A stretch of DNA of 64,000 nucleotides from Pratylenchus scribneri (taxonomy: Eukaryota; Nematoda; Chromadorea; Rhabditida; Pratylenchidae): contig JAQSEB010000023.1 in the NCBI GenBank assembly GCA_030063045.1, forward strand, positions 5,704,001 to 5,768,000, in the 5' to 3' direction. The notes beneath the pieces were generated by a model, which worked only from the letters and a program-made list of their open reading frames with translations, ran no database searches and had not been told where the DNA came from. Positions 1 to 64,000 of this stretch are shown here, piece by piece. The number at the start of each line of letters is the position of its first letter. The first letter of the stretch is position 1. The position numbers were made by a program, and so were the translations under genes.

Positions 1-11
1 TATAATATATA

Positions 12-360
12 TGTTTCAGCCGATTTGGAGGAATTGGGCCAATTTATCAGGTTGGCCCGTTTTGAGAATCTCAGCTTCTAGACATCGTACAGACTCCAGA
101 ATAGGCTCATTCGATTCGGCATGGTCGATTTATTTTTATGAAATTTTAATTTCAGACCGGTTTAAGATGTTTTACTTCCAGTTTCGCGAGATTCATATGA
201 TCCGAGCCCTAACCTAAACTGTAACCATAGCGCTAAACCGGTCTGAAATTGAAATCATAACATTTTTCCACCATGCCGAATCGAATGATCCCACTCTCAA
301 GTCTTTTTGACGCCTAGAAGCTGAGATTCACTAAATGGGCAAATTCCCCTAATTGGCTAT
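12..360. repeat. Long palindromic MITE, family P2, copy 1
   Basis: The left arm (about 30-200) and right arm (about 230-355) are near reverse complements. Both carry the block around TCTAGAAGCTGAGAT or its complement, a GATTCGGCATGG block and a ACCGGTCTGAAATT block. A second copy lies near 12.9-13.25 kb. No coding sequence is seen. It lies in an asparaginase intron if that gene starts left of the window. Ends are approximate. Confidence 0.7.
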
Positions 361-499
361 ATTTGGGACCGTGGTGAATAGAATAGCGGAGGGGAGGGTG
401 AGCTGTAAATCGACTGCCCCCAATCACCTGCTCCTTTTATAATACGATAGTACCGAAAATACGAAAATATTAATAAAAAGTAAAAACATAAATTTTCAG

Positions 500-3400
500 T
501 GTATGCGCCTCAAAAGGAATATTTAACCAACTTATTTCGCGATACACCCGCACTCAATGATATGGCATATGTGGAGAAGGCCTATGCCAATTCACACATC
601 AAGCCAAATAGTTTACCGCTCATTAAGGGCAATAGACGAGTCATTTATTGGGTATTTTTTTGCTGAAAATATTGTGAAGATGATCTTTTGTAAATGATAT
701 TAGGTAGTTCGACCTTGTAATTTTTGACTTTTAGATTTAGATAGTTCGATTCAAGTAGATCGTCTTTTTATTATATGTTGAAATAGGGTTGGCCCCCGTC
801 GCCCGGGGGACGATTTTCGGGGACGGGGAATTGCGGGGAGGCAAGCTTCGGGGACGGGGACGGGGATTTTCCAAACTTCGGGGACGGGGGCAAAAAATCC
901 CGGGGGCGGGGACCCCGAAATTTCGGTAATTTTGCAACTTTTTTTTTCATCTTTCAAAAAAATTTTTTATAATGAATTGTGAAATGAAAAAAGAAGATGA
1001 TTTAACGTATAAATATCATTTTATATGCAAGAAAATAAAGAAAAAAAGATGATTTAGTTGAGTTTTGCAAAAAAATTTTTCCTTAAAATTTCCTCCGAAA
1101 TCCCCGACCTCACGGGGAGGGGAACGGGGAATGGCTCCCAAATTTTCGGGGAAGGGGACGGAGGGCAAAAAAGCCCGGGGACGGGGGGGGGGGGAACGGG
1201 GACGGGGAGGCGACGGGGGCCAACCCTATGTTGAAATAAAACTATTTTTTTACCGCATAGCAATTTTAGAACAAATAATAGTCCCTAAAAACCTAATAAC
1301 AATTTGTAAATCTCATCGAGACGCATCGATTGATATATATTTTTCTGGTTTGGCCCAAAATTAAAGAGTTTAAAACCATAAACTAAAGATGGTTTAAACG
1401 GTTTACTCTTAAATTTTGGTCCAAAATCAGACAAATTATATATCAATCGATCCGTCTCGATGAAGAATCTACACATTAGTATAAGGTTTATACTTTATAC
1501 GATCTAAAGCCGGTTTATGATTGTAGGTAAAAAATAGTAATCTATTTTGAAATAATGTGAAAAAAATAAAGAGACGAATTATTGTATGTCGAACAAATGT
1601 TGCTTGCAAAAAAAGCCGGTATCCCGAAAAATGGTATTTAAAAATTAATTAAATTTAAAATTTTAATTATGTTATCTTTATTATTTATTTTTGTTATGTC
1701 CGAATGCGAAATAATAAAATAGTTTTATTCCAATAAATAAATAATACGAATTATAATTGGGATGAGAATGAGAACAGACAATAATAAATTGGGACAAAGT
1801 CAAAGACTGAGATAAATGTGGGGAAATGGGAATCTTTATATAGGGACGGAATTATATGAATTGCCAGGGGATATAAGATCATGTCAAATTTAAATCATCT
1901 TTCAAATACACCACAATTTTTTATTATAAATATTTTTACAAGATTTTTACCAATTTTCTTCATTGTTATGTATAGATGATAGAATATTCGCCATTGTTGG
2001 ACTCATCGGAAATGGGCTTTGCAGACTGGATTCGCATTGCCAATGTAAATATTATAACTTAAAACAATAAGTGGTTGCCAATATAGAAAATTAAGATTAC
2101 AAATTAAATTAATACATCAAGAGAAAATAAATTTGCAAAAAACATAGAAGAAAGTTTTGCTTAATTAAACTTTTTATAAGTGCTGTTTTCTCTATTTTTA
2201 TAAAGCGTTACCATTCTTGAAATATATTTTACAGGCTTAAAGAATGCTCAGCAATTGAGGAAGATAATACTAGTCTGTTAACGGGGGTGGGGGTGGGTGG
2301 GGGGTTAAAGAGCTTTATACACTCCTATATCCCTATCCCTACCCTACCCTTAAAACCCATCCGGCTCTACCCTAACCTTACCCTAACCCTGCCCTAAATA
2401 AGGTTTGTCAAGATCCCTAATGAGGTTTAGGGTAGGGTAGGGTTAGCTTTGAGTAGGCCCGGATGGGTTATAGTAGGGGTAGGTTAGATTTTTAGATTTT
2501 AGAATTCCCTCCCTTACTTTTTTTCAGTCAACTAAGTACCGGGGGAGGTAGAATAATAAATTATCGTGTGAACCCCCCCCCCCCCCCCACAATATCAGAC
2601 TAATAGTACCTGGAAAAATTAGAAATGCACCTACCCAGGGATAACCGATAATTTTCTTATTGTTTAAATTTTTAAATTTTATAATAGAAAAATCAAATTT
2701 ACTAATAAATTCTAAATAAAAGGACATTCAAAAACACTATGATCACTATGATGGATTTGTTATTTTGCATGGCACCGATACAATGGCCTATACTGCCAGT
2801 GCACTCTCATTCATGTTGGAGAATTTGGGCAAACCAGTAGTGTTGACCGGTTCTCAAGTATATTTTTTTAATTGTGCAAATTACCGAGCAGAGCTGTGCC
2901 GATAAGGGATGGGTTCGATGACTCAAAAAAATCGAAATTTCGAAAGGTCAAAAAATTTCCCAATGCCGAAAAACGACATTTCGATCACAAAAATGACCGA
3001 ATCAAAAATCGAACCCATACCTTTTGTCGATTCCGGCTCAGGAGTCGGAGCCTAAATTTTCTGTAATCAAACCTTTTTCTCCCACGCAGATACCGATGTG
3101 TGAGGTACGCTCGGATGGATTGATGAATGTGGTGGGCGCATTGACAATCGCTGGCACACATGATATCCCCGAAGTGAGTGTGCTCTTCAACAACAAATTG
3201 CTTCGAGGCAATCGCTCAATGAAGTTGGACAATCATAGCTTGGATGCCTTCCAAACACCGAATATGGCTCCGCTGGCAACATTGGACATTTCTATAAATG
3301 GTATTAAAAATTTCTAACAATTTTGATAATATAAGTAAATAATCTAAACAAAAAATTATACAATATTTTCATCTTTAAGTAAATGATGATTTGATTTTCC

Positions 3401-6400
3401 GAAGTGGTTCTATGAAGCCGTTTTCAGCGCAAACGCACCTGGAACAAAATGTGGCGGTGTTGCGCGTTTTTCCCTCAATGACAATTGAATATGTAAGTTA
3501 ATTATTTAAATAAATGGATATTTTGGCTCTATGTTGCTTTTATTATTTGGCAAATTCTATCAAAAAACTACTAAGAATTTTATTATTAAAATAATTTTAA
3601 AATATTAATTGAAAAATAAATTTAAAAAAAAACAAAATTTTATAACAAAAATAAATGGAATTTGCTTCAAAAAATAATCCAAATTTACCTATGAATATAA
3701 TCTCATATAATATTATTAATACAAAAATGCATATAATAAAGAAAAATTTTTTATTTAGACTATTATTCCAAAAAGATATTTATAAAATTAAAAAAAAATG
3801 GAAAATATATAAATGAAACTAGATTTTAGATATTTAATAATCATAATCTTATTCATAAAGTCAAATAAAAAAGTAAAGATGAAATAAAACTCCAAAGGTT
3901 CGCGCCATACTCAATCCCGAGACAAAAGGGGTTGTGATGCAATCATATGGAGCAGGGAATGTGCCGGCACAAAACGAGGAATTTATGGAAGAAATTGCCA
4001 AGGCCGTAGAGAGGGGCTGCATTGTTGTGAACATTTCACAATGCATCAAGGGAACTGTTGCAGCAGACTATGAAACTGGAAAGGTAGGCCAATTAGGGCC
4101 GAGAAAAAGCTTATTATCAATATGAATAGAGCAAGGATTTATATTGACGAAAAATCCCGAAATATTTATTGAAATATTGATGAAAAAATCTCAAAATATT
4201 GCCGAAAATGGCAAAATAAAGGAAAAATATTGATGAAATATTTATGAAAATTTTTTTGAAAATGAAAAATTTTAGCAAAAAATTTTTAAATTTCATTTCT
4301 ATAAAAAAATATTTATAAACATTGTTAAAAAAATGCCAAAAATCAATTTTATAATTAATTTTTCAAAAGATTCCAAAATCAATTTTTCACTATTTTTTCA
4401 AAAAATTTTCATTTTTTTCAAAAAACTATACAATTTTGTGAAAATCTTCAAAATAATGATGTGGGAAAATATTAATAAATAGTGCAAAAATATCATGAAA
4501 ATCAACAAATACATTGATAGAACATGTTTTCGTTGGTTTTAAGCTATTTTAAATTCGCAAATAAAATATTTAAATCAATATAAAAATTTCTGCTCTCTTT
4601 TTATTATTATTATTATTATTATCAATATGACTATGGCTGACAATACTAATAAAATGTTTATGTTTACCAATTAAATTCTTTCTCTATTATTCTCCTTTAC
4701 CGAAAAAATCTATAATAATATTTAAAATAAAGAAGCTCTTTTTACAGCATAAAGATTAGCATTTTAATCGGATATATTGGTTGGTATAAAATAAGGAAAA
4801 ATAAATGAGAATTTATTCCATTTGCATCGATATAACTAACAAAATATTCAACCCAGGTTTTGTCCGACAAAGGGGTAATTTTTGGCTCGGACATGACCAC
4901 CGAAGCCGCTCTAACCAAATTGGCTTATGTGCTGGCAAAGAAAGAATGGAACCCTGAAAAGAAGAAAGAGGTATTTGCATTGGGAAATATTTAATGTTGT
5001 AAGAAATTTAACAAATTTATTAAGAATATTAATTTCCCGAAATTCTTTCGCGTAGAACAACATTATATTTTTGAGGCCTTATAACTTGACCATAACTAAG
5101 TATTAGGGTTCATGGTTAGGTTCAGGACAGGATAGGATTAGGGGCTTGGGGTTAGGGATTCTTAAAGAAGTGTGATTTGGCCAAGTATAAGTCTTAAAAA
5201 TATATTTTTCAACAGGAAAGAATTTCGGCAAATTAATTATTTTTTCGGATATTTAATAGACTCCCAATTTATAAAATAAATCTATTGCTCGCAGCCATAA
5301 TATATAAAGAAATAATATACCTTTATTAAATATAATTTAAATGCATTTTTTAAATATATAAGAAAAATTTTGTAGTTGAAATGGAATTATAAATGGCAAC
5401 CATAACCTAAAGGAATGAATAATGCATTTTTAAATTTAGAAAAAAATTTTTATTTTTAATAAGATGATTAATATTAAAACTTGTATTCAAAAATTCCATA
5501 TTATATAAGAAAAATTCAGATGATGAGTATCTCGTTGGCTGGCGAAATGAATGTTGTTGAATCAAATGTTCTGAAAAGAAGTCTTTCTTCAATTAATTCG
5601 TGTAGGTGGCTTATTTAATATATGCGCGTTAGGGTGCTTCGAAGCGGCATCAAAACCAGGCTCTGTATCGATCTCAAAAAATCCGTTATTCTATAAAAGA
5701 TATGGCTCCAAAAAATCCGATAGCCGATATGATAAAAAATCCGATATTTTCGGATATCTGATGCGATATGGATAAAAAATTTAAAAATTTTTTTTTCATG
5801 TGAAAAAATTTAAATTTCTAGCTAGTTTTGCAAATTGACCCCCTAGAAATTCGATTTATGCTCCAGCTGTTTCGATAGTAAAAAGACGTTATAATATTGG
5901 ATTTTTCCAAAAATCCGATAAGGATATTCCGATGTCCGATATTGTTCCAAAAATCTGATATTTTCCGATAACCAATACAATAAACATCCCTGATCCCAAC
6001 GCTCGTATATCGAATTCATATTGACAATAAAACGAATTTTATTCTTCGCTATTAAAGCAATTTTAATAAGCTTTTTATGAAAAGGGCTATAATATAAAGA
6101 AAGAACAAATTATGCGAATTTTCTTTTAAATGATAATAAATTATTAAACTTATAAGTTATTTTTAGGAATATAGCAAAGAAAATTTTTTCAAATAATTGA
6201 ATGAATTTTATTAACTATTTTCTCACCTTTTAGTTGCTGGTAAGGCGGAAAAAATTTTCCCAATGACTTCCGCAGAAATTAGAGATATATTGATAAATGC
6301 TTTGATCAGCAATGCTGCATTCAAGAATGATATGAACGGATTGGAGGTATGTCGTTTAGGAATTAATGATTCATTTTTGAGCCGGAAACCTGTGTTATTC

Positions 6401-9086
6401 AAATAAAAAAAATATTCAAATTGTTAATTAATAATTTAAGAAAAAATATTTTTGCGCTTGCCAATATTATTTGAAATTACATTTTTAATTGATACTATTT
6501 TTGCAGACAACAAATATACTTTTTAGTGACAAAATAGAGTTTTTGATTTCCAATAAATCAGTCAGTTCTAGACCCCATAACCTTATACTAATTTGTAGAA
6601 CTCATCAAGACGCATCGATTGGTATATAATTTGTAATGGTTTGTGCCCATTTTTAAACCATATTTCGGAATTTTGGTTCTAAATTCTCTAATTTTGGGCC
6701 AAAACCCAGCATATTATATACCATTTGATGAGACTCGATGAGATATACAAATTATTATTTGTTGGGTTTAAAACCGGTTTCTGATATTTCAGAAGTCAAG
6801 AACATGTTTTTTTGAAAAAAAAAAACATTTTTGACGGTGAATCCTTTTCTATCAATTTTCCAATTAAAATTGAGGCCTAATTTTCTAGGACCCTTTCTTA
6901 GTCTCTTTCTAATTGATTCTGAATTGAATTGATTACAGAAACTCAATTTGAGCGGTGCCAAATTATACGTCAAGGACTACCATATGCGCTCGGCTTTGCA
7001 TGTGGCTGCGGCGGCTGGCAGTGTAGAAAGTGTGAAATATTTGCTAAAACATGGCGCCAATGTACATATTAGGTAATTTGATCTAGAAAAGAATATGTCA
7101 ATTTTATATCAAATATAATATTTTTGAAAGAATGGACTCTATGTGTCCGGTGTCATATTTCGAATTGCTGATTTTTGAGATTTTATTCTATATATATTGA
7201 TGTTGAGATTGTGCCTTCCTAGTTTTTGACAAATATAAAGAAGTGTGGTCTAGTTGAATTTTGATTTTAAAAAGCAGATAAACACATTTTTAAGGATGAT
7301 TCAGTTTACTGGATACGAATCTGAGCTCGGATTTTTGATATCTTACCAGCTTGGTAAGGTAATGGCAACTTTAGCAAGAAATATCGAAAAGGTGGGACCA
7401 AGGGTATTTTTGTTGAAAATTGTTTTATGGCCATATAATAGCTCAAACAACGCAGCTCGATGAGCTGAATTGAATGCTATCTTTTTAAAAAAGTAATATG
7501 CAGTAGTTATTGGCAAGTTATGTCTGATGAAAAATATTTTATCATGTTATGTTATTTTTTACTTCTAATTTGGGTAAAATGAAATATGCCATTCGATTCA
7601 GCCCATTGAGCTGCGTTGATTGATCTATTTTATGGTCATATAAAAATTTTCACCAAAAAAACTCTTATTCCCCCTCGCTTTTTCTTGGTAAAAGTTGGCA
7701 TTACTTTAACATGCTAGAATGGACGTCAGCTTCGGATCCAGCATCATTTTTTACTCTAGAAAATGTTTTTTATATTATTTCTGGGGCCGGATTCTTTAGG
7801 ATTGATCACAATTGTTTGAAAGTTTATAAATTAAAATGATATTATTTTAAAATTAAATAAAAAGTTCATTTTATTTCTCAGAGATGATAACAACGAGAAT
7901 CCTTTGATAAGTGCAGTAAAATCACAGCAAATGGAGATAATCAAAATGATCAAGGCGGCCGGTGGCAAATTGCATATTGATCGGGAAAAACTTGGTAATT
8001 TTAATCGACTTTAATGATTCCCAAAAATGCCCATTAAAATTTTTACAATTTATATAAAACAGGCAATGAAAGTTGTCAAATTTAAAAATCCCTTTTTCGA
8101 AAATATTTCTTATTTTTATAATTTATGATTTACAATATTAAGGCACCGAACTTTGCATGGCAGCTTTGATGGATAATTTAGAGGCAATCAAATGTTGGCA
8201 TGCCGCTGGTGCTGGTTCAAATGACTTTGACCTGTCAGCACCGGATCACCATAAGCGCACAGCACTTCATGTGGTTCGTTTGGGAAAAAACTATTATAAA
8301 TTGTTGGACAGTTCCATTAAAAAGCAAAAATAATCCTGAATACAATAGGGGAAATGCTGAAATCCCAACAGGCTTGTCCCAAGTCACTCGAAGCTCGAAA
8401 CTAGAAGTCTTTGGCGACTCAAAACTTGAAGCTCGAAATTTCGATCGACATTATTCACATTTTTTGGCTATATAATTTAAACTTTTAGAGGACATTTTTT
8501 GCCAAAATTTCCCGACCATTTTCACTCACTTTTCCTTTTAAACCGGTTTCAAAAAAATTGAACTTCGATATTTTGGGATAGGTGACCAAAATGACTAAAA
8601 TGGCCATAACTTTTTTGATTTTGAATTTGAGACAGATTCGCGATTAGCTCATCGAGACGCGTCGAACGATATATAATATGACCCTACATTCCAAAATTCT
8701 ATTTTTTCCAAACCGGTTAATAAACCCTATACTGGTTCAACCAAAAAAGATAATGGAAAATTAATGCTAGATTCGGATTCCCCATCATAGAAAACCATTA
8801 AATAAAAGTTAAATTTTTTTGGAAAAATTATGTGGTCTAAAGAGAACTATTTATTACCTTTTTCTTATTATAGGCAGCCTCCCAGGCTAATTATCCAATT
8901 TGTGAATTTCTTATCACCAATGGGGCTGATGTTAAAGCAAAAAACCAATATGGCGAAACAGCATTAGAAGAGGCTCAAAAACAGCTAAAAGGGCAACATC
9001 TGTTAAAAGGCGAATTACAAAAAGTTATTCAATTATTATTGCGCAGTGTCAGAGGAGGAAAACACCAAAGGGCCAAAAGCGGGTAA
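500..9086 (+). CDS. L-asparaginase / 60 kDa lysophospholipase with C-terminal ankyrin repeats (5' end outside window)
   Basis: Expected to hydrolyse L-asparagine; animal homologues are also called 60 kDa lysophospholipase. Exons by eye: 500-651, 1976-2044, 2723-2857, 3090-3300, 3380-3492, 3898-4083, 4857-4970, 6234-6346, 6939-7072, 7882-7994, 8143-8273, 8874-9086 (TAA). The first exons match the type I asparaginase core: [11 protein letters not shown], then [19 protein letters not shown] with the Thr-Asp catalytic pair, [24 protein letters not shown] and [13 protein letters not shown]. From exon 9 on there are about four ankyrin repeats ([19 protein letters not shown]). The N-terminal TGGTIG segment must lie left of the window. 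All junctions keep phase except 4970 to 6234, where one nucleotide (modulo 3) is missing, so a short exon, perhaps carrying the family NLRGE stretch, was not found. Introns hold MITEs, a solo LTR and two hAT-like elements. Confidence 0.9.
784..1228. mobile_element. hAT-like non-autonomous element with G-rich core, copy 1
   Basis: Perfect terminal inverted repeats start TAGGGTTGGCCCCCGTCGCC, flanked by a perfect 8-bp duplication TGTTGAAA at 776-783 and 1229-1236. The 8-bp duplication and TAGGG ends fit the hAT superfamily. The interior is a degenerate GGGGACGGGGACGG repeat that keeps spurious frames open. It lies in asparaginase intron 1. Related copies are at 18805-18995 and from 63665 to the window end. 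Confidence 0.88.
1283..1530. repeat. Palindromic MITE, family P1, copy 1
   Basis: Inverted arms carry CTCATCGAGACGCATCGATT (1313-1332) and its near complement (1446-1465) around a short centre. This is the commonest interspersed repeat here, with about eight copies. Ends are approximate. Confidence 0.75.
1692..1915. mobile_element. Solo LTR, copy 1
   Basis: It starts TGTTATGTCCG and ends ACACCACA (TG...CA ends), with a perfect 5-bp duplication ATTTT at 1687-1691 and 1916-1920. It is alignable along its length with 10801-11046. No internal retrotransposon sequence is present, as expected after LTR-LTR recombination. A 5-bp duplication fits Gypsy or BEL/Pao types; the superfamily is not decided. 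Confidence 0.85.
2280..2520. repeat. Palindromic CCCTA/TAGGG repeat with poly-G tract
   Basis: A G-rich tract (2281-2305) is followed by a run of CCCTACCCTA units and, about 100 bp on, the complementary TAGGGTAGGG run. Flanking arms ACCCATCCGG and CCGGATGGGT also pair. It resembles a MITE rather than a telomere, since nematode telomeres are usually TTAGGC repeats. It lies in asparaginase intron 2. Confidence 0.6.
4130..4560. repeat. AT-rich degenerate repeat in asparaginase intron
   Basis: Repeated AAATATTGATGAAA-like words, then AAAAAATTTTCA-like words, with no ORF. Short TTATTA microsatellites follow near 4600. Nothing else is recognised. Confidence 0.4.
5070..5205. repeat. GGTTAGGG-containing interspersed repeat
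   Basis: The unit runs from a TTATAACTTGACCATAA block through several TTAGGG-like words to a TTGGCCAAGTATAAG block. A related copy flanks the foldback element near 30.05 and 31.98 kb, in the opposite orientation and interrupted by that insertion. Confidence 0.5.
5657..5992. mobile_element. Old hAT-like element (degenerate)
   Basis: The ends read CAGGCTCTGTATCG and, reversed, CAGGGATGTTTATTG. Flanking octamers ATCAAAAC (5649-5656) and ATCCCAAC (5993-6000) match at 6 of 8 positions. The interior repeats AAAAATCCGATAT words. It is weaker than the other hAT-like calls because both the ends and the duplication are imperfect. Confidence 0.5.
6556..6795. repeat. Palindromic MITE, family P1, copy 2
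   Basis: It has arms with ACGCATCGATTGGTATATAA and its near complement plus the ACCGGTTT-like outer ends. It sits in asparaginase intron 8, just before the first ankyrin exon. Confidence 0.75.
7355..7710. repeat. Palindromic MITE, family P3
   Basis: The left arm holds CAACGCAGCTCGATGAGCTG and the right arm CCCATTGAGCTGCGTTG; outer arms (TTGGTAAAAGTTGGCAT and complement-like sequence) also pair. It lies in asparaginase intron 9. A related half copy is at 49275-49405. Confidence 0.65.
8630..8740. repeat. Palindromic MITE, family P1, partial copy
   Basis: One arm only (CTCATCGAGACGCGTCGAAC), then diverged sequence with an ACCGGTT end. It lies in asparaginase intron 11. Confidence 0.5.
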
Positions 9087-9523
9087 TTCATGAAAGAAAA
9101 TTGAAAAAAAGAATGGAAAGAATTGAAGCAGAAATTGTGATATTTTTCTCAAATTCCATATTTAATACCCGGTCTAGTTTGAATGAAATTCCCCCAACAA
9201 TTATCCAATGTTTTTTTTTGTAAAATGCATATTTTTGGGCCCCAAAATGTTTGATGAGTTAATTATGATTATAAAGTTAAGCATATTACAATATTTAAAC
9301 GAATCTATCAGCGATTTGGAATTTCTTTTATGGGATTTGTTAAATGTTGTTTGGAAGTGCGAAATGCCCAAGTCAATTTGGCAATTTATTTGGAAGTTTT
9401 TTTAAGAAAGAAAAGATCCTCAAAAATTTTTACCTGAATTATTTAACTTTTGTTTATCTTAACTTTCTAATCTAATGCTTTGTATAAAAAAGCGTACCAA
9501 AAATATTGCAATTGGTCCCTGCC

Positions 9524-10009
9524 CAGGGTGACCGTTTTACCACATAAATGTGGCTTTTGCCACATTTTCGACCATTCTCCCACATTTTTTCCACATTTTT
9601 GACTTTCCCCACATTTTTCCACATTTTTGAGATTTAGAAAATTTTTATTGAAAATCATTAAAATTCCGTAAATACCCTCTAAAAAAGCTAAAATTTTTCG
9701 CTGCGCGGCCATTTTTGACAAAAATTTTCCCCTATTGGGGCCATTTTTGTGGATAAAATTTTTCCTCTATTGTGTCATTTTTTGGCTAATAAGATTGCGA
9801 GAAAATTTCTGGCAATCAAGAATTTCTAAATAGAATAAAAACATTAGAAAAATAAAAAGAATAAATGGTTTAAATAAATTTTAACGAGTTTTAAAGCTTT
9901 TTAAAAAAATGCCACATTTTTTGCCACATTTTCGGAAAATTTTGCCACATTTTTCCTACATTTTTTATAGCAAAAGCCACATTTTTGGTCAAGTCAAACG
10001 GTCACCCTG
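9524..10009. mobile_element. hAT-like non-autonomous element (CCACATTTTT-rich)
   Basis: Perfect terminal inverted repeats CAGGGTGACCGTTT, flanked by a perfect 8-bp duplication TCCCTGCC at 9516-9523 and 10010-10017. CAGGG ends and an 8-bp duplication are typical of hAT. The interior is made of repeated CCACATTTTT words; there is no transposase. It lies about 440 bp downstream of the asparaginase stop. Confidence 0.92.
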
Positions 10010-10704
10010 TCCCTGCCCTATTCTGCTTCTTTTCTTCTTGATGCAATAAGGCAATTCATTCATTGGAATGAACAATTTGTCTTCTTTCATGTTTTCATCA
10101 TTCAATTTGAAGGGCTTCACTAAACCAAGGAATTGAATTATATTTTTTTTAAATGGAAATCCTTGCCGTTTCCGGGTAATGTTGTTGTCTAAAAATTTAA
10201 GACAAACCAAAACATTTTTTACATATTTCGATGCAAATGATTCATTTATAAAAAACCTTTTTGACCAATAATCATATATTTATTAATTCAAGGGTGACAT
10301 TGTTGTGACTTATTCTACTTCCGGGGAATATTTCCATAACATTTTCATTTTCCCACGGAATTTTTCCTCAATATATATATATTTTCTCATATTTCTACAT
10401 TTTTTGGCAGAAACTATTTTATTATTGTTTAAATCAATTCTAACTATAAAATAATTATTTTATGCAAAAATTTTCCCTGTCAAAAGCCAACATCAAGAAT
10501 AACCGAAAATGGATAATAATTAAATGAATATATTTTCGCGGTGCTCTGTAGTTTATCGAATTATGATTGTTGCCAACCTCTAGAAGAAAATGGAATGTTC
10601 AATTTAATTCAAGAGGCCAATTTTTTTGCCAAATGATTTATATTTTTTGTCGAAAAATCACATTCTTTTACCCGAATATTGGTTTTTCCTGAATAACTAG
10701 TTTC

Positions 10705-11210
10705 TAGTTGATCCTAGATCCCCAAATCATATAGGCATTTTACGGAGCTTATCGAGTCGCTTCTATTAATATATTATTTGTAGTGGTTTGGCCAAAATTG
10801 TGTTATGTCCGATGCGAATTTAAATAAAATAGATTTATTCAATGTCAATAATAAATGAATGAATAATAATAGGGATTTTGGAACAGAGAAAAGAGGGAAT
10901 ATTTGCACTTAACAATTACTGGGAATAACTCCAGACTGAGCTAAATGTGGGGAAAATCCAAAGTTTATAAAGGGAGGAAATATACATAAATTGCCAGGGG
11001 ATAAAAGGTCGTATTGTCAATTCAATTCTTCATCCAATACACCACAAATTGAAAGCATTAAACCGTTTAAACCCTATTTTGGTTTTTGGTTTATAACTCT
11101 TATAGTTTTGAACCAAACCCCAACAAACTAAAAATCAATCGACGCGTCTTGATGAGCAGTATAAAATGGATAAAAATTTGGGTGTCTATTATCAATTAGA
11201 AACTAGTTAT
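10705..11210. repeat. Palindromic MITE, family P1, copy split by an LTR insertion
   Basis: The left arm (about 10720-10800) and right arm (about 11052-11200, with ATCGACGCGTCTTGATGAGC) belong to one P1 element that was interrupted at AATTG by the solo LTR 10801-11046. The MITE is therefore older than the LTR insertion. Confidence 0.75.
10801..11046. mobile_element. Solo LTR, copy 2
   Basis: Starts TGTTATGTCCG, ends ACACCACA, with a perfect 5-bp duplication AATTG at 10796-10800 and 11047-11051. Same family as 1692-1915. Confidence 0.88.
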
Positions 11211-11334
11211 CCAAGAAAAAACCGATTTTTCGGCAAAAAATGTTTTCTTATTTAATTCATAATTTTAAATGCATTTTACTTCCATTTCTCGTAATTTTCC
11301 TTCAATTAAATTCGTCATTTTGCAGCGTACGTAA

Positions 11335-13974
11335 ATGCCAATAAAAATGTCAGACAATTCTACCGACCTTTATTCACTCATTTCCACTTTTGCCTTTGCC
11401 GAAAGTTCCTTCGAATTGTTGCTCCATCCAATTGTGGCCGCCATTTCGGCATTGAATTTTGGCCTCCTTTCCACTTCCCACATTATCCATCCAAATTTGC
11501 GATTCATTCTTCAAGTCGAAAGTGTGGCAATTTTCATTTTTGAAGTGCAAAGATGTACCCTTGTCATGGATAAATTCATTTCCAATGACATTTTCAAACC
11601 AGGCCATATCATTTTGCAAGTATAGTTACTTCGTTTTCCATTGTTTTCGATTATTTTTCGGTTTAAAGACATTCCATCAAAATTTTGAAATATCCTAAGA
11701 GTAATTTTGGGGTGATAATCACGAATTTGAGCTTGTTTTTTGCGTATCAAGTCATTTACTTAAAATTCAAAATTGTGAAAGTAAAGGGTCCCCGGGTCCC
11801 CCTAGTGGGTAAGAACTCGTAAAATGAGTCAAAAAAATGTTGGGCAAAACTTTAGCTTACTTGACGATTGACGTGTCTCAATGAGTTGAGCACGAATATG
11901 TCATTTATTTTGCATAAAACTCAAAAAATAAAAGATGTGGACATTTAAAATTTCGCAGGTAGGAGGGCTAGAATTAGGCCTTACTAGATTAATAAGATTA
12001 ATAGTTTAAATTTGGACTTACTTAGCTTAGAGTAGATGGGAATTTTAAAAGAATGTATCGCTAGAGTTAATTTTGCCAAAAAAAAATTTCACGTTGCGCA
12101 CATTCAGAAATTCGCGTAAAGTTTCACGTAATTGATAACTCACGTAAATGAGTTGAAGCGCAAAAAATATGTTCAAACACGTGATCAGCACCAAAAATTA
12201 CCCCTATTATTTGATTTTCATAATTTTTGGTGGGCGTGTCGCAAAACCGAAAAGTAACTACTCTTGATTATTTCCATTCCATTTTTCAGTTTATTTCTCG
12301 CTTTTTTACTCTTTTCCGTAATTCAATTGGCCATGTACTTTTGTTGGAAAGGTTAATGGCCACAATGATGGCCAGTCGATATGAGCATTTTCGTAACATT
12401 TATTTCAACGTCATTTGGTGTTCCATTTTGGTTAATTCCCCAAAAATTTTGGCCACAATTTATACAATTTTTAGTTGACAATTTGCTCATTGAATGAGCT
12501 CACAAATTTGCAATCTTGGGTGGTGACCTCATTGAATTTGGCCACAAATTTTGCCATCATTCTGCTGAGTTTGGTGGAATTTTTGGTTGGCAATTATTAT
12601 ACAAATTGCTATAATTCTCATTCATTTTTTGTCAGTTAATTTGTTTGAATAGAATTTACAATTTGAAAAAATATGATCAAAATATTTTGGCTTTGAATCA
12701 AAGATATTCACTCAGCGAAAAATATCAGGTAGTGAGCCCCATAAAATAAAAATGGGAAATATTTAAAATGGCGAAAAGAATGCAGCAATGCGAAAAGATT
12801 ATAGTGATTTGCCTTTTACCCACCCCACCCCCACCCCCTCCCAAACCATATATCTGTAACGGGTAATATTGAAAATTGGGGCATTTCCAGAATTGCCCAA
12901 GCTTTTTGGCTGGGCAATTTTGGAAATCTCGGCTTCTAGGTGTCATACAGGCTCGAGAGTAGGCTCATTCGACTCGTCATAATCGATTTACTATAGGAAT
13001 TTTCAATTACATACCGAATTAGGGGCTAGGGTTAGGGTTTTGGTTCAGGGTGGCATGGGTTTTAGGGGTTTTGGGCTAGGGTTTAGGAGCTATGATTAGG
13101 GTTTAGAGGTCTGTAATTGAAATTTCATATAGTAAATAGACCATACCGAATCGAATGAGCTTACTCTCGATTTTGTACGAAGCCTAGAAACCGAGATTTC
13201 CAAAATTACCCAGCTGGGCAATTCCGGAAATGCCCAATTTCCAATAATGCCCGCAACATATCCATTCGATAGAGCTCGTCAAGACGCATCATTAATTGGC
13301 TTTGAACCAAAACCCTTATGATAGTTTAAATGGTTTAATACCTTTAAAATTTTGATCAAACCAAGACAAAATATATACCAATCGACGCGTCTTGAAGAGA
13401 TTTATCGATTTTTGTTTGAGGTCTAGGACAAACCGTTTTAATCTTTTCGCCATTTTCTATGTTTTTTTTCCAAATTAAATAACATCCAATATAATTTAAT
13501 TATTTTAAGCTTTCCGAAAATATTCGGACCAGCCGTCAGCTTAGCCCTGCATTTCTTTGCCATTTTATCAATAATATTTTGGCAATGATCAAAAATATGG
13601 TCGTCTATTTTGGCTGGCTTGAGGAAGCCTATTTGATTAGTTTCTTCTATGCCATCATTTTATCCTTCAATTCCATTCTTTCTGCCATCATTGAAATCAC
13701 CGTTATTATGTAATTTTCACGAGATCATTTTCCAAATAAAATTTTCAATTTTTGCAGCCATCATCCTTTGTTGAAAAAGAGAGCATTTGGGCTGTTAAAG
13801 AAATTAATTTTATGCAAAAGTGCAAATAAAATTGGAAATGGACACACAAATCTGGAGAAGAAAATTGTCAAAAATGGATTCGGCACATTACCCCGAACAA
13901 TTCGGGGCGATTCTCTGATTAAAATGCCCAATTCGGATAATCATTTTAATGAACTGGCAAAAGCATGGAAATGA
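11335..13974 (+). CDS. Sre-like serpentine chemoreceptor (7-TM GPCR)
   Basis: Predicted nematode chemosensory G-protein-coupled receptor. Exons: 11335-11619, 12290-12430, 12475-12585, 12636-12728, 13510-13709, 13758-13974. All phases close and give 348 aa, the usual Sre length. Seen: hydrophobic TM1/TM2 with HPNLRFIL, then HVLLLERLMATMMASRYE, the Sre-type ER-AT signature after TM3, then NLATNFAIILLSLVEFL (TM5), a loop ending LNQRYSLSEKYQ, LSENIRTSRQL before TM6, and IIHHPLLKK at the end of TM7. Two introns are only 44 and 50 bp and start GTTAAT and GTTGGC, which explains the apparent stops in the raw frames. The start is the first ATG; a second in-frame ATG 12 nt on is equally possible. P1 and P2 MITEs lie in the 0.78-kb fourth intron. 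Confidence 0.88.
11790..11990. repeat. Interspersed repeat in Sre intron 1
   Basis: The block with GTCTCAATGAGTTGAGCACG followed by GCATAAAACTCAAAAAATAA resembles 42410-42480 (GTCTCGATGAACAGAGCTCG, then GCATAAAACCGAAAAATAA). No coding potential. Confidence 0.5.
12885..13255. repeat. Long palindromic MITE, family P2, copy 2
   Basis: The left arm (12885-13015) and right arm (13105-13250) are near reverse complements, with GGGCATTTCC and GGAAATGCCC at the ends. It has the same internal blocks as 12-360 (GATTTACTAT, ATTCGACTCG). Confidence 0.75.
13262..13440. repeat. Palindromic MITE, family P1, copy in Sre intron
   Basis: It abuts the P2 copy. It has arms CTCGTCAAGACGCATCATTA and ATACCAATCGACGCGTCTTG. 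Confidence 0.65.
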
Positions 13975-15180
13975 TTGAAATCCACATTATTTTCATCAAT
14001 TTTTATTAATTCGATTATTCATCAAATTCTTTTCCACTTCCTTTGACATTTTCCACTACATTTTTAGCCTGGGAAAAACCAGAATGGTAAATTACTTTTA
14101 CATTTTATTTGCAAATTATAAATACAAAAATTTTTGCCTTAAAAATAGTAGATTAATAATCATTTTTATTTATCAAATTAAATAAATAAATTAATGAAAT
14201 TTCTTATTGCTTAATAATTTTAAAAAAATGTATCCAATTCTATTAACTTTATTTTATCTGTTTCAAAATAGGAAATTATTTTAAATTTGATATTTATTTC
14301 TTTTAGTTGATTATTTTCAAATATTTTATAATGAAATCGATATTCGGTAATAAATTGTTATATAAAAGAGAGCAAAGAATATATCTGCATTTTAGAATTC
14401 AGGGAATACATGAAAGATGAAACCTATAATTGCAGATTTCTATCTTCTTTTTTTCCCTCATATTCTCAAACTCTTAGAGGACACTTTCAAATTCCTTGAA
14501 TTTCAATTCTTATTTCCAAAGCATGTATTTGCAGACTAGATATTTGCAGACGAAACCGTCCGTTGCAGTTAGTGATAGAGCTGTTGAAACATAAAATTTG
14601 CTACAAAATGATATCAAATACATTGTCTAATGACGAATATTTACAGAGTTATGGTAAAAAACGAATGAAAACAAAATTTTTTTAAACAAGCGGTTTTTTG
14701 GTCATAATTCGGTGAATATTCAACATTGACCAATATATTTGATATCATTTTATAGCTGATTTTATGCTTAATATTATGCTATAAACAATGACAGAGCAGC
14801 TTTGCCATTATCGGCACCAAATTGTTTCGTCTGCATATATCGGGTGTGCAAATGTCGGTTAGACTTCCAAATTTATTTTGACTTTTTCGTCACAAGTTTT
14901 TGGCAATTTCATCCATTAATTCTTTCTTAATTAATTCATTCAAATCCGGTGATTTAATCTATTTTTGTTAAAAAATAATAAAATACTCATCAATCAAATG
15001 AGTAAATTTTTATGTTGTGAAATTGCTTCGAAATCGATTTAGGGCAATTAATTATTACTTAAAGACAAAAATATAGGCGAAAAACAGAAATGAAACTAAA
15101 ATAAAGAATTTATAATTTATTTATTTCGAAGTCGATTTGCAGAATATGAAAAAAAATAGTAATAAAAATTTAAAAATGTA
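13975..15180. other. Intergenic region with P4 repeat
   Basis: AT-rich; no supported gene. It contains the P4 palindromic element at 14528-14860. Confidence 0.5.
14528..14860. repeat. Palindromic MITE, family P4, copy 1
   Basis: The outer arms contain GCAGACGAAACCGTCC and, inverted, TTGTTTCGTCTGC. The inner arms read AAAATGATATCAAATACATT and its near complement (14735-14754). Same family as 16590-16955. Confidence 0.65.
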
Positions 15181-15280
15181 GCGACCACTGCGCACTGCAC
15201 ATTTAATAAAGACGAGAGAAGTTCGAGAACAGTGGAAAATGTGTAGAAAATAAAGTTATCCTACTCCGTCGCCTCTGCTG

Positions 15281-15325
15281 CTTCCCATAAACAATTTCCT
15301 GTTTGGATTCCTTCTTCCTATATAA
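15281..15325 (+). promoter_or_regulatory. snRNA-type promoter (proximal element plus TATA), locus A
   Basis: CTTCCCATAAACAATTTC begins at 15281 and TATATAA is at 15319-15325, exactly 38 bp later. The same spacing occurs at the two other loci (32225/32263 and 36216/36254). Further upstream all three share AGAGAA and TGGAAATG-like words. Architecture and the T7 end suggest Pol III type-3, by inference. Confidence 0.6.
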
Positions 15326-15345
15326 TCCGCGCATCAATTTTCCAT

Positions 15346-15535
15346 TCCCCCATCCCATGCATTGGCGCCGTTTGTTGTTCACCAAAGTGGCTTTGTATGG
15401 TTCAAGGCCTAATAAGGGGGATTGAGCGTTTGCTTGATGCGTCTTATTAGCTTCCGAGAATCAACCCCGAACAAGGGGGGATTGTGGTGACAATTCTATT
15501 CGGTTGGAGTCGATGCAATGGGATTAAATTTTTTT
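15346..15535 (+). ncRNA. Putative structured Pol III RNA, locus A
   Basis: Start estimated 25-30 nt after the TATA box. It opens with the tag CATTGGCGCCGTTTGTTG (15360-15377), shared with loci B and C. Pairing seen: TCACCA (15379-15384) with TGGTGA (15485-15490), and CTAATAAG (15409-15416) with CTTATTAG (15443-15450). It ends with the block ATTCGGTTGGAGTCGATGC, nearly identical to locus B, then seven T residues. I do not recognise it as U6, SL, 7SK, RNase P/MRP or SRP RNA. A gene on the other strand is unlikely because the only ORF there is 60 codons. Confidence 0.5.
15529..15535 (+). terminator. T7 terminator of RNA locus A
   Basis: A run of seven T directly after the conserved 3' block; the same run length and setting is seen at locus B. 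Confidence 0.5.
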
Positions 15536-15539
15536 ATAA

Positions 15540-16560
15540 TTAGTTGATATTTCGGTACTTTTAATTATCTGTCTCCAAATTTGTAATTTTTTTGACATTC
15601 ATATTCTATTAATCATATTTGATTGTAAAACAATGAAAAAACATGATTTTAGGTAGTTTTGGGATTGACCAATATTGGGGGTAATTTAAGATTATTTTCA
15701 GAGGGAAAAATCTGGAGACAGATAATTAAGAACTACCGATTTTTGTTGAGAAAAAATTGAAAAAAAAAATTAAAAATTATAATCGACCAAATTAATAAAA
15801 ATAATATTTAAAAACCCATAGAAAGCAAAAAAATTACATACAGCATAAATTGAATTTTACCATTATTGAACTAAGTAAAAATAAAATATTTGGCCATATT
15901 CTAATGATATGTTTGTTTTATTATATTAAATTAAAATTGCTTTAAAAACCAACCGAGTAAATTTTAATATTGAATCAAAAAAAACCTCAATTTTTGTAAA
16001 AAAAATGATAGGTGCTTTTGTAATTATGTTTGGACGTATTAATTCATCTGAATTATTGCCTCAAAAATTTTTAACTTATTTGCAAAAATTCATTTAAAAT
16101 GGAAGCAGTAAAACTTTCTAGATGACATAAAAAAAGTCTGTCTGATGATTTAGAAGCTCTAAATTGGAAATTAATTAAAGAATTTTAATAAAATGTATAA
16201 TGATATATAATTGTATTTTTTAATGAGCATTCGCAAGTAATCTCTATAATTATCCATTCATTAATGTCAAATGAAATAACTCATCCATGAATTTTTGACA
16301 CAAATATTTTCGTAACATTTGGTTCTCAAAATTCGCTCTATGGATATTTATTCTAGAAAGAAATTTTTGTATTTTCTAACAAGCTTTTCGACACGAGACA
16401 GAAATTATTGTATTTTTTAATGAACATTCCCCAACCTAGAGCAATCTTCAGTCTTCATCACTGCCTTATATAAAAACATTGATTTGTAAAAATTTTCTTA
16501 GAATTTATCAATTACTTTTATTCCTAAAATTCCAAATGCCATATCTAATAGTCTCATTAG
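15540..16560. other. AT-rich intergenic stretch
   Basis: No gene, RNA or clear repeat seen. Confidence 0.5.
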
Positions 16561-16589
16561 TATTATTTCATTGTATTACGACATTTTCG

Positions 16590-16955
16590 GACCCGCCACT
16601 TACGAACGAAACGGTCTGGAGCCGATGATTGTAAAGATGTTACGGAATTATTTAGAGCATTTTATTAGGCATAAAATTCGCTACAAAATAATATCAAAAG
16701 CTTTGGCCAATATTGAATATTCACCGAGTTATGGCCAAAAAATGTTGGTTAATTAAAATTGTTTTTCTAGCATTTTTTAGCCACAATTCGGTGAATTCAA
16801 CATTGGCCAATGCTTTTGATTTAATTTTGTAGCAAATTTAATGCCTCTGATAAAATGCTATAAACAATGCCAAGTCAGCGTTACAACCATCGACACCGGG
16901 GACGGTTTCGTCCGCAAATGTCGGGTCTGCAAATGTCGGCTAAGCTTGATACGGT
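16590..16955. repeat. Palindromic MITE, family P4, copy 2
   Basis: Arms include GAACGAAACGGTCTGGAG and inverted GGACGGTTTCGTCC. The inner arms carry GGCCAATATTGAATATTCAC and near complement. The 61-codon frame inside it is not considered coding. Confidence 0.65.
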
Positions 16956-17093
16956 TTGCATAAAATAAAAAGTTACTATTTTATGAATTTAAAAAAATTA
17001 TATTTTTGTATTATTATTTTTCTTTTATTTTTCTTTATCTTTTTTAAGCAATCAATTATTTTCTATCCGGATTCGCAGATGGACTCAATTTAC

Positions 17094-17992
17094 TAGAGTT
17101 GGAGGGAGTCGGGTACCCGAACCGGAACCGAACCGAACCGAGGCCATTTTTGGGCCAAGAACCGGAACCGGAACCGAGGTCTTGGAACCGAGCGGAACCG
17201 GGAACCGAGGGTCGGAACCGACGGTTCCACGGTTCTGGCATTCAATCCGAAGGGGAAATTTTTTGCAAAATTTTACATTTGTGGGGCCATTTTTACTTAA
17301 AATTTTCCCTGGCGGGGCCATTTTTGGCTAAAATTTTCCCCAATTGGGCCCATTTTTGGCTAAAATTTTCTCTGGCGGGGACATTTTTGACTAAAATTTT
17401 CCCTGGCGGGGACATTTTTGGCTAAAATTTTCCCCAATCGGGCCCATTTTTGGCTAAAATTTTCCCCAATCAGGCCCATTTTTGGCTAAAATTTTCCCCA
17501 ATCAGGCCCATTTTTGGCTAAAATTTTCCCCAATCGGGCCCATTTTGGTTTATTTTTTCCCTCCTGTGTCATATTAAACTGAATTAATTTCTTTAACGGA
17601 CATTTTTTGTTAAAATTCTTATATGTATGGCTATGGCTACATTTTAGTCTAATTTTTCCCTGTGGGGCTATTTTCGTCAGTTTTACTTTATGATGCTATT
17701 TTATTTTTTCTTTTGCGCTTATTTTATTGAAAAAGACTAACTAAAAGAATTAGAAATGATGAAAGAATAAGTGAATATATGATATTTGAATTATTTTATT
17801 TGATTTTTTCGATATTATATGAAAAAATAAATTTTAAAAATTTTTTTGACCATTATTCAAGAAACCAAGGAACCGCCAGAACCGGAACCGGAACCGAAGA
17901 TTTTTCAGGAACCGGAACCGGAACCGCGATCTAGGAACCGAGCGGAACCGGAACCGGAGACCTCGGTCTAGAACCGACTCCCTCCAACTCTA
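17094..17992. mobile_element. hAT-like element inserted in the Srsx first exon
   Basis: Perfect ends TAGAGTTGGAGGGAGTCGG and complement, with a perfect 8-bp duplication CAATTTAC at 17086-17093 and 17993-18000. The subterminal regions are AACCGGAACCGG repeats and the core repeats a TTTTTGGCTAAAATTTTCCC unit. No transposase. Removing it with one duplication restores an open exon starting ATGGACTCAATTTACATCC. Confidence 0.93.
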
Positions 17993-18804
17993 CAATTTAC
18001 ATCCATACATTTCTCATAACTATAATTCAACAAGCAATATCCATTTTTGGCATCATATTCAATTTGGCTGTCGTTTGGATCACCATAAAGAATAAGTAAT
18101 AAAGTCTATATTATAAATAGGAACATATATATTATTATTTTGGAACATATATATTATTATTTTGGTTAATTTTTATAATCATAAATTTATATTTAATTAT
18201 TTAAAAATATAATTATTGATATTCATATTATATATTTTTTCCTATAGAAATCTGCATAATAGTTGTGGTCTTCTGTTGGCCATTTATTCCTTCAGTGAAT
18301 TTGATCTCGAATCCGCTACCCTTTTGCCCACCGTTCTCGTTTGCATTGATACCAAAATTTCTCTACTCCTATGCTTTTATGTTTCTTCCATTCAATGTAT
18401 ATGGGGTATTATGAATGCATTTTTCTGCATGTTCTTTATCGGTTTGGATCGTTTGCTGGCTTATTTGTTCCCTATTTTGTAAAGTTTTTTAACCTTATTG
18501 TTAGAAGAAATTAAAATATTTAAAATCAGATAAAATTTCGTGGGGGATTATCTCCACAAAACACAAAGGGCGGTGTAAATATGGGCACTTCCACAATTTG
18601 GTGTAAAAATGGGCATCTCCAATAAATTGGTCTAAATAAATAAATTATTTTTTAGATTTTAATTTCAAATAATATTTTAATATTTTAATAAATGATTAAG
18701 GTAATAATAATAACAAATGCATACACGATTTTAGGTGTAGCCGAAATTCATATATTTTTTTAATAAATATTATTATTAATTATTTTTTTCGCTTTTATTT
18801 ATAC

Positions 18805-18995
18805 TAGGGTTGCACCCCGGAGCCCGGGGAACGATTTTCGGGGACGGGGAATTGCGGGGAGGCAAGCTTCGGGGGCGGGGACGGGGATTTTCCAAACTTC
18901 GGGGACGGGGACGGGGGACGGGAGCAAAAATCCTGGGAACAGGGGGGGGGGGGGGGGACGGGGACGGGGAGGGGAGGGGACGGGGTGCAACTCTA
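18805..18995. mobile_element. hAT-like element with G-rich core, copy 2
   Basis: Ends TAGGGTTGCACCCCG with one mismatch between arms; perfect 8-bp duplication ATTTATAC at 18797-18804 and 18996-19003. Core is GGGGACGGGG repeat with a 14-G run. It lies in an intron of the Srsx pseudogene. Confidence 0.9.
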
Positions 18996-19734
18996 ATTTA
19001 TACAGTAATACTTTAAATTAATTGTATAGAAGTTTATAAAAAATTTCTGGACATAAATAATTTAAAATAGGTTTGAAAATATTTAAATTTTGTGCTATTT
19101 CTTTAATTGATTAGATTTTTAAAATTGGGATCTCACAAATACTTCGTCGAAATATTCGATATCTTTTGCAATAGAGGTCAAAGAATGATTAATTTTTGTG
19201 ATTTTTTTTTATTTAAGATTATTTGAAATTAAAATTTTAAAATAATTTTTTCATTTGCACCAATTGTGGAGGTGCCCATATTTACACCCCATTGTGAAGA
19301 TGAAATAGCACCATAAAATTGTATTAAATTTAATTAAAAAATTTTGAATTAATTATTTAATTTTTTATTAGCTACCATATTGTACTGAGACCAGGCTGTA
19401 AGAAATATGTTATGGCATTAAATTTCATTTCTTTCCGCTATATTTTTGTATTTGCGTATTTTGACTATCAATATACACTGCGGGATGAAAATAAGTTTGA
19501 ATATTTAAAAATTTGCAAAAATTTAATGAAAAAATTTCAGGCAAGTCTATTGTGAACCCGGCGATTTGGGCGGCGAATTGCAAACTTGGGGTTTTTACAG
19601 CCTCATTGTTCTGAATTTGTTAACATTGTTAACATACATTATTCTTGGCATTGCGATGTTTTTTTAAAATGAAAATTTTTTAGAGACAAAAAATACTTTG
19701 ACAAAAAAATCCTTTTTTCACGCAAAATACAGTT

Positions 19735-20000
19735 TTTGACTTCTCTTAAATCATAAACCGGTTTATAAGACCCTATAAACTTTATAACATTTTATAGATC
19801 TTATCGATTCGCATCGAATGGTATATATTTTGTCATGGATTGGTCCAAAATTAAAGAGTTTAAACCAAAACTGGAAATATGGTTTAAACGGTTTAATACT
19901 CTTGAATTTTGTACCAAATCATGATAAAATATATACCAATCGATGCATTTCGAGATCTATAAAAAATTATAAAGTTTATTAGGTCTAAAACCGATTTATG
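19735..20000. repeat. Palindromic MITE, family P1, copy in Srsx pseudogene
   Basis: Outer arms include TAAATCATAAACCGGTTTAT and complement; the inner arms carry the GCATCGAATGGTATATA block. It lies between the TM5 and TM6 exons. Confidence 0.75.
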
Positions 20001-20739
20001 ATTTATTAGAATTATATTTTGTCTGCAAAAAGAGTATTTTTGCTTGAAAAAAAAGTAACCCTTTTTTAAATCCTGTTGGAAATTTTTAATGAAAAATTGA
20101 AAAATATAGATAATAATAATAAAATATAATTAAAAAATTATTATAAAATTAATATTTTTATAGTCAAAAAGCCCAAAATTGAGAATTCTTCTGAAAACGA
20201 TAATGGCGATGTTCAGCGGACAAAACGCCTCTATAAATCCTTGACCGTTATTGTATCAGTAACTTTCTTACTTTATTTTATGGGCGCTTTTGGGGCTCAT
20301 CATCGTTCCAATGCTCACCAATGATGCACAAATGGTGTTCCTTTATTTTCGACTTTTTGCCCAACTCATTACGGTGGCTGGCGCAATAAATGCCCCAGTG
20401 CTCTATTTTTGCAGGTCAATTGATCAGTTTTAGAAGAAAAAAATTTAAAAAAAATTTTTAATTAAACAAAAAATTTTAATTAATGAAAATTTGAATTTGA
20501 TTTTCGTGTAAATTCTAAAAGTTGCAATTTACATATTAAATAAATGAATTTAAAAATTTAGCAGTGAATATCGGGCCGTAATGAACGGTCAGTTTCCATT
20601 CATTCGGTCTGCACTTATTTTTGTCGAATTTCTAATGAAACCAGTTGCACAATTCTGGTACCGGCGCCATCTACAGTCAAACCGAATTATCAGCCAAAAA
20701 GTAATGGATATTAACAATGTCAATGTAGTAGGAGAGTGA

Positions 20740-22380
20740 AGGGAAAATATATAAATTCGATAATAATATTTTAGTATAATTATTTTCTAAAATTTTGATG
20801 AATTGAAACAAAGAAAAAATTAAAGAAAAAACCTAATGTAAATTTGTGATAATTAATTTTGTTGGAAAAAATTTACTGTAAATTATTTAATTTTCTTGTA
20901 ACAAAATTTTTCAGTGATCAAGAGATCACATTTTTATCAGCAAGCAATCAAAAAGCATTAAAAATCAGTTCTCTGTCGCGCAGGAATTGAAATTTTAAAA
21001 AGGCTTGGATATGCGATTGGACCATGAAATTCCCTCGTCGATTAATATCAAAAATTGCCAGATACAGATCATATTTAAGGAAGATAAAAACTTGGGAAAC
21101 ATTAGAATTTTATGAAAACCAAACTTTTTTAATATTAAATAAATTTATAATCATTTTGATTTATTCCATTTTATTATTTTATTTATTAGTATAGGAGAAG
21201 CACAACTGACTATTTCTGCTGATGACCTAGTCAAGAAATTTTGGGTCATCCAATAATAATTAAAGAAAGAGATTTATAATTTATGATTTAAAATTTTTGC
21301 TGTAATTTTTCCGTTCTATTATGGGCAAAATCGTCAGAATTTCCCATGGTTTTAAGGAAAATTTCATTCTCGGCTTTCCAGCTTAATTCAAGAGAAAAAA
21401 GAAAATATTTAGAGAAATGTCCGCTCATTTTTTAGGGGTATTTTAATTTTTTCCCTTTTTTAAATTGCAAATTAAAAACTTTTAACTATATTTTCTAATA
21501 GCTTAAAGACAGGGCCAAATAATATAAAAAAATAAAATAGAATTATTAAAAATGAAACAAATTAGCCTAGACGAACTTTTTGATACCAAAATGCAAAAAT
21601 TGATGATTTGAAAAATCAAAATTTTCTAATTCTGAATTTCTTTGACCATTTGTGTTCTTTCTGCCTAAATATTACTCTTCTATCTATTTTTATGAAAAAG
21701 GCAAATTTTGAGACCAGCCATCGTATTTTGAGACTATTTTTGAAGGGGATTTTTAGGCCGATTTTTGGGTTTCCTCCAGTCCGCACGATTTTTTCAATAT
21801 TTTTCAATGCCACTTTTTTATAATATGAGTGGAGTTCAAGATTTTTAGCAATTTATGAAGCCAAAATGTGGATTTATTAATCCTGTAAATTTGATAAATT
21901 TTTATTTTCCCATTCTTGAGTTACGCCCTAAAGAATTTTTCATCAAAAAAGGGATTTTCAGGATCAAAATGAATGGACCTTTTTTTAAAAAATTATAAAA
22001 TAATTTAGTTAATTATTAACATGCCTATCATAGTTGATATAAGGGTAAAAAAGATTGGAGAATATGATTTTAAAAAGAAAATCTTAAAATCTTGAATGTA
22101 AAAAGGTAAAATTTCATATTAAAATCTGTCCGGGAACTTTTTACGCACCCTGTATGATCGAGTGGCTTCAATAACAAAGCACCTGGGAATATTTACTAAT
22201 TGATCCTCTTGGGTTACACCCGACTCAATAATCGTTATGTTTTCTTCATAGCACTCCGAGGACTGTGGGTCATTTTGGGTTCATTAAAAGAAAAAATTCA
22301 ATGTTAAGGGTTTTTTATTAACGGTTGATGGACGAGTCAAAAATTTGGGGACTTAATTTTAAGAGATATTATATTTTTAG
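20740..22380. other. AT-rich intergenic stretch
   Basis: No supported gene. Short open frames near 21.6 kb occur on both strands and have no recognisable domain. Confidence 0.45.
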
Positions 22381-22736
22381 GGAATGCGCTCGAATTTCAA
22401 TTCCGCTTTAGAGTATCACCGATCGCGATGATTGAAACTACTTACCAACCTAATCCCAAAGGAAAAAAATATTTAGGAAGACAACGAATTTTTGGATTAA
22501 CTCTCCCTAATAAGTATTATGTCATCGACGGGTTTATCGACCTGCTGCCAAATGAGACGCCAGTCGTCTCTGAGCCAACAATTGTTCATTTTTCATCTCC
22601 CAAATCTCGACGTATTATTCAATCATATTCTTTCATAATCACAATCAATCCTTCTTCCTCCACCAAAATTTTGGCTGCCTCACCTCATTTTACTTGCAAA
22701 TCCATCAAAAATGTTGTTGACGCACTAAAAACATGA
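22381..22736 (+). CDS. Unrecognised open exon-like segment
   Basis: After TTTTAG at 22375-22380 a frame stays open for about 118 codons to TGA at 22734. The translation has mixed composition (FRFRVSPIAMIETTYQPN, then GRQRIFGLTLPNKYYVIDGF), unlike the Phe/Lys-rich noise frames nearby. No partner exons, domain or signal peptide were found. It may be a real exon, a gene remnant or chance. Confidence 0.25.
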
Positions 22737-22739
22737 AAA

Positions 22740-23320
22740 ATTTCTCAATCATATTATTCAAGTAAAATAGAAAATTATCGGAGTCCCATTCATCATTTTA
22801 ATATGAGCAGCCAAAATTTTTATCGAAGAAATTTCACAACAAATCGAATTCGAACTAAAATTTCAAAACATAAAATTTTACTCATTCAATAAGTCAGTAT
22901 TTTATTTATTTTAAATTTCTTAACGAAATAGATAACATTAATAACATTGTATAAGCCCTCTGGATTTAGATGAGTTGAATAAGAAAGAAATAGTAGATTT
23001 GATTTGAAATTAGTAAAAAATTATGAACAAAAAAAAAAGAATCAAAAACTACCATAATTTTTTGGCCAATTATTTATGCTAAAATTATTTGATATAAAAA
23101 TGCTCTACAGAAAGAGCTTAAGCAAATGATAAAAACTTTTTTTGTTTTCAAGCTAATATTTGGCCAATTCAGAAAATTCAACAGCTTTCCCATAAAATAT
23201 TTGAATGTTTCAATTTTGATATAAATCAACATTAAATGAATAATAATGAATTAATGAATTAATAAACATCAAAAGGTATAGCGCTCAAAAATATAAGTCA
23301 TTTCTTTTAGCAAATTAGGT
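22740..23320. other. AT-rich intergenic stretch with P4-like fragment
   Basis: No gene. TTTTTGGCCAATTATTTATG near 23058 resembles P4 arms. Confidence 0.4.
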
Positions 23321-23322
23321 TA

Positions 23323-24060
23323 ATGAAATTTCTTTCTCTTAATTTTGCATTTCACTTCCATTTTCCATCAATTCCGCTCATTTTTGCCCTCCAAGACCCT
23401 AAAAACTCCACAACTTTATTCCACCAAAATTTTCCCATCCCTTTCGCTCTTCTCTTTTTGCCGAATACTCTGATGAATGAAAGAGTTCAGAGCACATTCA
23501 ACGGCAAACAAAAAGCCCCTTTTTGTGCCTCATCGGGGCCCAGCAGTCGCTGCACGGCACATTCTTCGGCCACCACAATTTCCCCTTTGTGAGATGCCCT
23601 CAATATAAATAAAAGGATGGCTTCATTCCGCTTTTCCTTCCCTCCATCTTTTGGCCATCATTTTCGACACGGCCCCCGCTTAATCCATTGCCGGAGGGGG
23701 CATCCCTCTGTTTCTCCTCGTTATCCCCCTCCATTTTTCTTCAGTTTTCCCTCCCCAATGGCCACAAAAAGCAGTGAAGGCTTGGGGAAAGGGAATATCC
23801 GGAGGGGTGGAGGGGATGGATAGAAGGGAATGGGGGATGGGCCCTCAAATTGTGAGGAGGAATCCCTCCCATAATTTTATTGACTTCTTTTTTCTCCTCA
23901 GGCGGTTTGGGAATGAGGGATTTGGTTGTGGGATTTTCTCAATTAGGTGGGAGGAAGCTTTTTTCTGCTGTTGGGGTATAGAATGGCCAGAGGGGATTTT
24001 GTCGTTTTCTTCCTTCCTTCCTTCCGCTTCAAGCTAAAAGCTTCAGCTAAGATTTCTTTT
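23323..24060. other. GC-richer, pyrimidine-rich island upstream of the arrestin gene
   Basis: Composition differs sharply from its surroundings: CCCTCC and TTTTCC-rich sequence with overlapping open frames in several phases and a TATAAATAAAAGG at 23604-23616. No frame has a recognisable domain or splice structure. It may be a promoter or 5' UTR region of a gene not resolved here, or an imported fragment. Confidence 0.4.
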
Positions 24061-24796
24061 CCCATTTCCGCCTCTCCCCTTTTTCTACTTGAAGAAATCT
24101 TCTCAATTAACTTTTTAAAAGTCAATTGTGTCCTCAAACTTTTTATTGTTACAATTGAAATCTCATAAAAAAAATTAATAATAATTGTCATCATTTTATT
24201 TGTCTTAATGAGTTTTTTTCCAATTGCTTTCTAATCAATTATTTTTACAATTCTCTTCGGTAAATTACCAAATTATTAAACTTAACTTTTCTGAATATTT
24301 TAAAAAGATATAAAATAAAGTTCATTTAAAAATTAAAATTTTCTTATAAAGAACATTTCAGAATTTTTGTATAACCTCGATTGAAATGAGTTTTTAAAGA
24401 AATGCAGAGTTTATAATCAAAAAGAAAAAACTGCAAAAAAACCAAATTCGATCAGTTTTTATTTTTGACCACATAATTTTCTGGATTAATTATACTTGAT
24501 TGATTAATAGATTGACCAAATTGTTTAAACATTTTTATTATTTGCTTGAAAAATTGCTGATTGTGTGATATTAGCCACAAAATTCGGGTAGCTCAACATT
24601 AATAATATTATATTCTTTTTAATACTTAACACAAATTCATTTCATTTTATTTTCTACACATTTTTCGACAAAATAACCGAAAACTTTGCATTTTTAAGCA
24701 AATTGGAAAATATCAAAAATGAATGGCCATTGCACGCAAATAACAAATTCGTTAATTTCACCAAATTTCCCGACCATTAATAGAATTTATTAAAAG
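24061..24796. other. AT-rich stretch before the arrestin gene
   Basis: No ORF or repeat of note. It probably includes the arrestin promoter; no element can be named. Confidence 0.4.
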
Positions 24797-27700
24797 ATGA
24801 GAACAGCAAGGGAAATGAGCAGCACTACGGAGCAAAACCCGAAAAAACTGCTAGACCGTTTCGAAATTGTTTTGGACAACACCGAGGAAGTATATTTTGC
24901 TGGCCAAGAAATGACTGGAAAAGTTTGTCTTTTTTTTTTGTTGAGTGTGAATTGAAAAAAAAATGCGAAAAAATTAATTTATGCATGATAAAAATATTGT
25001 TAATTTTGAGAATATAATTTAAAACTTGATAATTAAAAATCTTGAGGAGCCCGATTTGGACTAGTTAAGTTAATAATTTCAAAAATGCTAATTTCTAATT
25101 TTATAATTTTTAAATAAATTACAATTAGCATACATTAAATATTGAATTTTAGTTAGAAAAAAATTATTGTGAGAAAATATGTAAATTTTTGCGCCACATA
25201 ATATATGGAAAAAGATGTAACTATTTTTTGACACCTATACTGACTATCTCTTTAAAAGTTTTAACACTAAAAAATGATAAAATGTAATTTTTAAAAATTT
25301 GGGCAATTTATTTCTAAAAATTTTGAAACCTCTCCGAAATATTTATTAAATAAGTTTATAGTATTACAAAAATTTTATATCCTAGTCTGATTTGATAAAT
25401 AATTCGATAATGAATCTACAAACGCAAGAAAATAAATTTAAAAATTTAGTTTTAGACACTTATCATAAAACGCCCTTAATATCAACATTTCATCACGCAG
25501 GTTGTCATTGAATGCAGTGAACCAAGACAATTGAATGAGGTGTTATTCGAAGTGAAAGGCCGGGCCCGAACTCATTGGATGCAGTCCCGGAAAACATGCA
25601 GTGCCAATGAGGCATATTTTTGTGAACAATTGAACACATCCTATACAAGTAAATTACCCAAAAATGATAAAGAAAAAGATGAAGGCGAGAAAAAAGGAGC
25701 AGGCGGCGGTCGAAGGCTATCCGCCAAGGGGGACACCAAACATTTGGTTAGTTTATTTTTTGTGATTTTTTGTGCATTGGTCTATATTCAAAAATCATTT
25801 TTAAACTATTAATAAATTTTTTGATAATTGTCGCTTATCTAGCAGCAGATTTTTTCCCAGAAAACTACCTTATGTTACCTCCAGCAGCAGATTGGTCAAT
25901 CCTAAAATCACCTATTTTTTCATCGTTTTGCAACAAATATGAATAATAGAATAAGAATCCAATTTCAAATTTACTAATAGATAACGAATAAGTACAAATT
26001 TATTCAATAAGTTAAGTCTTTTTGTACATTTTGGTAACAAAATAATTAATCAAAAATATTAATTAATCAAACTGAATAAAAATTGCCCGATTTTGATCTA
26101 TTTTGTGCTTTTTGGTCATTTAACAATTTACATGACCAATTATTTCTCAGAAAAAACTCATCATAATCAAGACTAAAATTGTAAAATTAATATTTTTTGT
26201 CGAAAAATTGGCAAAATTTGTACGAGTAAATTTAAATTCATCAACCTAAATCCTTTATTTAATTAAAATATTTTTTTTTATTTTCATTTTAATTTTCACA
26301 GGGCCGAACATTGCCCCCAGGACTCCATCAAATCCCTTTTTCTTATACTTTGCCCAAACATTTGCCCAGCTCATTTGAAGGCGATTTCGGCTTTGTTCGT
26401 TACACTTGCAGGGCAATTTGTGAAAGGCCTTGGGACTTTGACATTGTTTGTTTCCGGGCATTCACCGTTATTGGCATCGAGGATTTGAACAATCAGGATG
26501 CCGAGGTCTGTTATATTCATATCCGTTCACAGCAATTTTGATAAGAATATGTAGCAATTAATGAATCAATCCATTTAAGTAATTTATAACAAAAATTCTG
26601 ACTAGTATCTAATTGTATTATTAAATGTTTTAATTATAAATTTTCGAGCAATTATGATTAGAAAACAGAATTCTTGAGGGAAATTGGCCTTATTTTTGAA
26701 TTTTTAGCCCTATAAATTAGAGTAATAAATCGTGGTTGGTTTCGAACTGAAAATTGGAGATTTAAAAACACAATAAAACAAACACCTATAAGTAAAATCT
26801 ACTCTATTAATAATATGAGAATTATATAATTTGATAAATAAAATGACTATTAATAGATAATTCTAAATGATTTATTTATATTCACTGATAAAATATGTAT
26901 TGCACAAAAATTATTAAATAAATCTTAGAATTTTTTAAAATTTATTAATTTTAAGATATATTTATAATTATTATCAGAAAAAACAATCAGAAATCAGTAT
27001 TTTGAAACAATAAAATTTAGTCAAATAGGATTGCCATTTATAAACCAAATTAATCCTTTATTACTTTAATTTTTCTTATAGGATATTCGCTTAATTAATA
27101 TTAATTTATTTATTATTAATTTTATTCAGCTACTTTCACTTCCAATGGAGACTCGCTCATCGCATCCGGTCACTTGGCTTTGTATGAAGCTGGGCGCAGT
27201 GCAAACAGAATTTCGCCTGGCAAAAGCCGGATACACCCCGGGTGAAGAAATGCACCTGAATTTGCGAATTCAAAATGGCAGTCGACGAAGTCTGCGTGGA
27301 CTGAATGTTCGACTTTATCAAAATGTCACTTATCGGTAAAATCACTAAAAACATTTATATTTTTTTTGTAAAAATCGTGTGATTAATTTATGCATTTTGA
27401 TCCTTCAAAAATTTTAAAAATTTATTTCAAAAAAATATTTTCTTTTTTTAAAAGGTCAAAAACATTTGCTGGTGCCGAATTGCAGAGGTATTTTTGAATT
27501 ATATTTAGATTAAATTATTTTTAGGACAACTCGGCACATTGTTCAAAAAGTTGTTTTGGCAGAGAAAATTCACCGTGGTGCCGAATTCTCCTGCCAAGAC
27601 CGAACTGTGCCAGTACCATCAATTCCGCCTAAAATGGTCACAAAATGCAAATTGATTGATATTTCCTATTGCCTTGAATTGCATGTAAAAATAAACAAGA

Positions 27701-28111
27701 ATTAATTTTAATTCTTTTATAATATTTTACAGAATTCGCCGATATTCTCCGTTTCATTGCCCGTCACAATTGGAACAATTGTAAATATTATCAATAATAT
27801 TTTAATATAAAAGAGGAAAATCGGTACTTTCCTGTTAGCGGGGGGGGGGGGGGGGCAGGTCAATAACGGGGGGGGGGCAGCCGATTTACACTTGCCCCCC
27901 CCCCGTTATTGACCATCCGGCCGTTAATATATAGATCTTATAATTTACTATATATTAAGGATCTGACCATCCGATCCTTAATATATAATAAATTATAAGA
28001 TCTATATATTAAGGATCGGATGACTTGCCCCCCCCCCCCGTTATTGACCATCGGTCGTTAATATATAATAAATTATAAGATCTATATACTAACGACCGGA
28101 TGGTCAATAAC

Positions 28112-28142
<31 letters not shown>

Positions 28143-29704
28143 AGTGTAAATCGGCTGCCCCCCCCCCTATAATGACCTGCCCCCCCGTTATTGACTTGCC
28201 CCCCCCCCCCGCTAACAGGAAAGTACCGGAAAATCAAATGGAAATTCGTATAGGAAAAAAGTTTAATCATTTTAATGTATAAGACTTAAGACATTTCAAT
28301 GCAGCCATTTAAAAGTATCCTCCTGGGTCATTCTTTTGCACATAATTTAATAATAAATTCAGGAAGACAATATATCATTTCATTTAAATGTCCTCAAAAA
28401 TAATTTTTGATAATATAAAAATTATAGTAGACTTGTTGAAAAAAATTTTTTCCTTTTAAAATTCGGTTTTCTTATGCCCAAAATGATTCAATTTAATAGT
28501 GAATATTTTCATAAAATTTAAAGAGACAAAATTGTAATGGAAACTGTAGACTTTAAAATGGTATATTGCCTCTTTTAACTTGGAATGCTTTTTCCAATTA
28601 AGCTTTGACCAAAAGAGTGTCCTAGGCCCTATTGATTTTTTTCAATTAATGTTTTATGGGGATTACTTTTGAGACAAATTTCACATGAATTAAATTGAAT
28701 TTTTTTATAGCCACTTTTGCCTCCAATTTTGGCCAAAATGAACGCAAATGGCAATGTTGTGAGGGCAATCACCGGTGTCAATACAGTGGACACCGGAAAA
28801 TCGAAAGTATCAGCAAAAGATCCATCTCCTTCAGCAGCGGCCGAAATTCAAGTAAAAATAACAGATGAATCCGGCAAAACAGTGGTGGATGGCGAAAATA
28901 AGGAAAAGGGCAATGGCCCAAAGAAGAAAACATCCAGCAAAGGTGGTGATGAGGATCGGATGGATCCGGAGACGGAACGACTTCAAAAGGAAGCGGCCAG
29001 GAAACGTGTCCGAATGCCTTCCTCCGTGCTCAGTGAACTCTATCCCGCACTTCCCAGTCCATATTATAGGTATGGATTTTTTGAAATTAATTATTTAAAA
29101 ATTGTCTAAAATATTTTTATAGAAGGAAAATATTCTTGCTAATATTAATAGATAGATTGAATAGAAATTTGCCCACTAGAACTTTATCAATTTTTAGAAT
29201 TTAAATTTTATTTCATTTTATTGCCAAAATAACAGTAAATTAATAGAAAAAGAATTAATGAATTTGATAAAAAAAAATCATAAAAATTTATACACCAAAA
29301 AACCCATAAATTAGTACAAATCGGGTGAATTTTTGATTTCTGACAATAACTTTTTGGCCAATTATGTTTGATCAATCACTTGATATTCATAGCAAAATGC
29401 TCAACAGACAATACTTTACATCGAGTTTAATTTCATTTAAAAATTTTATTAATAAATAGCTTAAAAATTTCTTTGTAATTAATTCACAGATACAAAGAAT
29501 TCGGGTGCTAAAAATTTTTCAACTTCTTTAAGAAAATTCAATGAAATCAATAAATTTTAAAGTAATTTGAGAGAATTATAATTAATTTTTAATTACAGGG
29601 AAGTCTATTCTGGCACAATTCCATTCGGCACGGATCGGGACAGGGAGAAGAAATTTCATTTTGGTCAAACTGAATATGCGCCTAAATATCCTTTCTATGA
29701 ATGA
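24797..29704 (+). CDS. Arrestin-domain-containing protein (alpha-arrestin type)
   Basis: Alpha-arrestins are cytosolic adaptors in receptor and cargo ubiquitination and endocytosis. Exons: 24797-24922, 25501-25746, 26302-26505, 27130-27335, 27525-27684, 27733-27780, 28711-29069, 29599-29704; all phases close, giving 484 aa. N-lobe: RFEIVLDNTEEVYFAGQEMTGKVVIE and VLFEVKGRARTHW, then LPPGLHQIPFSYTLP and FGFVRYTCRA. C-lobe: EFRLAKAGYTPGEEMHLNL, RSLRGLNVRLYQNVTYR and IFSVSLPVTIGTIPLLPP. A charged KDEGEKKGAGGG loop interrupts the N-lobe. The tail is Lys/Glu-rich and ends with Tyr/Pro motifs (LPSPYYR, APKYPFYE) but no PPxY typical of NEDD4-binding members. A second in-frame Met (residue 7) could be the start. 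Intron 6 carries an hAT-like element. Confidence 0.92.
27823..28227. mobile_element. Palindromic element with long G/C runs and 8-bp target duplication
   Basis: Perfect ends GGTACTTTCCTGTTAGCGG, flanked by a perfect 8-bp duplication GGAAAATC at 27815-27822 and 28228-28235. The interior is a chain of poly-G/poly-C tracts (longest 29 G, 28112-28140) and nested palindromes around TAAATTATAAGATCTATATA. It lies in arrestin intron 6. The 8-bp duplication fits hAT, but the GGTAC ends are atypical for it. Confidence 0.85.
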
Positions 29705-30110
29705 TTTTTGGCCACCAATTGCGATCGATTCCCTCCCAATCCAAAAAGCTACTTCGACAATCCCTGTGGCATTCGAGATGTGATACACATGCCTCCAATT
29801 TTTTTTAATTTTCCAATTTTTATATTCTAATTTTCATTTTTTTATTTGATGATTCATACCATTTATAAAATTGAATAAAATTATGTTATGAGTTTTTTTT
29901 TTCGAAAATTTGAAATTATTTAACCGTTTTTTATTAAACAATTTTTGCCCAAATTATTATTATAATGGGAGTCTATTAATTTGCCCTAAAAATGACTGAA
30001 TTTAATCAAATTCTTTCTTGTCGAAAAATTTATATTTTTGAATTTTGAGACCATATAACTTGGCAAAATCAGACTTCTTTAAGATTTTCTAATCCATAAT
30101 CCCATCCTGA
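29705..30110. other. Downstream of the arrestin gene
   Basis: An AATAAA at 29874-29879 may serve as poly(A) signal. From about 30045 the interspersed repeat that hosts the foldback insertion begins. No gene. Confidence 0.4.
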
Positions 30111-31968
30111 GCCCCGTTTCAATTAGCTACTTTAACTTTGAACTTTTTAAAAGTTAAAAGTCAAAGTTAAAAGTTAAAGTTAAAAGTAAAGTGTTTCAAT
30201 TCATTTTTACAAGTTAAAATTAAAAGTTAAAGTTAAAGGCAAAATTTTCAAAGTTAAAAGTAATAATTTTAAAAGTTCAAATTAAAAGTTCAAAGTTCAA
30301 AGTAAAAGTGTTTCAATTAAATTTTCCTTACTTTTAAGATTTCACTTTTAACTTTGAACTAATTGAAACGCAATTTCCCTTTATAATTTAAAAGAAAAAA
30401 ATGAATCGAAAAATGAAAGTATTTTAAATATATATCCAATATAAGATAATCATATTTCGAGAACAAGTCATTAAAAAATTCTGAAAATTTCAGAAAATAT
30501 TTTTTACTCAATTTCGCATAGGTCATAATTTTAAAATTTTTACTTCCATGTTTTTTAATTAAAACATTTTTTCCAAAAAGAAAAGAATTTCGTCAAACAA
30601 TGCATGGTTAAAAAATAATAATATTGGAAACTGTTTTATATTTAGAGCCTAAATAAATAGCTGGTTGAGATCTATTTAACGATATGAAAAGAAAAATGTT
30701 TCGTTAAAAATTTTAAAAATTATAGCCAAAAATGTCCAAAAATCAAAAATAATTCCAAAATTTATTCTAAAAATCATATTTCCGAAATTTCTAAACCAAT
30801 CTATTAAAATAATAAATCATTCGAAAGCCAAAATTTAACTCTTTTAAATGACTTAAAAGTTTTAGAAAATGCTGTAGTTTTTCATTAGTTATGGTATCTT
30901 AAATTCTGCCGTCCACGATTGCATGCGCCTAAATGGACTATGGACTAAAAAATTTTCAGAGTGATTGAAAAATTTCAAAATTTTTTTAAAGATTCCATTA
31001 TATCAGAAGATTTATCAGAAAAAATTTCAAACATTTATATTGGAACATTCCAAAGATTCTGAATTTTTCTTGAATGATAAATGTTGACTATTGCTACAAT
31101 CAAAAATATTTTTTGCTCTCAACAAAAATAGGATTAAAAATCCTAGAAAAATTATTTTATGTCTAATATAGTTAGTTTACTATTATGGCAAAATTTCAGA
31201 ATTTTTCTTCCACTTTTGGCTTAATTATGATTTTTTTTATTACGGATTTATCGTAAATCTTTAGCTTTAAAAAAATAATTAAAATAAATTGTCAAAAAAT
31301 TTTGAAAAAAAATTCATAATATTGAAATATGTCTTTTATATAATCCCTGAAATTTACAGACTTTTTGGTTAGCATAAACACCAATTATGAATTTTTTTTC
31401 TAATAGTTAACATCCCATTTTAACCTATTAAGTCCTCCTTTTTCAAGACTTTATTTTAAAAATTCATATAAAATTCTTAATTCAAATTTTTAAGTCAAAT
31501 TTTATATCATTAGAAAGAGCAGAGTCTCTTCTATATATTATTTTTGATTTTATGTTTTTAGAATTTTTTCTTAATTTTGTATGATTTTTTAAATAAATTC
31601 AAAGTGATGTTTTAGGGCCTTTTTGGACTTGTAAAATTTTCATTAAAAGTTAAAAGTAAAAGTTAAAAGTTAAGGGCAACTTTTAAAAGTAAGGGGATTT
31701 CAAAGTAAGAATTGAAACAGAATCACCCTTTACTTTGAAAATTTGGCTTTTAACTTTTATCTTTGAACTTTTAATTTGAAAAATGCAATTGAAACGGAAA
31801 AATGACGAACTTTTAACTTTTACTTTTAACTTTGAAAATTTTGCCTTTAAGTTTTAATTTTAACTTTTAACTTTGAAAATTCAATTGAAACAGATTTACT
31901 TTCAACTTTTAAAAAGTTCAAAGTAAAAGTTCAAAGTTAAAAGTTAAAGTAGCTAATTGAAACGGGGC
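30111..31968. mobile_element. 1.86-kb foldback element with AAAGTTAAAAG subterminal arrays
   Basis: Perfect ends GCCCCGTTTCAATTAGCTAC and complement. Both sides then run for about 250-320 bp as repeats of AAAGTTAAAAG or its complement. The 1.2-kb centre is AT-rich without any ORF above about 60 codons. Flanks read CATCCTGA on the left and CCTGCCCTGA on the right; comparison with the related repeat at 5070-5205 suggests a short (about 4 bp, CCTG) duplication, not certain. Autonomous partner and superfamily unknown. Confidence 0.75.
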
Positions 31969-32224
31969 CCTGCCCTGAACCTAACCCTGAGTCCCTAATA
32001 CCTAGTAATGGCCAAATTATATGGCTTTAAAAATATAATATATTTCGATACGAAAGCATTTGGGTAAATTCGATCATTTTTTATTCCATTATTGAATATT
32101 ATTTTTGATTGAAATAAACTTTGCGGGGCAGAAAAAATCAGAGAAAGCAGAGAACATTGAAATGAGTGCACCTAAAATAAATGTACACATTTTATTCCCC
32201 CACTCTCCGCTGCCTGCCTGCCTG

Positions 32225-32269
32225 CTTCTCATAAACAAATACGCCAATTGATTCCTTCTTTCTATATAA
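32225..32269 (+). promoter_or_regulatory. snRNA-type promoter, locus B
   Basis: CTTCTCATAAACAAATACG at 32225 and TATATAA at 32263-32269, again 38 bp apart. An upstream block with AGAGAA, ATGAGTG and AAAATAAATG is shared with locus C. Confidence 0.6.
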
Positions 32270-32291
32270 GTGAAAATAAAATTATTCTCTC

Positions 32292-32476
32292 ACAGCAGCC
32301 CGCCTAACATTGACGCCGTTTGTTGCCTCCAACCACTTTCTTTGGTCTTCGGTCCCGGGCGGGGACCATTGCAGGTTGTCTCTGGAATATGGCTTAATTA
32401 AGCTATGGAGGAGCTTTCCTGAAAAGGGAATCAATTCAATTCGGTTGGAGTTGATGCGCGAGGTTGCAATTTTTTT
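32292..32476 (+). ncRNA. Putative structured Pol III RNA, locus B
   Basis: Same 5' tag (CATTGACGCCGTTTGTTG, 32308-32325) and same 3' block (ATTCGGTTGGAGTTGATGC) as locus A, ending in T7 at 32470-32476. The middle differs in sequence but folds: CCTCCA (32326-32331) pairs with TGGAGG (32406-32411), GGTCCC with GGGACC (32351-32367), and a self-complementary CTTAATTAAG lies at 32393-32402. Start position is estimated. Confidence 0.5.
32470..32476 (+). terminator. T7 terminator of RNA locus B
   Basis: Seven T after GTTGCAA; same arrangement as locus A. Confidence 0.5.
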
Positions 32477-32726
32477 GCAGTTAAAATTAGCCAAATCAAC
32501 CAGACGAAAACAATGAATTATATAAATTCAAAATTTGCAAAAGTTTTGTTAACCTTATTATTTTTTTGTCAAAATATAGGGTAAATCCACTGATTGCTAA
32601 ATTAAATATCATTTTCCCCTTAATTTACAACTTTGAATTCGTTTTTTGACTTAAATCATACAGTTCACAATATAATTGCAATATATCAATCATTTTCAAC
32701 AAAATTAATATCTTTTCCATCTTTAA

Positions 32727-35366
32727 TTATTGTGCATTTGGATCCAAGGTTGATTCTAACGAAGAGGTGTCACAATTTGTGTGGCCAAAGAAAAGGTCAA
32801 TTTGCCTGCTTAATCGTTCTCTCTCTTCATAATCTTCCATAAAGGCCAAAAATGCAGAATGATTTGAATTCGGGTGTTCCCAAATTTGTTTATATCCCTG
32901 GGCCGGTTCCACATCCGTTCGCACTGACCAAATATTTTGTTGAATATTCTGTTAAAATAAGGAATTTTAAAAATTTTTTTCCAAAAAAAATTTGAAATTT
33001 TCAAAATAATTAATCAATAAATTTTAATATAAAGTTTGCGTAAATTTAGTCATGAATATAATCTTATCAGTCTTATTAGATTATGAATTAAGGTTAAATT
33101 CTAGCATTACAATTTTTATTACCAATTGACCATAATGAAGTAATTGAAACTAGTACTGTTATTTCGGTAACAAATTCGTACTTGAATTTGTACGAATTTT
33201 TACTATGAAACAAGAATGGAAAAAATATTGTACCGAAGTATGAATTAGAAAAAAATTGGGGAAAAAGGAAGAATAGAGGTATGAATTAAGAAAATATGTA
33301 GGTACAAGTAAGAGGAAAATCCCTAAAAATCACAACTCTATTTGAGACTTTAAAGATCGGGCTCTTGCTAACACTAAGGAAGGAGAGTTTAAAAAATATT
33401 TTTTTTACCAAATTAATGGCTTAATTCTTCTCAAATTAATCCCAATTTAATTTATCACCGGTGATTCCTTCTCCAGCAGCCAATTCACATAAAGTTTTGC
33501 TGTTTCCGGACGTTTCGCCTTTTTGAATATTGCCGCATATTGGGCATATGTGGCAAATGATGGCTTATCGCCATTTTGTGTGTTCAATACCAATTTGGGA
33601 ATACTTTCATTTCCCAAAACCAATGTGCCAAAAGCAGCCGGGGCCACTGTCTCAGTCCCATTTGTTGGTCCCATTAAGCCAATTGCATTCAATTGGGCAA
33701 ATCCCTCACAAACGAATTTTGGCTTTTGTGCAGCAAATTTGGCCAAATATTCATAGCCATATTTGTCCACAATCTATGAATAATTTTTCCTATTTTTTAA
33801 TTAACACATTTCGACCTTTTTAAAATAGAAAAGAACAATGTCGTCCATATTCGGGTGCACAATCACCAATTGGCCATTGGCGAATTGTGGCCTCAAAAAG
33901 TCCAAAGCTGTTTTTGGCAATTCTGTCTGGCCAATTTTTTGGCTATTCACCATTGTACTGAACAAAAAGACCATATTGCCAGTGTAGTAGCCATCTTCAT
34001 CGCGAAATCCTCTGTAAACTTTGCTCCAATTTGCTGGTTTATATTGCATTAAATGTCCTTAAAATTGTTAATTTTTAATAGAAAAATTAAAATGAATAAT
34101 GAATAATATTTAATCCGCAGAAAAAACATTGAATTTGCAGTAAAGATTATAAAGATTTAGTGCTTTGTCTTTCAACTCTAAACCATATGCTAATTAGCGG
34201 CGAGGAATATTTTCCGTCTCGCCACTACCGCCTCAGCCATTTCGATGAGCTTCAGCTTTCCACCCAATTAACCAATATAAATGATAAAAAGTTAATTTAA
34301 TAGCCCTAATTATTAGCTATCCATTGATATAGTGATAAACCAAAAATGTCAAATTTTGGACAAATTGTGGCCAAAGACTTTGAGAAATCTCTTTTTTGTA
34401 TTTATTGCCATATCTTAGCCAAAATATTACGGTTTTTAAAAAAAATCAATATAAAAATAGATAGATATTACTTAAGACTATAATTTTGATTGTTATTTGG
34501 CTGATGAGTTTAGATTCGTCAAAATCTCTGAGACTGAAATGGCCGAGACGGAAATGACCCCAATCGATTAATTAGATAGGTCTCGTCAAGATGCATTATA
34601 AATTCTTATTGTTTGATCAAAATTAAAGGGCATTATACGATTTAAACCGATTTGGGTTTTTATTTTTAGTTCAAAATTAAATTAAAATTGGTTAAACCCA
34701 AACCAAATCAAAATCATCCCGTCGAGATCTATCAAAGGGGTATAGGGTTTGGAGATCTAGAATAAATTACTAAACCGATTTAAATTTTTCTTTTTTTTAA
34801 ATATACTTTTCTGCTAATTATGTTTTTTCTGCAAATTAAATATTTTCCAATTAAAAATTTATAAAATGCCTTGTTTCTTCCAACGAGGGAAATCTTGAAT
34901 AGTTTGGAGTTGGACAACATCCGGAATTAGTGAATTATTTGCCAATTGAACATCGATTCGTGGTCCATGATAAATGGAATAGTCGGTCACAATTTGAACA
35001 CTCAATCCAGGGAATCGTTGCTCAAATGCCTGTTTTGTGGATGCACCTTGGCCTCGTGCCGTACCCCCGGCATAGACGACCATTGGGCCATTTGCCTCCT
35101 TCAAAGCTGCCTGGTAAATTTGCTCCAAGCTTCGACTCTCAATTTTTGGTTGTGTAGCTAAAAGTTTTTCAATCACATCTTGCAATTTATCCTGCATATC
35201 CGGTAACATGTTATTATTAATATCCTCTAAAGGAAAAAGAACTTAATTGATTTTATTTATTTGGTAACTAACCTTGATCATTGTCAGCTTTAACTGTTGG
35301 AATAATAAGGAGAAGGATTGGAATGGTCAAAAATAATAAAGAAGTTGTTGTATAGTTCAAGCCCAT
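32727..35366 (-). CDS. Secreted ABC-type (Fe3+-like) periplasmic solute-binding protein homologue, horizontal-transfer candidate
   Basis: Exons: 35273-35366, 34870-35226, 33816-34057, 33459-33773, 32727-32948, giving 409 aa. A signal peptide is clear (SLLFLTIPILLLIIPTVKA). The body matches the bacterial/fungal extracellular solute-binding family 1 type, known as ABC-type Fe3+ substrate-binding proteins: VVYAGGTARGQGASTKQAFE, VQLQTIQDFPRWKKQG, YKPANWSKVYRGF, DEDGYYTGNMVFLFST, KTALDFLRPQF, VDKYGYEYLAKFAAQKPKFV, AKLYVNWLLEKESP and WSVRTDVEPAQGYKQIWEHP. In bacteria such proteins deliver ligands to a membrane ABC permease, which animals lack, so the role here is unknown: ligand capture or secretion are options. 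Exon 2 appears to end at a GC donor (CAAG/GCATTT); the other introns are GT-AG. Introns and eukaryotic flanks argue against contamination. The donor lineage, bacterial or fungal, is not resolved. Confidence 0.88.
34570..34765. repeat. Palindromic MITE, family P1, copy in the binding-protein intron
   Basis: Arms carry GGTCTCGTCAAGATGCATTA and, inverted, ATCCCGTCGAGATCTATC; the ends reach ACCGATTT. It lies in intron 2 of the solute-binding-protein gene. Confidence 0.65.
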
Positions 35367-36150
35367 TTTGTTGAAAATTGCCAATATTTGGCAGAGGGTT
35401 CCTTCTCCTTGTCAAATTCTCAATTAAAAATAGTACAAAAATTGAATTATCTGTTAACTTTTTACTATCTAAATTTTCAGAAATTTTTTTATAAATTTTT
35501 CGAAAAATTTATTTTTCCGGAAATTTTTATTTATGAGAAATTTCAATAATTTTAAATTTTTTTATTGGTATATCAACCGTCGAGGAAATTCTTTGAACTA
35601 ATTTAGGAGAGATGATTTGATGGCTAATTTGGCCTTAAATGTTAATTAAATGTTAAAACCCCTTTTATAGTGGCAATAATTCCCTCAATACAAGTAATTT
35701 CTCAATAATTAATTGTTCATTTCATGTGATATTAATATTATTTGCTCAACTGTTGCCTCTGGCGACAGCCGACTAATCCTTGGGATTAATTACACAAATT
35801 CTACATATATTTCAGTGGAATTGGAAAGTAATTAATTTTTGTAGTCAATTTATCCATATTTAATTGGACATCGATTTTGGTTGAAATATGATGATTTGTG
35901 TCAAAAATGTGTATAGGGATCTTTTATTTCAATGCCATTTTAAAAATTTAATTTTTGACAAATAAAAATCCATTCTAAAAGGACAATAGGAAAAATTTTC
36001 GAATTTTATTTATATTAATTTAATAAAGTAAAAAATTTATTTATTATTTTGGAATTCTAAAATGAAAAAAATTTATTTATTGCATCCACAAAATTAAATT
36101 CATATTCTTCATCTTCTCTAATCTAATCCAAAAATGACATAGCCTTTAGC
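35367..36150. other. Divergent intergenic region
   Basis: Lies between the start of the binding-protein gene (-) and RNA locus C (+). AT-rich, no ORF. It presumably holds the promoter of the binding-protein gene, but no element is recognisable. Confidence 0.4.
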
Positions 36151-36215
36151 AGAGAAGTCAGAGGACAATGGAATGAGCATGGAAAATAAAATGTAATATC
36201 TTTCCCTGTTGCCTG

Positions 36216-36260
36216 CTTCCCACAAACAATTTCGCTGTTTGACTCCTCAATCCTATATAA
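36216..36260 (+). promoter_or_regulatory. snRNA-type promoter, locus C
   Basis: CTTCCCACAAACAATTTCG at 36216 and TATATAA at 36254-36260, 38 bp apart as at loci A and B. Confidence 0.6.
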
Positions 36261-36281
36261 GTCCGGGAAAAATTCATTCCT

Positions 36282-36425
36282 ACGGCAATCCCAAATGCAT
36301 TGGCGCCGTTTGTTGTCTCCATATTTGGTTCTTCAAATAGGAAAGACCAAGTCCAAGAGGCAGCTCTTTGTGGGGCTCCGGCTTTAAGCTGTTGAGTTTC
36401 TATAGGGCGGAGACTCATGGACATC
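36282..36425 (+). ncRNA. Putative structured Pol III RNA, locus C (3' end missing)
   Basis: The 5' tag CATTGGCGCCGTTTGTTG (36298-36315) is identical to locus A. A perfect closing stem GTCTCC (36315-36320) with GGAGAC (36409-36414) is seen, plus AGCTTTAAGCT-like and ATTTG/CAAAT hairpins inside. The shared 3' block and T7 run are absent; the sequence passes into a TAGTCAAAAAAATGC repeat at about 36428, so this copy is probably truncated. Confidence 0.4.
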
Positions 36426-36427
36426 CT

Positions 36428-37745
36428 TAGTCAAAAAAATGCTAAAATAAAACAATCGATATGGGCGGTAGTCAAAAAAATGCAAAAACGGGCGTTAGTC
36501 AATAAAATGCAAAAACAAAAAAATTGTGCGAAAAATGGAAACTGACGAAATTAAATAATTTAATAAAATTGTGTTTTCCCTTTCCGGAAAATGTTCGCCA
36601 AAATTTGTTTTTCTTTCCGGAAAATATTCGCCAAAATTTGTTTTTCTTTCCGGAAAATATTCGCCAAAATTTGTTTTTCTTTCCGGAAAATATTCGCCAA
36701 AATTTGTTTTTCTTTCCGGAAAATATTCGCCAAAATTTGTTTTTCTTTCCGGAAAATATTCGCCAAAATTTGTTTTGCTTTCCGGAAAATATTCGCCAAA
36801 ATTTGTTTTTCTTTCCGGAAAATATTCGCCAAAATTTGTTTTTCTTTCCGGAAAATATTCGCCAAAATTTGTTTTTCTTTCCGGAAAATATTCGCCAAAA
36901 TTTGTTTTTCTTCCCGGAAAATGTTCGCCAAAATGTTTTTAATTCCTTCCGGAAAATGTTTGCCAAAATGTTTTTAATTCCTTCCGGAAAATGTTTGCCA
37001 AAATGTTAATTCCTTCCGGAAAATGTTTGCCAAAATGTTAATTCCTTCCGGAAAATGTTCGCCAAAATGTTAATTCCTTCCGGAAAATGTTCGCCAAAAT
37101 GTTTTTAATTCCTTATGGAAAATGTTCGCCAAAATGTTAATTCCTTCCGGAAAATGTTTGCCAAAATGTTAATTCCTTCCGGAAAATGTTCGCCAAAATG
37201 TTTTTAATTCCTTCCGGAAAATGTTCGCCAAAATGTTTTTAATTCCTTACGGAAAATGTTCGCCAAAATGTTAATTCCTTCCGGAAAATGTTTGCCAAAA
37301 TGTTAATTCCTTCCGGAAAATGTTCGCCAAAATGTTTTTAATTCCTTCCGGAAAATGTTCGCCAAAATGTTTTTAATTCCTTACGGAAAATGTTCGCCAA
37401 ATTTTTTTTCCTTTCTGGATAAACTTAAAGATACAATCCGGAATATTAAGCCTTCTTTCATTAATTAAACACATAATTTTATATTTTCTTTTATTTTCCG
37501 GAGAGAAATATGTGGAGACGAACATTTCCACAAAGAGAAACATATAGTGGCGAAAATTTCAGGAAGAAATAAAACAATATAAAATTATCTTAATTTCTTG
37601 GATTTCTAGTTTTAGTGAATTTTTTGCATTTTTTTGACTAATGCCCATTTTTGCATTATTTTGACTAAAGCCCGTTTTTGCATTTTTTGACAAATGCCGT
37701 TTCATTTTTTGACTAACAACGTAGCACCTTTTTGCTAACCGCAAG
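36428..37745. repeat. Repeat element with inverted TAGTCAAAAAAATGC ends around a minisatellite
   Basis: Left side (36428-36515) repeats TAGTCAAAAAAATGCAAAAA; right side (37625-37745) holds its complement (TTTTTGCATTTTTTTGACTA). Between them is the 33-bp array. The right end is longer and includes GGTGCTACGTTGTTAGTC in reverse, so the left end may be deleted. Confidence 0.55.
36580..37415. repeat. Minisatellite, 33-bp units (TTTCCGGAAAATATTCGCCA)
   Basis: About 10 near-identical 33-bp units (36580-36930), then about 17 shorter variants with TTCCTTCCGGAAAATGTTCG. A 33-bp unit is 11 codons, which keeps several frames open on both strands; the 120-160 aa frames here are artefacts of the array. 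Confidence 0.92.
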
Positions 37746-38557
37746 CAATTAATAATTTGGAACGGGAAAATATAAAAAAGATAAAAAAATATAAATAAAT
37801 CATTATTTCGGAAGAATAAATTATTATATGAATTTATTAATTCTCGGAATAAAAACGAAGAACATTAAAAACAATTTTTTAACAAAATTTTTTGGTACAA
37901 TTATTTGACGGTAATATATTTTAATAATGACAATATACAATTTAAAAAATTTTGTATTCAGTTACAAAATTGTCATCATTATCCCGGATGAATATATTGA
38001 ATTAGAGTATAAGATCATCATTTGTTTCCTCTGATTTCGGCGGTAACTTCTTTTTGCCGTTAACTTAAATTTTAGCAATTAATTTGATAATTGATACTAT
38101 TAAAACTTACTTCTCTAGTTTTAAATAAATTCATTCATTATATGATTTAAGCAGAATAGATCAAAAATACAAAAAAAAGGAAAAGAAAAGTTCTTTAAAT
38201 TTTCCATCATTTTTATTAGATAAATATGAATTTGATAAGTTGATTTTTATTTTTTATAAGGCTGAATATCTAGATAATAAGGAAGAAATTTGACTGTAAA
38301 AAATAGCATTAAATGTATCGGATGTAAATAATTTATAATAGAATCTGATGTAACCACATTTTAACTAATTTCAAAAACTTCCATAAAATTTTTCGTAATT
38401 TCTGTAGTTTTTGAAAATTAAATCATTTTCATTATATTTAACCTAAATTTGGATAAACTAAAACAAAACTATAAAATATGTTTCATTTAATAATTTAATT
38501 TTCAAATAAATTTATTTAATTTCTATAAAATATTTTTACGACAAATCTATTAAAATA
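37746..38557. other. AT-rich stretch
   Basis: No gene shown. It may contain downstream exon(s) of the small secreted peptide gene; the best candidate acceptor lies near 38060 on the minus strand but is weak. Confidence 0.35.
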
Positions 38558-38779
38558 TATTTACCGAATGAATTGAACATTTGATCGAGCACCGAATGTT
38601 TGTCCCATTCCAAACATTGGAAATGATGATGAAAATTGCTGAATGGGAAATCCAACGCCGATGAATGGAAATTGTTGGAAGAATGTACGCTTGACACGGC
38701 GATTCCCAAAGTCAGCAAAATTTACGACAAAAATAATTGAAAAGAAGAAAATTATAAAGAAAAATGTGATTTTAATCAT
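38558..38779 (-). CDS. Small secreted peptide, first coding exon
   Basis: ATG at 38779 opens a strong signal peptide (a run of Phe/Ile ending FVVNFA). A short mature region follows with dibasic RRVKR, then Phe/Pro/Gly/Gln-rich sequence (FFQQFPFIGVGFPIQQF). Coding probably ends at a GTAAAT donor at 38557 rather than at the in-frame stop at 38536. The RRVKR site could be cut by a proprotein convertase, so a neuropeptide-like or effector-like secreted peptide is possible. No family recognised; 3' exon not established. Confidence 0.45.
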
Positions 38780-40112
38780 TTTATTATTTTTTTCAATGAA
38801 AATTTTGAGCTAATTTTAGTGGCATTTAAATGATCCAAATTGGCAAATATTAAGTGGGAAAAGATTGAATTCCGAATAATTTGTTCAGCAGCTATTTTTA
38901 TCTCAAAAAATGAATTCCTCCATCATTGAGTGATTTTTACCTTCAAAAATTTTATTTTTTTTATTTTTATTTGCTATTTCCAGCAGCCTTCATCCATCCG
39001 AAAAATGCCACCAACGAATTATTTGTAAAACAAAAGAGGGAAATCATGAAATTTAATAGTGGATTTAATTTGGGATGGAACATCAAACATCAATATATTA
39101 TTTTTGTGAAAAATATTAAATTCACAGAGAGAGAATGGTGATCCAATTTAATCAATAATTTTATTATTTATTTCTTACAATTTTATCCAGCCATTGTGAA
39201 AATAATTTCCATTTTGGGGAATCACGGCATATCTTAATCAATTCATGAAATTTATTTATAAATTTTTCTACTAAAATTCAAATTTTAAAAAATGGCGAAT
39301 TTTAATGTCAGAATACTGTCAAAGCATCAGAATTAATCCACCATAACCCAATTTCTTTATCATGATTATATTAATATAATAATTTCCAAAAGTTTAATAA
39401 AATTAATTAAAAATATTATGTAGATTAGATTTACATTGGTATTCTGTATTCTCACAGAGTGGAAAAAAAACAACAAGCACCGTTACACCACTGTACAAAT
39501 ATTTTTAAATTTTTTTTTTCAAATTTTCTATTTTCAGTTTTCAATCTTCCCATCATTTAGCACATCTGCCGCATCCACATCAAAATTGACCGAGAGAAGG
39601 TACTTGTCGTTGTCGGTAATCTGTGGGCAGATTTGAAAAATTTTTTAGTATCATATATTATTTTCATATTTAGTAAACCAATTAAAAAAAACAAACATTA
39701 TTTTAGGTGATTTTAGGGTTCACAAATTTTGTAGGGTAACATTGAATTATTTAAATTGTGAAAAAATCTGCCCACAGTAGTCAACAAATAGCAAAGAGAA
39801 TAAAATATTCGGATTGTAATTTGTATGTGGAATTGATGTTGAGATGATTGATGATATATTATATTTACCGAAAATTTTTTGAATGTATTTTTTGATTAAT
39901 TAAATAAAATTGAAAATATTCAATATATTTTCTCTAATCAAATTAAATACAAATTAACACTGTTCAAAAACAGATTTCTGATATATTAGAGTCAAAAATT
40001 GTTTTGCCGGTAAAAAAAGCCATTTTTGCCGGTATAATTAAAATATTTTCCTTTAATATTTTATTAAATTTTAAAAAATTAAATGCCGAATATTTATCTG
40101 AATTTTTATTAG
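38780..40112. other. AT-rich stretch with small inverted repeat
   Basis: No supported gene. CTGTGGGCAGATTTG at 39620 and its complement ending at 39778 form a MITE-like hairpin without a clear target duplication. Upstream exons of the GT31 fragment were searched for here and not found. Confidence 0.4.
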
Positions 40113-40422
40113 GCAAGCCATCAATGCCATATTAAAATTCACAAATGAAGTTGCCGGCTTCAACATGGATGATGTCCTATTCACCGGCATTTTGGCGCAA
40201 AAGGCAAATGTCACACTTTCTGATCATCAGGACATCTTTTGGGTTGGAACAAAAGTGAAATAAAATGTAAAATTCTCTAAAAACAAATTTAATTTACAGT
40301 TAAGAGCAAGGGAAAAATGCACGGATGGCATCCCAAATTTATGTGCACTTTGGGGGGCAGGTTCATTGAAAGAATTTGAACAAATTTATTCTGATATAAA
40401 ATCCATTAAATGTCAAAATTAA
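40113..40422 (+). pseudogene. C-terminal fragment of a GT31 (beta-1,3-galactosyltransferase type) glycosyltransferase
   Basis: Two exons, 40113-40254 and 40300-40422, join in phase to about 88 aa ending at TAA. The first holds AINAILKFTNEVAGFNMDDV then LFTGILAQKANV, the Glu/Asp-Asp-Val-x-x-TG-x-x-A pattern at the end of GT31 catalytic domains; the second has REKCTDGIPNLCALWGAGS. The upstream exons (signal anchor, DDD motif) are not visible in the preceding 1.3 kb or further upstream on this strand. It is most likely a broken or partly deleted gene, though a far upstream exon cannot be excluded. Confidence 0.6.
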
Positions 40423-40784
40423 AACATTTTGATTTATTTATTCTATATATTTTATTATATTTGCATTTTATTTATTTTCCCCGTGTAAAAATGATTTTAT
40501 AAGAAAGTATAAATTTTTAATTCTAACAAGAATTCCAAACCCAGAACATACCGAATTATAATCAGAAAAGGCAGCGGAATAAATTCAGAACAAGCGGAAT
40601 CCAAATTTTCGATGTTCGGCTTATCATATTTTTAAAATTTATTCGTTACCATAGATTTGGTAAAATAGCAATTTGATGATCAAAGGAAGCTTTTTGTATT
40701 TGATGGAAATTTTCAGACGGCATACAACAATTCGTCATTATTTTTTCCCGTTTCTATGTTTCCGTGCCCATTATTTTACTAAAT

Positions 40785-41790
40785 CTTCCCTTTTTGGCCT
40801 GATCATTCCCCCACCCACATGCCCTTGTTTTTATGATTTACTAGATCTTCCCTTTTTGGCCTGATCATTCCCCCACATGCCCTTGTTTTTATGATTTACT
40901 AAATCTTCCCTTTTTGGCCTGATCATTCCCCCACATGTCCTTGTTTTTATGATTTACTAAATCTCCCTTTTTGGCCTGATCATTCCCCGACATGCCCTTG
41001 TTTTTATGATTTACTAAATCTTCCCTTTTTGCCCTGATCATTCCCCCACATGCCCTTGTTTTTATGATTTACTAGATCTTCCCTTTTTGGCCTGATCATT
41101 CCCCCACATGCCCTTGTTTTTATGATTTACTAAATCTTCCCTTTTTGGCCTGATCATTCCCCCACATGCCCTTGTTTTTATGATTTACTAAATCTTCCCT
41201 TTTTGGCCTGATCATTCCCCCACATGCCCTTGTTTTTATGATTTACTAAATCTTCCCTTTTTGGCCTGATCATTCCCCCACATGCCCTTGTTTTTATGAT
41301 TTACTAAATCTTCCCTTTTTGGCCTGATCATTCCCCGACATGCCCTTGTTTTTATGATTTACTAAATCTTCCCTTTTTGCCCTGATCATCCCCCACATGC
41401 CCTTGTTTTTATGATTTACTAAATCTTCCCTTTTTGGCCTGATCATTCCCCCACATGCCCTTGTTTTTATGATTTACTAAATCTTCTCTTTTTGCCCTGA
41501 TCATTCCCCCACATGCCCTTGTTTTTATTGTCATTATTTACTAGATCTTCCCTTCTAGGTCCATTTTGTGTCTGAAGTCTGAACATTCCCCTGTACACCT
41601 TTTTTTGGCCATTTCCTGCCTCATCATTCCCCGGTATGACCTTGTTTTTGTGACCATTATTTACTAGATCTTCCATTTTTGGCCGGATCTCCCACATTCT
41701 TGTTTTTATTGCCATTATTTATTAGATCTTTCCTTTTTGGCCGGAACATTTCCCACAATCTTATTTTTATGGTCAATATATATCTTCCCT
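40785..41790. repeat. Minisatellite, 58-bp units
   Basis: About 13 well-preserved 58-bp units with ACTAAATCTTCCCTTTTTGG, CCTGATCATTCCCCCACATG and CCCTTGTTTTTATGATTT, then degenerate units to about 41790. Not coding. Confidence 0.93.
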
Positions 41791-42045
41791 TTTATGGCCA
41801 TTACCTGCCTGATTATTTTCATTTATTTATTCATCAATATTAAATTAAAAACTATCAATTCAATCAATTCGTGTGGTGAATAGCAGCCAATGAGGACGAC
41901 AGGAAAAAAACAAATAAATAAACATGATTTTTGGCCTTGAATTTGTGGTGGTTAGAGTTTGGATCGTTCTATCAGCGAAATGCTCTGGACTGAAAAATGG
42001 GAATTTTTCAATTCACTTTTCATTCTCAAAAAAAACCTCTTTACT

Positions 42046-45000
42046 CTACTCTTCTGCTGGAATGTGAGTCTTGATGAATTCCAAAACGTCCCTATGCTCT
42101 TGTGGGGTACTCACATGTTGACATGAATAAGTGTGGAATTCAACTATAAATGAATGAAAAAATATTTTCCCAATGGAAAGACTGGAGAACATATTCTTTT
42201 TTGTTTTTATTCTAATCGGGTGAAAAATAGTACCAATCGATTTATTCGTCAAGCAAGTCAAATGAGTGCACGCACTAATTGATCCACGCATCTGTTGAAA
42301 AGTTATGATCTCAAAAAATTGAAAAAAGTGAAGAGTCCCCTAATGGATCAAAAAATAAAAATTTTTTGGATTAATTTTCATTCAAATTATATCATTTTCG
42401 AATTGTCTCGATGAACAGAGCTCGAATCTGCCATTGGTTTCGCATAAAACCGAAAAATAAAAAGTTATGGCCATTTTTATTCTACATGAAGGGCTGGTTT
42501 TAGGGCCTAGGATTAGGGTTTAGGGCACTCCTGCATTTGGGAGAATGGAAGGGAAAGTGGCTGCTGAGGGTGACAGGCGATTTTCAATCAAATTGTCATC
42601 AATCAGTGCTGAAGGAAATTACTGATTGGAGGAATAACTTCTGATATTGTAAAATATGTAATTCAAATTGTCAATCAGTGAGGAAAAGTAGAGGGAATAA
42701 ATCATAATATAAAATATGGAAATTTTTATCACCATCAGCATTTCTCAAAATTAATATTAAAAATGGATCAATTACGGGATTTTATAATGCAAAAACTCTG
42801 AAAAATTTGCTTTACTCCCGGTAAATTTGATAATTGGCTTATTAGACAACTTGGACTATTTCTGTGCTCGGATCAATTAGTGGGTGCACTCATTCGATTG
42901 TCATGACGATAAAAATTATTTGGTACAATATTGACCCAATTAGAATAAAAACAAAAAAGGATATATTCGCCAGGATCTTTTCCAATTAAAAAATTAAAAA
43001 ACCATTTGGATTGAATTGTTTCAATGCTTGATCGGTCATTTGCCCAAATGTGTATGGCACAATGAAGTCATCGCGTCCATGTCCCAGGAATATTGGCGTC
43101 TTCAGATTGGCTTTATGACTCTGAATTCGATATATTTATTTTCATTTTCAAATTATATTTATTTACTCCGGGAATTTTGTTTCTCTGAAGCAGGAAACCG
43201 CTCATCGAAATGATGCAGCCAAGTGTTCCATCATAGGTAAGCCCAGCCTAGAAATTGATTTAATAAAACATTTTAATTCCTTCTAAAACTTACATAAAGT
43301 GCCAATGTGCCACCCATTGAGAAGCCACCAAGCGCAATTCTATTACAGGGAACACCCGATGCGATCTCCTCCTCGATTAGTCCATGCACATAATTTTTTG
43401 CTTGTTCAATGCCAAGTTCATCCTTAAATTGAATTATTTCTGGCTTATCAGCTGATTAGATGATATTATCACCTCTGGTGAACTTGGATCCAAGCCCAGA
43501 ATGTCGAACCAAGCAGGCGTCCGCATGCCAAAGGTGAGAGTCACTGACCTTGTTGGCGCATTTGGGAAGATGTATTTCATGTAGGAAAGTGGCAACTCCT
43601 TTCTGAACACACTGGCCCACCCATTTCCTTGATCGCCAAGTCCATGGAGGAAAATCAACTTTAAATCAGTAAAAAATACATTTTTAAATGTTTAATAAAT
43701 CAAATTACGCTAGCCGAATGTTTTCCAACTGCACGGATTACTATTGGAGGAGCATACTGTACAGGGGCATTTGTAGAATTTGGAGTTCCATTTTGATTGA
43801 TGATTGAGGGCATCATCGGCAATGTGCCAGTGCATGAACTTTGTTCCCAATGATTTCCACTGTAAATATATAGAAGATAGAAAATATGATTTTATTTCTC
43901 AAGTATGTAAATTAAAAAAAATCCGGAAAATAGGCAGATTCTTTCCGGAAAAGAAGCAGAATTAATTATTCCCGGAAAACAGGTTGAATTAATTTTTCCA
44001 GAAAACAGGCGGAATTAATTCTTTCCAGAAAACAGGCGGAATTAATTCTTTCCAGAAAACAGGCGGAATTAATTCTTTCCAGAAAACAGGCGGAATTAAT
44101 TCTTTCCAGAAAACAGGCGGAATTAATTCTTTCCAGAAAACAGGCGGAATTAATTCTTTCCAGAAAACAGGCGGAATTAATTCTTCCAGAAAACAGGCGG
44201 AATTAATTCTTTCCAGAAAACAGGCGGAATTAATTCTTTCCAGAAAACAGGCGGAATTAATTCTTTCCAGAAAACAGGCGGAATTAATTCTTTCCAGAAA
44301 ACAGGCGGAATTAATTCTTTCCAGAAAACAGGCGGAATTAATTCTTCCAGAAAACAGGTGGAATTAATTCTTTCCAGAAAACAGGCGGAATTAATTCTTT
44401 CCAGAAAACAGGCGGAATTCTTTCCAGAAAACAGGCGGAATAAATTTTTCCGGAAATTTAGATTAAAACATTCCGGCAAAAAAACCTTTTCAGAAAAAAG
44501 ATGATTGTCCAGCAGGCGGTAAATATGATAATATATCAAATCATGACCAACACCTTTGAAACCCCAGAGACATTTTAGAAAATTAAAAAAATTTTGGGAA
44601 CCGAATTCGCAGTTATTGTTAAAAAATTGTTAAAAAATATTAAGAAAATAAAAAGTTATTAAATATTATTATTAAAAACAAAAATGCAAATTTAAAAAAA
44701 AGCATCTATGAGTGATGAAAATTGATCACTTTTATTTTAAAATTATTTAATTTCTCGAAGAGCAATCTTACTTGCACATGATTGGCCCATTATGATTGCA
44801 TCCAGTTGGCCAGGCCAAACATTGGCGTGAGCGGATTCGTAGATTGATCGCGGTTAGCTGCATGAAAATTGGACTCTTCTCCGATGGACATTCACTCCAT
44901 TCACTCCAATTGCCCCAAACACCAGTGCAATTTGGGGCAACATATAAAACGGTGGAATTATTGTTGGGCCAACTTTGCATGGGATTGTTGGTAAAATTGG

Positions 45001-45923
45001 TGAACCAATTGCAACCATCGCCATAACAGCAACAATATGCCAGTGGAGGATATCTTTTTGATGTTGGAATATTCAGAAGAGGTTTTGTAATTTATTATTA
45101 TTTTTATTTAATAAAAATAGTTTTGCATGCCAATTCAATTTTACAATTAAATTTTAACTTTAAAAAACAACTTTTAATAACTATTTATAGATTTTAGGAT
45201 TTATTGTTTATAAAATTATATTATTACATTTGATTAGAAATTGTAAAAATAAAAATAATTGGCAAAAAAAGCAACAAAATATCTGACATTTTATTTTTTC
45301 GAATAATATTCTGAATTATTTTTGATCATTAATTTTGATATCAAAATAGTCTGCATTGAGAAGAGATAGCCCAATTTCTAAAATTTTATTCATAGCTAGA
45401 GAGATTATTTTGATAATGACTAGTGTAATTAGCTAATTGGCAAGGATTTTGTTAAAATCCCATTTAAAGCTTAAATCTATCTTCATTGTGACCATTAAAA
45501 AATATAAAAGAGTTCTCAAAAATTATACCCAGTTGAATTTATGCAAAATAGCGGATTCATAGTAGTATATCCGCCCGCAGTGCAATTTGTGGCAGAGCAT
45601 GCTCGAGTGACTATGCCTTGGCTCAAATCTGTGGTAACAAGACAGGAATATGAGGACCTTGGGCATTCCGATGGTTTGCCAGTCAATTCGGATGCCGTAT
45701 TCATTTGGCCCTTGATGTGAAAAGAAATTGTGATTTAATAATTTATAAAAAATAAAAAAATGTTGAAAATTTTGTATAAAAATAAATATTTTCAATTATT
45801 TCAAAAAAATAAATGTAAAATTTAAATAAAAATAAGTACAATATTTACCTGATAACATTTCAATGCATTAATTTGTTGTCCAAAAAAATTCAGAGCCAAG
45901 ATGAAGAAAATTAAATTGAACAT
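42046..45923 (-). CDS. Fusion protein: signal peptide, Ly6-like three-finger domain, TSP1 domain, acyl-protein thioesterase-like hydrolase
   Basis: Nine exons: 45849-45923, 45529-45710, 44772-45053, 43709-43859, 43473-43658, 43294-43422, 43167-43247, 43003-43120, 42046-42143. Every phase closes: 433 aa. Residues 1-21 are a signal peptide. About 22-101 have a three-finger/Ly6 pattern starting LKCYQ and ending CCCYGDGCN (93-101). About 128-190 are a thrombospondin type-1 repeat (WGNWSEWSEC at 132-141). From about 213 the chain is acyl-protein thioesterase-like: LIFLHGLGDQGNGW (231-244), nucleophile Ser327 in GGFSMGG, Asp380 in GHGRDDFIVP, His411 in CQHVS, so the triad is intact. Normal APTs are cytosolic depalmitoylases; this product would enter the secretory pathway. 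The join lies inside exon 4 (about Pro212/Val213). Intron 3 holds a 27-bp minisatellite. An internal start at Met195/196, giving a separate hydrolase, is the main alternative. The last donor is a weak GTTTTT. Confidence 0.85.
43955..44455. repeat. Minisatellite, 27-bp units (TTCTTTCCAGAAAACAGGCG)
   Basis: About 17 units of 27 bp, a few with deletions, in intron 3 of the fusion gene, exactly between the TSP1 exon and the exon that joins TSP1 to the hydrolase. Unit length is 9 codons, which explains a 120-codon minus frame that is not coding. Confidence 0.93.
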
Positions 45924-46840
45924 TTTTATAAAATTTTAAAAAATCCGGAAGTAATCAAAAAATTTTAAAATTATTCTTTTAAATTTTTTATTTTCTAATT
46001 AAAAATATTAAAATCATTTGTTAAATTCCGAAAGTTTGAATTTATTTCTGGTCTTATAAATTTATTAATTTATAAGATAAACATTCCTTAAAATATAAAT
46101 AAAAATATATTCTAACTATGCATTTCCTTACAATAAATAAATAAATAGATTTCTTTTTAATCGAAAATGCCATTTGGAACTAGTTTTTGGCGAAAAATTA
46201 ATTTTGTATTTTCTTCAGAATATACCACTGAATTGCTCATTAATATAATCAAATCAACTACATTAACAATGACAACTTCCCATGACAACAAGAATTAGTC
46301 CATTATTAATTTAATATCTAATTTACAAGGAAATTTGGTGAGAATTGTTGACCGAGTGTTCACATTTAAGTGGAGAATGTGTTCAACTTATTTTTTCCTT
46401 TATTAAAACAGCAATTCTCTATTTCCATGGCGATTTAATAAAGTTTTCACATGATTAATGTGAGGAAACTTAAATTATAAATATTTGGTTGAAAAATTTA
46501 ATTAAACACCATATTTTTGATGATATAAAATTTTTTATGATGCCAAGAATAGTAAAACTTTCTGTGCTAGTAAATTAGCTTAAAAATTAATTTTTTTTGC
46601 AAAATCTCTTTTGTAAAAAAATCTAACTGTTTGAAAATATACCAAAAAAATTTTAATGTTATTTTTGTTGTTATTCTTGGACCGGAGATAAAAAAATAGC
46701 ACATCACTTATTAGTTTCCAGTTTTTGACTACATTCTTTATTCTAAATTGACATGTTTATATAAGATGGACGAATTCAAATCAAAAATTTTTATATAAAT
46801 TGTTTCACAAATTGGTTTTAATCTTGTTCAGTTTTTCTCT
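45924..46840. other. Spacer between the tandem Ly6-TSP1 paralogues (upstream region of the fusion gene)
   Basis: The part 46130-46520 aligns with 48570-49150 upstream of the paralogue: shared blocks GCCATTTGGA, TTGGCGAAAAATTAATT, GTGAGAATTGT, GTGTTCACATTTAA, TTTCCATGG. The duplicated unit thus includes at least 0.5 kb upstream and probably the promoter. Confidence 0.6.
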
Positions 46841-48368
46841 TCATCCGGCCGCAGGTGCATTGGTCGAATTTTGTGTGCCATTTTGGGCGATCAAAGGCAT
46901 TGTGCCAGAGCATGGACTTTGTTCCCAATGATTTCCGCTTTAAATTTTTTGAGGAAATTATATATTTTAAATTTAATTAATTCTCTCATATGTCAATCTT
47001 ACTTGCACGTGATTGGCCCATTATAATTACATCCAGTTGGCCAAGCCAAACATTTCCTTGAGCGAATTCGTTGATTGATTGCAGTCAGTTGCATGAAAAT
47101 TGGACTCATTTCCGATGGACATTCACTCCATTCACTCCAATTGCCCCAAACACCATAGCAATTTGGAGGGGGGTATAAAATGGTTGCATTATTGTTGGGA
47201 GGTTGATTAATTGGCAAGTTGGTAAAATTTGCATATTCATTGCAACCATCGCCATAGCAGCAACAATATGTTGATGGAGGAAATCTTTTTATTAGTGGAA
47301 TATTCAAAATAAGATTTGATTATTATTTAAAATTATTAACGATTTTACATACCAAATTAATTTTTCAATTAGACATTAATTTAAATATGCAAATTTTTGA
47401 TAACTCTTAATAGTCTTGAGGATATTTTGATTATATTTAGAATTATTGGATTTGATAGGGAATTGTAAAAAGTCATGAGTAGGGTTCGGATTTTTATTTT
47501 TGATGAGAAATACACAAAATAGTTTTTTTAAACATTTATATTTCAAGTTTTTTACGAACTTTTTATTGATCTATTTTACCTATTTTGGTACTTTTTGTGT
47601 GGAAAATTTCATTGTAAAAATTCAATAAAAAAGCAAAAAATATTTTGTGGTTATTTTTGGAAAATTTCATATTAAAAATGGACACCTATTTTGCGATTTT
47701 TGCGACCTAAAAATCCGAAACTCTAATTCTGAATAAAAATGCCACAAAATAATCTAAAAAAAAATTTTGTTAAATCATTTTGATAGCAAAATATTCTACA
47801 TTGAGAAGAGTAACTAATTTTATTGATAGTTGGAGAGAATTATGTCATATCGATCATATTGATTAGTACAATTAGCTAAATTTCAAGGATTTCGATAAAA
47901 TTCCATTTAAAGCTTAATTCCATCTTCTAGATGATTGATAAAAATATAAAAATTTCTCAAAAATTTTACCCAGTTGAATTTATGCAAATTGGCGAATTTG
48001 TAGTAGCGTAGTGACCAGCAGCACTGCCAGCAGTGCAATTTGTAGCGGAGCATGCTCTGAGGACTAAACCCTGATTCCAATCTACGATAGCAGCAACGCA
48101 TGAATATGATATGCGGTCGCCTTTGGGCCCTGGGCATTCCACTGGTGCGCCATACAAGTTGGACGCCATTTTCCATTGGCCCTTGATGTTAGAGGAACAA
48201 TTTAATATTTAAAAAAATTATTCAAAATTTTTGATAATAGTAAAAAAAAATAATACAAACAGAAAAATTATTTCAATGAAAATTTGTCTGTACCTGATAA
48301 CATTTCAATGCATAAATTTGTAGACCATCAAAATTCAGAACAAGGAATATGAAGAAAAGTTTGAACAT
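46841..48368 (-). CDS. Secreted Ly6-like three-finger plus TSP1 protein (tandem paralogue)
   Basis: Exons 48294-48368, 47970-48181, 47003-47284, 46841-46937; 221 aa, all phases closed. Signal peptide (KLFFIFLVLNFDGLQIYA), then LKCYQG, ECPGPKGDRISYSC, LRACSATNCTAG and CINSTG, with the Ly6 end motif CCCYGDGCN, then WGNWSEWSEC of a thrombospondin type-1 repeat and a short Asn/Thr tail ending NSTNAPAAG and TGA. Exons 1 and 3 have the same lengths (75 and 282 bp) as in the fusion gene. It stops eight codons after the shared NGT-NSTNAP tail begins to diverge, where the paralogue enters the hydrolase. Several N-x-S/T sites suggest glycosylation. Function unknown; likely extracellular binding. Confidence 0.88.
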
Positions 48369-49274
48369 TTTTGGAAAATTTAAAATCCGGAAGGAATCAA
48401 ATATATTTTCTAAATTTTTTTCATTTTATTTTTTTATTAAAATTTTTTTATTATTTTATATAGAATGAATTTTTTTTTGATATTTTAAAAATTAAAAATT
48501 TATTTATATATAATTATTACTTAAAATATAATTAATAAATATATAATATGATTCTATGCATTTTCATAATAATAAATAAATAGGTTTATTATTGTTCATC
48601 GAAAACGCCATTTGGACTAGCTTTTATGCTTGGCGAAAAATTAATTAATTAATTTTTTTATATTTCTTATTAATATTCCATTGAATTGTTCATTTAATTA
48701 ATCAACTACATTTGCATTTTAACATACATATACACCAATTTGCCATGGCAATAAAATTGGACATTTTTAATTTAATATCCAATTTACAATGCAATGTGGT
48801 GAGAATTGTCTTTAGATGATTAAAAATTAATTAAATTTTTTGTTCCTCTCAAGAATATAAAATTAATCAACCATACTAGCATCTGGCATTCACACATACA
48901 CATCAACTTGCCAAGACAATACAAATTGGCCTTTTAATTAAATTTTATATTCAATTCTCACCGAAGTTTTGTGGGAATTTTCACAGCGTGTTCACATTTA
49001 ATTCAAGAATATTTTCACTTATTTTCTTCATTATTAACAATTTCCCATTTCCATGGTTATATAATAAAATTTTCACCAGATAAATGTAGGGAAATTAAAA
49101 TTGGAATATTTGGTGGAAAAAAATTAATTAAATACAATAATTTCGATGATATTAATTTTTTCTTAAAATACCAATGGAAATCCTGGAGTGCGGTTGATCC
49201 CTGCATTCACATTTTTATGAGTAATTTTGGGTATTGAATGCGAATTGACCTCTATGTCATCATGGTAAAATGTG
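48369..49274. other. Upstream region of the Ly6-TSP1 paralogue
   Basis: AT-rich; 48570-49150 is homologous to the spacer upstream of the fusion gene. No other gene seen. Confidence 0.5.
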
Positions 49275-49405
49275 TCATGCCAACTTTTACCAAGAAAATG
49301 TAAAGGGAAGACCAAGGACATTCTCTAGTAAAAATTTTTACATATGATATAGTTCAATCAACGCAGTTCATCGAGCTGAATCGAATGGTTCCATTTTTAT
49401 TAGAT
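49275..49405. repeat. Half copy of MITE family P3
   Basis: GCCAACTTTTACCAAGAAAA and CAACGCAGTTCATCGAGCTG match one arm of the element at 7355-7710. Confidence 0.55.
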
Positions 49406-49915
49406 AAAAGGACTTTATGAAGGACATTATGAAGGACTTTATGAAGGTTATTATTTATATTTATGAAGAAAAAATTCAAAAAAAATTTTTTAATTGAATA
49501 TATTTATGAAGAATACATCTTTTGTTATTAGGAAAGTAAATATTTTTATTTTTAAGAATTAAAATATTTACATCTTTAGAATAAAACATATCCGATATAT
49601 TCTTGCTTAAGAAAGATTTCTTCTTAAAAAGAATTTGGATATAATGCTAAAAAATTTGATTTAAATTTAACCCATATCGAAATTATTAAAGAATTTAAGA
49701 TGCGTAACGAAATGCGGAAGAAAGAGAGATCTGACAAGAATCTCGTTTCAGTCTCAAACCGAAATCTCATCTGCCATCTCTGTCCGATCTCAAGACTAAG
49801 GAGAACGAGGAATGATATTTTTATTTTATTCATAAATTTTGTTCATTCAAATATCAAATCAATTAACTTTATCAAATTTAATTAAATTCATGAAAATAAA
49901 ATAAAATATTTTGAA

Positions 49916-52900
49916 TCAATATTTTCCCAAATATTTTGGAAATCCAATCATATTTTGTGCTGGATCGATGACCAAACAATGTTTTTGCTGGAAAAATGGT
50001 CGTCCAAAAATCCATGGTGCATTGGCATTGTCCCCAAAATTGGCGTCCAATTCTTGAATGGCCCAAAGGCACTGGCCGGGAGGCAACAAATTTCCGGGCA
50101 ATTCGATTTTCAAATTTTCCTGCAAAAATTTTATTAAATTATTTTATTGTTTTTTATTTGAATTAATAACATTTTAAATTTTTAAATTTCTGGTAATTTA
50201 TTTTATTTAAAATTAATTTATTTATTGTAATTTAATATAATATTTTGCTAATAATTTTTATTTTATTTACATTAAATTTTGACTTTATTAATATTTCTTT
50301 AAAGACATTGATAATTTTTTACATTTTCCGAAATTAACTTTTTTGTGGCTATAAATTGTTATAGTATAATTTTTAGAGTTTAAGATTCAGAGTATAGGTA
50401 AAATTAACTAGTATATAAATGGAGTTAAAAAATAAATAAAATAATTATTCATTAATCATAAAAATATTTTGATTCATTTCATAGTAGTGATTTCCAAAAT
50501 GGATTATTTACAGATTAAATTAAAGATTGAAATTTTGAAATTACCTTATTCTAATATAATAATATCTAATTTTTTCTTAAAGTATAATTTTTTTTATATT
50601 ATATAATTAAAAACTAACCTTTTCCAGTTTAATGTCATTGTATCTTGTTTTGAAGGTGAATGGTCCATATTGTTCATTGCAATTAATCATGTATAATTGA
50701 TGTCGGCCAATTTTTCGTTTTTCGGCATTAATCATCAATCCCAATTTTGCCACTATTCTTTTGGGTGCTTGAATGAACATGTTGTTTGGATCGATCAACA
50801 CAGTTTTTTCGATTTTATCATCATAATTCATGTCTGGCGTTTTCAGGCTCACTCCCTTTAAAAATGTTACTGGATTATCAAAATTATCATTAATATTTTT
50901 AATTTTAAAAGAAAAAAATTTTTGCCAATATAATTTTTAAGGCCATAAAACTTGGCCATAAGAAAGTGAAATAGCTGGGAATATGGAATAATGTTAGATG
51001 GCTAGATTAGGATTATGAAGTCTTAACATGTGTAATTATTTTTTTGCCCAAAAATATTATTGTTATTTACCCCAAAGAGTAGTTTTTGACTTTTAATAAA
51101 TGATTTTAAACCCTATAAATCTTATACTAATTTGTAAATCTCATCGAGACTCATCGAATGTTATTTATTTTTATTTGTTTAAATTGAAAACCATATTTCC
51201 AATTTTTGGTATAAAACATTTTATTTTGGGTCGAATCCTGACATTTTATATATCAATCAGGGGTGCCATCTCCAAAACTCAAAAATCTGGCATTCGGGTC
51301 TAAAAATTTGGCAGAAATCGGGCAGAAATTTTTAAAAATCGGGCAAAAAATCTGGCATGCTTAAAAACGTATAAAAATAAAAAAAAAGGATATACTTTTT
51401 ATTTCTCTTATGACTTGACTTGTTTGAGCATTTAGGGCTGTGAAATAAAGATAACATAAGCGCTCAAGAAAAAATTAAACAAAAATAGCCCCGTAGGGGA
51501 AAAATTTAACCAAAAATGGCCGCGCAGCGAAAATTTTAAATCAAAAATGGCCGCGCAGCGAAAAATTTTGCCCATTTTTAATAAAAATTTAAAATTTGGC
51601 AAAAAACTGGCAAATTTTGAAAAAACTGGCAAAAATCTTGGCATAAACAAAAATCTGGAAAAAATCCGGCAGTGGCATCAAAAATCGGGCGCGTGCCCGA
51701 AAAATCTGGTATTATATTATGGCACCCCTGATATCAATCGATGCTTCTCGATGAGATTTGCAAATTGATATAATGTTTATAGAGTTTAAAACAGTTTTCT
51801 GATTTAATAGAAGTTAAAAACTATTTTTGGATAAAAAATATTATTCCTTAAATATGATAACTTTAAAAAAGAGCTTGGGTTGACCATGTTTTATGGCCCT
51901 AGTTAAGCCTATGCCAAAAATAGTTACAGTTATTTATCAGTTATTATCGTATTCATTTATTTTGTTGAAATACAATTTTTAGAAATTTATACCTCAATTT
52001 TTAATCTAAATGCGTCCATGCCGGGTCCAGTTTCATTGCCGAAATCCTTTTGTAAGTCATAATAATTGTAAGTGCCAGAAGATTCGCACAATTTATTCGT
52101 TACTAATGGGGATCTTTCGATCACCAATTGTGCCTCAGTTTTGCCATAAGCAAGCTGAACTTTCCTCGGGCGAATTCTCTCCATCAACGCGCTTTGTTTG
52201 CCCATGCTCAACATTCCGCTCACAGACAATTGTTCGAGTAGTTTAATTTCATGGATTTGCTCAACTTGACCAAATGATCGTTCCCGTACTGTGATGTTTT
52301 GCTCTTCAGTGATGTTGCTGAACTGTAAAAATAATAATTTTTTATTAATGTTTAATTTTTAATATTCAAATATAAAATTTATATTAATAATTTTTTTTAA
52401 TTTTTACAATTTATTATTTATTTATAGAGTTGTTTACATCAGTTAATTTTAAATTGGAATTTTCCAAAATGTTGGTTTAGGATTTTCATTAAATATGGAT
52501 TTATTTTGTAATTTGGATCCTATATTCTATTATTAAAAAAAAATTTACAATTTAGGTTATTCAGCGATTTTCTCAATAGAAACGAACTATTTATCACTAT
52601 ATTATTTAGCCAAAAATGCTATTGAATCATTGTACTTTGACCAAAATATCCATTTTCTTTTCGTCAAAATATGTTGCGATTTAATTGAGTGTTTATTTAA
52701 AATAATTTGTCCATTGCTTTTAATTTATTATCTTGCAGTATAATGATCAAAAGCTTTTAAATTAGAGATTTTCTTATTATATAAATTTATCAGAATTAAT
52801 TACCCTAGTTGTTTAATTTTTTTATAAATTAAATTTTTATCAAGTATCTTTTCTTAACATTCTACAATTTTATCTAAAAATTTACCATGATGATGTCTTC

Positions 52901-53386
52901 GCCAAAGAAACCGGCTACAGTGAAATTCAACGATTGTTTTTGAATTGTTGTTTTGAATGTTATATCCGGATGAGATTTAAATGTTTTTGATGCGCTGTTG
53001 TTAAAAGTTCGAGTACCATTTGCATTTTGTGCATTTTGGCCGAATAATGCCACAACAGTTCCACTGCCATTTAGACCCAATGCTTTTGGGGTGAGCACAA
53101 ATGAAATGTCTCCAACCCCGGGGGAAATCAAATCGCCAACAAAATTTAGAAGGAAATCAACGGGTTGCGGTGGAGTGCCAACGCCCAATCGTGCCGTGTA
53201 CACATTGGTGCCCAATGCCAAAATTGTGTCCAATCGGCCATCGTAGGCAGCTCCATGAGTGTCATTTTTGCCAATCAGGCCCAAACGTTCCAAAATATTA
53301 ACATTTTGAAGTTGAATGGTAATTTTATCGGAGGGACTTGAAAATGCACAGACAAAAAGGGCAAAAAAGATGGCGGAAAAAAGCAT
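49916..53386 (-). CDS. Secreted pepsin-like (A1 family) protein without catalytic motifs
   Basis: Exons 52886-53386, 51993-52322, 50619-50855, 49916-50119; 423 aa, all in phase. Signal peptide MLFSAIFFALFVCAFS. The A1 fold is shown by YTARLGVGTPPQPVDFLL near residue 64, VSGMLSMG in the position of the usual GILGLG, and the C-terminal PWIFGRPFFQQKHCLVID then NMIGFP. The first active-site motif (normally DTG after the hydrophobic strand) reads LNFVG, and the second reads LIDPNN. One Asp is retained but both DT/SG signatures are gone, so it is probably not a protease. Such homologues may act as binders or secreted allergen/effector-like proteins; that is inference. An upstream in-frame extension to 53632 lacks a signal peptide and is not used. 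The gene has a nested transposon in its 1.1-kb second intron. Confidence 0.87.
51090..51805. repeat. Palindromic MITE, family P1, copy split by an hAT-like element
   Basis: Left arm 51090-51257 and right arm 51739-51805 (CGATGCTTCTCGATGAGATT) belong together; the hAT-like element 51258-51730 separates them at ATATCAAT. Lies in intron 2 of the pepsin-like gene. Confidence 0.8.
51258..51730. mobile_element. hAT-like non-autonomous element in the pepsin-like gene
   Basis: Ends CAGGGGTGCCAT and complement; perfect 8-bp duplication ATATCAAT at 51250-51257 and 51731-51738. CAGGGGTG is a classic hAT end. The interior repeats AAAAATCTGGCA and AAATGGCCGCGCAGCGAAAA. No transposase. Confidence 0.93.
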
Positions 53387-54739
53387 TTTATTAGATGAAA
53401 TTTTTAGGATATAAATCATAAAATGATCTAGGGCCTTATAAAGGGTTCGAAATAGGAGACAGAACTCCGTAAATGCTGGCCGCTCCCAATTTTTAATCCA
53501 TTGTTCTTCGTTTTGACAATACAAATTTCTGTGACCTTTAATTGGTACGCAATTAATAAACCCAAAAATGATATAATTAAACGAAAAAAATTGGCCGCAC
53601 CTTGAAAAAAGAAGAATTGAAGGAGGGCCCATCCAATAAAATTTTTTTTATCAATTTTCCACCATTTTATCTTTTTTATCAGACATTCATTGAAGACAAA
53701 AATTAAATTTTTGAGGAAATTTTTAAATCTAAAGCGGCTTATTGAATGGGTGAGTTCATTTTTGAAATGTTAATACGTAAGTATTTGTACCAATTGTACC
53801 GTGTGACCATTGCTCATTTATCATTCATTTATTATACTATTATTTTATGGATGAATTACTTCGAATAAGAAATATAAATCAGAAATACAATAAACTCAAT
53901 AGAATTTAATATAGCAAATTTGATGAAAGATATCAAATGAAGCGACCTTTTGAATTTCTTTGAATAAAAATATTCTTCAAAATAAATTGAATATAATAGG
54001 AGATATAGTAGATTTAAATGAAAGATATCTACTAATTAAAAAATATAAAATTCAGGAAAGAAACATAAAACAGGAAAATACATTTCCGGAAAATAAAGGA
54101 AAAAGCATTTTACAAAAGAAAACATTTATGTAAAATACATATTCCGGAACGAAAGACATTTAAGTAAAATAAATTTTCCTGAAGAAACAATTTAAATAAA
54201 ACAGAAAGAAACACATTTAAGAAAACATTTATGGAAAAAACACATTTAGGAAGAATAAATTTTCCGGGAAGAAATACATCTAAAAAATGAATTTTCCAAA
54301 AATAAATAAGGAAATTGTATTTACCAAATGAAACACATTTCCGGAATATAACGCATTTAGGAAAATACATTTTCAGTGGATGTACTAATCTTTTTTTTGA
54401 TAAACAATTTTAATGGAATTAAAATGAAAAACCTAATGGAACAAAAAATCTATTAAGAACAATTAATTTTTTATTAATTTTCCGCTATTTTATAAATTTT
54501 TAAATAAACAATCGTCGATTATTGAAATGAAATTTTTGTAGAAATTTAAAAATGTAAAAAAGCCTATTTTTTTATTTAATCAATTTTTGCAGAGGCAAAA
54601 ACATTAACTGAATGTATGATACAAAATTAACAATTTTAATTTATTATAAAATGAAATGAATATTAAACATTTATTTTTGTACGAAATTTCAAATTAACAT
54701 CATAAATAAAGAACATGTGAATTTTTTTGAATTAATTAG
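53387..54739. other. Intergenic region with degenerate TTTCCGGAAAA repeat
   Basis: From 54060 to 54375 the sequence is a degenerate array of GGAAAATACATTTCCGGA-like and AACACATTTAGGAA-like words, similar in core to the arrays at 36.6 and 44.2 kb. Minus frames there are artefacts. The rest is AT-rich without a gene. Confidence 0.5.
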
Positions 54740-55214
54740 TTAATTTTTCAAGGCAAAAAAGAATAAAATTGTTGCGGATGTGCCAAAAATGGTGCGCACA
54801 AAATGTAATTTATTCCATTTGGCAATTAATTCCAATGTTTTTTGATCCGCTTCCCCATCTTTTGTGCTCATCAGCTTTTTAATGGTTGAGTACATGATCA
54901 AAATTGTGAATGGCAAATTGGCCAACATTAAGACACCTCCAGAAAGCCAAAATGGATTCCAATTTGTTAGAAAGCTGCAGGTTATACCAGCAATGCCTCC
55001 GGTTAATGCCAAAAGTGGCTAAATAAAATTTTTTTAGATTATTTAAAAATTAAAAATTTCCAATTTTATTGATTATAAAAAAATAGTCAATATTCAAAAT
55101 TATAAATAATTATTATTTTAAATTATTATTATTCACCTGCATTGGTGCTGCACCAGTGTAAATAACTTCCCAATGTTTTACTGCGGTATTAGCATCCAAT
55201 TTTTTTGCTGCCTT
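54740..55214 (-). CDS. DUF1772-like membrane protein, C-terminal part
   Basis: Two exons: about 55137-55214 and 54740-55018, joining in phase. Seen: KKLDANTAVKHWEVIYTG then AAPMQPLLALTGGIAG, LSGGVLMLANLPFTILIM and LIAKWNKLHFVRTIFG. This follows the DUF1772 (anthrone-oxygenase-like) pattern of W-x3-Y, PFT and W-x2-LH-x-VRT, with three membrane segments. The usual first segment with its Glu-x-Pro motif was not found upstream. The first exon overlaps the 3' end of the Lys/Asn-rich ORF in another frame, probably entering at CGCTCAG (acceptor ending at 55215). Either an exon lies beyond the satellite at 56.5 kb, or it is spliced from inside the ORF, or the gene is truncated. Confidence 0.65.
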
Positions 55215-56163
55215 CCACTGGCACTGAGCGATTTATTGGCACAATCCGAATTTTCAATTGATGGATTTGTTCTTCTTGGCTGGTTGCCATTCGAATTTGT
55301 TGTTCCCGTTGCTTTTCTTTGCTGACGGAAGGAAATTTTTTGTTGGCGAAATTTTTGCCCAGCAATTCCGGTGTTTTGCAATCGAATTTATGCAGCAAAT
55401 AAACCTGGTTTGAGTTTTTACGATTCTCATCGATTGGATCGAATTGCGCATGTAAAATATCGCTGCTCAATCCAGAATGTCCAATTTCAGCGATGTTCTC
55501 ATCTTTTGCTCGAATTTTACAAATTGGCTGCTGATTTGGCGGTGACTTGGATGATTTCTTAATAGTTGGAATAATTTTGTCGATTTTCGGCAATGATTGC
55601 CCAATTTTCGGTTGTTCTTTTGCATTTTTGCTGCAATTTTTGTTGTTGATATTTTGTTGTTTTGCGGTTGTTCCCAAATTTCTTCTCAAAATAATTTCCA
55701 TGTCTGCAATTATTTGCTGCGTTTCTTTGCTCAATTCATTTCCATTTTTTATTGAATTCGAAAATTTAATGCCGTTATTGCCATCCTCGTCTCTTCCATT
55801 TGCTACATGAATTGTTCCCGCTGAACGGGCTTTTCCAATTTCCTGTTTTTCTTCGGTCTTGTCATCCAATCTTGTTCTCAACATTTTCATTTTCTGCACT
55901 TTTTCACAAACCTCGAACCGATTCTGCCACCATTTCGCCTGTTCAATTTGTTTCTGTTCAAACCTTGCAAAAAGAGTTCTCATCTCATCCAATAAATTAT
56001 TTGCATTTTCGTTTCCGAAAGCACTTTGGGAAACTTTATTTGCTGCTGCATTTTTCTCCGGATTGTTTTGATCGGCATTTGAATTATCATTTTTGCCATT
56101 CTCGACTTCCAGATTATTTCCGCTGCTCACAAACTTCCTTTTGTTGTCTCGGGGAACGGCCAT
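55189..56163 (-). CDS. Hydrophilic Lys/Asn/Gln-rich ORF, possible coiled-coil protein
   Basis: A 324-codon uninterrupted frame from ATG, long for this AT-rich genome, with near-normal amino-acid usage. N-terminus MAVPRDNKRKF has a basic patch. Residues about 57-105 (LLDEMRTLFARFEQKQIEQA) and the stretch after it look helical/coiled-coil. The rest is disordered-looking, with repeated PKI-like pieces (GQSLPKIDKIIPTIKK). No domain recognised. The frame remains open about 50 codons upstream of the ATG. The 3' end overlaps the DUF1772 exon; a donor CAG/GTTTAT at about 55408 would splice it in phase to that exon, making one gene. This is unproven. Confidence 0.5.
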   Translation of the reverse strand: MAVPRDNKRKFVSSGNNLEVENGKNDNSNADQNNPEKNAAANKVSQSAFGNENANNLLDEMRTLFARFEQKQIEQAKWWQNRFEVCEKVQKMKMLRTRLDDKTEEKQEIGKARSAGTIHVANGRDEDGNNGIKFSNSIKNGNELSKETQQIIADMEIILRRNLGTTAKQQNINNKNCSKNAKEQPKIGQSLPKIDKIIPTIKKSSKSPPNQQPICKIRAKDENIAEIGHSGLSSDILHAQFDPIDENRKNSNQVYLLHKFDCKTPELLGKNFANKKFPSVSKEKQREQQIRMATSQEEQIHQLKIRIVPINRSVPVEGSKKIGC

Positions 56164-56489
56164 GGCAAAAGATTTTTTGAAGTGTTGATAGAGCTTTACT
56201 CTATTGAAGAAAAACAGCCAAGTTGAGGGCGATCTTGATTCGGTGCTACCAAGTGCAATCGTGCGCAGTATTTGGAAGGGCTGGACCCAAACCCAAACAA
56301 AGATTTATTCAATAATTTAATAGAGAATAAGCTTTTATTTATTTTATTTATTTAATTAAGTATGAAAAGTTATGAATGAATTGGGGAAATTCTCAACTTG
56401 GGATTTTGGGTGACATTAGATCCAACATATAAATAAAATGATAACAAATATTTAAATTAAAGTCTAATGGTCCTTCTTCATTTATTACA

Positions 56490-59400
56490 AAGGTGCGCAA
56501 GTCAGGATTTGGCCATATCCCGCCCCAGAGCTAACCCTATAGTGGGAGTAGGAATTGGATTATGAAAATTGGGACTCGGGGGTTTTCGAGTATGGCGAAT
56601 TCAAATATGATATTAGTTTTAAGATCCGCGCAATCAGGGGTTTGCAAACCGGTTTAAAAAGTTCAAAAAGTGAAAATTTTATCGGAATGAGGTGAAAATT
56701 TGGATTTGGGGGTTTTCGAATATGGAGAATTCAAATAAGACATGGGTTTTATGACCCGCGCAAAATGTGGTTTGCAAACCGGTTTAAAAAGTTCAAAAAG
56801 TGGAAATTTTATCGAAATGAGGTGAAAATTTGGATTTGGGGGTTTTCGAATATGGAGAATTCAAAAATGAAATTGGTTTTTTGATCCGCGCAAGTAGCGG
56901 TTTGCAAACCGGTTTAAAAAATGAAAATTTGTCCAAATAACACCAAAATTAGTATTCGAAGGTTTTAGACTATGGGGAAATAGAATTTAATATTAATTTT
57001 GTGTTTCTAACAAAATCGGTTTGCAAACCGGTTTAAAATTTCATTTCATCCCACGACCTAAAAAGGGCTGGCGAGCGAAGCGAGCCTGCCCACGAACTTT
57101 AGTAGGCGGGCGAGCGAAGCGAGCCTGCACACAACCTTAAAGGGCTGGCACGCCTGTCCAAGACTTAAATAATTTAAAAATCCGAATCCCTAGGGTAGGT
57201 CTAACGCGCCTTGGCGCGTTTACAAACGCTCAACATATATTCAAATTTTCACATATACCTTAAACCCATATATTCCTTACGCCCACATCCCTTACGCCCC
57301 ACTTCCCTTACGTCCACTAGTTATATCTAATATAAAAAGAAATGTCACACGGTTTTGCGGGCATAATAAGGTTCCGGATGAGAGTTGGGAGATGGGGTCT
57401 AGATAAATGTATCAGGCAAGCGTCCGTTTAGACTAATTTGGACATGGTTTGGGATGAGGTTGATTTTGGCCAGGTGGTTAGCAGAGGGGGAAAACCGGTT
57501 TTTGGACTTTGAATTTGGCCGAATTTTTTAGATTTTAGTTTATAACTTTTTTGTATATGAATATTTTGAAATATTTTTTGGACTATGACCGGCAACCAAG
57601 TAGGGGCTTTAAAATGATATATAGCATGTGTTGGTGCGCGGCTTGGCCTAGGAGGAGTTTGTTAACTTCTATGCGCAAGTCATGATTTGGCCATATCCCG
57701 TTCCAGAGCTAACCCTATATAAAATGACGGAGTTGGTGGATGAAAATTGGGACTCGGGGGTTTTCGATTATGAGTAATTCAAATATGACATTAGTTTTAA
57801 AATGCGCGCAACGGATGGTTTGCAAACCGGTTCAAAACATGGCGAAAATGGGAATATGGGTAGATTGAGGTGAAATTTGGTATCTGGGCGTTTTCAGGTA
57901 TGGAGAATTCAAATATGAAATCCGTTTTGAAATCCGCGCAACAGATGGTTTGTAAACCGGTTTAAAAAAGTCCAAAAATGGAAATTTAATCAGAATGAGA
58001 TGAAATTTGGGATTCTGGGGTTTTCGAATATGGAGAATTCAAATAAGAAATTCGTTTTGCAAACCGCGCAAAGGGTGGTTTGCAAACCGGTTCAAAAATA
58101 AAAATTTCTCCAAATAACTTGAAAATTAGAATTCCGGGGTTTTCCAGTATGGGGAATTCGAATTTGATAATAGTTTTGTGATTCGGTCGAAACCGGTTTA
58201 AAAAACGATTCAAAATTCTATAAGGGCCCACGACCTTAAAATAGGCGGGCGAGCGAAACGAGCCTGCCCACGACCTGGAAAAATGCGGGCGAGCTAAGCG
58301 AGCGAGCCGGCACACGACCTAAAGAATGGCTGGCGAGCGAAGCGAGCCTGCCCACGACCTTTAAATAATTACAAAATCCGAACCCCTAGGGTAGGTCGAA
58401 CGCGCCTTGGCGCGTTAACATGAACAGAAGGCTGTAATCCCTCTTAAAATCTTTTCAAATCCTTCCCACGTATTCCTTTCACCCACTTTCCTTACGACCC
58501 ACTTCCCTTACGTCCACTAGTTCTATACAATATAAAAAGAAATGTCACACGGTTTTTTGGGTTTATTAAGGTTCGGGTTGAGTGTTGGGGGGTGGGACTT
58601 TGATAAATGCATCCAGTTAGGGCACAAATTAATGAATTTGGGCATGATTTGGTTTGAAGTTGAATTTGGCCAGGTCGTTAGCAGAGGGGGAAAATCGGTT
58701 TTTGGACTTAGAATTTGGCCGCATTTTTTACAATTTCGTTCATAACTTTTTTGTATATGGATATTTTCGTGTGGAGTTTCTTTAGTGCCACTCAGAAGAA
58801 TGTGGGCTTCAAAATGATGTATAGCACTTGGGGCTGCGCGGCATGGCCTAGGACGAGTTCGTGTTAGAAGATGCGCAGGTCATGATTTGGCCATATCCCG
58901 CCCAGAGCTAACCCTATAGTGGAAGTAGGAATTAGATTATGAAAATTGGGACTTGGGGGTTTTCGGCCATGGGGAATTCAAATATCACATCAGTTTTGAA
59001 ATCCGCGCAAAGGGTGGTTTGCAAACCGGTTCAAAAAAAGTCAAAAAATGAAATTTTGACGGAATGAGGTGAAAATTGGGATTTGGGGGTTTTCGGGTAT
59101 GGGGATTTCAAAAATAACATTGGTTTTGGTATCCGCGCAAAAGTAGGTTTGCAAACCGGTTCAAAAAAGTTTAAAAATATAAATTTTGTCAAAATGAGAT
59201 GAAAATTTGGACTTGGGGATTTTCGAGTATGGAGAATTCAGATATCAAATCCATTTATAATCAGCGTAAGTGGTTTGCAAACCGTTTCAAAAAATGTTCA
59301 TAAATGGAAATTTTATCGGATCGATATGAAAATTGGGATTCTGGGGTTTTCGGATATGAAGAATTCAAAAATAACATTCATTTTGTAATCCGCCCAAAAG

Positions 59401-60955
59401 TAGGTTTGCAAACCGGTTCAAAAAATTTGAGAAAAAGCGGGCGAGCGAAGCGAGCCTGCACATGACCTAAAGAAGAGCGGGCGAGCGAAGCGAGCCTGCA
59501 CACGACCTAAAGAAGAGCGGGCGAGCGAAGCGAGCTTGCACACGACCTAAAGAAGAGCGGGCGAGCGAAGCGAGCCTACACACGACCTTTAAATAATTTA
59601 AAAATCCGAATCCCTAGGGTAGGTCGAACGCGCCTTGGCGCATTAACATGAACAGAAGGCTGTAATCCCTCCCGACATCTTACCAAATCCTTCCCACGTA
59701 TTCCTTACACCCACATCCCTTACGCCCACTTCCCTTACGTCCACTAGTTATATACAATATAAAAAGCTAATGTCAGGTGGTTTTTGGGGTATAATAAGGT
59801 TCCGGAAGAGAGTTGGGGGATGGGGGTCGGAAAACTTCATCCCGAATGCACACGTATAGATGAATTTGGGCATGGTTTGGTTTGAGCTTGAATTTGGCCA
59901 CATGGTTAGCAGAGGGGGAAAACCGGTTTTTGGACATAGAATTTGACCCGATTTTTTAAAATTTCGCTTATAACTTTTTTGTGGATGGATATTTTCGTGA
60001 GGAGTTTTTTTAGTGCCAACCAGAAGAATGGTGGCTTAAAAATGATGTATAACTTGCTGGGCTGCGCAGCGTGGCCTAGGACGAGTTCGTGTTAGAAGGT
60101 GCGCAGGTCATGATTTGGCCATATCCCGCCCTAGAGCTAACCCTATATAAAATGTCAGAGTTGGGAGTTGAAAATTGGTACTCGGGGGGTTTTCGGCCAT
60201 AGGGAATTCAAATATGACATTAGTTTTAAGATCCGCGCAACCAGGGGTTTGCAAACCGGTTTAAAATTTTCAAAAAATGAAAATATGGTCGGATTGAGAT
60301 GAAAATTGGGATTTTGGGGTTTTCGGACATGGCGAATTCAAAAATGATATCGGTTTTGCGATTCGCGCAGGAAATGGTTTGCAAACCGGTTCAAAAATTT
60401 CCGAAAATAGAAATTTTGTCAGAATTAGATGAAAATCGGGATTCAGGGGTTTTCGGATATGGAGATTTCAAAAATGACATTGGTTTTGCGAACTGCGCAA
60501 AAGGTGTTTTGCAAACCGGTTCAAAACATGTCGAAAATGGGAATATGGGTGGATTGAGGTGAAATTTGGGATTTTGGGGTTTTCGAATACGGAGAATTCA
60601 GATAAGACATTGGTTTTATGACCCGCGCAAGATGTGGTTTGCAAACCGGTTCAAAAAATTTCTAACACACGACCTAAAGAAGGGCTGCCGAGCGAAGCGA
60701 GCCTTCTCACGACCTTCAAAAAGCGGGCGAGCGAAGCGAGCCTGCCCACGACCTGGGAAAAAGCGGGCGAGCGAAGCGAGCCTGCTCACGACCTTTAAAT
60801 ACTTACAAAGTCCAAATCCCTAGGGTAGGTCGAACGCGCCTTGGCGCGTTAACATGAACAGAAGGCTGTAATCCCTCCCGAAATCTTACCAAATCCTTCC
60901 CCACATATTCCTTATACCCCCTTTCCTTACGCCCCACTTTTCGCACGCCCGCTAG
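56490..60955. repeat. Higher-order satellite, about 1.2-kb units in 3.7 head-to-tail copies
   Basis: The landmark GATTTGGCCATATCCCG recurs at about 56.51, 57.69, 58.88 and 60.11 kb, and CACTAGTT-type ends at 57.32, 58.52 and 59.74 kb, with a final GCTAGTT at 60.95 kb; periods are 1200-1225 bp. The first unit is 5'-truncated. Each unit has (i) several sub-repeats of roughly 110-120 bp with GTTTGCAAACCGGTT, (ii) copies of GCGGGCGAGCGAAGCGAGCC, (iii) a hairpin AACGCGCCTTGGCGCGTT (57203, 58399, about 59626 with one change, 60833), and (iv) a CCTTACG-rich tail. No convincing gene inside. Confidence 0.9.
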
Positions 60956-61358
60956 TTCTTATAATATAAAATTTAACATGTATTAAAAAAGTCTAAAAGA
61001 AATGAAAAATGGATATTAATATGATTAATAAAGAATAAAAATTAATAAAATTAGTATTGTAAAAATAAATCTTGCTGATCAATATTATTATAATTTTAAC
61101 ACATTTCTATAAAATTTGACACACAAAATTAAATCAAATAATTTAAATTTTACTTTCCAAGAAAAAATTCAATCTGCAAATGTCGCAAAATATTTGTTCA
61201 TTAAAATGGAAACAATTGATAAATAAAAGTTATGAAGGAGAAAATTAAATCCATAAAATGATCATTTTATAAGATAATCTATAAAAAATACAGTGAAAAT
61301 CAATCATAATTCTAGAATAGTATTTACTTTTTTATGTAAGAGATTAATTAAAATTGGG
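60956..61358. other. AT-rich stretch between satellite and GPCR gene
   Basis: No gene; 3' flank of the Srsx-like receptor. Confidence 0.4.
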
Positions 61359-63364
61359 TTATATGCTTGAAATGTCAATTTGTTGTCGTTGTTGAAATTG
61401 ATTTGGATGAATGATGGCTGCTCCATTAGAGGAATGCAAATATTTTCCGATGGAAATTCGTGCCCAAAATTGCTTGAACGCTTTTCGATATTCCGTACTG
61501 GTATCATAAAAAATGAATTTAAATAAATTAATGATTAATTGAATTTACCTGTTTATATAAAGGATTGGTGTATTGGAGGCAGCGCAAATATTCATAAGGG
61601 CACCGGCAATGAAGGAGAGATGCCAAATGGAGATGAAATCAAGGCCGAGATCGACTTTCATCAATAGCCAATAAATTGCTAAATTGATAACATAGCCTCC
61701 AATATTGACGCATAGAATGATGAATAGTGAACGCAATAGGCGCATATTTGTTTTGGTGCTAACTAAAAAAAATTTTTCGTATTTTTTAAAGTCAGTTTTT
61801 TACTTGACATTGACAAATATATATTTTTAGATTTTTGTTTTTTTTTCCATTATCAATCAATAATTCTGATTTATGTGTTTTCATTAATTCTGATTTTTTG
61901 TGTTTTCGTTTATTCTGATTTTGTGTTTTCACTAATTCTGATTTTTTGTGTTTTCATTAATTCTGATTTTTGTAATTTTATTATTCTGATTTTTTGTGTT
62001 TTCACTAATTCTGATTTTGTGTTTTCACTAATTCTGATTTTTTGTGTTTTAAATATAATTCTGATTTTTTGTGTTTTCGTTAATTCTGATTTTTTGTTTT
62101 TTCAATATAATTCGGATTTTTTGTGTTTTCGTTAATTCTGATTTTTTGTTTTTTCAATATAATTCTGATTTTTTGTGTTTTCGTTAATTCTGATTTTTTT
62201 TTTCAATATAATTCTGATTTTTTGTGTTTTCGTTAATTCTAATTTTTTGTTTTTTCACTAATTCTGATTTTTTTTGTTTTAATTAATTGTGATGTATTTG
62301 TATTTTTCCTATTCATCTTTAGAGTATAATATTCTACTTTAATAAAAAAATTTACCGCTTTTATTGAATTGAATAATGATACCAATGATCAAATAACAAA
62401 TGCCAGATAAATTTAATGGCAACATGGGAAGAAATACCCAAAGGATTTGATAATCACCGTTGACAGGTAAAATTTCAGCCAAACAAGCTGTAGTTGGTCT
62501 ATAGGTAGGTTAAATTTAATTTAAAAATTTTAATTCAATTATTACGTTCCTGCAAATTTCTTATTGTTTGCAATGACAATATAACTCATAAAAACAGAAA
62601 ATAACAGCATTATTATAGTCGATATGAAAAGATATTCCTTCTTATGTTGACGACATAAATTGTTATAACTAAAATTGGAAATTAATTAAATTAAATTTAT
62701 TAAAATATTTATCATGTAAAATTTACCTAAATTTTAAAAATTTTCATAATTTTATTAATTAAAATTTTTAAAATTTGATACAATTTTTCTCGGGAAACAT
62801 CGAGAAGTCGATCCAAAGCAACCAATAGCATTCCCATGAAATTTATTCCTACGCAAAAATATTGTGGAAGTGTAAGTAATGTGGCCAATTCCAAATCGAT
62901 GAAATTGATGCCACTGATCGCGACTACAAAGAAAACAGAATGCCAAATTTGATGGATTGCTTCGGCCAAACAAATCAATGCCATCAAATAATTGATGGTG
63001 CCACGCAATGAACTTAAATTTTTTAAATGAAAATATAAAATGTTTTTAGTATATGTAAAATTATTCAAAAAAATGTTTTTTTAAATTTTACGTGGTAAAA
63101 TAAGTTGTAATAACCACGAATAAATTAAGCATGAATCCGCAAATTCCGATCATCCAAATGAGAAGGGCAGGTCCAATCAGGGCAAAAGTTGGACCCGCAT
63201 TTCGGTAGGCCAAATAAAGCTAAAAAAATTTGCACGTTAAATATTTTAAATATAAAAGGAGAAAATTTCTTAATTAAAAATTTGTTTTCTTTTTAAATTG
63301 AAAATTCTTAATTCATGAAGCTAATTAAATTTACCGGATTTGTAGAAGTTTTATTGATTGCCAT
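61359..63364 (-). CDS. Srsx-like serpentine chemoreceptor (7-TM GPCR), intact
   Basis: Exons: 63335-63364, 63092-63219, 62782-63012, 62546-62668, 62356-62498, 61549-61762, 61359-61497; 335 aa, every phase closed. TM1: LIWMIGICGFMLNLFVVI; TM2: LRGTINYLMALICLAEAIHQ; TM3 end: GMLLVALDRLLDVS; TM4: YLFISTIIMLLFSVFMSYIV; TM5: GICYLIIGIIIQF; TM6: LRSLFIILCVNIGGYVINLA; TM7: NTPILYINSTEYRKAFKQFW, the Srsx-type NxPxLY...S-EYR end. The TM3 exon ends at a GTATCA donor; reading further gives only a false stop. The 231- and 123-bp exons match those of the pseudogene at 17079-20739. The DRY-type motif is LDRLL. A 25-bp minisatellite fills intron 5. Confidence 0.9.
61863..62290. repeat. Minisatellite, about 25-bp units (TTCTGATTTTTTGTGTTTTC)
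   Basis: About 16 units with variable linkers (GTTAA, ACTAA, AATATAA) in an intron of the Srsx-like gene. Open plus frames here are artefacts. Confidence 0.9.
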
Positions 63365-63664
63365 ATTTTAATTTGAATGAAAAGAATTTATTACAAAATG
63401 ATCTAAAATATAATTTTAATTATTTTGCTTACGGAAAAAAATATTATTTATTTATAGTCATTTAATATTATTTTAATATTTATTTGAAAATGTAAAAATA
63501 ATTTTGATACGATTTTGTCTAAATCTATAGGTAATATTATTTCTTTCTAATAGACATGTAGAGCAGCTTTTTATAGATTAATATTATTGCACCTTTTTAC
63601 AAAATTTTGAGTCAAAAGTGGAATAAAATAATTAAAATTTTTATAAATTTTTGTGCATTTTAAT
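63365..63664. other. Upstream region of the Srsx-like gene
   Basis: AT-rich, nothing recognisable; presumably includes its promoter. Confidence 0.35.
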
Positions 63665-64000
63665 TAGGGTTGCACGCCGGAGCCCGGGGAACGATTTTCG
63701 GAGACGGGGAATTGCGGGGAGGCAAGCTTCGGGGACGGGGATTTTCCAAACTTCGGAGACGGGGACGGGGGGCGGGGGCAAAAAATCCCGGGGACGGGGG
63801 CGGGGACCCCGAAATTTCGGGGATTTTGCAACTTTTTTTTTCATCTTTCAAAAAAATTTTTTATAATGAATTGTGAAATGAAAAAGAAGATGATTTAACG
63901 TATAACGGGGAGGGGAGCGGGGAATGGCTCCCAAATTTTCGGGGACGGTGGCGGGGACGGGGGGCGGGGGCAAAAAATCCCGGGGACGGGGACGGGGAGG
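63665..64000. mobile_element. hAT-like element with G-rich core, copy 3 (runs off the window)
   Basis: It starts TAGGGTTGCACGCCGGAGCC and continues with the same GGGGACGGGG core as copies 1 and 2. The segment 63820-63900 also matches 905-1000 of copy 1. The right end and duplication are outside the window. Confidence 0.8.

Follow-up and report, generated by a model that had tools for sequence, protein, structure and literature searches.

Does the minus-strand locus at 42046..45923 of the window (the whole stretch of 64,000 nucleotides analysed here, likely from a plant-parasitic roundworm) encode one secreted protein with a complete acyl-protein thioesterase (APT) at its end, or have two products been read as one? 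The earlier note had described nine exons closing in phase as one gene, and this was borne out. When spliced, they gave 1302 nt in a single frame, with GT..AG borders at all eight introns and with the last codon as the sole stop. The motifs quoted in the note were all present, and Met195 and Met196 lay where it had placed them. The 433-residue product consists, in order, of a signal-peptide-like start, a Ly6-like domain, a TSP1-like motif and a complete Abhydrolase_2 domain. The gene is composed as follows.

42046..45923, minus strand: whole fused gene (Ly6-like/TSP1-like/APT); 433 aa encoded by nine exons
45849..45923, minus strand: exon 1; residues 1-20, resembling a signal peptide, then LKCYQ
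45529..45710, minus strand: exon 2; Ly6-like domain
44772..45053, minus strand: exon 3; closes the Ly6-like domain with CCCYGDGCN, then carries the linker, WGNWSEWSEC and the larger part of the TSP1-like segment
43938..44456, minus strand: minisatellite within intron 3; 27-bp unit, about 19.5 copies
43709..43859, minus strand: exon 4, site of the join; last stretch of the TSP1-like segment, tail as far as NSTNAP, followed by APT VQYAPPIVIRAVGKHSAS
43473..43658, minus strand: exon 5; APT; 186 nt, the length of exon 2 in the standalone APT genes
43294..43422, minus strand: exon 6; APT; catalytic-type Ser327 of GGFSMGG at 43320-43318
43167..43247, minus strand: exon 7; APT
43003..43120, minus strand: exon 8; APT; catalytic-type Asp380 at 43069-43067
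42046..42143, minus strand: exon 9; APT; catalytic-type His411 at 42117-42115; stop

The proposed position of the join inside exon 4 was confirmed, but APT homology was found to start slightly before the YAPP motif. As VQYAPPI of the fused protein aligns with (MSA)SQIAPPI of the standalone enzyme, only three APT codons are missing; at the old APT start position the fused gene has no ATG. The match to the neighbouring paralogue up to NSTNAP was likewise recovered. The elements around the join are listed below.

43755..43763, minus strand: breakpoint zone; homology to the Ly6/TSP1 exon stops at 43763, APT homology runs from 43754 at latest
41834..42045, minus strand: 3' flank; homology to the corresponding flank of the standalone APT genes
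45924..46535, minus strand: DNA directly upstream of the fused ATG, homologous to 48369-49161 upstream of the unfused neighbour
46841..48368, minus strand: unfused tandem paralogue of 221 aa in four exons, ending NSTNAPAAG before its stop

The window was compared by blastn (matches of at least 80 bp, E up to 1e-10) with two standalone APT genes, C41 and C10, found elsewhere in the genome. Homology started only at the APT start-codon region, so APT upstream DNA was not seen before the join. At the other end, 41834-42167 matched C41 with 70% and C10 with 71% identity, and the duplicated APT unit therefore reached about 0.2 kb beyond the stop. Self-comparison of the window resolved the upstream homology to the neighbour into two pieces (71% and 75%). 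All APT introns are retained in the fused copy, which indicates that its APT half came by DNA duplication; a retrocopy origin was rejected on the same ground.

Both parents survive in this genome. The standalone genes have six exons, their own ATG (MSASQIAPP) and 223 aa, and their four internal exons have the same length as in the fused gene; the exon 8 donor GTTTTT is common to the window copy, C41, C10 and a second fused copy on contig C46. A collagen-like coding stretch, recognised by eye, precedes both standalone genes. Between standalone and fused copies dS was 0.40-0.50. In a tree built from 12 of 39 protein matches, and without the unspliced APT-like genes on C11, C42, C124, C111 and C19, C41 and C10 grouped with the fused pair (support 89/92, fork drawn open), and all four fell inside a clade with Heterodera, Globodera and Meloidogyne (98/99). 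For the two Meloidogyne models, which continue into an unrelated domain, only the first 175 residues were used; Ditylenchus dipsaci formed a long branch.

On the Ly6/TSP1-like side, each of the 20 last exons examined from unfused genes closes with a stop and none continues into APT, while both fused copies read through. Three chance exon-4 matches (C22:12999, C181:531464 on the minus strand and C19:2427897) had been dropped before this count, exon 4 was not seen at loci L053 and L059-L062 of the unfused family, and exon-level counts for the family are minimum values. A candidate third fusion at C19:2427531-2427986 turned out to be a further APT-like gene, a diverged one, and was rejected; inspection by eye of 1.5 kb there revealed no exon recognisable as Ly6/TSP1-like. 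Protein searches did not find a fusion of this kind elsewhere: all 39 matches carry PF02230 and cover at most 56% of the fused protein. Given this coverage and the 0/20 unfused last exons reading into APT, an old, family-wide architecture was rejected.

Hydropathy of the whole fused protein peaks in windows starting at residues 1-5. This hydrophobic stretch leads into ALKCY, an arrangement seen in other nematode Ly6 proteins too, and its presence in both fused copies (sequence and hydropathy) argues against a cytosolic location. The Ly6-like domain claimed in the earlier note was backed by profile comparison with ten nematode Ly6-like proteins (hhalign 99.8%, E 7e-30). Its ten cysteines (C23..C100) are invariant in 8/8 aligned family members, and the pattern ends CC.xD.CN. 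Pfam models of the Ly6 clan stayed below cut-off for the 8 members (CD59 0.21, UPAR_LY6 0.6, Activin_recp 0.96, QVR 4.6), hence the label Ly6-like; the nematode relatives also remained under the Pfam cut-off (best QVR 21.7 bits, P0051, vs 27.3).

The TSP1 claim stood as regards the motif, and no profile reached threshold. W132, W135 and W138, R158, R160 and R162 and six cysteines are invariant in 8/8 aligned members, so that WxxWxxW, R-x-R-x-R and the six cysteines of TSP1 are all there. With E values up to 10 allowed, Pfam TSP_1 matched 8/11 members, the best of them (E 0.31) still below threshold; member 1 scored 8.3 bits (cut-off 21.6), over 9 residues only. A profile search of the PDB with the segment returned 0 matches, and the fused gene is absent among the 47 matches listed in a genome-wide TSP_1 search. 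Against three human repeats hhalign gave 84.7% over 16 columns, with 0.3% for a Ly6 control. The TSP1 assignment is thus a putative, sub-threshold one made from the motif. A weak UNC5B match (E 2.5) over this part was not counted, nor were other weak matches, among them those to RGM domain family member B, umecyanin and a viral envelope protein. A single-sequence AlphaFold model of P0040 (mean pLDDT 52.9) was set aside.

The suggestion that the product might be surface-tethered was not upheld. The most hydrophobic windows of the fused protein sit at the N-terminus and at residues ~344-356 in the enzyme only, none being C-terminal; hydropathy thus revealed no GPI-type tail, and a GPI anchor was rejected.

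The hydrolase was indeed complete: Pfam PF02230 (Abhydrolase_2) matched with 223.6 bits against a cut-off of 23, over model positions 6-217 of 217. Ser327, Asp380 and His411, aligned to the APT1 positions, and the motifs GGFSMGG and HGLGDQG are retained in both fused copies. All three APT cysteines are kept in the window copy and lost in the C46 copy (C318S, C346G, C409F), in which the 16 cysteines of the N-terminal modules remain; the chance of these losses, a post-hoc observation, was ~1e-4 with 11 polarised changes placed at random and 1.7e-4 with 13.

The second fused locus, C46:2088203-2091615, repeats the junction, and its nine exons are identical in length to those of the window copy. 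An artefact of assembly or gene modelling, in which two genes are wrongly joined within exon 4, is hardly credible. The minisatellite in intron 3 is of a site type at which assemblies can fail, but the join sits in exon 4, outside the array, and the identical junction recurs on C46 with different introns (intron 3 of 397 bp vs 912 bp in the window copy), which excludes the assembly join that the earlier note had named as a concern. That the chimera is neutral or decaying and has no function is very unlikely. The unfused family does have broken-looking members, such as the neighbour of the C46 copy with its frameshifted exon 1; against this, both fused loci have a complete ORF with 0 internal stops in 433 codons, and 0 indels separate them in 1302 aligned exon bases as opposed to 35 in 1847 intron bases (~25 exon indels expected at the intron rate). 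Furthermore, dN was lower than dS in both halves. By NG86, from the two fused copies only and with rounded counts in Fisher's test, dN/dS was 0.196 in the Ly6/TSP1-like part (residues 21-212; p 1.8e-4), 0.245 in the APT part (p 3.0e-5) and 0.239 for the whole (dS 0.135). Significance was not reached for three parts taken singly: dN/dS was 0.48 in the Ly6 part (p 0.26), 0.57 in the tail (p 0.54) and 0.42 in the signal region (p 0.30).

Two further explanations accept the gene and differ on its product. It is improbable that the APT half is made separately, by transcription or trans-splicing at exon 4, as a cytosolic enzyme starting at Met195 or Met196, the Ly6/TSP1-like exons being a leftover or giving a truncated product through a stop just past the exon 3 donor. 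Two in-frame Met codons do lie 17-18 residues ahead of the APT half in both copies, and retention of intron 3 leads to an immediate TAA. However, the upstream region of the standalone genes is unmatched ahead of exon 4, a retained intron 3 would remove the last TSP1-like cysteine and the tail, and exons 1-3 have stayed open, indel-free and under the constraint given above even though their own stop is gone. Quite improbable, too, is a secreted fused protein whose hydrolase domain serves as a non-catalytic binding or scaffold domain. It would fit 20 changes common to both fused copies relative to both standalone copies, including D242N in the GLGDQG-D/N-GW loop and two that adjoin triad residues, E379D beside the Asp and G412V beside the His. 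It would also fit the APT constraint, which is stronger between the standalone genes C41 and C10 (dN/dS 0.068) than between the fused copies. On the other hand, the triad is untouched by all 20 changes, and it persists in both copies together with both motifs. Because of the weaker constraint and of 11 polarised APT changes in C46 vs 5 in the window copy, partial relaxation of the APT half in the fused copies is possible.

A secreted enzyme thus appears to be the best reading of the sequence. We put at roughly 0.6 the probability that a copy of a standalone APT gene was fused in frame to a tandem-duplicated Ly6-like gene, giving one predicted secreted, likely active extracellular serine hydrolase. 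The APT copy, minus its first three codons, would have been inserted in frame in the last exon of the duplicated gene; transcription would start from the Ly6-gene promoter, APT upstream DNA not having been found in front of the join. The signal peptide would be removed, and the N-terminal modules, probably disulphide-bonded, might bind a surface, matrix or glycan. The enzyme may then hydrolyse an acyl ester or thioester outside the cell, on a lipidated protein or a lysophospholipid, and the standalone genes would retain the cytosolic APT function. It is a tentative and rather doubtful further step to see here the first member of a class of exported depalmitoylases, erasers of extracellular lipid modification addressed by the Ly6/TSP1-like part to acylated signalling proteins of the worm or its plant host. 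Equally speculative is the corollary that this addressing module was drawn from the worm's own large secreted family.

Chimeric genes are of an already known kind; in this one a cytosolic deacylase is predicted to enter the secretory pathway. Such rerouting of a complete APT would make extracellular deacylation of proteins or lipids by this family directly testable, and, if expressed in secretory or gland tissue, the product would add a new type to the candidate secreted enzymes. The locus is also a clean example of a chimera: a single genome still shows both parents, the breakpoint and a later duplicate, and the selective fate of the relocated enzyme can therefore be followed. Among the literature matches listed, titles and the openings of abstracts described no combination of Ly6, TSP1 and thioesterase, and no literature was found on depalmitoylation effectors of plant-parasitic nematodes.

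S-acylation is erased mainly within cells. Among other deacylases, Notum, from another hydrolase family than APT, is a secreted enzyme that acts on Wnt, and PPT1 is found in the lysosome. For PPT-1 and ATH-1 of C. elegans, the lack of any shared conserved region has been described (PMC4192757). Lysophospholipase A of Clonorchis sinensis, another parasitic worm's enzyme that is likened here by description, was reported to act on host macrophage cells; the term 'signal peptide' occurs 0 times in the main text of that report, whose passages on the enzyme mention no fusion (PMC5474055). On the Ly6 side, nematode Ly6/Quiver (QVR) proteins such as G. rostochiensis 'Protein sleepless' (P0043) have the same cysteine order ending CCCYGDGCN. 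The ten aligned relatives are single Ly6-like domains, most of them (by eye; not P0046) with a hydrophobic C-terminal stretch, whereas the fused protein has two further modules and lacks that stretch. On the enzyme side, the whole domain is shared with acyl-protein thioesterases 1 and 2 (LYPLA1/2, PF02230; C. elegans ATH-1): 213 residues of the fused APT align to the APT1 structures 5sym and 1fj2, and Ser, Asp and His are conserved. Mammalian APT1 is described as cytosolic and ATH-1 as likely cytoplasmic (PMC4192757); unlike them, the fused enzyme comes after a signal-peptide-like start and two Cys-rich modules.

Splicing of the fused gene yielded a single frame of 433 residues, with GT..AG at all eight introns. 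Features of the window referred to below are as follows.

45923-42046, minus strand: fused gene, nine exons
48368-46841: unfused neighbour, a tandem paralogue of four exons
43938-44456: minisatellite, 27-bp unit, inside intron 3 of the fused gene
36565-37413: minisatellite, 33-bp unit
40775-41528: minisatellite, 58-bp unit
52874-53632, minus strand: open reading frame

The frame bears out the earlier reading of nine in-phase exons uniting CCCYGDGCN, WGNWSEWSEC and a hydrolase. By hydropathy, the most hydrophobic stretch lies within residues 1-20. It is followed by a Ly6-like part (residues 21 to ~101; ten cysteines, CCCYGDGCN at the end), a TSP1-like part (residues ~128-189; WGNWSEWSEC and six cysteines) and Abhydrolase_2 (residues 213-433). 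The nearest solved structures to the hydrolase are those of APT1 (E 6.6e-50), and Ser327, Asp380 and His411 occupy the positions of the APT1 catalytic triad.

The domain labels of the earlier note fared unequally: the acyl-protein thioesterase (APT) domain holds (Pfam 223.6 bits versus a cut-off of 23), Ly6-like holds by profile comparison, and TSP1 passes no profile threshold. A profile of eight family members aligned with ten nematode Ly6-like proteins (hhalign 99.8%, E 7e-30). Pfam Ly6-clan models stayed below threshold. In the searches that supplied these proteins, the unfused neighbour alone as query retrieved one protein and the family profile 15, some annotated at source as sleepless, UPAR/Ly6 or Activin_recp; BMP receptor type 2 was the best solved structure for the N-terminal half (E 0.027). 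The relative that scores highest for the Ly6 part of the family, P0041 from Ditylenchus destructor (319 aa), shows by eye three tandem Ly6-like repeats. In the segment after the Ly6-like part, all eight family members keep the tryptophan ladder, the arginine ladder and the six cysteines without change. Profile comparison with three human TSP1 repeats covers 16 columns, and a genome-wide TSP_1 search listed 47 other matches without the fused gene; we call the segment TSP1-like. By eye it is absent from all 15 proteins found by profile, and the Ly6 plus TSP1-like arrangement therefore also looks lineage-specific within the protein collection searched.

Two parents were recognized. One is the large Ly6/TSP1-like family, whose genes have four exons each (contigs C9, C22, C158, C16, C234 and C181; L036, L042-L059). 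At unfused places, 20/20 last exons examined at exon level outside the window, and that of the window neighbour, have a stop in or just after the NSTNAPxAG tail (already inside it in 11 of the 20); C9 holds ten of the 20. The other parent is a standalone six-exon APT gene starting MSASQIAPPIIIRAAGKHSAS. Such a separate gene, which the earlier note proposed looking for, occurs twice, on contigs C41 and C10, each time with a collagen-like coding stretch upstream (by eye). More distant APT-like matches lie on C11, C42, C124, C111 and C19. The earlier placing of the join inside one exon stands: parent-one homology reaches 43763 and parent-two homology starts at 43754, covering also 42167-41834 beyond the fused stop. 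Fused exons 5-8 equal standalone APT exons 2-5 exactly in length; the first three APT codons and any recognisable APT upstream DNA are absent. These homology limits, exon lengths and 3' flank indicate an in-frame join between the last exon of a Ly6/TSP1-like gene and a genomic APT copy that kept its introns and 3' flank. DNA directly before the fused ATG (0.6 kb) matches DNA directly before the unfused neighbour (71-75%).

The two fused copies pair (100/100) in a 16-sequence tree and group there with the standalone copies (89/92, at a fork drawn open); both belong to a wider clade (98/99) that also contains Heterodera, Globodera and Meloidogyne. From this position the fusion likely arose in its own lineage after the split from these genera. 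Fused and standalone APT copies differ by a dS of 0.40-0.50. Loci occur in diverged pairs (C41, C10, C46, C23; dS 0.085 and 0.135) and a distant APT gene is present on three contigs; the genome may therefore be polyploid or highly heterozygous.

The second fused copy was located on contig C46 by whole-genome search with the fused protein; spliced, it gives a 433-residue frame with an identical junction. Exon lengths are alike in both (75, 182, 282, 151, 186, 129, 81, 118, 98), and indels number 0/1302 aligned bases in exons versus 35/1847 in introns. Intron 3 measures 912 bp with its minisatellite in the window versus 397 bp on C46, and the contigs are therefore independent sequences around the junction. 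An assembly artefact, raised earlier as a join within exon 4, is thus rejected. Over the stretch compared (39963-54227) the window is collinear with C46, matching pieces being 63-91% identical and the minisatellite lowest. In L011 (C46:2085780-2087311), the unfused neighbour on C46, a frameshift in exon 1 makes the signal-peptide frame run into a stop, whereas the matching gene in the window stays open. Stretch GTPPQPVDFLLNFVGD of the open reading frame at 52874-53632 resembles aspartic proteases; this stretch lacks a DTG motif, Pfam gave no match to the frame at E 0.1, and the C46 counterpart (75% identity) has in-frame stops. The 27-bp and 33-bp minisatellites share a TTCC-x-GAAAA core.

If fusion came first, as the shared junction implies, differences between the fused copies accumulated afterwards. 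By NG86 with Fisher tests, the Ly6/TSP1-like part gave a dN/dS of 0.196 (p 1.8e-4) from 13 silent and 10 replacement differences, and the APT part one of 0.245 (p 3.0e-5) from 20 silent and 18 replacement differences. Over the whole protein the ratio was 0.239 (dS 0.135); it was not significant for the Ly6 segment alone, the tail or the signal region. The standalone pair gave 0.068. Of the changes in the APT part, 11 occur in C46 alone and five in the window copy alone, while two are unpolarised. C46 lost 3/3 APT cysteines and the window copy none (chance ~1e-4, post hoc), which fits, without proving, life in an oxidising compartment. The main rival reading is a cytosolic enzyme translated from Met195/196; it must account for exons 1-3 remaining open and constrained though their own stop was lost, and for an exon 4 without APT upstream DNA before it. 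In the secreted reading, the most likely one, the chimera would be brought into the secretory pathway by the promoter and signal sequence of the Ly6 gene. Its disulphide-rich modules would fold there and bind a surface or matrix, with acyl esters or thioesters as the bonds cut by the hydrolase. The analysis shows sequence features; that the fused protein is expressed, secreted and active, and what it acts on, we infer from these.

The Ly6-like/TSP1-like/APT fusion was absent from 39 matches (1499 candidates among 5.8 billion proteins, close relatives possibly unrepresented), and the titles and abstract openings listed by literature searches gave no description of such an architecture. According to PMC4192757, ATH-1 of C. 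elegans is probably a cytoplasmic protein, whereas the fused APT is predicted to be secreted. Chimeric genes and extracellular deacylases are already known kinds; their combination in the fused gene appears new.
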